The translations under genes and the position numbers were made by a program. Shown piece after piece: positions 1-39,344 of a DNA stretch of 39,344 bases. Positions within the stretch are counted from its first letter, which is position 1; each line of letters starts with the position of its first letter. The DNA is taken from positions 1-39,344 of the forward strand of contig JAAZBP010000170.1 in assembly GCA_012513715.1 (NCBI GenBank), written 5' to 3'. The notes beneath the pieces are model-generated. The model saw only the letters and a program-made list of their open reading frames with translations. It made no database searches and was not told where the DNA came from. Source of the DNA: Thermoproteota archaeon. GTDB lineage: Archaea > Thermoproteota > Bathyarchaeia > Bathyarchaeales > Bathycorpusculaceae.

Positions 1-519
1 GACTTATCCAGTATGGGTTTGAATCCCACTGAAGCACAGTTTAAAGAAATATACAAACGCATAAAAGAATTAGGTGACAAAGGCAAAATAGTGATGGACG
101 CTGATGTGCTAGCCATAGCCGAATCTGTGATGGGGTTAAGTCAAGATAAACCTATACAACTTCAAGAAATGACCTTTGTGGGCGGCGACAAAGTTACATC
201 TACTGCTTCGGTTAGATTAAAAGTAAATGGTAAGGATGTTTGGGGAACTGCTGTGGGTGTAGGCCCTGTTGACGCCGCAATAAATGCAGTTAAAAATGCA
301 ATCTCAGAAACTGAACCGATAACACTTGAAAAATACAATGTTAAAGCCATCACAGGAGGAACAGACGCTATGGTTGAAGTTGTTGTTCACATGCGAAAGG
401 GTAATCGAACCGTAACTGCTATGGGGGTACGAGAAGATATAGTTAAAGCAAGCATGGAAGCTGTTCTCAGTGGCATGAACGTTCTTAAGACAGACTATAA
501 CGGTAAAAACCATAAATAA
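1..519 (+). CDS. leuA: 2-isopropylmalate synthase / citramalate synthase family, C-terminal regulatory (LeuA dimer) domain; 5' truncated by window edge
   Basis: Frame open from base 1 (DLSSMGLNPTEAQFKEIYKRIKELGDKGKIVMDADVLAIAE...). The C-terminal allosteric domain pattern VRLKVNGKDVWGTAVGVGPVDAAINAVKNAI is typical of LeuA/CimA. Confidence 0.85.
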   Translation, partial: DLSSMGLNPTEAQFKEIYKRIKELGDKGKIVMDADVLAIAESVMGLSQDKPIQLQEMTFVGGDKVTSTASVRLKVNGKDVWGTAVGVGPVDAAINAVKNAISETEPITLEKYNVKAITGGTDAMVEVVVHMRKGNRTVTAMGVREDIVKASMEAVLSGMNVLKTDYNGKNHK

Positions 520-734
520 TCTTTCTAAATTTTCTCAAGACATATCCTATTTTTTTAGTCAATTAATTCTTTTTTAATAAAAAATCAAGTGCCACATTAC
601 TCTGCGCAATTAACACCTGCTCTCAATGTGATCTACGGCAACAAAATGCTGGAAAAAATTACGGTAGTTTTTTAAAGGTTTAAATGATGGAATTCAGACT
701 AAACAGACACGATGCTTCCAACTCGGAGGCTTTT

Positions 735-842
735 GCCGGGGTAGCCTAGCCTGGCTAGGGCGCCAGACTCATAATCTGGAGACAAATAGGGCCAAACGCC
801 TGTTGCCAGAAGTCGCGGGCTCGAATCCCGCTCCCGGCACCA
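735..842 (+). tRNA. elongator tRNA-Met (anticodon CAT), intron-containing, CCA encoded
   Basis: Acceptor GCCGGGG/TCCCGGC, anticodon arm CCAGA-CTCATAA-TCTGG, T arm GCGGG-CTCGAAT-CCCGC, 3' ACCA. There is a 30-nt excess in the variable region. Confidence 0.93.
782..811 (+). other. non-canonical archaeal tRNA intron in the variable loop (about position 45/46)
   Basis: Bulge-helix-bulge: CTGG pairs with CCAG (4 bp), with 3-nt bulges AG^A and AA^G. An inner helix CAA/TTG is present. Excision leaves the variable loop AGGTC. Confidence 0.82.
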
Positions 843-887
843 CTTTTTAATCCTTCTTTTTCCTCTCTATTCTTAGGCTGTTAAATT

Positions 888-2489
888 ATGGTCATATCTG
901 GTGAAGCTTGGTTCAAAAATTGGCCTGAAAAAGTGCCGAAGTTTATAAAATATCCAAATATTTCGCTCTGCGAAATCCTTGAAATTTCAGCTAAAAATTA
1001 CCCAGAAAAAGATGCAATAGTTTATGGTGAACAGAAAATTACCTATAAACAGCTAAACTATTTATCTAAAAAATTCGCCAAATATTTAATAAACTTAGGC
1101 ATTAAAAAAAGTGATTGTGTAGCAATTTACCTCCCTAATACTCCTCAGTTTATAGTTGCCTATTTTGGAGCTTTAAAAATTGGTGCTGTTGTAACTACAA
1201 TTAGTCCCATGCACCGTGAACGTGAGGTTCAACATCAGTTATACGATTCTGGTGCTACCACTATTATTACTTCTGCTACCCTTTATCCAATTGTTCAGAA
1301 CATTAAAGATAGTACCTCTTTGGAACATTCAATAACCAGCGGTTTAGGTGATTTCAACTTTGTAAATTTGTTGGATACCCTTTCTGAAACTGATTTTAAA
1401 GTTGAAATAAATCCTAAAGAAGACTTAGCGGCTATACAGTATACAGGAGGCACTACAGGGACAAGTAAAGGTGCAATGTTAACTCATAGAAACCTCGTTT
1501 CAAATGCATATGCTTTTGCATCAATGATACAGGCAACGTCTGATGACGTTTTTCTTACGGTGTTACCCCTTTCTCATATATACGGTATGACTACCAGTTT
1601 GACTGTACCAATTAGTTTAGCAGCAACAATTGTACTTTTGCCAAAATTTAGGCCAATTGAAGTTCTTGCGGCAATACAGAACAATCAAGTCACGGTTTTC
1701 TGTGGTGTACCCACTATGTACCAAATGTTGCTAAGTAGCCCAAATCTTACTATGTACAAACTTAATTCAATCAGAGTTTGTATATCTGGTGCATCTCCAT
1801 TACCCCCTCAAGTACAGAAACAATTTATGAAAATCACACAAGGCTTTTTAGCAGAAGGCTATGGGTTGTCTGAAGCATCGCCTGTTACTCACTGTACACC
1901 AGTGGACAAGTCATTTCCTCTACGAGTGGGCTCGATTGGTTTACCATTACCTAATACACAAGCAAAAATCGTTGACTTACAAACTGGAGAAATTTTAATC
2001 AACCCAGGTGAAATTGGCGAGTTAACTGTGAAAGGTCCACAGGTTATGAATGGGTATTGGAAAAAACCTAAGGAAACTGCTTTGGTGCTTAGGAACGGTT
2101 GGCTTCTCACAGGTGATATTGCATTTATGGACAGCGAAGGGTATTTCTACATTACTGATCGTAAAAAAGACTTAATCAAACATAAAGATTACAGTGTTTA
2201 CCCTCGAGAACTCGAAGATCTGTTTTATGAACATCCAGCAGTAAAGCTTTGTGCTGTAATTGGAAAACCACATCCGATAGTTGGTGAAGTACCTAAAGCG
2301 TTTGTAGTTCTAAAAGAAGGTTTTAGCCCACCAAAAGAGGAACTCCAGAATTTCATTAACAATAAAGTTGCATCCTACAAAGCTATCCGCGAAATTGAAT
2401 TTAGAAAAGAGTTGCCCCTAAGTTCTGCAGGTAAAATTCTAAAACAAAAACTTAGAGCTGAGGAGACAAATAATTTAAAGATCAATTGA
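888..2489 (+). CDS. AMP-dependent acyl-CoA synthetase/ligase (long-chain fatty acid or 4-coumarate-CoA ligase like)
   Basis: ANL superfamily motifs YTGGTTGTSKGAMLTH, YGLSEASP, GWLLTGD, YFYITDRKKDLI and C-terminal GKILKQKLR. Confidence 0.92.
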   Translation: MVISGEAWFKNWPEKVPKFIKYPNISLCEILEISAKNYPEKDAIVYGEQKITYKQLNYLSKKFAKYLINLGIKKSDCVAIYLPNTPQFIVAYFGALKIGAVVTTISPMHREREVQHQLYDSGATTIITSATLYPIVQNIKDSTSLEHSITSGLGDFNFVNLLDTLSETDFKVEINPKEDLAAIQYTGGTTGTSKGAMLTHRNLVSNAYAFASMIQATSDDVFLTVLPLSHIYGMTTSLTVPISLAATIVLLPKFRPIEVLAAIQNNQVTVFCGVPTMYQMLLSSPNLTMYKLNSIRVCISGASPLPPQVQKQFMKITQGFLAEGYGLSEASPVTHCTPVDKSFPLRVGSIGLPLPNTQAKIVDLQTGEILINPGEIGELTVKGPQVMNGYWKKPKETALVLRNGWLLTGDIAFMDSEGYFYITDRKKDLIKHKDYSVYPRELEDLFYEHPAVKLCAVIGKPHPIVGEVPKAFVVLKEGFSPPKEELQNFINNKVASYKAIREIEFRKELPLSSAGKILKQKLRAEETNNLKIN

Positions 2490-2510
2490 AAATAATGCAA
2501 CTTAGTTTTG

Positions 2511-3140
2511 TTAATTGCCTCCAAGTTTATACGATAAAACTGTGTTCCACGCTGAACCTTCCTTAGTAAAGACTTTTACATCCTTAAAGCCGACACTTTC
2601 TAGTAGTTTTTTGATGTCTCCTATAGGGTATAGGCATAATTGTGCCTCCTTTATAATTTCAGCGTGTTTTACTTCATAAACTCCGTCTTTTATCATTTCG
2701 TTAGTCATTAAGAATTTACCCTTTGGTTTCAATATACGCTTTATTTCCTCGAAGGCTGATTGCAGATTAGGCCAAAAATAATATGTTTCAAAAGCTGTAA
2801 CTAAATCAAAATAATTGTCTGAAAAGCCTGTATTTACCACAGACCTTTCAAATATCTGTACTCTTTTTTCTTCAACCAGTTTCTTGTTAACTTTCTCAGA
2901 ATACCTGACCATTTCAGCTGAATGATCTATACCTAACACTTTTCCTTTTGAGGCAAGTTTAGTTAATCTAGCGATTGTTTTGCCTCCCCCACAACCTACA
3001 TCTAGAATTATTGATTCAGGTGAAATATCTACAAATGTTAAACCCCATGTGGTGAGGTTTTTATGCCCTCTATTCATTGCTGCCGCAACATTTCTTCCTT
3101 GTTTACCTACTGGACATTTATATTGATCAGTATTTTTCAA
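2511..3140 (-). CDS. class I SAM-dependent methyltransferase
   Basis: Motif I ILDVGCGGGKTIARL, motif II GKVLGIDHSAEMV, and FDLVTAFETYYFWPN. Confidence 0.88.
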   Translation of the reverse strand: MKNTDQYKCPVGKQGRNVAAAMNRGHKNLTTWGLTFVDISPESIILDVGCGGGKTIARLTKLASKGKVLGIDHSAEMVRYSEKVNKKLVEEKRVQIFERSVVNTGFSDNYFDLVTAFETYYFWPNLQSAFEEIKRILKPKGKFLMTNEMIKDGVYEVKHAEIIKEAQLCLYPIGDIKKLLESVGFKDVKVFTKEGSAWNTVLSYKLGGN

Positions 3141-3168
3141 TTATTTTCACTTTTCGCTTTTTTGATAT

Positions 3169-3188
3169 ATTGAGTATAAAAGCTCAAT
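3169..3188. promoter_or_regulatory. inverted repeat ATTGAG-TATAAAAG-CTCAAT enclosing a TATA box between divergent genes
   Basis: Perfect 6-bp arms flank an 8-nt core. On the minus strand the core reads CTTTTATA, about 35 bp upstream of the methyltransferase start. Confidence 0.5.
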
Positions 3189-3305
3189 TAAACAATCTCT
3201 ATTTGGGTTTTAGGCTAAATATGATTTTTTCCTTTTAGATGGAGTTTTTATGTGGTTACACTTTATATTAATTCTCGCATAAGATAATTAAAGAGTGTCG
3301 CTTAG

Positions 3306-5588
3306 TTGCGTGTTAGAATAGTAGTCACTGGTATTGTGCAAGGTGTTGGATTTCGACCTTTTATCTATCGTGAGGCTGTTAAAAACAATCTCACAGGATA
3401 CGTACGTAACATGGGTGACGCTGGTGTTGAAGTACTGCTTGACGGAAGCTCTCAAAATATTGACAAGTTTATGAGCGATTTAAATTCCAAAAAGCCACCT
3501 CTAGCCCAAATTGATCAAATTAGGCGCACAGAAATTTTAGGTACTAACGGGTACACAAAATTTACTATTTATCAAAGCTTAAAAGAAGTGGAGAACTCGG
3601 GTTCAATTATTCCTCCAGATGTAGCTATCTGTAATCAATGCCTCAGAGAACTTCGTGACCCTAAAAATCCCCGGTTTGACTATTTTTTTATCACCTGCAC
3701 TGATTGTGGTCCACGTTTTACTATAATAGAACAACTTCCTTATGACCGTGAAAACACCGCTATGAAAGATTTTCCATTATGTGGTTTCTGTAAAAAAGAA
3801 TATGTTGATCCAAAAAACCGGAGATTTCATGCACAAACTGTTGCATGCCCTATATGCGGACCCAAAGCGTACTTAACAACCAACAAGGGTGTCGCTTTGC
3901 GAGTACAAGACCCAATGCGGACTGCAGGAAAGTTGCTTTCTGAAGGAAAAATTTTAGCAATAAAAGGTTACGGTGGCTTTCATATTGCTGCGTCAACAAC
4001 ACTTGAATCTCCTTTATCCATTTTAAGAAAAATGAAGTTTAGGCAAGAAAAACCCTTCGCAATAATGGCTAGAAGTATAGATGCCGTAAAAATGATTGCA
4101 GAGGTCAATTCAAAAGAGCAAGAATTATTAACTTCTCCACAACGCCCAATCGTCTTGCTAAATAAGAACAAACATTATAATCTTTCACCTTTGGTTGCAC
4201 CAAACCTTCACAACATAGGAGTTATGTTGCCCTATACTGGTTTGCATTATATGCTGTTTGATCAAGTAGAAAATACTTCTTTTGTGATGACTAGTGCGAA
4301 TCCCCCGAATCAACCTATTCTTAATGATGATATAGAATCAGTGAAAACTCTTGGTGAGACAGTTGACTACTTCCTTTTTCATAACCGAAAGATAGCAAAT
4401 CGATGTGATGACTCAGTTATGCGAGTACATGGCAGTCGTCAAGTGTTTCTTCGTAGAAGCAGAGGCTACTCTCCTACTCCAATAAGGCTTAAGAAGAAAT
4501 CAAAATGTTGTGTTGTAGGTTTAGGTGGAGAATTAAATAACACCTCCTGTGTCCTTCTCAATGAAAAAGTATTTGTTAGCCAACACATTGGAGACGTTGA
4601 AAACATAGAAACCCAAAATTTCCTTCAAGAAGCAACCGGCCATCTTTATCGTTTAACTAACTGCAAAGCTGAAGCTGTTGTATGTGACTTACATCCAAAA
4701 TTCACTACTACAACAATAGCAAAAGAAATGGCTCAAAAAGAGAATATGAAAATTGTCCAAGTGCAACATCATCACGCCCACGCGGCTGCTTTAATGGCTG
4801 AACACAACTTAGATGATATAATTGCCATAACCTGTGACGGATACGGTTATGGTTTGGATGGGGAAGCATGGGGAGGAGAAATTTTTTACTCCACATTCGA
4901 TTCACTGAGGTTTAGTCGTTTAGGACATTTAGAACCTCAATCATTGTTGGGCGGAGACCTAGCTAGTCATTATCCGCTTCGTATAGCAGCAGGTATACTA
5001 AACAAGGCAGGTGTAGACATTGAAGGTTGGTTACTTTCAAAAAGCAAACATTTCCCACATGGTGTAACTGAAGCTAAACTTGTGGCTAACCAACTTAAAA
5101 CAAAAAAAGGTATTGTCAAAACAACAAGTTGCGGACGAATTCTTGATGCTGTGGCTGCTATTTTAGGTATTTGTTTCAAGCGTAGTTATGAAGGAGAACC
5201 TGCAATGAAACTAGAATCGGTAGCTTTGTCTGGTAAAGATGTCTTAAACTTGGCTCCAATTATTAAAGGCGGCATTTTAGAAACAACATCAATGTTTAGA
5301 ACAATTTATAATTCTCTAAATAGTGTTTCTACTGAAAATTTGGCTAATTCAGCTCATATTTATTTAGCTAAAGGTTTAGCTTTATTAGCTATACAAAAAG
5401 CTATTGAACAAGGTGTGAAAAATATTGGTTTTACAGGCGGCGCTGCCTGTAACCAGATTCTGAGTAAGCAAATACGAGAAACTGTGGAGTCCGAGGGTTT
5501 TAATTTTTATGTACACGAGTCAATTCCAGCTGGAGATGGTGGAATCTCATTTGGTCAGGCAGTTATAGCTGGATTTTCTGATTTTTAG
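3306..5588 (+). CDS. hypF: carbamoyltransferase HypF ([NiFe] hydrogenase maturation), TTG start
   Basis: N-terminal acylphosphatase domain (GIVQGVGFRPFIYR), Zn-finger motifs (CNQCLRELRDP, CTDCGPRFTII, CGFCKKEY, CPICGP), YrdC-like domain, and Kae1-like C-terminal domain (HHHAHAAALMAEH, GGAACNQ). Confidence 0.97.
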   Translation: MRVRIVVTGIVQGVGFRPFIYREAVKNNLTGYVRNMGDAGVEVLLDGSSQNIDKFMSDLNSKKPPLAQIDQIRRTEILGTNGYTKFTIYQSLKEVENSGSIIPPDVAICNQCLRELRDPKNPRFDYFFITCTDCGPRFTIIEQLPYDRENTAMKDFPLCGFCKKEYVDPKNRRFHAQTVACPICGPKAYLTTNKGVALRVQDPMRTAGKLLSEGKILAIKGYGGFHIAASTTLESPLSILRKMKFRQEKPFAIMARSIDAVKMIAEVNSKEQELLTSPQRPIVLLNKNKHYNLSPLVAPNLHNIGVMLPYTGLHYMLFDQVENTSFVMTSANPPNQPILNDDIESVKTLGETVDYFLFHNRKIANRCDDSVMRVHGSRQVFLRRSRGYSPTPIRLKKKSKCCVVGLGGELNNTSCVLLNEKVFVSQHIGDVENIETQNFLQEATGHLYRLTNCKAEAVVCDLHPKFTTTTIAKEMAQKENMKIVQVQHHHAHAAALMAEHNLDDIIAITCDGYGYGLDGEAWGGEIFYSTFDSLRFSRLGHLEPQSLLGGDLASHYPLRIAAGILNKAGVDIEGWLLSKSKHFPHGVTEAKLVANQLKTKKGIVKTTSCGRILDAVAAILGICFKRSYEGEPAMKLESVALSGKDVLNLAPIIKGGILETTSMFRTIYNSLNSVSTENLANSAHIYLAKGLALLAIQKAIEQGVKNIGFTGGAACNQILSKQIRETVESEGFNFYVHESIPAGDGGISFGQAVIAGFSDF

Positions 5589-5639
5589 ACCAATCTGTTT
5601 TTATCGTCCTTCACCAAGTTTTAATTTATTTGATGCCTT

Positions 5640-5864
5640 ATGTGTTTAGCAATTCCTGCAAAAATTTTAAGCCTCGAGGCAGACAAAGCTCAGGTTGACT
5701 TCGGGCAAGGTGTATCAAGAGAGGTTAATGTATCTCTGGTTGATGCTAAACTAGGTGACTATGTGTTAGTGCACGCAGGGTACGCCATTCAAGTTCTTGA
5801 GGAAAAGGATGCTTTAGAAACTTTGAGTCTTTGGAACGAACTTCTTCAAGCGAGTCAAGAATAA
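5640..5864 (+). CDS. hypC: hydrogenase assembly chaperone HypC/HupF
   Basis: N-terminus MCLAIPAKI with the essential Cys2; 74 aa; lies in the hyp cluster. Confidence 0.96.
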   Translation: MCLAIPAKILSLEADKAQVDFGQGVSREVNVSLVDAKLGDYVLVHAGYAIQVLEEKDALETLSLWNELLQASQE

Positions 5865-5879
5865 ACGAAGGAGACTGTT

Positions 5880-6968
5880 TTGGAACAGACCTTGAAGTTT
5901 AGAGATCCAGAACTTGCAAACAGTATAGCCCTAAAGATCAAAGCTGTTGCTCCTAAGCAGGGCCATTTTAAAATCTGCCATGTATGTGGAACTCATGAAT
6001 GGACAATAACCCATTTTGGTTTGCGTAGTCTATTACCCGAAAACGTGGAAGTGATAGCTGGTCCAGGTTGCCCAGTTTGTATAGTGCCTGCAGCAGAAAT
6101 TGATGAGGCTTTGCTTCTAGCTAAACAGGGAAAAGTCATAACTTGCTTTGGTGATTTATTAAGAGTTCCTGGGAGTAAATTCTCGCTTATAGACGCTAAA
6201 GCGGCAGGTGCTGACGTCAGAATAGTTTATGCGCTTTCGGATGCAATTAAAATGGCGGAAAAAGAAAATAGTAAAGACTTTGTCTTTTTCGCAGTAGGCT
6301 TTGAAACTACAGCGCCCATCACTGCGGTAGAGGCTTTAGGTCATTTACCAGCAAATTTTAGTTTCCTAGTTTCTCATCGTTTGATTCCGCCAGCAATGAA
6401 ACTATTGCTAAGTGTAGAAGACCTTAAACTGAATGGTTTTATTGCTCCTGGTCATGTAAGCGCCATTATAGGTCTAAAACCATACGAGATATTTACGAAG
6501 AATTACAATATGCCCACAGTCGTAGCAGGCTTTGAACCGATTGACGTTTTGATGTCCATTTACCTAATTCTTAAACAAATCAATACGGGTGATATACGTT
6601 TAGAAAATGAATACAGCAGAGTAGTTCACCCGGAAGGTAACAAAAAAGCTCTTGACCTAATGGAAAAAGCTTTCGAAGTGACAGCTGGGAACTGGAGAGG
6701 TATAGGAGAACTTCCGAATTCTGCTTTACAGTTAAAAGAGTCTCTTAAAGAATATGATACTCGTAAAAAATATAACATTCAAATCAAACAAGGTGAGGAC
6801 GTACATCGTGGCTGTCAATGCCATCAAGTAATAGTTGGAAAAATTAGGCCTAACCAATGTCCAATGTTCTTAAAGTCATGTACACCTGCTAATCCGGTTG
6901 GAGCATGTATGGTTAGCAGTGAAGGCACCTGTCGTGTATGGGCAAAAAATGTTGCAGCCCAAACCTAG
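5880..6968 (+). CDS. hypD: hydrogenase maturation protein HypD
   Basis: VCGTHEWTITHFGLRSLLPENVEVIAGPGCPVC and HRGCQCHQVIVG plus Fe-S cysteines; TTG start. Confidence 0.96.
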   Translation: MEQTLKFRDPELANSIALKIKAVAPKQGHFKICHVCGTHEWTITHFGLRSLLPENVEVIAGPGCPVCIVPAAEIDEALLLAKQGKVITCFGDLLRVPGSKFSLIDAKAAGADVRIVYALSDAIKMAEKENSKDFVFFAVGFETTAPITAVEALGHLPANFSFLVSHRLIPPAMKLLLSVEDLKLNGFIAPGHVSAIIGLKPYEIFTKNYNMPTVVAGFEPIDVLMSIYLILKQINTGDIRLENEYSRVVHPEGNKKALDLMEKAFEVTAGNWRGIGELPNSALQLKESLKEYDTRKKYNIQIKQGEDVHRGCQCHQVIVGKIRPNQCPMFLKSCTPANPVGACMVSSEGTCRVWAKNVAAQT

Positions 6969-8026
6969 CAAATACGTGGTACTGGGTCACCAACCGGTCT
7001 AGCGATTATTCTTTTTCCACCCACCTGTGTTTGCATCGCTACGCCTTTAAATTCTCCAGTGGCTTCACCGATAATTTGTGCATCTTTACCTTCAGGTTTT
7101 TGTCTTAGAAAACCCACGATTTCTTCTGCTTTTTCAGGAACTGCACCTATTATTATTTTACCTTCATTACCTATTTCAAGCGGATCTAAACCCAACATTT
7201 CGCATGCTGTTTTTACATCCTCGCGGATAGGAATTTTATCTTCTTGGATTAATATTCCCACTTTGGATTTTTCACTCCATTCATTCAATGCGTCGGCAAG
7301 TCCCCCCCTTGTTGCATCTTTAATTGAGACTACGCCACCCACTTCTTTTAGTAGGCTTTGGATTATCAGATTAAGCGGTTTCACATCTGATTTTATTTCG
7401 CTCCCGAACGCTAAACCTTGCTGAGCTGAAAGTACAGCTAAACCATGATCTCCGATTGTGCCCAAAAGAATAATTTTGTCTCCAACTGTCAAATTAGAGT
7501 CAAGTAGCCACCGCTGTGTTAGGTTTCGGTACTTTTTAACCACTTCAAGATTACTATCTAAAGCTGCTGTGCGTTTACCGATACCTGAGACATTCATGAC
7601 ACAACCACCTAAACTGCCCTTTTCCACTACTTTTGTGTCACCAGTCACAATTCCTACATTTGCTTTAAGGCAGGTTTCTCTCATGCTGCCGAGTATTTGC
7701 TCTAAATCTGAAAAGGGCATTCCTTCTTCTAATATCAATCCACAAGCTAAAGCAAAAGGTTGGGCCCCCAAACAGGCAATATCGTTTACTGTGCCTGAGA
7801 TAGCTATATGTCCTATGTCTCCACCTGGAAAAAAGATTGGTTTAACTGCATGTGAATCACTTTTAAATACGATATCCCCTACAACTGCCGCATCATCCAT
7901 CGCTTCTAGAGGCACTTCTGCATTTCCTATTCCACCGAAAGCTTTTACAATATAGTTTTTTACGAGGTCATGCATTACTGTACCGCCAGCGCCATGTAAC
8001 ATAGTGATTTTTTCTTTTTTTTCCAT
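6965..8026 (-). CDS. hypE: hydrogenase maturation protein HypE
   Basis: PurM-like fold motifs (HGAGGTVMHDLV, MDDAAVVGDIVFKSDSHAVKP) and the canonical C-terminal ...PVPRIC that carries the modifiable Cys. Confidence 0.96.
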   Translation of the reverse strand: MEKKEKITMLHGAGGTVMHDLVKNYIVKAFGGIGNAEVPLEAMDDAAVVGDIVFKSDSHAVKPIFFPGGDIGHIAISGTVNDIACLGAQPFALACGLILEEGMPFSDLEQILGSMRETCLKANVGIVTGDTKVVEKGSLGGCVMNVSGIGKRTAALDSNLEVVKKYRNLTQRWLLDSNLTVGDKIILLGTIGDHGLAVLSAQQGLAFGSEIKSDVKPLNLIIQSLLKEVGGVVSIKDATRGGLADALNEWSEKSKVGILIQEDKIPIREDVKTACEMLGLDPLEIGNEGKIIIGAVPEKAEEIVGFLRQKPEGKDAQIIGEATGEFKGVAMQTQVGGKRIIARPVGDPVPRIC

Positions 8027-8383
8027 GATTTAGTCGTCTCTTAACACTTTTTACTCGATTAGACTACCTTAAAACGTTAAAAATAAACACATCGCAAAAA
8101 TGTTTGCTTTCTTAGGTTGTTTGTACCTTAAACTTGTAGTTTCATGACTTTTTTTGGTTTACTTATTATCTTCAAATGGCATAATTTTTTATAAAATTAT
8201 TATGTTTTTAGATATTTCATGTTTTTCAATACTGGATTTTTCTAATTCGTTGATTAAACCTTGTACTGCTGTTAATAAGACAACGCTCAACGCAGATATT
8301 TTGTTTGTAAAACTGCTGTTTTATGGGCAAACTATAAAAGGCTAAACGCCATCCAAAAACTATACACCTCACGCGTTCGAATT

Positions 8384-8399
8384 GTTCCGTCGCAGGAAC
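8384..8399. promoter_or_regulatory. short inverted repeat GTTCC-GTCGCA-GGAAC upstream of the ribosomal cluster
   Basis: Perfect 5-bp arms with a 6-nt loop, seen directly; function unknown. Confidence 0.3.
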
Positions 8400-8414
8400 T
8401 AAATAGTAAGTTTA

Positions 8415-8430
8415 AACTAAAATCTTAGTT
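8415..8430. promoter_or_regulatory. short inverted repeat AACTAA-AATC-TTAGTT upstream of the ribosomal cluster
   Basis: Perfect 6-bp arms. It is followed by a TATA-like CCATATAAATCG and then the uL22 start at 8492. Confidence 0.35.
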
Positions 8431-8491
8431 ATGGTACGGAAAGCCATATAAATCGCTTTTACGTGTTTGATTTCGCATCGGAGAAATAAAA

Positions 8492-8977
8492 ATGCCAAAA
8501 TGGGGATACTCAATAATCGAAGAAAAGCTTAATCCAGATATAACAGCGAAAGCCAGCGGGAGAGAACTTAAAGTATCCCATAAAGCCGCTAGGGAAGTAG
8601 CTAAGGCTATAAAAGGTATGGATCTCGCGCAGGCTAAGGAATATCTGCGTGATGTCATGGCTATGAAAAAACCCATTCCATATGCTCGTTTCACTAAAAA
8701 ATTAGGACACAAGGGCGGTATGGAAAAACACTGTGTGGGTAGATATCCAATAAAAACTGCTGAACGTGTTCTTCGCGTGGTAAAAGCAGCTCAAGCTAAT
8801 GCAGAAAATAAAGGCTTGGATGTGGACCGTCTACGAATAATTCACACAGCGGCTTATCCTGGAATGAAGATAAAACGCTATACACCTAGAGCACACGGTA
8901 GAGCATCGCCAAAATATGATACAACAACACATTTCGAAATTGTGCTCGAAGAAAAAATGACTCAAGGAGAACAGTAA
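8492..8977 (+). CDS. rpl22: 50S ribosomal protein uL22
   Basis: Archaeal uL22: KASGRELKVSHKAAREVAKAIKG and C-terminal RAHGRASPKYDTTTHFEIVLEE. Confidence 0.97.
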   Translation: MPKWGYSIIEEKLNPDITAKASGRELKVSHKAAREVAKAIKGMDLAQAKEYLRDVMAMKKPIPYARFTKKLGHKGGMEKHCVGRYPIKTAERVLRVVKAAQANAENKGLDVDRLRIIHTAAYPGMKIKRYTPRAHGRASPKYDTTTHFEIVLEEKMTQGEQ

Positions 8978-9769
8978 ATGAGTATAGTAAAACGCTTTAT
9001 AACTGAATCAATTAAAAGAACAGAGATCGATGAGTTTCTACAAAAAAAGCTTGAACGCGCTGGATACGGCGGAGTTAATCTATCAAAAACACCTTTGGGT
9101 ACACACGTAGTTATCTACGCGATGAGACCTGGTCTAGTTATTGGAAGAGGCGGAGAAACAATCAAAGAACTTGCTTCTTCTCTAGAACATAACTTCAAAG
9201 TTTCCAATCCTCAAATATCAGTTTCAGAAATTGAAGTTCCCGAATTTAATGCTCAAGTCATAGCTAATCGTGTTTCATCAGCTCTTGAGCGGGGAGTGCA
9301 CTTTAGGCGCGCAGGTTTTTGGGCATTAAACCAAGTTATGGAAGCAGGCGCATTAGGCGCAGAAATTGTCATTAGTGGTAAACTTACTACCGAGCGTGCT
9401 CGCTTTGAAAAGTTCCGCGCAGGTTATTTCCCTCGCTGTGGAGAACCAGCGTTGCGTGCAATGAAAACAGCAGTAGCACACGTGCAATTAAAACCGGGTA
9501 TAATCGGAATACGTGTTAAAATCATGCCTCCGGATGCATATTTCCCAGATAAAGTAACGATTATGGAAGCTGAACCTCAGGTTGATGCAGTAGTCACCTA
9601 TGCCTCAGAATCTGCCTCTACATCTGCTCCAGTACCAACTAAAGAAGTCAAAACACCCCCAGTTGAACCTGAACCCACTGTGCAGGCTCAAGAAGTAGTT
9701 GACGAACCTGAAGCGGAAGTATCAACATCAGAAAACGTGCCTGAACCAGTATCAGAGGAGAAACAGTAG
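8978..9769 (+). CDS. rps3: 30S ribosomal protein uS3 with acidic/proline-rich C-terminal extension
   Basis: KH domain PGLVIGRGGETIKEL and FWALNQVMEAGALGAEIVISGKL; tail EPEPTVQAQEVVDEPEAEVSTSENVPEPVSEEKQ. Confidence 0.97.
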   Translation: MSIVKRFITESIKRTEIDEFLQKKLERAGYGGVNLSKTPLGTHVVIYAMRPGLVIGRGGETIKELASSLEHNFKVSNPQISVSEIEVPEFNAQVIANRVSSALERGVHFRRAGFWALNQVMEAGALGAEIVISGKLTTERARFEKFRAGYFPRCGEPALRAMKTAVAHVQLKPGIIGIRVKIMPPDAYFPDKVTIMEAEPQVDAVVTYASESASTSAPVPTKEVKTPPVEPEPTVQAQEVVDEPEAEVSTSENVPEPVSEEKQ

Positions 9770-9771
9770 AT

Positions 9772-10062
9772 ATGCCGATTATGCGAATGAAAGAAATTGC
9801 TGAATTGACAGCTGAAGATAGAATACAAAAACTTATTGATTTACGCGCAGAACTTACTCGTTTGAGAACACTAGTTAGAGCTGGTGGTGCAGTAGAAAAT
9901 CCGACACGTATACGTTTACTACGAAAAACAATCGCTCAGATATTAACTGTAGAAAACGAACAGAAAATTGGATTACGTAAAGTGCCTGAATCTAAAAAAC
10001 AGGATAATTCTCCAAAGAAAATTAAAACTAAAAAAGTAGGCTCGGAGAAAGTTTCCAAATGA
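9772..10062 (+). CDS. rpl29: 50S ribosomal protein uL29 with lysine-rich tail
   Basis: RMKEIAELTAEDRIQKLIDLRAELTRLRTLVRAGGAVENPTRIRLLRKTIAQILTV. Confidence 0.95.
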   Translation: MPIMRMKEIAELTAEDRIQKLIDLRAELTRLRTLVRAGGAVENPTRIRLLRKTIAQILTVENEQKIGLRKVPESKKQDNSPKKIKTKKVGSEKVSK

Positions 10063-10340
10063 AAGTAACTGCTGATATTATACGAAACGAGTTTATTGGC
10101 GCCCACGCTTTAGTTGCTCAAAGTTTCAACCCTGATTGTATTGGCATTGGTGGTCTAGTGGTCAATGAGACAAAGCAAACTTTTACTCTTCTATGTGAGG
10201 GCAAAAATCGTAGCATAATTAAAGAAACAGCGACATTCAATTTCACTTTCAATGATAATACCAAAGTAGCGATTGAAGGTAAACTCTTAGTTGGAAGACC
10301 GGAAGACCGGTTGAAAAAAAGTATAAAGAGGTTATGGTAA
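10059..10340 (+). CDS. rnp1: ribonuclease P protein component 1 (Rpp29/Pop4)
   Basis: NEFIGAHALVAQSFNPDCIGIGGLVVNETKQTF...LVGRPEDRLKKSIKRLW; usual location before uS17. Confidence 0.92.
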   Translation: MKVTADIIRNEFIGAHALVAQSFNPDCIGIGGLVVNETKQTFTLLCEGKNRSIIKETATFNFTFNDNTKVAIEGKLLVGRPEDRLKKSIKRLW

Positions 10341-10341
10341 T

Positions 10342-10662
10342 ATGTCAATGATTTTCAAGAGACCTAAAAAAACCTGTGATGATCAAAATTGCCCATTCCA
10401 TGGAACCCTTGCTATTAGAGGACGTGTTCTGGAAGGTATAGTTCACACAGATAAAATGGATAAAACTGTTATAGTTGATAGGGAATTCATGCAGTTTTCC
10501 CCTAAATACGTAAGATACGAACGAAGACATGGTCATATTCCATCTCACAACCCGCCATGCTTAGATGTTAAAGAAGGTGACCGTGTGAGAATTGCAGAAT
10601 GTCGGCCACTGAGTAAGACTGTATCATTTGTTGTAGTTGAAAAAGTGGGAGAAGGAAAGTAA
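10342..10662 (+). CDS. rps17: 30S ribosomal protein uS17
   Basis: RVLEGIVHTDKMDKTVIVDREFMQFSPKYVRYERRHGHIPSHNPPCLDVKEGDRVRIAECRPLSKTVSFVVVE. Confidence 0.97.
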   Translation: MSMIFKRPKKTCDDQNCPFHGTLAIRGRVLEGIVHTDKMDKTVIVDREFMQFSPKYVRYERRHGHIPSHNPPCLDVKEGDRVRIAECRPLSKTVSFVVVEKVGEGK

Positions 10663-10663
10663 G

Positions 10664-11104
10664 ATGGCAGCTAAAGCAAAACAACGTGCTCTTACAGCAA
10701 AAGGCATGTTATCTCATGGACAAAAAATCAGCCGAGGTTTACAATCCGGATCTGAACTTCGCTGTACTGATAACACCGGTGCCCGTGTCTTACGTTTGAT
10801 TCAAGCCATGGGTTACAAAGGTAGGCTTAGACGTTATCCATCAGCAACCATCGGCGATAAGGTCACAGTTTCAGTAAGACAAGGATCACCAGATATGCGT
10901 AAAAAAATTTTTCAAGCAGTTATTGTACGCCAAAGAAGACCATTCCGAAGAATTGATGGTGTTTGGGTTCAGTTTGAAGATAACGCAGCAGTTATCATAA
11001 CTCCTGAAGGAGAAATGAAAGGTTCAGAAATTAGAGGTCCAGTAGCAAGAGAGGCGGCAGAGAGATGGCCTCGAATAGCTAGCGCCTCCAGCATAATTGT
11101 ATAG
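10664..11104 (+). CDS. rpl14: 50S ribosomal protein uL14
   Basis: LRCTDNTGARVLRLIQAMGYKGRLRRYPSATIGDKVTVSVRQGSPDMRKK. The ATG at 10664 fits better than the ORF-track start at 10637. Confidence 0.96.
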   Translation: MAAKAKQRALTAKGMLSHGQKISRGLQSGSELRCTDNTGARVLRLIQAMGYKGRLRRYPSATIGDKVTVSVRQGSPDMRKKIFQAVIVRQRRPFRRIDGVWVQFEDNAAVIITPEGEMKGSEIRGPVAREAAERWPRIASASSIIV

Positions 11105-11115
11105 GTGTTAAAGTA

Positions 11116-11676
11116 ATGCAGAAAATTAGTAAAGTGACAAACCCTGGTAAACAACGCAAAAAACTATTCAATGCACCAGTTCATATTCGCCATAAACTTA
11201 TGGCGGCTCCTCTATCTAGTGAACTTGCCGCTTCTAAAGGTGCTAAAACCCTGCCGGTTAGGAAAGGCGATACTGTGCGGATAATGCGGGGAGATAATAA
11301 AGGGTTTGAGGGTAAAGTTTCACGTATCGACCTCAAAGCATATCGTATCTATCTTGAAGGCTTAACCCGTGAAAAGGTGGATGGTACAAACATCTTCCTT
11401 GCAGTTCATCCATCCAAAGTTCAAATTCGCAACCTAAATCTCAATGATAAATGGCGTAAAAACATCCTCGAGCGTAAAGCAGCACCAGAAAAGAAAGAGA
11501 AATCAAAATTAAAGCAACCAAGCGAAAATAAAAAGGCACTTCCCAAAACGGATGAATCTTCAAGTAAATCTCGCAGTAAAAATACAAAATCCAAATCAAC
11601 CAAAAAAGAGAGTGCAACAGAGGCAGTAAAGCCTAAAGAGAAAGTTAAAAAAACCTCTAAAAAAGGAGGAAACTAA
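11116..11676 (+). CDS. rpl24: 50S ribosomal protein uL24 with long lysine-rich tail
   Basis: KOW motif VRKGDTVRIMRGDNKGFEGKVSRIDLKAYRIYLEGLTREKVDGTNIFLAVHPSKVQI, then about 65 aa of K/S/E-rich tail. Confidence 0.96.
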   Translation: MQKISKVTNPGKQRKKLFNAPVHIRHKLMAAPLSSELAASKGAKTLPVRKGDTVRIMRGDNKGFEGKVSRIDLKAYRIYLEGLTREKVDGTNIFLAVHPSKVQIRNLNLNDKWRKNILERKAAPEKKEKSKLKQPSENKKALPKTDESSSKSRSKNTKSKSTKKESATEAVKPKEKVKKTSKKGGN

Positions 11677-11678
11677 AT

Positions 11679-12434
11679 TTGGGTAAAAAAGGAAAAACAT
11701 CAAGGCTGAAACGTAAGCCAGCACCAGCTTTCTGGCCGATTCACAGAAAGGAACTACCTTGGGTAGTTAAACCGTCATCTGGTTCACATTCACTCCACAA
11801 ATGTGTTCCACTTTCAATAATGTTACGCGATATGTTGGGTGTAGCACAAACAAGGAAAGAAGGGAAACTTATACTCACACAGGGAAAAGTCTTGGTCGAC
11901 GGTAAAGTCAGGAAACAAGATGACTCACCAGTCGGTTTAATGGATGTTATTTCAATGCCTGATACTGACAAACACTACCGTGTTATGCCTTCCCATAAAG
12001 GATTAGTACTCAATTCAATTAGCAAAGAAGAATCCAACATAAAACTGTTCAGAGTTGAAGACAAAACTACTGTTCACAATGGCATTCAAGTGGCATTACA
12101 TGATGGGTCAGTGATGTTGGTCAAAGTTAATGATCCAAAGAATCCAATCGAAGTTACCTACGAAACATTCGATGTATTAAAAGTTCAATTTCCTGAAAAA
12201 CAAGTTACTGAAGTCCTAAAAACAAAGGAAGGCAACTTAGCAATAATTACAGGCGGAAAAAACATTGGTAAACAAGGCAGAATTGTAGAAATAGAGAAGA
12301 CTGAAGCAAAGAAACGAAGACAAGCGCTTGTAGTAATAGAAGATAGTCAAGGAAACCGTTATCAGACAATCTTAGACTTCGTCTTTTCAACAGGTGAAGC
12401 TGCTTCAATGATAAATACTTTGGAGGTAGCATAG
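11679..12434 (+). CDS. rps4e: 30S ribosomal protein eS4
   Basis: LKRKPAPAFWPIHRKELPWVVKPSSGSHSLHKCVPLSIMLRDMLGVAQTRKEGKLILTQGKVLVDGKVRKQ; TTG start. Confidence 0.97.
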   Translation: MGKKGKTSRLKRKPAPAFWPIHRKELPWVVKPSSGSHSLHKCVPLSIMLRDMLGVAQTRKEGKLILTQGKVLVDGKVRKQDDSPVGLMDVISMPDTDKHYRVMPSHKGLVLNSISKEESNIKLFRVEDKTTVHNGIQVALHDGSVMLVKVNDPKNPIEVTYETFDVLKVQFPEKQVTEVLKTKEGNLAIITGGKNIGKQGRIVEIEKTEAKKRRQALVVIEDSQGNRYQTILDFVFSTGEAASMINTLEVA

Positions 12435-12974
12435 TTGTCTGAAGAAACGATAATTAATCGTTGGGAACAACAACCGATGCTCAAACCACGTATAGCTAAA
12501 GTAGTCGTAAACCTTAACGTGGGTAAATCAGGTGAACCTCTAGAAAAAGCCAATAAAGTTCTTCAAGAAATCACTGGTCACACCCCTGTGAAAAAGAGAG
12601 CTGAAAAGACAATTCGTGACTTTGGTATAAGAGAGGGTGAAGCAATTGCAGTTGTTGTTACATTGAGAAAACAAGATGCCATTGACTTTCTAAAGAAAAT
12701 CTTTCCTGTTGTCGATAATAAACTTGCAAGAAGAGCTTTCGATATGCGCGGAAACTTTTCTTTCGGACTTAAAGAGCATATAGATATTCCAGGTGTCAAG
12801 TATGACCCTGAAATCGGTATCTTTGGAATGGATATTTGTGTAACCGTTAACCGTCCAGGTCAACGTGTTAAACTCCGCAAGATACAAAGCAAACCAATCG
12901 GTTCAAAGCATGTGTTAACACCTGAAGAATCCATAGTCTTCATAAAACAAACTTTAGGAGTCGAAATTGTTTAA
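12435..12974 (+). CDS. rpl5: 50S ribosomal protein uL5
   Basis: [64 protein letters not shown] start. Confidence 0.97.
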
Positions 12975-12991
12975 AAGCAGAGTGTGAATGT

Positions 12992-13156
12992 ATGGGAAAA
13001 CAGCAAGTTAAAAAAGAACGAAAATACGGTAAAGGCGCTCGCCCCTGTATAAGATGCGGATCATATGGTTCAGTTATCAGGCGTTACGATTTATCTTTGT
13101 GCAGGACATGCTTCAGAGAGGCAGCCCCAAAATTAGGTTTCAAAAAATATGAGTAG
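12992..13156 (+). CDS. rps14: 30S ribosomal protein uS14 (54 aa, zinc-ribbon form; not in the ORF track)
   Basis: Read directly: [54 protein letters not shown], with CxxC...CxxC zinc ribbon, between uL5 and uS8. Confidence 0.96.
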
Positions 13157-13171
13157 GAGCTAAAAAAGAAA

Positions 13172-13555
13172 ATGGACACTTTAACAAATGGTTTGGTAAC
13201 CATAATAAATAACGAAATACGCAATAAACGCGAATGCATAATCTGCCCTGCGTCAAAACTTCTTGGGCGCGTCCTACGTATCATGCAACTTAACGGTTAC
13301 ATAGGTGAATTTGAATTTATAGACGATGGACGTCAAGGTAAATTCAAAGTTCAACTGCTTGGTAGAATAAATAAGTGTGGACCTGTTAAACCACGTTTTG
13401 CAGTTAAATCCAATGAATACGAGAACTGGGAAAAGAAGTTTTTACCATCAAGAAATGTCGGTATAATGGTTGTTTCAACCTCCAATGGTGTAATAGCCCA
13501 CAAAGATGCTGAAGAAAAAAATATTGGAGGAAGGCTACTAGCCTTCGTTTACTAA
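13172..13555 (+). CDS. rps8: 30S ribosomal protein uS8
   Basis: [46 protein letters not shown]...[33 protein letters not shown]. Confidence 0.97.
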
Positions 13556-13568
13556 GGAGTGTTGATTC

Positions 13569-14114
13569 ATGCGGCTCCCAGAAGTATCTAGAATTATTAA
13601 CGTGCCAGAAGACGTAACACTAAGTGTAGAAGATAAAAAAGTTACTGTAACAGGTGTAAAAGGAACCCTAATACGTGACTTCTCTTATGCGACAGTTACA
13701 ATAGACTGCGAAGGCAAAACAGTCCGAATATGGGCTAAATGGCCACGCAAAAAGGAAGCCGCACTTGTAGGAACAATTTGTTCTCATATTCAAAATATGA
13801 TTACAGGTGTGACTAAAGGTTATTCTTATAAGATGAAAATCGTCTTCTCACACTTTCCGATATCCGTTAAACTTCAAGATAAATCCGTCTTGATTGAAAA
13901 TTTCACTGGTGAACGTAGACCCCGTAAAGTCAAAATTGTCGGTGACGTCAAGGTAAAAATCGAAACTGAAGACATTATAATACAAGGAATAGACCTTGAA
14001 CAAGTCAGTCAAACCGCAGCTAACATTGAACAATTGACAAAGGTAAGGGGAAAGGATCCGAGAGTTTTCCTCGACGGTATATATACATATGAACGAAACG
14101 AAGGAATTGAATAA
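13569..14114 (+). CDS. rpl6: 50S ribosomal protein uL6
   Basis: PEDVTLSVEDKKVTVTGVKGTLIRDFSYATVTI...GVTKGYSYKMKIVFSHFPISVKLQDKSVLIENFTGERRPRKVKIVGDVKVKIE. Confidence 0.97.
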   Translation: MRLPEVSRIINVPEDVTLSVEDKKVTVTGVKGTLIRDFSYATVTIDCEGKTVRIWAKWPRKKEAALVGTICSHIQNMITGVTKGYSYKMKIVFSHFPISVKLQDKSVLIENFTGERRPRKVKIVGDVKVKIETEDIIIQGIDLEQVSQTAANIEQLTKVRGKDPRVFLDGIYTYERNEGIE

Positions 14115-14668
14115 TGACTGAAAAGAAACCCTCACCTTCACGTAAGGCTCTCCAAGTTAGAGCGCGCGCCAAAAACAAGAAGCCTGAATTTGTTCGGGCT
14201 GAAAGCTGGCGATTCAGTCGCTTTAGCTTAAGTTGGCGTAAACCCCGCGGATTAGACAACAAAATCCGCAGAAAAATAAAGGGGTGGCCACCAGGACCTA
14301 GTGTAGGCTACAAAGGACCCAAAATAGCTCGCGGTCTCCATCCCTCTGGATTCCGTGAGGTTCTAGTCTATAACCCCGATGACTTAACTAAAATCGATGC
14401 TGGAACTCAAGCAATACGCATTGCACACACAGTGGGTAAACGTAAGCGTAATTTAATAATTGAAGAAGCAAAGAAACTTGACATTAAAGTTTTAAACATG
14501 AACGTTCAAGCAAAAAAAGTAGACCAAGTCGAAGAAGAGTCTAAAGAAGCAGAGCCTGAAAAAGTCAAAGAAAAGAAGCAACCTGAAAAAGTAAAAAAAG
14601 AGAAGAAAGAAGTGTCTAAAAAAAATAAGAAACCTAAATCAACAAAGAAAAAGGAGAAAAAGCAATGA
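14114..14668 (+). CDS. rpl32e: 50S ribosomal protein eL32 with lysine/glutamate-rich tail
   Basis: KKPEFVRAESWRFSRFSLSWRKPRGLDNKIRRKIKGWPPGPSVGYKGPKIARGLHPSGFREVLVYNPDDL. Confidence 0.96.
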   Translation: MTEKKPSPSRKALQVRARAKNKKPEFVRAESWRFSRFSLSWRKPRGLDNKIRRKIKGWPPGPSVGYKGPKIARGLHPSGFREVLVYNPDDLTKIDAGTQAIRIAHTVGKRKRNLIIEEAKKLDIKVLNMNVQAKKVDQVEEESKEAEPEKVKEKKQPEKVKKEKKEVSKKNKKPKSTKKKEKKQ

Positions 14669-15120
14669 CAAACTTAAGTGGGCAAAGACGTTTAGCTGCA
14701 GAAATTTTAAAGGTTGGTCTGAACCGTGTTTGGATTGATCCGGAACGTATTGATGACGTGGACGGCGCAATAACACGCGAAGAAATACGTAAACTTGTTC
14801 ATGAAAAAGTAATAGTAGCTTTACCTGAAAAGGGTGTTAGCCGTTCTCGAGCAAAAGTAATTCGCAATAAAAAACGGCTTGGGCGGCGTTGTGGTGCTGG
14901 AAGTGTAACTGGTGCTGGATATGCAAAAGTTACTCAGAAACAGGCATGGATGATAAAGATTCGTTCTTTAAGGCGTAAGCTTCGTGAATTAAAAGCTAAC
15001 AGAGTCATAACCGAAACAACCTATACCCAATATTATAGAATGGCCGGCAGTGGCAGGTTTGAATCAATCGCAGATTTAGAACGTAATTTAAAAGCAAACG
15101 AACAATGGAGGAAACGTTAA
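14665..15120 (+). CDS. rpl19e: 50S ribosomal protein eL19
   Basis: NLSGQRRLAAEILKVGLNRVWIDPERIDDVDGAITREEIRKLVHEKVI...SRSRAKVIRNKKRLGRRCGAGSVTGA. Confidence 0.97.
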   Translation: MTNLSGQRRLAAEILKVGLNRVWIDPERIDDVDGAITREEIRKLVHEKVIVALPEKGVSRSRAKVIRNKKRLGRRCGAGSVTGAGYAKVTQKQAWMIKIRSLRRKLRELKANRVITETTYTQYYRMAGSGRFESIADLERNLKANEQWRKR

Positions 15121-15121
15121 G

Positions 15122-15943
15122 TTGGCAAAAAGTAGCAATTACAGAGTTCAACCTAGGCGTAGACGTGAAGGTAAAACTGACTATAAAGCTCGCAAAGCAA
15201 TGGTCATATCCAGAAGGAATAGACTTGTTGCACGCCCATCACTTCGTAACGTAACAGTACAAATAATAAGCGCTAAACCAACGGGTGATATAGTTCTTGC
15301 GGCAGCTAACAGCCGAGAACTAACCAAAAAGTATGGTTGGAAAGCAGCTACAGGAAATGTACCGTCTGCTTATCTAACTGGTTTGTTATGTGGCTTAAAG
15401 GCAAAAACTGTAGGAATAACTGATGCAATCCTTGATATAGGTATGGTTATTCCAACTAAAGGTGCAAAAGTCTTTGCTATATTACAAGGCGTTTTAGATG
15501 CAGGTATAGACGTTCCCCATAATGAAGAAAAAATGATTGAAGAACGTACCAAAGGCGAACATATTGCCAAATACGCAAAGAGTTTAGGTGTAGGATCTGA
15601 AGAATATACTGCAAAATTCTCAAAATACATTGCATGCCAATTGGCTCCAGAAAAACTTCCTGATCACTTCGATAAAGTCAAAGATGACATTTTAGGTGCT
15701 TTTAAAGAAGCCAAAGTAGTTGAACTATCAAAACCACAAAAGTCACCTTCTGCAGAAAAAAAACTTGAAGCAAAAGAACCCCAATCGAAAGCTCAAAAAG
15801 CCAAGAGTACTTCAGCTAAAGAAAAAGTTATTTCAAAAGATAAAACTGGAAAAGCGAAGGGAAAAGCACCAAATGAAAAAATTTCCGATAAAAATGTAGC
15901 CCCGAAAAAGAAGGCGACAAAGAAGGGTGAAAAGAAAGAATGA
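15122..15943 (+). CDS. rpl18: 50S ribosomal protein uL18 with lysine-rich tail
   Basis: NYRVQPRRRREGKTDYKARKAMVISRRNRLVARPSLRNVTVQIISAKPTGDIVLAAANSRELTKKYGW; TTG start. Confidence 0.96.
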   Translation: MAKSSNYRVQPRRRREGKTDYKARKAMVISRRNRLVARPSLRNVTVQIISAKPTGDIVLAAANSRELTKKYGWKAATGNVPSAYLTGLLCGLKAKTVGITDAILDIGMVIPTKGAKVFAILQGVLDAGIDVPHNEEKMIEERTKGEHIAKYAKSLGVGSEEYTAKFSKYIACQLAPEKLPDHFDKVKDDILGAFKEAKVVELSKPQKSPSAEKKLEAKEPQSKAQKAKSTSAKEKVISKDKTGKAKGKAPNEKISDKNVAPKKKATKKGEKKE

Positions 15944-16605
15944 GTAGAAATCCAAGAGATAGAACTCGCGATAGCGAAAATCGTGCAGCACGTTTAGAAC
16001 AGTGGGTTCCTAAAACACGGTTAGGTAAGCTTGTACAAGAAGGAAAAATCACTACAATCGAAGATGTATTTCTTAGTGGTATAAAGATTAGCGAATCACA
16101 AATAGTCGACTCTTTGCTTCCAGATTTGCAGGAAGAAGTAATAAATGTTAATTTAGTTCAAAAACAAACTGATGCAGGCGAGAAATCCCGTTTTAAAGCT
16201 ATCGTAGCAGTTGGTAACAAAGATGGTTACATAGGTCTAGGTCAGGGGAAAGCCAGTCAAGTTCGTAATGCCATAGAGAAAGCAGCTGTAAATGCGCGAC
16301 TTAATATTATCCCAGTTAAACGCGGTTGTGGAAGCTGGGAATGCGGTTGTGGACAACCTCACTCCGTTCCTTTCCAAGTCGAAGGTAAATGTGGTGGTGT
16401 CCGCGTGGAAATTGTTCCAGGCCCCAGAGGTTTAGGTCTTGTTTCCAGCGAAGTTGCTAAAGTTATCTTAGGTTTGGCAGGCGTAAAAGATCTCTGGATG
16501 CGGAGCTTCGGTTCAACTAGAACTGTTCCATCTTATGCGTTTGCTATATTTGATGGGCTACGGAAAACTTACAATTTGGTCACAACACTGGATTGGGTGA
16601 AATAG
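15940..16605 (+). CDS. rps5: 30S ribosomal protein uS5
   Basis: KSRFKAIVAVGNKDGYIGLGQGKASQVRNAIEKAAVNARLNIIPVKRGCGSWECGCGQPHSVPFQVEGKCGGVRVEIVPGPRG. Confidence 0.97.
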   Translation: MSRNPRDRTRDSENRAARLEQWVPKTRLGKLVQEGKITTIEDVFLSGIKISESQIVDSLLPDLQEEVINVNLVQKQTDAGEKSRFKAIVAVGNKDGYIGLGQGKASQVRNAIEKAAVNARLNIIPVKRGCGSWECGCGQPHSVPFQVEGKCGGVRVEIVPGPRGLGLVSSEVAKVILGLAGVKDLWMRSFGSTRTVPSYAFAIFDGLRKTYNLVTTLDWVK

Positions 16606-16609
16606 AGAA

Positions 16610-17098
16610 ATGTCACAAAAAACTGAACAACTTAACTGCTTAATTGTTGTCCGAATACGTGGAACTATAAGTGCAATGAAGGAAGCACGTGAAACATTAG
16701 AATTACTACGATTGACTCACACTAATCACGCGGTACTGATTGATAATAGACCCGCATACAAAGGCATGCTTCAACGTGCTAGCAACTATGTTACATGGGG
16801 AGAGCCAACCAAAGAAACTGTTGCGTATATGCTTGAAAAAAGAGGACGCTTGGCCGGGTCCAAAAAAATTACACCTGACTATCTTCAAAAGGTAGGCTAC
16901 AAGAGTTTTGAAGATTTAGCCGAAGCTATTGTAGACTGCAAAGCTGAATACAAAAAATTGCCTGACATTGAACCACGTTTTAAACTGCATCCCCCAAGCA
17001 AAGGGTACAAAGGTCTAACAAAAAAATCTTACAGAGCAGGCGGCGAAGCAGGTTACCGCGGCGAAGCCATTAATGACCTCGTTAAACGTATGATTTAA
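16610..17098 (+). CDS. rpl30: 50S ribosomal protein uL30
   Basis: LIVVRIRGTISAMKEARETLELLRLTHTNHAVLIDNRPAYKGMLQRASNYVTWGEPTKETVAYMLEKRGRL. Confidence 0.96.
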   Translation: MSQKTEQLNCLIVVRIRGTISAMKEARETLELLRLTHTNHAVLIDNRPAYKGMLQRASNYVTWGEPTKETVAYMLEKRGRLAGSKKITPDYLQKVGYKSFEDLAEAIVDCKAEYKKLPDIEPRFKLHPPSKGYKGLTKKSYRAGGEAGYRGEAINDLVKRMI

Positions 17099-17100
17099 AT

Positions 17101-17165
17101 TTCGACCTTTACTTTGCTTTTTTATTATACGCTTTTCTTTTAATCTCCTTTTGTTCTTTTTAAAA
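17101..17165 (+). terminator. T-rich tracts downstream of rpl30, probable archaeal transcription terminator
   Basis: Successive oligo-T runs (TTTACTTTGCTTTTTTATT, CTTTTCTTTTAATCTCCTTTTGTTCTTTTT) directly after the uL30 stop. Confidence 0.55.
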
Positions 17166-17276
17166 AATAAATTATGCTATGTTATATTTTCAGCATATTT
17201 TGTCTATTCTTGCTGCTTATTGTTTTAAATAATAAGCATTAAATACACTATAAGTAAACCTAAGTTTGGTGATTCT

Positions 17277-17582
17277 TTGGAAAAATGGGCCGATTATCTC
17301 ATTTCAGCTGTTAAGACTAATTCTGATCAAAAAATAGTTGACTTCTTTGAAGTAAATTATGACTCGGGTAATATGGTCTGCCAAAAACAAATAATCTCGC
17401 GACGTGAAGTTATAGACAACATCAAAAAAGGTTTTACCTACTCTACAGTATTCAAAACCGCTACAGGCAAATGGCGTAAAGGCGATAAAGTGAACCTTAT
17501 AATGATTGATGGTGAAAACTATTTGAGAACAAATAAAAAACCTGACCCACAAGACCAATTCGATAATCTTCCCGAGTTCTAA
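17277..17582 (+). CDS. DUF3892-like small protein, TTG start
   Basis: ...ISRREVIDNIKKGFTYSTVFKTATGKWRKGDKVNLIMIDGENYLRTNKKPDPQDQFDNLPEF. The GKW.KG.KV..I..DGE.YLRT...D.LPEF pattern is as I recall it for DUF3892. Confidence 0.6.
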   Translation: MEKWADYLISAVKTNSDQKIVDFFEVNYDSGNMVCQKQIISRREVIDNIKKGFTYSTVFKTATGKWRKGDKVNLIMIDGENYLRTNKKPDPQDQFDNLPEF

Positions 17583-17943
17583 TCGATGTTATAAACTTTT
17601 AACATTTGAATCGATGATTTTTTAATAATGTAAAAATGTTTTAAGAAATTCAGAATAATCCAGCATTTGAAATGAATAACACTGGATAATCGATAAAGCT
17701 TTTTAGTAAACTGTTAACTAATACATATCCTGTTTTTTTTGGACTTCATGTTTAATCTGACTTAGAAATTCTCAAAGTTTTCATTGTACATATTATGGCG
17801 AAAATAAAATGCCTAAAAGGCAATTAACTGTCTGCTAAAATATTTTTTAGTTCTTAATAGCTGAAAATATACTCATTTTTATCATAAAACAGTCACCTAT
17901 TAGACAAGTATTTTCTAACCCTTTATGTGCGATATGTTTTATA

Positions 17944-18423
17944 ATGTCATCAGAGAGATGCGTAGTTAAAACCAGAGGGGGAAATCATACGAGCGCTAGA
18001 TGGAGAAGATCTAACAAGAAACGCAAATGGTTGGATTTCAAAGAACTAGAAAAACCTATGAAATCTCAGCATATGCAAAAAATAAAGACTCCCACACCGA
18101 CTTTTCGCTCGCTCACCAGCTATGCTAAACGTAAATTTAAAGATCCAAAACCCCTAATAGATATCTTTCAAGATAACAAAAACATAACCATAGTTGCCGA
18201 GATAGCAGGGTTCAATAAGGAAACTTTTAAAATTAACGTTAAAGATCAAAAAATCACACTGTCGGCCAAATCAAAAGAGCGTAGATACTATAAAAGTTTA
18301 AATTTGCCGAAGGTAGTGATTCCAGACGAAACGCATACCAAATATAAGAACGGTGTGCTAGAGATAAAGCTTAAAAAGGCTGAATCAACATCAATAGGAA
18401 AAGCTGACCAACATGCCCCATAA
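17944..18423 (+). CDS. Hsp20/alpha-crystallin-like small heat-shock protein with basic N-terminus (start uncertain, possibly 18058)
   Basis: PLIDIFQDNKNITIVAEIAGFNKETFKINVKDQKITLSAKS...YKSLNLPKVVIPDETHTKYKNGVLEIKLKKAE matches the alpha-crystallin domain pattern. Confidence 0.8.
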   Translation: MSSERCVVKTRGGNHTSARWRRSNKKRKWLDFKELEKPMKSQHMQKIKTPTPTFRSLTSYAKRKFKDPKPLIDIFQDNKNITIVAEIAGFNKETFKINVKDQKITLSAKSKERRYYKSLNLPKVVIPDETHTKYKNGVLEIKLKKAESTSIGKADQHAP

Positions 18424-18826
18424 ACTAAGAAAAATCAGAAAATTCCGAGGCACCAGAACTGTAGGTTACGGAAGAATAGGTCAACATCGCGACAGCGGTA
18501 GCAAAGGTAACCGGAAAGTTGGACGCCATAAACATTTGTGGAGTAAAATCGTAACAACCGAACCTAACTACTTCGGTAAACATGGATTCACTTCTCCACA
18601 GAGCAAACACAGAGTTGAGAATACAATAAACCTACATAAACTCGACCAAATGGCAAAAACTAGTGAGATTAACCTTACAGAACTCGGCTACACAAAACTA
18701 CTAGGCACAGGTAAAATTACTCGAGCATTGACAATTCAAGTTCCTTCAGCATCAAAAACTGCTGCTCAGAAAGTTCAAGAAGCAGGCGGAAAAGTAATAA
18801 CTTCAACCTCCACAACTGAGGAGTAA
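18413..18826 (+). CDS. rpl15: 50S ribosomal protein uL15
   Basis: MPHKLRKIRKFRGTRTVGYGRIGQHRDSGSKGNRKVGRHKHLW; overlaps the Hsp20-like ORF by 11 nt. Confidence 0.95.
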   Translation: MPHKLRKIRKFRGTRTVGYGRIGQHRDSGSKGNRKVGRHKHLWSKIVTTEPNYFGKHGFTSPQSKHRVENTINLHKLDQMAKTSEINLTELGYTKLLGTGKITRALTIQVPSASKTAAQKVQEAGGKVITSTSTTEE

Positions 18827-18835
18827 ACATACTAA

Positions 18836-20257
18836 ATGGCCGGTAGATTCCTTAGTCTTTTTAAGCCTCTGGGTAGAGTTTTACCTGAAATAAAAAAGCC
18901 AACGCGTAAAGTTAGTTTTAACGAAAAAATCTTCTGGACTGCGTTGGTACTAGTAGTTTTCTTAGTTATGACTGAAATCCCTCTTTATGGGATAGACGCT
19001 GCCTCTCAAGACAGGTTCGGTGCTTTACGTGTTATCTTTGCTTCAAACCAAGGAACTCTAATGGAGCTTGGTATCGGACCCATTGTCACGGCTGGATTAA
19101 TTCTGCAGTTACTTGCCGGATCTTCAATTATAAAGGCTGATTTGTCTAACCCTGAAGATAGGGGACTCTTTACTTCAGCAAGTAAAGTTTTCAGTATAAT
19201 ATTAACAGGTGTACAAGCCGGAGCATACATCCTTAGTGGTATGTACGGGTCTATAGATGGAATAACGATGCTTGTGATTTTACTACAATTACTGGCCGCA
19301 GGCATAGTCGTTTTATTGATGGATGAATTACTTCAAAAAGGCTGGGGTCTAGGTAGCGGTATAAGCTTGTTTATTATGGCTGGTGTTGCACAAACTATAC
19401 TTTGGTCAACATTCTCGCCACAAACAGGTTTGTTCGTTGGTTCACTTTCAAATTATCTTAACGGTGGCCAATCACTTAGTGAATGGGCTGTGGGCTCAAT
19501 TAACAGCTACTATCCTTCATTACTCGGTTTAATAGTAACTATAGTGGTTTTCCTAGTGATAATATACCTGCAAGGTGTACGCATTGAACTCCCTATGAGT
19601 TACGCAGGTTACAAAGGTTTCCGCAGCAGATACCCAATTAAACTGCTCTACGTTTCAAACTTACCTGTCATCTTCGCTTCTGCACTATTTGCAAACGTTT
19701 ACTTCTTCAGTAACCTCCTATGGAGTCAAATGGGTATGCCAGCGCCAGGCACCAACTTATTCTTCCAGATTATAGGTGACTACAATGCTTCAACAGTTAA
19801 CGGCTCAACTAGTGTTTATCCTGTAGGCGGTTTAGCCTATCTCGTAACTGCCCCTAATAACATACATAGTGTAATATCTAACCCACTGCAAGCCGCTGCC
19901 TATCTAGGAATCTTGGTGGCTTTCTGTGCTGTCTTCTCATTGATTTGGCTCGAAGTCGGTGGATTAGGTCCTAAAAAAGTTGCAAGACAACTAATGGATA
20001 GTGGAATGCAAATCCCTGGATATCGTCGTTCAGGTAAACCAATTGAAGCAATATTAAATCGCTACATCCCCGTCGTTACTGTACTCGGCGGTATAATTGT
20101 TGGACTAGTGGCTGGGCTCTCCGACTTCTTTGGAGCTTTCGGAACTGGAACAGGTATATTGCTGACTGTAGGCATCATCTACCAGTACTATGAGCTATTA
20201 ATGCGTGAGCGCGCTGCTGAAATGTTCCCAGCATTTAGGCGGATTCTAGGCGAATAG
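18836..20257 (+). CDS. secY: preprotein translocase subunit SecY
   Basis: TALVLVVFLVMTEIPLYGI, GIGPIVTAGLILQLLAGSSII, GWGLGSGISLFIMAGVAQ, multiple TM segments. Confidence 0.97.
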   Translation: MAGRFLSLFKPLGRVLPEIKKPTRKVSFNEKIFWTALVLVVFLVMTEIPLYGIDAASQDRFGALRVIFASNQGTLMELGIGPIVTAGLILQLLAGSSIIKADLSNPEDRGLFTSASKVFSIILTGVQAGAYILSGMYGSIDGITMLVILLQLLAAGIVVLLMDELLQKGWGLGSGISLFIMAGVAQTILWSTFSPQTGLFVGSLSNYLNGGQSLSEWAVGSINSYYPSLLGLIVTIVVFLVIIYLQGVRIELPMSYAGYKGFRSRYPIKLLYVSNLPVIFASALFANVYFFSNLLWSQMGMPAPGTNLFFQIIGDYNASTVNGSTSVYPVGGLAYLVTAPNNIHSVISNPLQAAAYLGILVAFCAVFSLIWLEVGGLGPKKVARQLMDSGMQIPGYRRSGKPIEAILNRYIPVVTVLGGIIVGLVAGLSDFFGAFGTGTGILLTVGIIYQYYELLMRERAAEMFPAFRRILGE

Positions 20258-20416
20258 CCTTCTTCTATATTTTCCTTTTTAATTATTTTTTAGCATTATC
20301 TAAAACATACTTTGATAATTTTTTATTTTTAGTACTGATTGGCTAACAGGAAGTGAAAATAGTTATTAACAAGAAACATGTAGGCATAGTCCACAGAGCG
20401 GTAAGAGGAAAACGTG

Positions 20417-20938
20417 ATGTCTGAAGTATTTACATCGTTACCTACAGCAACATTGATAGTGATGGGTATATCAGCTGGAATTGCTTTTCTGAACTCTGGG
20501 ATTAACAGATTTTTGATTAACTACTTTATAGGGTGGGAGCAATACCGGGTTATGCAAAAAGAAATGGCGGAGTACCGCTCTGAAACAATGGCTGCGGCGC
20601 GTGCTAACGATAAGAAACAGATGGAAAAACTCAAGAGAAAACAATCTCAGATTAATCATATGCAAGCAAAAATGATGAAACCACAAATGCTTCAGTTCGG
20701 TTTATCTTTTGTTTACCTTATTGTTTGGTTTTTGGTGTTGATACCTACTTTCCAGACAGCACCTTTGGCTTATATTCCTGGCATTGGAACAATGGCTAAT
20801 GCTCATTATGTAGTTGATGGTGTTGCAGGTCCTCCGATAGTAAATGCTGTTACAGTTTACATTTGGTATCCAATTTGTGCGTTCTTCTTCAGTATGCTTT
20901 CATCACGCATTATAGGTATAATGCCTATAGAGAACTAG
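20417..20938 (+). CDS. DUF106/EMC3/TMCO1-type membrane insertase (archaeal Oxa1 superfamily)
   Basis: Membrane protein with a cytosolic coiled coil (EYRSETMAAARANDKKQMEKLKRKQSQINHMQAKMMKPQMLQF), typical of the family encoded near secY. The track start at 20414 is GTG; ATG at 20417. Confidence 0.85.
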   Translation: MSEVFTSLPTATLIVMGISAGIAFLNSGINRFLINYFIGWEQYRVMQKEMAEYRSETMAAARANDKKQMEKLKRKQSQINHMQAKMMKPQMLQFGLSFVYLIVWFLVLIPTFQTAPLAYIPGIGTMANAHYVVDGVAGPPIVNAVTVYIWYPICAFFFSMLSSRIIGIMPIEN

Positions 20939-20961
20939 ATCGATAATTTGGAGGTCTTCTG

Positions 20962-21573
20962 GTGGGCAGTCCTAAAAAAGAGATTATGTGCGCTGACAAA
21001 ACAGTGGTTTGTATTTCTGGTATGGCTGGAACTGGTAAAAGTACTTTAGCCAAGAAGCTTGCCCGAAAATATAATCTCAAGTACTATTCTGGTGGAGATG
21101 CTCTTAAGGAGTTGGCAAAGCAGGAAGGTTATGATGTGTCTGTTAATGGTTGGTGGGAGACTCCAGTTGGCTTGAATTTTCTTAATAAACGTGTTAATGA
21201 TCCTAAATTTGACATGGCTGTAGATGAGAAGTTGTTAGAGTATTCAAAACAGGGAGATGTCCTTTTAGACAGCTGGACAATGCCTTGGCTGGTTAAAGGC
21301 GGATTTAAAATTTGGTTGCAAGCGTCATTCACAAAAAGAGCTACCCGCGTTGCTGAAAGGGACGGAATATCTTTTCAGGAAGCCGTTAAAGTGCTTGAAG
21401 AAAAAGAAGCTCATACTAAAGCAATATACAAAGCTCTTTACGGTTTTGTTTTAGGTGAAGATTTAGCTCCATTCGATTTTATTTTAGATACTGACAACTT
21501 GAACGCAGACGAAGTTTTTGAGGTTCTTTGCCGCGTTATGGATAATATAGTTCTTTCAGCTTCAAGTTCTTAA
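20962..21573 (+). CDS. cmk: cytidylate kinase (archaeal Cmk)
   Basis: P-loop VCISGMAGTGKSTLAKKLARKYNLKYYSGGDALKELA, VDEKLLEYSKQGDVLLDSWTMPWL; GTG start. Confidence 0.9.
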   Translation: MGSPKKEIMCADKTVVCISGMAGTGKSTLAKKLARKYNLKYYSGGDALKELAKQEGYDVSVNGWWETPVGLNFLNKRVNDPKFDMAVDEKLLEYSKQGDVLLDSWTMPWLVKGGFKIWLQASFTKRATRVAERDGISFQEAVKVLEEKEAHTKAIYKALYGFVLGEDLAPFDFILDTDNLNADEVFEVLCRVMDNIVLSASSS

Positions 21574-21621
21574 TTTTTGGATGTCCAATAGTAAACTCAA
21601 GTTATTAGTGAACTTAACTTT

Positions 21622-22668
21622 TTATTTTAAAAGTAACTTTGCATTTTTCCATTGACTCTTAGCTAAAGATAAATGTCCAGATGGACCTCCATACACTGAG
21701 TAGGCAACATAACACAGGTAGTTGCATTGAGTACAATTATGATATGTCTGCCGAAATTTTTTGAATTCTTCACTTTTCCACTTAGTAGGCAAATCAAATA
21801 TTGAACCTACAAAATTTTGGTTATGGCATCCTGAAATTCTGCCTAAATGGTCAATGACTAAAAAGTAATTTAAAGCTTGACATTTCCAAGTTCTTTTTTC
21901 TTCTTCAAATAAACTTCTTATAACTTCAAATAATTTTTTAGTCATAAGTATTTTTTTGTTCTTCTTTTCCATTTCAATAAGTTGATTACACAAGTTTACC
22001 ATTGCTTTCTTATCAGTTATTATGAATTCGTCATTTGCTTTACCTATTCGGAAAAGCTGATCACTGTCAACACAATTATCATATGAATAAAGACAAAACC
22101 AAACTGGTATTCCTCTGTTAGTAAAATAATTAGTTATATCAACAATTTCATATAGGTTCTTCTGTGAAATTGTGGGTGTAACACTTACTTTGACACCCTC
22201 TTTTTGAAGTATATCTACTGCGTTCATGGCATTTTTCCATGCTCCCTGAACATCTTTAATGCTATCGTTCTTCTTTTCATCTAAGCTATCGATTGAAATT
22301 GCAGCAAAATCTGCTTTTTTTAACACATCAACTTTTTTTGCTGCCATGCTGCCATTGTCGTATACAGTGGTTACAAATCGTTCTGAAGCGTATTCAATAA
22401 TTTCACCAATATCTTTTCTCAGGAGGGGATTTCCACCTGAAATAACTAATTCTATTATTCCCATTTTTTCTAAAACGTCTAGACCCTTTTTTATTTCATC
22501 AGTTGAGAGTTCTTTCTCATCCTGTTCTTTCCATACATTACATCCAACGCATTTGTAATTGCATTTTCTTGTTATTAGCCACTGAGCATGATGTGGTTTG
22601 CCTGGAGTTAATGCGCGACGCGCTATTGATGCTGCCTTCTTTAAACCTGTGGTCAAACTTTTCGTCAC
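21622..22668 (-). CDS. radical SAM protein with SPASM-like C-terminal cysteines
   Basis: CX3CX2C motif (CNYKCVGC), ELVISGGNPLLRKDI, and C-terminal C...GCHNQN...CTQCNYLC. Confidence 0.9.
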   Translation of the reverse strand: MTKSLTTGLKKAASIARRALTPGKPHHAQWLITRKCNYKCVGCNVWKEQDEKELSTDEIKKGLDVLEKMGIIELVISGGNPLLRKDIGEIIEYASERFVTTVYDNGSMAAKKVDVLKKADFAAISIDSLDEKKNDSIKDVQGAWKNAMNAVDILQKEGVKVSVTPTISQKNLYEIVDITNYFTNRGIPVWFCLYSYDNCVDSDQLFRIGKANDEFIITDKKAMVNLCNQLIEMEKKNKKILMTKKLFEVIRSLFEEEKRTWKCQALNYFLVIDHLGRISGCHNQNFVGSIFDLPTKWKSEEFKKFRQTYHNCTQCNYLCYVAYSVYGGPSGHLSLAKSQWKNAKLLLK

Positions 22669-22861
22669 TAGCCAGTCAATTGTATTTAGAAGTATTCAGG
22701 TTTGAACTATAAAAACCATCAGCTTTAGTGAATATATTTTATGGGCTAAGCCCCTCCGATTACTAAATATCCCTGTAAGTATGTTCTATTAAGTGAACTA
22801 TTTCAGCTTTGAATATAAGACGCTAAATATTATACGTTTGATGTAGTAGGCGGTATCGTTA

Positions 22862-23512
22862 ATATACGAAAAAGATTACTTCAATAACCGGAAATACGCT
22901 TTTAAGCAGCAACTAGTTGAGCGCCATGTACTGGAAGTTTTACTTTGGGCTACTAATACTTTAAAAGAGAACTTGCTAGATGGTGCCAACAAGAAAGTTT
23001 TAGACGTTGGTTGCGCCTACGGTTATACTTCACGTATTCTTTCTAAGTTAGGGTATGATGTTTTTGGTGTAGATGTTTCAGTTTGGGGTTTAAAACAGGC
23101 AAAACTTTCGATGAATAATGAGTTTCTGGCATGTGATGCTCAAGTATCAATGCCTTTTAAAGATGGGATATTTGATTTAGTTACTTGTTTTGATGTTTTA
23201 GAGCATTTACATAATCCTGAAAAGGCTCTGGTAAATATGTTTGAATCCTGTAAAAGTACCCTTATTTGTACAACACCAAATAAAAAGGTGGAAAAACCAA
23301 TTCGTAAACTATTGGGCGATTATGATGAAACACACATTAATGTAAAAACATCATCAGATTGGTATAGATTTGTAAAACAACTTCTAGTTTATAATGATTT
23401 AAAAGTGGAATCTTTTTATGATTTGGCCGGAAAGTTAGCAGGCAAACTATTTTTTAAGTCTGTGAACCTTCCAACATATGGTTTGACTGTTAGAATAGCC
23501 GTAAGGAAGTAA
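22862..23512 (+). CDS. class I SAM-dependent methyltransferase (start uncertain; ORF track begins at 22973)
   Basis: VLDVGCAYGYTSRILSKLGYDVFGVDVS and FDLVTCFDVLEHLHNPEKALVNMFESC. Coding-like sequence extends in frame upstream of 22973 (IYEKDYFNNRKYAFKQQLVERHVLEVLLWATNTLKENLLDG). Confidence 0.8.
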   Translation: MYEKDYFNNRKYAFKQQLVERHVLEVLLWATNTLKENLLDGANKKVLDVGCAYGYTSRILSKLGYDVFGVDVSVWGLKQAKLSMNNEFLACDAQVSMPFKDGIFDLVTCFDVLEHLHNPEKALVNMFESCKSTLICTTPNKKVEKPIRKLLGDYDETHINVKTSSDWYRFVKQLLVYNDLKVESFYDLAGKLAGKLFFKSVNLPTYGLTVRIAVRK

Positions 23513-23518
23513 TGACTG

Positions 23519-24250
23519 TTGGTTGATGGGTTTATTGATGTAGTGTTGATTACTAAAAACAGTGAACGTTTACTCAGAGAATGCTTAAAGTCTATCTACA
23601 ACAATATCCCAGTCAAAGAATTAATAATCGTTGATGGCTACTCAAAAGATAGAACTATTAAAATCCTCAAAGAATTCAAAGATAAATATAACAATGTAAA
23701 AATTTTATTTGATAATGGGAACCGTGCAACTGCACGGCAAAAGGGCATAAACAATGTAACTGCTGACTGGTTTATGTTTGTGGACAGTGATGTTGTTCTC
23801 TGCAGTGACTGGTATAAAAAAGCCCAAAAATACCTTCAAATGGATGTGGGCGCAGTTTGGGGAATTGAAGTCTGGTCAACAGTTTCAGACCCTAAAACTA
23901 TGAGACTCTTTCTAACAACAACGCGAAAAATTTTTGACGTTCGTGGAGGCACACATGATACTCTAATTCGCACTGACGCAGTTAGAGACATAAAAATTCC
24001 AGTACATCTTCATGTTTTTGAAGATGCCTACATAAAAGATTGGATTACCAAAAAAGGCTATAGAGTTGTTGCCTGTTATACTCCTTTTTGTATCCATTAT
24101 CGTCCACATGTAGTCTGGACTCTGCGCGGTAGTTTAAACTTGATTGCAGAGGCTTTAAGTATTGGTAGCGTGCGTTTGCTTAGTAAATTATTTTTAGCCT
24201 ACGGTTTTTATACAGTATACTCTATTTATCGTTTACTTAATTTTAGATAG
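23519..24250 (+). CDS. family 2 glycosyltransferase (paralogue 1)
   Basis: VVLITKNSERLLRECLKSIYNNIPVKELIIVDGYSKDRT...DWFMFVDSDVVLCSDWY. Confidence 0.92.
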   Translation: MVDGFIDVVLITKNSERLLRECLKSIYNNIPVKELIIVDGYSKDRTIKILKEFKDKYNNVKILFDNGNRATARQKGINNVTADWFMFVDSDVVLCSDWYKKAQKYLQMDVGAVWGIEVWSTVSDPKTMRLFLTTTRKIFDVRGGTHDTLIRTDAVRDIKIPVHLHVFEDAYIKDWITKKGYRVVACYTPFCIHYRPHVVWTLRGSLNLIAEALSIGSVRLLSKLFLAYGFYTVYSIYRLLNFR

Positions 24251-24314
24251 TTTCAAATTTGTTTTCCTTAGGCTTTATGTTTTTAAGTAAATAGCAGCAC
24301 TTATGATTTAACTA

Positions 24315-25076
24315 ATGATTAGAAGTGCACCTATGCAAGTTGATGTTGTAGTGTTGACTAAGAACAGTCAACACTTGCTTAATCAATGTTTAAACTCTGT
24401 CTACAAAAATGTTCCAGTAAAAAACCTAATTGTAATTGATGGATACTCAACAGATCACACACTTATGATTCTGGAGAAATTTAATAGGAAATATGGTAAT
24501 GTAAAATTATTTCAGATTAAAGGTTCAAGGGCAAAGGCTCGAACCGAGGGTATAAAAAAAGTTACAACAGACTGGTTTATGTTCGTAGATAGCGATGTTT
24601 TACTCTGTAAAGATTGGTTCAAAAAAGTTCAATTAGATTTATCAGATACCGTGGGAGCTGTTTGGGGCAATAACGTGGATGTATTGCCAAACATAAAGAA
24701 TAAACAGATTTTAAGATTCCAGCTTTTAGTAGCTAAACAATGTTTCAAGTTGCGTGGAGGAATGCATGACACTTTAATTCTCCATAAAGCGGTGGAGGGC
24801 ATTCAGATACCTGAAGCATTACACGCTTATGAAGATGCCTACCTAATTCACTGGATTGAAAATCACGGGTATGAAGCTAAAGTGGGCAGTCAAATTTATT
24901 GTTTGCATTATAAACCTCCTGAAAACTGGAATATAAAAAATGGAATTTCTCAGGCAATTATCGAGTTGAGATGTGGATTGGTTTATTCTCACTTGTTTGA
25001 GTATATGCTTTTTTATCCTGTTTTCTTTTTGTATTGGGCTTTACAATTACCTCTTAATGGTTTCAGAAATAGATAA
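24315..25076 (+). CDS. family 2 glycosyltransferase (paralogue 2)
   Basis: VVVLTKNSQHLLNQCLNSVYKNVPVKNLIVIDGYSTDHT...DWFMFVDSDVLLCKDWF. Confidence 0.92.
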   Translation: MIRSAPMQVDVVVLTKNSQHLLNQCLNSVYKNVPVKNLIVIDGYSTDHTLMILEKFNRKYGNVKLFQIKGSRAKARTEGIKKVTTDWFMFVDSDVLLCKDWFKKVQLDLSDTVGAVWGNNVDVLPNIKNKQILRFQLLVAKQCFKLRGGMHDTLILHKAVEGIQIPEALHAYEDAYLIHWIENHGYEAKVGSQIYCLHYKPPENWNIKNGISQAIIELRCGLVYSHLFEYMLFYPVFFLYWALQLPLNGFRNR

Positions 25077-25090
25077 CAGAAGCCCATTTT

Positions 25091-26098
25091 TTAACGCGAT
25101 AGTACCATCCAAAGATGGTCAGATGATGGTCTCGGAAGCATCTCAGCTGTTCCATCCGACTTCACAAAAACGCGTTTCTCGGGGGTTTTTGTAAATTCGC
25201 CTATAACATCCGCATAAATTCGGTTACTGCAGAGTTTGTCGATAATTTTGTCAGCTGCTTCTACGTTAGCAGCCACAAGTAGGGCACCTGAACTTATGAG
25301 TTGTAGAGGGTCGATTTCGTAGAATCTGCAAATTTTTGCTGTTTCCGGTTCGACGTTAATTTTCTCCTCCATGACTCTAACACCTAACTCTGAGGCATCT
25401 GCCATTTCGTGAATTCCATTTAGGATTCCACCTTCTGTTGGGTCGTGCATTGCGTGAACGCCACCAGTTTTGTATGCAGTAAGAGCGTCTTTGACTACAC
25501 TTATTTGATTATAGAATTTTTTTGCATCTTCGATTGCTGATTGCGCGAAGACTCTTTTTAATTGTTCTTCCCGGTCTGTGGCCAAGATTGCGGTGCCTTC
25601 TATGCCAGCGCTTTTAGTAAGTATTATTTTATCTCCAGGTTTTGCGTCGGCGGTAGTCACGTATTTCCCTTTTTCAGTTAAACCCATCATGCAACCTACT
25701 ACAATTGGGTACGTCAACCCAGGTGTTGACTCGCAGTGTCCACCAACAATTGCTATACCTAATTCCTGAGCTGCTCTATGCATCTGTGAACTTATGGTTT
25801 CTACTACTTTGCTGTCTGATTTCTCTGGAAGCATTATACATGAAAAGAAGAACGATGGTTCCACCCCAAAGGTTGCAACGTCATTAGCGTTTATGTTTAT
25901 AGCTTCCCAACCAATATGTTCTACAGCTCCTGTAATAGGGTCCATTGAAACAACAACATTTTTAGTTCCAAAATCAAGTACTGCGCCATCTATACCAGCA
26001 GATGGCCCCAATACAACTTCTTTTCTTGGGGTACCTAAATTTTTGAATACAACTTCTTTAAGAATATCTATAGGAATTTTTCCAGGAGGTAATTTCAT
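25091..26098 (-). CDS. AIR synthase-related (PurM/HypE/ThiL-like) ATP-binding protein
   Basis: Starts MKLPPGKIPIDILKEVVFKNLG (internal ATG preferred over the track start at 26143). SMDPITGAVEHIGWEAININANDVATFGVEPSFF and GGVHAMHDPTEGGILNGIHEMADASELG are PurM-fold motifs. Confidence 0.88.
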   Translation of the reverse strand: MKLPPGKIPIDILKEVVFKNLGTPRKEVVLGPSAGIDGAVLDFGTKNVVVSMDPITGAVEHIGWEAININANDVATFGVEPSFFFSCIMLPEKSDSKVVETISSQMHRAAQELGIAIVGGHCESTPGLTYPIVVGCMMGLTEKGKYVTTADAKPGDKIILTKSAGIEGTAILATDREEQLKRVFAQSAIEDAKKFYNQISVVKDALTAYKTGGVHAMHDPTEGGILNGIHEMADASELGVRVMEEKINVEPETAKICRFYEIDPLQLISSGALLVAANVEAADKIIDKLCSNRIYADVIGEFTKTPEKRVFVKSDGTAEMLPRPSSDHLWMVLSR

Positions 26099-26111
26099 AC
26101 TTATCACTCCA

Positions 26112-26654
26112 TTAATTCTGGCTTTTAAGTTGTGGGAATACACGAAATACTACGTACATAATTGGGACTGCTATAAGTAAACCCACACTCATTTGTACAA
26201 TATTAAACGGAACTTCTACTAAGGCAACACCCACTGGGAAACCAAGTGCAGTTATTTCATAGATGAAGTACCCAAGAATCATTATTAATCCTCCAAAGAT
26301 TATGGAAACAGAGGCACTTAAAGTGAAGCTTCGAGTTTTATTTAATAGTTTTTTATTCAGTAATCCAACAGTTAAACCCTCTAATGCTTTAATAACTAAT
26401 GTTGCTGGAGCAAATACGGCACCCCCAGGATAAAGCAAATCTGCTATAGCAGCGCCTCCACCCGCAACCATCCCTGCGAAAGGACCTAAAACTAATGATG
26501 CAAGGTAAATTATTGTTTCACCTAAATTGAAGTAGCCAGTTGTTGCTGGAATTGGTATTGCTAACAGATAAGTTGCTACTGCTACCAGAGCTGCGAATAC
26601 CGCGCCTGTTGCGAGAGTGACTGCAGTTCCGAATGTATTGTACCTTTTTTTCAT
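26112..26654 (-). CDS. ECF transporter S component (small hydrophobic vitamin/cofactor-binding subunit)
   Basis: TTGYFNLGETIIYLASLVLGPFAGMVAGGGAAIADLLYPGGAVFAPATLVIKALEGLTVGLL resembles the ECF S-subunit (PF07155-like) pattern. Confidence 0.82.
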   Translation of the reverse strand: MKKRYNTFGTAVTLATGAVFAALVAVATYLLAIPIPATTGYFNLGETIIYLASLVLGPFAGMVAGGGAAIADLLYPGGAVFAPATLVIKALEGLTVGLLNKKLLNKTRSFTLSASVSIIFGGLIMILGYFIYEITALGFPVGVALVEVPFNIVQMSVGLLIAVPIMYVVFRVFPQLKSQN

Positions 26655-26672
26655 AGATGTCCCTTATTTTTC

Positions 26673-26696
26673 AAGGGTAACTATTCGGTTACCTTT
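26673..26696 (-). promoter_or_regulatory. palindromic operator candidate next to the TATA box of the ECF-S/PurM-like operon
   Basis: Core GGTAAC-TATTCG-GTTACC is perfect, extended arms are AAGGGTAAC/GTTACCTTT. On the minus strand it overlaps the end of TTTTTATAAAGG and lies about 20 nt upstream of the ATG. Confidence 0.55.
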
Positions 26697-26767
26697 ATAA
26701 AAACATCCTTTTAGTGAGAGACCTTTTCTTTAACTTAAATACTTTTATATTCGAGAGCAGAGTCATT

Positions 26768-26827
26768 GGCAGTTTCGTATCTTGCTTCCCTGCAATATGC
26801 CACCAAAAATAATTAGTAGTAACTGCC
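26768..26827 (+). ncRNA. possible structured leader or small RNA upstream of the TPR gene
   Basis: GGCAGTT (26768-26774) and AACTGCC (26821-26827) are perfect 7-nt complements. TATA-like TTTTATAT lies about 20-25 nt upstream; GTTTTTC follows. Confidence 0.3.
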
Positions 26828-26886
26828 GTATCGTTTTTCAATAGGGAAAATTCTAAATGTTAGTTCCCGACAATATTTGCAGTTGA

Positions 26887-27294
26887 ATGATTATGAGTGT
26901 AAAAGAAGACCCCATCAAAATGCACAAGGATGCCAATGCTTTAATGGAAAACGGTAAATTTGCTGAAGCAAGAAATCTTTTTGTCAAGGTTGCTGATCTT
27001 TATTATAAAGGCCAGAACTATTTTGGCTCAGCTGAAATGAATTATAAAGCAGGCGAATGTAGTCTAAACTTGAAAGAACATGAGAAAGCAGTAGAATACT
27101 TCACTAAATCCGCCGATATATCTCTTGCAAAAGGATATGAACGCTATGGCTTAAGTGCACTTGAGAATGTGCGAGAAAGCCAGAAAGCTTTGGGTAATGA
27201 AAAAGAAGTTGAAGAACTCAACAAGAAGATAGATGAAATTAACAAAAAACAGCAAGAAGCTGAAAGTGATTCTTCTTTCTCCGTATTCTCTTAA
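26887..27294 (+). CDS. small TPR-repeat protein
   Basis: Helical repeats: DANALMENGKFAEARNLFVKVADLYYKGQNYFGSAEMNYKAGECSLNLKEHEKAVEYFTKSADISLAKG. Confidence 0.75.
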   Translation: MIMSVKEDPIKMHKDANALMENGKFAEARNLFVKVADLYYKGQNYFGSAEMNYKAGECSLNLKEHEKAVEYFTKSADISLAKGYERYGLSALENVRESQKALGNEKEVEELNKKIDEINKKQQEAESDSSFSVFS

Positions 27295-27512
27295 ACCTTT
27301 AACAGTCTTCTTTTTTTTATATTTTTATAATCTCTTTCTTATTAAACAAAATTAATTTGGGACGTATTAACATTAGTCTTTTGAAGTTCAATTAATCTGT
27401 CTATTACTTTGTCTGCTACTTTTTGGTTTAAATTTAGCAGCTTAAGAAATATCTGATAGTATTTATTTACTTAAGTCATTCAAATCAATATGCTTAATAG
27501 GAAATATCATAG

Positions 27513-28253
27513 ATGCTCAAGATAAAAAAAGAAGAATTTTACAACCGCCAGACATTATTAAAAGAACTTGGGTTAGTTGGCCAACAAAAACTTGCAAATG
27601 CAAGAATTGCAGTAGTTGGTGTAGGTGGACTTGGCTGTGTTTCATCACTTTATCTTTCTTTGGCAGGGGTTGGTTACATACGCTTAATCGACTATGACAC
27701 TGTAAAAATTCACAATCTTCACCGCCAAATACTCTATACCTCTGGAGAACTTGGTCAGAATAAAGCAGAAGTAGCCGCAGAAAGGTTGAGGAAGCAGAAT
27801 CCGTTCATAAAGATTGAGGCGGTTACAGATAAGGTAACTGAGGTTAATGTCAAAGGCCTATTAAGTGACGTTGACTGTGTGGTTGACGGCTTAGATAATC
27901 TTCTAACTCGTTACCTAGTAAATCATGCATGTGTAAAGATGCAGGTTCCCTACATTTTTGGGGCAGCTACCGGTCTAGAAGGTAACTTATCCGTTTTTTC
28001 TCCACCTGAAACTGGCTGCCTTGAATGTATTATGCCAAAAGAGCTAGTTAACATTCAAAAGAAAAGTGAATTTGGCATAATTGGTGCCACATCTGGTGTT
28101 ATAGGAACTCTCCAAGCTTTGGAAACAATAAAGCTTCTAGCCGGAATTGGCAAATTGTTAAAGAATGAATTGATGGTTTACGATTTCAGAGACATGAACT
28201 TAACCGTTGTTAAAATCGCTAAAAATTCCAAATGTAACGTTTGTAGTGTCTAG
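27513..28253 (+). CDS. ThiF/MoeB/HesA family adenylyltransferase (E1-like)
   Basis: RIAVVGVGGLGCVSSLYLSLAGVGYIRLIDYDTVKIHNLHRQILYT, VVDGLDNLLTRYLVN, and CxxC pairs GCLEC/KCNVC. Confidence 0.93.
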   Translation: MLKIKKEEFYNRQTLLKELGLVGQQKLANARIAVVGVGGLGCVSSLYLSLAGVGYIRLIDYDTVKIHNLHRQILYTSGELGQNKAEVAAERLRKQNPFIKIEAVTDKVTEVNVKGLLSDVDCVVDGLDNLLTRYLVNHACVKMQVPYIFGAATGLEGNLSVFSPPETGCLECIMPKELVNIQKKSEFGIIGATSGVIGTLQALETIKLLAGIGKLLKNELMVYDFRDMNLTVVKIAKNSKCNVCSV

Positions 28254-29636
28254 CTATATTATTAAACTAAAACTAAAATAGTTAATTTCAACCCATAAAA
28301 CTACTGATGCCACAACAACTTCTACTATAGAGAGAACTGCTCCAACTTTTAGGTAGCTTTTAAGACTTATATTTACACCCTTTCTTTTCATAATCTCAAG
28401 CCACATTAAAATTGCAAGTGAACCGAGTGGGAAGAAGTGTGGTCCTAAATTGTTGCCAATTATGTTTGAGAATACAAGACCCGTGAACATTTGGTTACTT
28501 AACACAATTGTGTTAGTTATCTGCTGAATTGACATTAAGCCCAGAATTGTCATTGGCCAATTGTTCATCAAGCTTGCACCAAATGTAACAATTAGGCTTG
28601 GTGAAATTATTCCAAATATAGATGGCATTGAGTTTGTTTCAACTAAAAGTGACGCCAACAAATCAGCTATTCCAGCATTAGTTAATCCTTGGACTACTAG
28701 GAAAATGCTCAACATGAACAACACTATATCCCAGTTTATCTCACTAGCCAAACCTTTGAGACCTTTACGTTTACTGTCTGCTCCGTAAATTTTGAGATTC
28801 ATACAATAAACTATTAAAAGAAAAATTGCGCCAGAGCAGATTACTAAGGAAACAGGAATCCTATATAGTGAAGCAGTGACATAGCCTACGTCAATTGCAA
28901 CTAATGTTGCCAAACTGATTTTCAGCATTCCTGTACCTATAGGTGTTGAATCTGTGTCTACATTATCGATTAAACTAATATCATACTTCTTAGGGATTTT
29001 TTTCCTAAAAAACATGTAGACAATTAAAATGCTGGTTGTTATTGTTGCTAAAGCTATTGGACCCATAAAAATGAAGTGATCTATGAAAGTGTATCCAAAG
29101 TAGTCTGCACTAAGGATGTTTATAGGGTTGCTGGTAATTAGAGGCATCGCAGCTGTATCAGCAATTAATCCTGCTGAAAAAAGGTATGCTAATTTACTTT
29201 TTCCGTCAAATTTTAGTCTATTAATTATTTCTAAAACAATCGGTGTTAAAATCAACACAGCACTATCGTTTGCGAAAAGAATACTGACGACCGTAGTTAA
29301 AATAGAAATATAGAAATAAAGTCTAATTCCGCTTCCATTTGCAAGTCGAACAACCTTTAGTGCAGCCCACTTGAAGAAGCCCATAGCATCTAAAATTACC
29401 GCAAACGCAACTATTCCTATGAAGGCCAATGATGCGTCCCAAATATTTGCAAATGCTTGTGCTGCCTGTCCTAAAGTGACTGTGCCTAGTACAAGTGAAG
29501 CTACTGCGCCAATCCCTGCTGCATAACCAAGCTTTATGCCTCTTGGACGTTTAATCATAAGAAATAGAGTTGTAGCAAAAATCACTATTGAAACTACAGA
29601 GATGTAATCCAAAGTGAGCCTCGCATGGATAAGCAC
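28254..29636 (-). CDS. ArsB/NhaD (ion transporter superfamily) permease
   Basis: About 11 TM segments; ILFANDSAVLILTPIVLEI, ADTAAMPLITSNPINILSADYFG, VTFGASLMNNWPMTILG. Confidence 0.87.
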   Translation of the reverse strand: MLIHARLTLDYISVVSIVIFATTLFLMIKRPRGIKLGYAAGIGAVASLVLGTVTLGQAAQAFANIWDASLAFIGIVAFAVILDAMGFFKWAALKVVRLANGSGIRLYFYISILTTVVSILFANDSAVLILTPIVLEIINRLKFDGKSKLAYLFSAGLIADTAAMPLITSNPINILSADYFGYTFIDHFIFMGPIALATITTSILIVYMFFRKKIPKKYDISLIDNVDTDSTPIGTGMLKISLATLVAIDVGYVTASLYRIPVSLVICSGAIFLLIVYCMNLKIYGADSKRKGLKGLASEINWDIVLFMLSIFLVVQGLTNAGIADLLASLLVETNSMPSIFGIISPSLIVTFGASLMNNWPMTILGLMSIQQITNTIVLSNQMFTGLVFSNIIGNNLGPHFFPLGSLAILMWLEIMKRKGVNISLKSYLKVGAVLSIVEVVVASVVLWVEINYFSFSLII

Positions 29637-29740
29637 GCGTATCTTTCAGATATAAAAACTAGCTTATAGAAAATATGGATAAATGGAGTTTAGAAGTACA
29701 AAATTAAATATTTAAAAAACAAAAAAAGAAAAGAGGTTTA

Positions 29741-30802
29741 CTATTTCTTAAGTTTCTTTGGTCTCAGTGAACGAACAGTTGTTCCTGCACGCCACATTTC
29801 ACTATTACCCATTGCTTTTAGCTCATCAGCAAGTTTCTGTTTGTAATCATCGCCTTTACTTTTTTCAAGAACGATATGTGTTTCTTCTCCAGCAGCTACA
29901 AGGTCGTATAGTGAATCAAATACTGGTTGAGTGGCACTACGGAAACGCTCTTTCCATCTAAGTGCACCAATACGTGCGGTTTCACTGCAATTGTTATACA
30001 TCCAGTCCATCCCATTTTCGTCAACAAGGCGGATAAGACTTTGTGTGAGTTCTTCAACGGTTTCGTTAAACGCTTCACTTGGACTATGACCGTGTGCCCG
30101 AAGCGTATTATATTGTGCTTCTAAAATTCCTTCTAAGGCACCCATTAATGTTCCACGTTCACCTGTTAGGTCACTGTAGACTTCTTTTTCAAATGTAGTT
30201 GGAAACAGATAACCTGAGCCTATTGATATTCCAAGCGCTTTAGCACGGTCAAAAGCTTTGCCTGTTGCATCTTGGAAAACCGCAAAACTGCTGTTTATTC
30301 CGCTTCCATCAACGAAGTTACGACGAACACTTGTTCCTGAACCTTTAGGTGCAACCAGAATAACATCCACATTGTCCGGCGGGATTATGCCTGTTTGTTC
30401 CTTGTATACTATTGAGAATCCATGGCTAAAGTATAGTGCGTCTCCCTTCTTCAGAGTAGCTTTGATTCTTGGCCAAACTACTTTTTGTCCTGAATCTGTA
30501 AGAAGGAACATTTTAATTGTACCCATTTTGGCTGCTTCTTCAAGCGGGAAAAGATTTTCACCTGGAATCCATCCATCTGCGACTGCTTTATCCCAATCTT
30601 TTTTGAACATTCCCTCTTTTTCTTGTCCAATGATTACCTTTACACCGTTGTCTCTCATGTTAAGTGATTGAGCTTGACCTTGTATTCCATAACCAAGGGA
30701 GACGACAACTTCGTCTTTTAGGATTGTCTGGGCTTGTTCTATTGTAAATTCTTTTCGGGTGATGACGTCTTCTTGAACGCCACCGAAATCCATCTTTACC
30801 AT
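29741..30802 (-). CDS. ilvC: ketol-acid reductoisomerase
   Basis: VVSLGYGIQGQAQSLNMRDNGVKVIIG, VILVAPKGSGTSVRRNFVDGSGINSSFAVFQDATGKAFDRAKALGISIGSG, ERGTLMGALEGILEAQY. Confidence 0.93.
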   Translation of the reverse strand: MVKMDFGGVQEDVITRKEFTIEQAQTILKDEVVVSLGYGIQGQAQSLNMRDNGVKVIIGQEKEGMFKKDWDKAVADGWIPGENLFPLEEAAKMGTIKMFLLTDSGQKVVWPRIKATLKKGDALYFSHGFSIVYKEQTGIIPPDNVDVILVAPKGSGTSVRRNFVDGSGINSSFAVFQDATGKAFDRAKALGISIGSGYLFPTTFEKEVYSDLTGERGTLMGALEGILEAQYNTLRAHGHSPSEAFNETVEELTQSLIRLVDENGMDWMYNNCSETARIGALRWKERFRSATQPVFDSLYDLVAAGEETHIVLEKSKGDDYKQKLADELKAMGNSEMWRAGTTVRSLRPKKLKK

Positions 30803-30911
30803 TTTATATTTCCTCGTAATTCAATCTATTAGAATGGCATAATTAAGAATTATCCCTTAAAAAATATTCAGGTATTGTTATTTAATTCCTTTACCGCTTA
30901 TCTTCTAGATA

Positions 30912-31682
30912 TTAAGGATGTTCCTGAAATCTTTTTATAAAAGTTAATGTTCGTAGCCAAACCAAAAAGTATGTCAAAATCCTTTTTTCACCTAATAATA
31001 TGCTATTAGTAGTTTCATCTAATTTAGGTGACGAACAACCAGAGTCATTGCTTTTTCCCATCAAATGTGCCGGTTCTTTTATAGAATTAATTATTACTGC
31101 ACTAATCCCCATACCCAGAGATACAGCAATTATCATCTGAGGAATAGTCTCAAGCACTATATCAAGTGCAAATGTAAATGGGCTTATAATTAATAGAACC
31201 ACACCTGCATGTAATAATTCAATACTCGCTGCAAATAATATCGCGGGAATAATCCCCAACATTTTCCCTTTATTCAACTTGTATACTAAACCCGCAATTA
31301 AACCAGCGAATATAGTTGCCAAAGAACAGGGAACACAAGTTGCTCCGCCAAGCAATAAACGATGTATTCCTCCGATTAACCCGACCGCGGTACCTACAAC
31401 TGGACCACCGACAAGTCCAGCTACCATAGGCGCAAGATCTCTGATGTTGGTTATGGCCCCAGAGCTTTCGGGTGACCCAATGTATGTGCCAAAAATTGAG
31501 AACAAACCAAAAACGGTTACGAAAATAATATAATCCTTCATCATCGCCTTTTTAAAAATAACACGTTGAATCGTTGCTATTCGTGTAATAATTTCCATGA
31601 AAACAAATATGAATATTTCTGTGTGCGCAAAAAGCTCCAAGTATTCAGCTAAAAGTGCGTTGAAACCATTTGCTGTAGACAT
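30912..31682 (-). CDS. stand-alone 5TMR-LYT (LytS-type 5TM receptor) membrane protein
   Basis: NIRDLAPMVAGLVGGPVVGTAVGLIGGIHRLLLGGATCVPCSLATIFAGLIAGLVYK; no output domain after the TM region. Confidence 0.75.
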   Translation of the reverse strand: MSTANGFNALLAEYLELFAHTEIFIFVFMEIITRIATIQRVIFKKAMMKDYIIFVTVFGLFSIFGTYIGSPESSGAITNIRDLAPMVAGLVGGPVVGTAVGLIGGIHRLLLGGATCVPCSLATIFAGLIAGLVYKLNKGKMLGIIPAILFAASIELLHAGVVLLIISPFTFALDIVLETIPQMIIAVSLGMGISAVIINSIKEPAHLMGKSNDSGCSSPKLDETTNSILLGEKRILTYFLVWLRTLTFIKRFQEHP

Positions 31683-31828
31683 AAACTACCTCTTAATTTC
31701 AATACTATTGACTAGCTGCCATTTAAAAATTTAATATGTTATACTCTCTATATTTCCACTTCACTTCTGTAAAAAATTGATTTATTCCAGTAACTATGTA
31801 TTACACTTCTTAAATTATATTTAATGCC

Positions 31829-31846
31829 AACATACGATTGTATGTT
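31829..31846. promoter_or_regulatory. palindrome AACATAC-GATT-GTATGTT in the clpB promoter region
   Basis: Perfect 7-bp arms directly downstream of a TATA-like AAATTATATTTAA, 60 nt before the clpB ATG. Confidence 0.55.
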
Positions 31847-31906
31847 AGTAACAGAATAACAAATATAATGAAATTCAAAAATATTTAGTTGAGGAGGACT
31901 GCATAA

Positions 31907-34498
31907 ATGGATTTGAATAATTTTACAATAAAAGCACAGGAAGCTATTCAAAAAGCTGCTGAAATTGCCACAGCCAAACAGAACCAATCTATCGATCCCT
32001 CACACATGTTAAAGGGAATATTGGTGGTTGATGAAAATGTGGTTCCTTATCTACTGCGAAAACTAAACGTTAACTTTGAATCCTTTTCAACATCACTTGA
32101 CCGAATAATAGATTCTTTACCTAAGGTTAGTGGTGGACAACAGTATTTTTCATCTAATTCTAATCGTGTTCTGCAGAAATCGTTGGAAATAGCTTCTAAA
32201 TTTAAGGATCAATTCATTTCTATCGAACATCTGTTACTGGGAATTTTAGCAATAGGCGATGCTACTTCAAGATTGCTTACAAGCAATGGTGTTACTGAAA
32301 AAGATCTAACGATAGCTATCAAGCAATTAAGGAAAGGCTCTACCGTAAATTCTCAAACTGCCGAAGAAACTTATAATGCCCTAAATAAATACGCATTAAA
32401 CTTGAACGATAGGGCAAGAATGGGCAAACTTGATCCTGTAATAGGCAGAGACGAGGAAATCCGTAGAGTTCTCCAAATTTTATCTCGTAGGACAAAAAAT
32501 AATCCAATTCTAATCGGCGAACCGGGTGTGGGAAAAACTGCAATCGCAGAGGGTATAGCTTATCGCATAATCAATGGGGATGTGCCTGATAATCTTAAGT
32601 CAAAACAAATCTTTTCACTAGACATGGGTTCCCTTATAGCAGGAGCAAAATATAAAGGCGAATTCGAAGAGCGCCTAAAAAGTGTAGTGAAGGAAGTTAT
32701 CTCAGCTGAAGGCGAAATAGTACTGTTCATAGACGAAATACATACCCTCGTAGGAGCGGGAGGTGGTGAAGGTGCAATGGATGCGGCTAACATCCTAAAA
32801 CCTGCGTTAGCTAAAGGTGATTTACGTGCAATAGGCGCTACGACTCTAAATGAATACCAGAAATATTTTGAAAAAGACAAAGCTCTTGAACGAAGGTTCC
32901 AGCCCGTTATGGTGAATGAACCTTCAACTTTGGATGCAATTTCAATTCTTCGAGGATTAAAAGAGCGTTACGAAGTATATCACCATGTAAGAATCACAGA
33001 TGAAGCAATAATAGCGGCAGTTGAGCTCTCTCAGAAATATATCTCCGATCGTTTTCTACCAGATAAGGCAATTGATTTAATCGACGAGGCAGCGGCTAAA
33101 CTTCGACTTGAAATTAATTCTGAACCTGAAGACTTAGAAAAAATAGATCGAAAGATACGCCAATTAGAAATAGAACGTGAAGCAATCAAACGTGAAAAAG
33201 ATGAAAGCAAACTTAAAGCACTCAACCAAGAAATTTCTAACCTAACTGAAGAACGCAATCAGATGCGCGCCAAATGGCACGCTGAAAAAGATTTGGTTGA
33301 AAAAATTCAGATTAAAAAGAACGAAATTGAGCAACTGAAGTTTGAACAAGATGTAGCAAATAGAGAAGGTGAACTAGGGAAAGTAGCTGAAATTCGCTAT
33401 GGCAAAATTCCTGAAGCAGAAAAAACTATCGAAACTCTAAAGCATAAACTCTTAGAGCTGCAGAAAGAATCTGCAATGGTTAATGAGCAAGTTGATGCTG
33501 AACAAATAGCTGAAGTAGTATCCCGCTGGACTGGGATACCCGTTAGTCGAATGTTACAAAGCGAGAAGCAAAAGTTGCTCAACATTGAAACAGAATTGCA
33601 TAAACGAGTTATAGGGCAAGACGAGGCAATCAGTGCAGTATCAGATGCCATTAGACGGAACCGTGCGGGTTTACAGGATCCCAAGCGTCCTATAGGTTCT
33701 TTCATCTTTTTGGGTACAACTGGTGTTGGAAAAACAGAATTAGCAAAGGCTCTGGCTGAATACTTATTTAACAACGAAAACAACATGGTGAGAATTGATA
33801 TGTCTGAATATCAGGAGCGCCATTCTGTTTCAAGACTGGTCGGTGCACCTCCAGGTTATGTTGGTTACGAGGAAAGTGGACAACTAACTGAGTCCATTAG
33901 AAGAAAACCCTACTCGGTTGTACTTCTGGACGAAATTGAAAAAGCTCATCCAGACGTTTTCAACATATTGCTTCAAGTACTAGATGATGGTAGGCTTACA
34001 GATAACAAGGGTCGAACGGTAGACTTCAAAAATACAATAATAATAATGACTTCCAACATCGGCTCACATATAATTCAAGAAAACCTAGAGAAAGTAACTG
34101 ACAAAAACCGTGGAGAAATATTGGAGCGAACAAAAACTCAGGTCTTCGAATTACTTAAGAAAACAATTAAACCAGAATTCCTAAACCGTATTGACGAGAT
34201 AATAATGTTCCAACCTTTAACACAGCCAGAAATACACAAAATAGTGAAGCTTCAATTAAATAACATTCAGAATACTCTATCAAAAAGCAATATAAGCCTC
34301 ACAGTCACAGAAAAAGCTGTAGCTTTGATTGCTCGTATCGGTTTTGACCCTCAATTCGGAGCTAGACCAATAAAACGTGTAATACAAAAGAAACTGCTAA
34401 ATGACTTATCAAAAATGATTTTAGAAGAAAAAGTTAGTAAAGACTCAGTTATTATCGTAGATGAAATTAACGGTGAATTAACGTTTAAAAATGAATGA
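31907..34498 (+). CDS. clpB: ATP-dependent disaggregase ClpB
   Basis: Two AAA+ modules ([34 protein letters not shown]), [20 protein letters not shown], coiled-coil M domain, [13 protein letters not shown]; 863 aa; RBS GAGGAGG before ATG. Confidence 0.96.
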
Positions 34499-34597
34499 GC
34501 ACTTCCACTAAAACCTCTTTTTTAATCTATTTTTTTTGAGTTATCAATAGATATTAGGGAAAATTACATAAACACTGTAAATTAGTACTTCTTAAAC

Positions 34598-35086
34598 ATG
34601 ATCGATAAATTTACTGTAGATCTAATTGCTCCTTGTGGTATTAACTGTGGAATATGTAAAAGTTATCTTGCCTATTCACGGGGTGTACCATACAAGAAAG
34701 GTGAAGTATCCCATTGTTCAAGTTGTTTGATTCGAAACAAAAATTGTGCATTTATTAGAAAAAATTGTGAAAAACTCAGGAAAAAACAAATTCGCTTCTG
34801 TTACGAATGTTCAGACATGCCCTGCGAACAATTAGCTAAAATAGATCAATATTACCAAACACGATATGGTATGAGTATGGTTGAAAACCAGAAAATGATT
34901 CGAGAAAAAGGCACGACTGAATTCCTTAAACATCAAGCTGAAAAGTACATGTGTCCCAGCTGCGGTGATGTAGTTTCAGTCCACGATGGAAAATGTTATG
35001 CTTGTGGTTATCAAGGAGAAAATCCAACGAAAAGAATTAGCAAGTCGCAATTGAATCAGCGCCGTTGGAAGCCCAACCGAAAATAG
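34598..35086 (+). CDS. DUF3795-type cysteine-rich protein
   Basis: LIAPCGINCGICKSYLAYSRG...HCSSCLIRNKNCAFIRKNC...RFCYECSDMPCEQL...YMCPSCGDVVSVHDGKCYACG. Confidence 0.78.
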   Translation: MIDKFTVDLIAPCGINCGICKSYLAYSRGVPYKKGEVSHCSSCLIRNKNCAFIRKNCEKLRKKQIRFCYECSDMPCEQLAKIDQYYQTRYGMSMVENQKMIREKGTTEFLKHQAEKYMCPSCGDVVSVHDGKCYACGYQGENPTKRISKSQLNQRRWKPNRK

Positions 35087-35144
35087 AATGATCCTAAGAT
35101 ACTAAATTAATTTATAAAAGAAGAAGAGCGAAAGTATAAACTGG

Positions 35145-36056
35145 TTAAATTCCCATTAACTTTAGTAAAATAGCTTTCGCTGAGTACAGCCTATTTTTTG
35201 CCTGTTCATAGATTAACGCCTTTGGGTTTTCTATGACCTCTCCACTTATCTCGTAACCTCTGTGAATAGGCATATCATGCATAATATAGGCGTCGCTGTC
35301 TTCGAGAAGTCGAGAATTAACTTGGTATGGCATCATGAGTTTAATCCGCTTCTCTTTTTCCACGGCAAACTTTTTGTCAGTGAAAAATTCCATGTCAATC
35401 CATGTGTCAGTATAGACAAAATCTGCCTCAGCGACTGCTTTCTTAACTTCTATAGTTGACTCCCATAATCCTGTTTTTTTAGCTTTAGATAGTAATTCTT
35501 CATCTCTTGCCGCTTCGTTAAAAATTGGTGTTACCGTGGTCAGTTTAATGCCTGTTTTTGTGCAGCATTCAATCAATGAGTTAGTTACGTTATTATGTAC
35601 GCCGATGTAGACAAGTTTTGTGCCTTCAAGTTTTCCTTTTTTTTCTTTTATAGTTATCAAATCTGCTAATGCTTGGCTAGGGTGATATTTTTCGTCGCAT
35701 CCGTTAATAACTGGTACTTGGGATGCAGCTGCCATTCTTATTAAGTCAGCATTATATAATAACCGCGCCATAATACAATCAACGTTACGTGAAAGATACT
35801 TTATTTCGTCACCTATGTCAGCTAAGGCAAAATTCGTGGTTCGCCAATCAATAAATAGAGCATGACCTCCAAGCTGGGTCATAGCAACCTCAAAAGAAAC
35901 CCTAGTTCGAGTCGAAGTTTTTTGGAAAATTAACGCAGCAGATTTACCCCTTAATGTTTCAAAATACTTTTCAGGGTTAGCCTTAACTTCTATGCCTAAA
36001 TTCACTAACCTGTTAAGTTCCCCGCCAGATAATTCTTTGAAATTAATTAAATGCAT
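35145..36056 (-). CDS. argF: ornithine carbamoyltransferase
   Basis: MHLINFKELSGGELNRLVNLGIEVKANPEKYFETLRGKSAALIFQKTSTRTRVSFEVAMTQLGGHALFIDW; internal ATG at 36056 preferred over the track start at 36188. Confidence 0.93.
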   Translation of the reverse strand: MHLINFKELSGGELNRLVNLGIEVKANPEKYFETLRGKSAALIFQKTSTRTRVSFEVAMTQLGGHALFIDWRTTNFALADIGDEIKYLSRNVDCIMARLLYNADLIRMAAASQVPVINGCDEKYHPSQALADLITIKEKKGKLEGTKLVYIGVHNNVTNSLIECCTKTGIKLTTVTPIFNEAARDEELLSKAKKTGLWESTIEVKKAVAEADFVYTDTWIDMEFFTDKKFAVEKEKRIKLMMPYQVNSRLLEDSDAYIMHDMPIHRGYEISGEVIENPKALIYEQAKNRLYSAKAILLKLMGI

Positions 36057-36156
36057 ATTGTCTGCCTTCAAATACGCTTGAACCAATAATGGAATAATAA
36101 GCTTTATGCAAAACCTTTTTCCAGTATATCCACGCACCACATAAGAGGAACACAAC

Positions 36157-36984
36157 ATGATTCTATTGGTAGCATCAAATAAGGACACTGCAAGTCTAAA
36201 TATTAAAGAGCAAATTCTTAAGAACTATGTTTTCCAAAAAACCGACAAAGTTTTTCAAGAAAATCCGATTTATACAGCAAATGTAAACCAAAAACAAGTT
36301 AACTTAATAACTCTAGAAGAAGACGCAGTAAAAGCCCAAATGCTGCCTGAAAATTTTCCCGAAGCTCAATTAATAATATTCATCTCAAAACATAGTAGTC
36401 AAAGCGGAAAACCTACTTTATCAGTTCATACACCCGGCAACTTTGCAGACGCAGATTTAGGCGGACTTCCAAAAGCTGTTTCTGTTGCACCTGCGTTTGC
36501 TATGCAAACTGCTCTGCAGTCTTTATTATATCATAAAGAACATTCTGGACTTGACTACGAAGTATCCTATGAATGTACTCATCACGGACCTAGTCTGAAT
36601 GTTCCAACTATGTTTGTGGAATTAGGCAGCTTACCTCAACAATGGGTGGATTCTAGAGCAGCCAAAGCTGTAGCTGATAGTGCCATGGCAGCGATCTATA
36701 GGTTTTCATGTTCTACTTCTAATTCAGCTGTTTTAGGCATCGGAGGAACTCACTATAACCAACAATTCACAATTATGTCTATAGTTGGTGCGGCAGCTTT
36801 CGGTCATATCATACCCAAATATGCTATTCCAATGGCGGATTCTGATATGATAAAGCAATGCGTAGAAAAAACATTTGAAAAGGTGCCTCTAGCTATTCTC
36901 GATTGGAAAGGAATTAAAAGTGAAGATAAACCATCATTAATCTCAGCTTTAGAAGCTATAGGTTTACCATATAAAAAAGTATAA
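36157..36984 (+). CDS. dtdA: archaeal D-aminoacyl-tRNA deacylase (DTD2 type)
   Basis: FISKHSSQSGKPTLSVHTPGNFADADLGG, YEVSYECTHHGPSLNVPTMFVELGS, LGIGGTHYNQQFT. Confidence 0.92.
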   Translation: MILLVASNKDTASLNIKEQILKNYVFQKTDKVFQENPIYTANVNQKQVNLITLEEDAVKAQMLPENFPEAQLIIFISKHSSQSGKPTLSVHTPGNFADADLGGLPKAVSVAPAFAMQTALQSLLYHKEHSGLDYEVSYECTHHGPSLNVPTMFVELGSLPQQWVDSRAAKAVADSAMAAIYRFSCSTSNSAVLGIGGTHYNQQFTIMSIVGAAAFGHIIPKYAIPMADSDMIKQCVEKTFEKVPLAILDWKGIKSEDKPSLISALEAIGLPYKKV

Positions 36985-37103
36985 CTTACAACAAAACCAA
37001 TAATATTTGGTAAAGTTTAAAAGCTTGGCTACAGTAGCCTTTAAACCAAAAAGTTACAGCAATGTTTATTATTACTAATTGAAATCTTGAGTGTGCGATA
37101 AAT

Positions 37104-37277
37104 ATGGGCGTAAAATCTTGGCTAACACAAGCAGCTAGAGCATTGAAGCTAGCTTCCAAACCGGATCGCGAAGAATTATGGCTCTCCATAAAAATTAGTT
37201 TCTTAGGAATAGGTGCGATCGGCTTAATCGGTTTTGTAATCAAGATTATATCCTTTGCCCTAACCAATATAGCATAA
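37104..37277 (+). CDS. secE: preprotein translocase subunit SecE (57 aa; not in the ORF track)
   Basis: Read directly: MGVKSWLTQAARALKLASKPDREELWLSIKISFLGIGAIGLIGFVIKIISFALTNIA*; located upstream of spt5. Confidence 0.9.
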   Translation: MGVKSWLTQAARALKLASKPDREELWLSIKISFLGIGAIGLIGFVIKIISFALTNIA

Positions 37278-37771
37278 TGAAATTAGAAGGAAAACCTATG
37301 GATAATAATGAAGAGCTATCACGAATAAAGATATTTGCCGTGAAAACTACCACGGGTCAAGAACGCAATGTGGCACGGTTACTTGCCTCAAAAATTGAAA
37401 TTTCACATATACCAATAAAAGCTCTTCTCGTACCCGATACCTTAAAAGGTTACGTTTTCATTGAAGCGGATGGACCACACTTAGTGGAAGAAGCCATTTC
37501 AGGGGTAAGACATGTCCGTTCTAGAATTCCTGGACTCATCGGTTTTAATGAGATTGAACGCTATATCGTCCGCAAACCTGTTATGGAAGACCTAGACGAG
37601 GACGATGTCGTAGAAATTACCGGTGGACCATTCAAAGGTATGCGAGCAAAAATTACGCGGCTCGATAAATCTAAAGGTGAAGTAACACTTGAGTTGCTTG
37701 AAGCAACATTTACTTTGCCCATCACAGTACATTCAGACTATGTAAAACTAGTAGAGAAAGCAAAAGCATAA
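37277..37771 (+). CDS. spt5: transcription elongation factor Spt5/NusG
   Basis: IFAVKTTTGQERNVARLLASKI...LKGYVFIEADGPHLVEEAI and KOW domain DVVEITGGPFKGMRAKITRLDKSKGEVTLELLEA. Confidence 0.95.
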   Translation: MKLEGKPMDNNEELSRIKIFAVKTTTGQERNVARLLASKIEISHIPIKALLVPDTLKGYVFIEADGPHLVEEAISGVRHVRSRIPGLIGFNEIERYIVRKPVMEDLDEDDVVEITGGPFKGMRAKITRLDKSKGEVTLELLEATFTLPITVHSDYVKLVEKAKA

Positions 37772-37782
37772 GGTGAAACAAA

Positions 37783-38271
37783 ATGACAGAAAAAAAAGTT
37801 GTAGAAGCGATTGTTAACGGCGGTCAAGCCAATGCCGGTCCACCATTAGGTCCAGCTCTTGGACCATTGGGCGTTAACATAGTGGCTATTGTAAACAAAA
37901 TAAACGAAGTGACAAAAGAGTATGCTGGAATGAAAGTTCCAGTAAAAATTAGTGTTAACACTGAAGATAAAACCTTCGAAGTAACTGTTGGTACCCCCAC
38001 TTCATCAGCACTTATAGTTGCAGAATTAAAAGTGGAGAAAGGTTCGGGTACACCTAACACCGTAAAAGTTGGCGACCTTTCAATGGAGCAAATAGTTCGT
38101 ATAGCAAAAATTAAAGCTCCTCAATTGCTTGCTTCAAATATGAAAGACGCGACTAAAGAAGTGCTCGGAACCTGCGTAAGTTTAGGTGTTACTGTTGAAG
38201 GCAAAGACCCGCGAGAAGTCCAGAAAGAAATAGATGCTGGCTCATACGAAACCTTATTTGGTAACTGCTGA
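37783..38271 (+). CDS. rpl11: 50S ribosomal protein uL11
   Basis: GGQANAGPPLGPALGPLGVNIVAIVNKINEVTKEYAGMKVPVKISVN. Confidence 0.97.
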   Translation: MTEKKVVEAIVNGGQANAGPPLGPALGPLGVNIVAIVNKINEVTKEYAGMKVPVKISVNTEDKTFEVTVGTPTSSALIVAELKVEKGSGTPNTVKVGDLSMEQIVRIAKIKAPQLLASNMKDATKEVLGTCVSLGVTVEGKDPREVQKEIDAGSYETLFGNC

Positions 38272-38329
38272 TGTTAAGCGAATATTTTTATAATGGGGTT
38301 CTTATCCCCTATTGGCACGAGGCTTAAAA

Positions 38330-38980
38330 ATGCCCCTAGACAACAAGACACTATCTGAAGTAATAAAACAGGCAAAATCTAAGGCTGGAGAAAAGAAGTT
38401 TAACCAGACTATAGACCTGATTCTTGATATAATAGAGATTGATATGAAATCACCGGAAGGTAGAATCCAAGAGGTAGTTGAACTTCCTCATGACACAGGG
38501 AAACCTAACAAAATCTGTGTTATCGCGTCAGGTGAATTCGCATTAAAAGCGAAAAACGCTAACGCTGATTATGTTTTAGAACGTGCAGATTTAGAATCTC
38601 TAAACGGTAAAAAGAAGGAACTACGCAAAATTGCGAACACCAATGATATCTTCATTTCTGAAGCTCCTTTGATGCCCCTTGTCGGTAAAATTTTGGGTCC
38701 AGTTTTGGGTCCAAGAGGTAAAATGCCAATTCCAGTTCCGCCAAATGCAGATATAGGTGCTTTAATTAACAAACATCGCAAAACCGTTGTTGTACGTATG
38801 CGTAACCAACCTATTATTCAAGTTCCTGTCGGCTCACAACAGATGACAGACGAAGAGATTGCAGAAAACATAATGACTGTTCTTCGTGTTCTTGACGGAA
38901 AACTTAAGCGTGGTCTAAAGAACGTAAAATATGTTTTTGTCAAGACAAGTATGGGTGAGCCAGTAAAAATTAAACCATAA
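38330..38980 (+). CDS. rpl1: 50S ribosomal protein uL1
   Basis: LMPLVGKILGPVLGPRGKMPIPVPPNADIGALINKHRKTVVVRMRNQPIIQVPVGSQQM; ATG at 38330 preferred over TTG at 38312. Confidence 0.96.
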   Translation: MPLDNKTLSEVIKQAKSKAGEKKFNQTIDLILDIIEIDMKSPEGRIQEVVELPHDTGKPNKICVIASGEFALKAKNANADYVLERADLESLNGKKKELRKIANTNDIFISEAPLMPLVGKILGPVLGPRGKMPIPVPPNADIGALINKHRKTVVVRMRNQPIIQVPVGSQQMTDEEIAENIMTVLRVLDGKLKRGLKNVKYVFVKTSMGEPVKIKP

Positions 38981-38994
38981 ACGAGAGAATTATA

Positions 38995-39344
38995 ATGCCG
39001 TCCCAACAAGTATTAGAAGAAAAATCAAGCGAGATAGCAACAATCAAAGATATCTTGAAAGAATACAAATCAATCGGTATCGCCAGTCTTAAGAAGGTTC
39101 GTGCTTCCCAACTTCAAGAACTGAAAAAAAGTATGACTGGAAAAGTCTATTTGCGGGTCTTAAAGAACACATTAATTAAATTAGCAATAGAAGAAATGAA
39201 TCAAGCCGAACTCAAAAAGCTTGAGGCATACTTGGAAGGCTCAAACGTTTTTCTGTTTACAGATTTAAATCCCTTCAAACTCGCTCTTCTCCTAGAAAGA
39301 GGTAAAGTAAAAACAACCGCTAAATCCGGAGATATAGCAGCAGA
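38995..39344 (+). CDS. rpl10: 50S ribosomal protein uL10 (P0), truncated by window end
   Basis: MPSQQVLEEKSSEIATIKDILKEYKSIGIASLKKVRASQLQELKKSMTGKVYLRVLKNTLIKLAIEEM..., reading open to the last base. Confidence 0.92.
   Translation, partial: MPSQQVLEEKSSEIATIKDILKEYKSIGIASLKKVRASQLQELKKSMTGKVYLRVLKNTLIKLAIEEMNQAELKKLEAYLEGSNVFLFTDLNPFKLALLLERGKVKTTAKSGDIAA

What the first reader, a model, noticed from the sequence alone, without database searches (positions are those of the whole stretch)
735..842. Elongator tRNA-Met carries a 30-nt non-canonical intron in the variable loop
The gene folds as a standard tRNA-Met(CAT) except for 30 extra nt between the anticodon stem and the T arm. The strand CTGG pairs with CCAG to give a 4-bp central helix. 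It is flanked by 3-nt bulges AGA and AAG and an inner CAA/TTG helix. Cutting after the second bulge nucleotide restores the variable loop AGGTC. CCAG competes with the anticodon stem for the same TCTGG strand, so splicing would have to precede or be coupled to folding.
Basis: partly seen in the sequence, partly recalled or inferred. Interest (0 to 1): 0.6.

Follow-up and report, generated by a model that had tools for sequence, protein, structure and literature searches.

The report
Spliced-out insert in archaeal methionine tRNA
The only elongator methionine tRNA gene found in this Bathyarchaeales genome carries a 30-base intron just after the anticodon stem, a known archaeal intron type conserved across its order, and related viruses and elements that integrate into this gene bring their own intron sets and so rewrite the gene's introns.

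Summary
Confirmed. Window 735-842 is an elongator tRNA-Met(CAT) with an extra 30 nt (782-811) between positions 45 and 46; removing it leaves a standard cloverleaf. The bulge-helix-bulge is real: among 92 distinct homologous introns, inner-helix pair 1 forms in 92 and pair 2 in 91 (shuffle maxima 57 and 68). The 45/46 intron occurs in 107 of 163 genomes of the order and in 0 of 94 others of the class; some sister lineages have a 37/38 intron instead. The genome encodes catalytic and structural EndA subunits, the former with the crenarchaea-specific-loop lysine, and RtcB; no second elongator tRNA-Met was found. The competing folds are nearly equal in energy. 45/46 is an already listed archaeal intron site, so the finding is a new, well-conserved member of a known kind. 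The less expected part lies outside the window: a provirus and an integrated element of Bathyarchaeota sit in this gene, recombine in the anticodon arm, and supply a 3' half with different introns (once three: 37/38, 45/46, 68/69). This is direct sequence support for a published but thinly documented model of tRNA intron exchange. No RNA data were available.

The parts
735..842 (+). elongator tRNA-Met(CAT) gene with encoded CCA
   Evidence: Rfam RF00005 54.4 bits; ARAGORN tRNA-Met(cat) after removal of 782-811
735..781 (+). exon 1 (tRNA positions 1-45)
   Evidence: sequence; homologues
770..772 (+). anticodon CAT
763..767 (+). CCAGA, 5' strand of the anticodon stem; the same 5 letters recur at the intron's 3' end (806-810)
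775..779 (+). TCTGG, contested strand: pairs with 763-767 in the mature tRNA or with 806-810 in the splice-site fold
776..779 (+). BHB central helix, 5' strand CTGG
   Evidence: pairs with 806-809
780..782 (+). 5' bulge AGA, predicted cut after 781
   Evidence: AGA or AGT in all homologues
782..811 (+). 30-nt intron at 45/46
783..785 (+). BHB inner helix, 5' strand CAA
   Evidence: covaries with 803-805
803..805 (+). BHB inner helix, 3' strand TTG
   Evidence: covaries with 783-785
806..809 (+). BHB central helix, 3' strand CCAG
   Evidence: CCAG in 91 of 92 introns
810..812 (+). 3' bulge AAG, predicted cut after 811
   Evidence: AAG, AGG or ATG in homologues
812..842 (+). exon 2 (tRNA positions 46 to CCA)

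Best explanation
This is the single functional elongator tRNA-Met gene of a Bathycorpusculum-like archaeon (Bathyarchaeales), interrupted by a 30-nt archaeal intron at 45/46. In the precursor the 3' strand of the anticodon stem pairs with CCAGA at the intron's 3' end, giving a relaxed (HBh') bulge-helix-bulge. A heterotetrameric EndA cuts after 781 and after 811, RtcB joins the ends, and only then can the anticodon stem form with its proper partner. Shown: the gene, the motif, its covariation, its conservation and the presence of the enzymes. Inferred: that the RNA is cut there, the order of folding and cutting, and the enzyme assignment.
For: Mature form is a standard tRNA-Met. 92 distinct homologous introns: inner pair 1 formed in 92/92 and pair 2 in 91/92 with several pair types, shuffle maxima 57 and 68, and lower counts when the partner is slid; central CTGG/CCAG in all but one. 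Conserved in 107 of 163 genomes of the order. Two EndA paralogues: catalytic subunit with Tyr-His-Lys and K38/K40 aligned with A. pernix K44/R46 (PMC12397907), structural subunit lacking the His. RtcB. No other elongator Met gene found. A second gene of the same genome, tRNA-Tyr (L034), reads as carrying introns at 30/31 and 37/38.
Against: No RNA evidence. The genome is a 91.7% complete assembly in 247 contigs, so a second elongator Met gene could be missing. The energy preference for the splice-site fold is small and not universal (36 of 57 homologues) and ignores tertiary contacts and proteins.
Confidence: 0.94

Rival explanations
1. The extra 30 nt are kept in the mature tRNA as an unusually long variable arm.
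For: The intron can form a small hairpin within a cloverleaf fold.
Against: The conserved pairing involves the anticodon-stem strand, not a free-standing arm; length varies from 21 to 41 nt while the splice-site register is kept; sister lineages lack the insert at 45/46 and have one at 37/38, which must be removed.
Confidence: 0.03
2. This copy is a pseudogene and another gene serves as elongator Met.
For: The assembly is incomplete.
Against: No other elongator Met gene in the genome; all arms pair and CCA is encoded; same intron architecture in complete and near-complete genomes of the order.
Confidence: 0.02
3. The intron is spliced, but from a normal cloverleaf that EndA opens, so there is no prior competition of folds. 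(A variant of the best explanation, concerning only the order of steps.)
For: The two folds are nearly equal in energy in most homologues and 21 of 57 slightly favour the cloverleaf.
Against: The intron sequence shifts the balance towards the splice-site fold in 46 of 57 cases relative to shuffled introns.
Confidence: 0.25

Closest known systems
Non-canonical archaeal tRNA introns at 45/46 (listed in PMC4090602; e.g. Caldiarchaeum tRNA-Thr(GGU), PMC3293823)
   Same: Same insertion point and BHB-type splice sites, in archaea rich in non-canonical tRNA introns.
   Different: Here in elongator tRNA-Met, conserved through most of one order, and using an intron copy of the 5' anticodon strand (CCAGA).
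Canonical 37/38 archaeal tRNA introns
   Same: Same enzyme and motif family; found in tRNA-Met of sister lineages.
   Different: At 37/38 the anticodon stem itself is the outer helix, so there is no competition with it.
Sugahara et al. 2012 model of tRNA intron gain by mobile elements (PMC3293823; reviewed in PMC8371274)
   Same: An attP that contains an intron recombines with a tRNA gene and the reconstituted gene inherits it.
   Different: There one element, a 5' fragment and a 24/25 intron; here a tailed provirus and a 10-kb element with both att sites read, att core in the anticodon arm, 3' halves exchanged, and up to three introns delivered at once.

Membership tests
Archaeal BHB-type tRNA intron, non-canonical position | Removal yields a standard tRNA | tested here: met
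   ARAGORN tRNA-Met(cat) on the spliced sequence, nothing on the unspliced
Archaeal BHB-type tRNA intron, non-canonical position | 4-bp central helix between two 3-nt bulges, cut after the second bulge base | tested here: met
   CTGG/CCAG, AGA and AAG; conserved in homologues
Archaeal BHB-type tRNA intron, non-canonical position | Inner helix supported by covariation | tested here: met
   92/92 and 91/92 for the first two pairs
Archaeal BHB-type tRNA intron, strict hBHBh' form | Contiguous outer helix beyond the central helix | tested here: not met
   No contiguous outer pairing; only a weak GACT/AGTC pairing across a 5-nt gap in the predicted fold; hence relaxed HBh' form
Archaeal BHB-type tRNA intron, non-canonical position | Broad-specificity EndA encoded | tested here: met
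   Two paralogues, catalytic one with the crenarchaea-specific-loop lysine; presence only, activity not tested
Archaeal BHB-type tRNA intron, non-canonical position | Spliced in vivo | not testable with these tools
   no RNA data
Mobile-element exchange of tRNA introns (Sugahara 2012 model) | Integrated element with attL and attR whose tRNA halves differ in introns | tested here: met
   G024 element and IMGVR_UViG_3300031463_000021; not at the window's own locus
Mobile-element exchange of tRNA introns (Sugahara 2012 model) | Element-borne tyrosine integrase next to the att site | tested here: met
   PF16795 1.8e-25 and 3.3e-25 for the viral ones, 8e-5 (below the Pfam cut-off) for G024; PHROG integrase 9.1e-41 and 1.1e-15

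The most novel reading that the evidence does not exclude
In Bathyarchaeales the introns of tRNA-Met behave as exchangeable att-site cargo: viruses and elements recombining in the anticodon arm replace everything 3' of it, so they add, remove or swap introns at 37/38, 45/46, the T loop and 68/69, and this traffic rather than slow drift explains the mixed intron positions in the order.
Probability: 0.5. Interest if true: 0.7.

Novelty: new member of a known kind. Interest (0 to 1): 0.48.

Why it matters
The intron itself extends a known class: a 45/46 intron fixed in an essential single-copy tRNA through most of an archaeal order, with strong covariation and two folds of nearly equal energy, so it is a clean substrate for asking whether splicing precedes folding. 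The surroundings matter more: attP, attL and attR sequences in which the tRNA halves carry different introns make the long-standing question of how archaeal tRNA introns move directly testable, and a tRNA finder that does not model such introns misses these genes (ARAGORN missed this one).

Tried and rejected
The five loci from the two-intron pattern in viral contigs (L262-L266) and L260 are chance or unrelated matches on reading. The idea that G024's gene is broken at the acceptor stem was dropped when a third intron at 68/69 restored it. Trans-splicing of the G024 3' fragment was considered and dropped because its leader does not pair with the 5' half (by eye). G003's two-intron gene was checked for an element and none was seen; it sits at the native locus beside the same genes as in the window. 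Split or permuted gene: excluded, the exons are in order within 108 nt. Of the integrase relatives in host genomes (most 41-48% identical), those beside a recognisable tRNA mostly sit next to other tRNA genes, not tRNA-Met.

Full report
What is there. Window 735-842 reads GCCGGGG...CCA. Rfam's tRNA model matches 735-839 at 54.4 bits with a long insert in the variable region, while ARAGORN finds no tRNA in the window. Without 782-811 ARAGORN reports tRNA-Met(cat) with all stems paired. The stretch between the anticodon stem and the T arm is AGACAAATAGGGCCAAACGCCTGTTGCCAGAAGTC; cutting after AG (781) and after CCAGAA (811) leaves AGGTC, i.e. an intron between positions 45 and 46. Shifting the cuts by one base gives a different loop, so the register is set by the motif.

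Which tRNA it is. A tRNA search of the same assembly (2.13 Mb, 247 contigs, 91.7% complete) gives an initiator tRNA-Met (L010), an Ile2-type CAT tRNA (L007) and this gene as the only elongator Met. Four other genes of the genome carry introns: Ser(CGA), Ser(GGA) and a Leu in the anticodon loop, and tRNA-Tyr (L034), which I read as having two introns, at 30/31 and 37/38 (the Tyr split is my reading of the sequence).

More than chance. Searching 100 relatives with the gene found it with the insert in most, and I extracted the loci. In 52 distinct inserts the central helix is CTGG/CCAG in all but one, with bulges AG[A/T] and A[A/G/T]G. Pooling all loci gives 92 distinct introns of 21-41 nt. Counting pairs in the register set by the splice sites, inner pair 1 is formed in 92/92 (CG, AT, GC, TA, GT types) and pair 2 in 91/92, against maxima of 57 and 68 in 2000 shuffles; sliding the partner lowers the counts. 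The central helix hardly varies because one strand is a tRNA exon.

Distribution. A pattern for the 45/46 form hits 107 of 257 genomes of the class, all in the window's own order (107 of 163) and none of the 94 genomes outside it. A 37/38 form is found in other members of the order and class, both introns together only in G003 and G024 (the third hit there, G127, is not a tRNA), and an intronless form is rare. These patterns demand exact matches and miss diverged genes. A scan of named genomes gives 90 hits, labelled Bathyarchaeota or Bathycorpusculum apart from a few termite-gut and other archaeal MAGs. Contig lengths tie several genomes of the window's genus to Candidatus Bathycorpusculum, order Bathyarchaeales in the NCBI taxonomy.

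Enzymes. The genome has two EndA-type proteins. One, 184 aa, matches S. tokodaii (2cv8, 3.8e-43) and the A. pernix catalytic subunit (3p1z_B, 5.3e-41), keeps the Tyr, His and Lys of the active site, and has K38 and K40 where A. pernix has K44 and R46 of the crenarchaea-specific loop; that loop is tied to cleavage of relaxed motifs (PMC6379350; PMC12397907). The other, 182 aa, lacks the His. RtcB is present. This fits an (alpha-beta)2 enzyme of broad specificity; it was not assayed.

Folding. The intron's 3' end (CCAGA) repeats the 5' strand of the anticodon stem, so TCTGG can pair with either. With acceptor and T stems fixed, the ensemble with the splice-site helix is 2.2 kcal/mol better than the one with the anticodon stem for this gene; over 57 distinct homologues the median difference is -0.41 kcal/mol, 36 favour the splice-site fold, and shuffling the intron interior moves the median to +1.59. 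So the two folds are close and the intron tilts the balance. That cutting must come before anticodon-stem formation is an inference. The motif lacks a contiguous outer helix, i.e. the relaxed HBh' form.

Mobile elements at this gene. In G024 (CAIUPH010000114) the tRNA-Met is followed by an integrase (PF16795, 8e-5, below the curated cut-off; PHROG integrase 1.1e-15) and, 10,217 bases on, by a 3' half of tRNA-Met; the two share the 19-bp anticodon arm CGCCAGACTCATAATCTGG. The 3' half at the far end has one intron (45/46). The reconstituted gene has three: 27 nt at 37/38, 33 nt at 45/46 and 30 nt at 68/69 in the acceptor stem (CGTC/GACG central helix, 8-bp inner helix); spliced, it is a 78-nt tRNA-Met by ARAGORN. 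All three lie 3' of the shared core, as expected if the element brought them. In IMGVR_UViG_3300031463_000021 a provirus with terminase and PF16795 integrase (1.8e-25) is bounded by an intact tRNA-Met with one 45/46 intron and by a 3' half with a different 45/46 intron plus a 20-nt T-loop intron; shared core 18 bp. There integration would have removed an intron from the working gene. Contig JAAKEZ010000031 of A05DMB-2 (L129) carries the viral flanks on both sides of a tRNA-Met 3' half, which I read as an attP; its 45/46 intron is identical to that of the chromosomal tRNA-Met of A05DMB-3. The window's own gene shows no such element: it is followed by an acyl-CoA-synthetase-like gene (888-2489) in the same neighbourhood as in G003.

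Known or new. 45/46 is a listed archaeal intron position (PMC4090602) and occurs in Caldiarchaeum tRNA-Thr (PMC3293823). Sugahara et al. proposed that an intron-bearing attP hands introns to tRNA genes, a proposal cited from that one case in a 2021 review (PMC8371274). I found no paper on tRNA introns in Bathyarchaeia, in a library that lacks most subscription journals. The finding is therefore a new member of a known kind; the element-borne intron sets are the part worth a specialist's attention.

Noticed in passing
L128 759-926 and 11002-11083 (G024:C114): Element-bounded tRNA-Met with three introns (37/38, 45/46, 68/69) and, 10.2 kb on, a 3' half with a single different intron; integrase between them.
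   Followed up: yes
L256 1-113 and L259 11506-11623 (IMGVR_UViG_3300031463_000021): Provirus whose attL and attR tRNA-Met halves differ in introns; attR also has a 20-nt T-loop intron.
   Followed up: yes
L129 19-96 (A05DMB-2) and L083 (A05DMB-3): Apparent viral attP carries a 45/46 intron identical to the chromosomal tRNA-Met of A05DMB-3, a genome of a different genus with the same isolate prefix.
   Followed up: partly
L109 (G076:C46): tRNA-Met that seems to have three introns: D loop, 45/46 and T arm.
   Followed up: partly
L108 / L240 (G003:C77): tRNA-Met with introns at both 37/38 and 45/46 at the native locus without an element; the two splice motifs need TCTGG in different pairings, so splicing would have to be sequential.
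   Followed up: partly
L241, L242 (G094:C1): Two complete tRNA-Met genes on one 1.87-Mb contig with near-identical upstream flanks (at least 100 nt) and 5' halves but different introns and downstream sequence.
   Followed up: partly
L034 61-211 (G000:C102): tRNA-Tyr of the window's genome appears to have two introns, 30/31 and 37/38.
   Followed up: partly
window 789-793 and homologous introns: GGGGC occurs in 42 of 92 introns and GGGC in 63 of 92, far above shuffles; the motif is also seen in 37/38 introns of sister lineages. Shared descent or a role; unexplained.
   Followed up: partly
window 31907-34498: ClpB-like ATPase, mainly a bacterial protein (from general knowledge), beside archaeal genes.
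   Followed up: no
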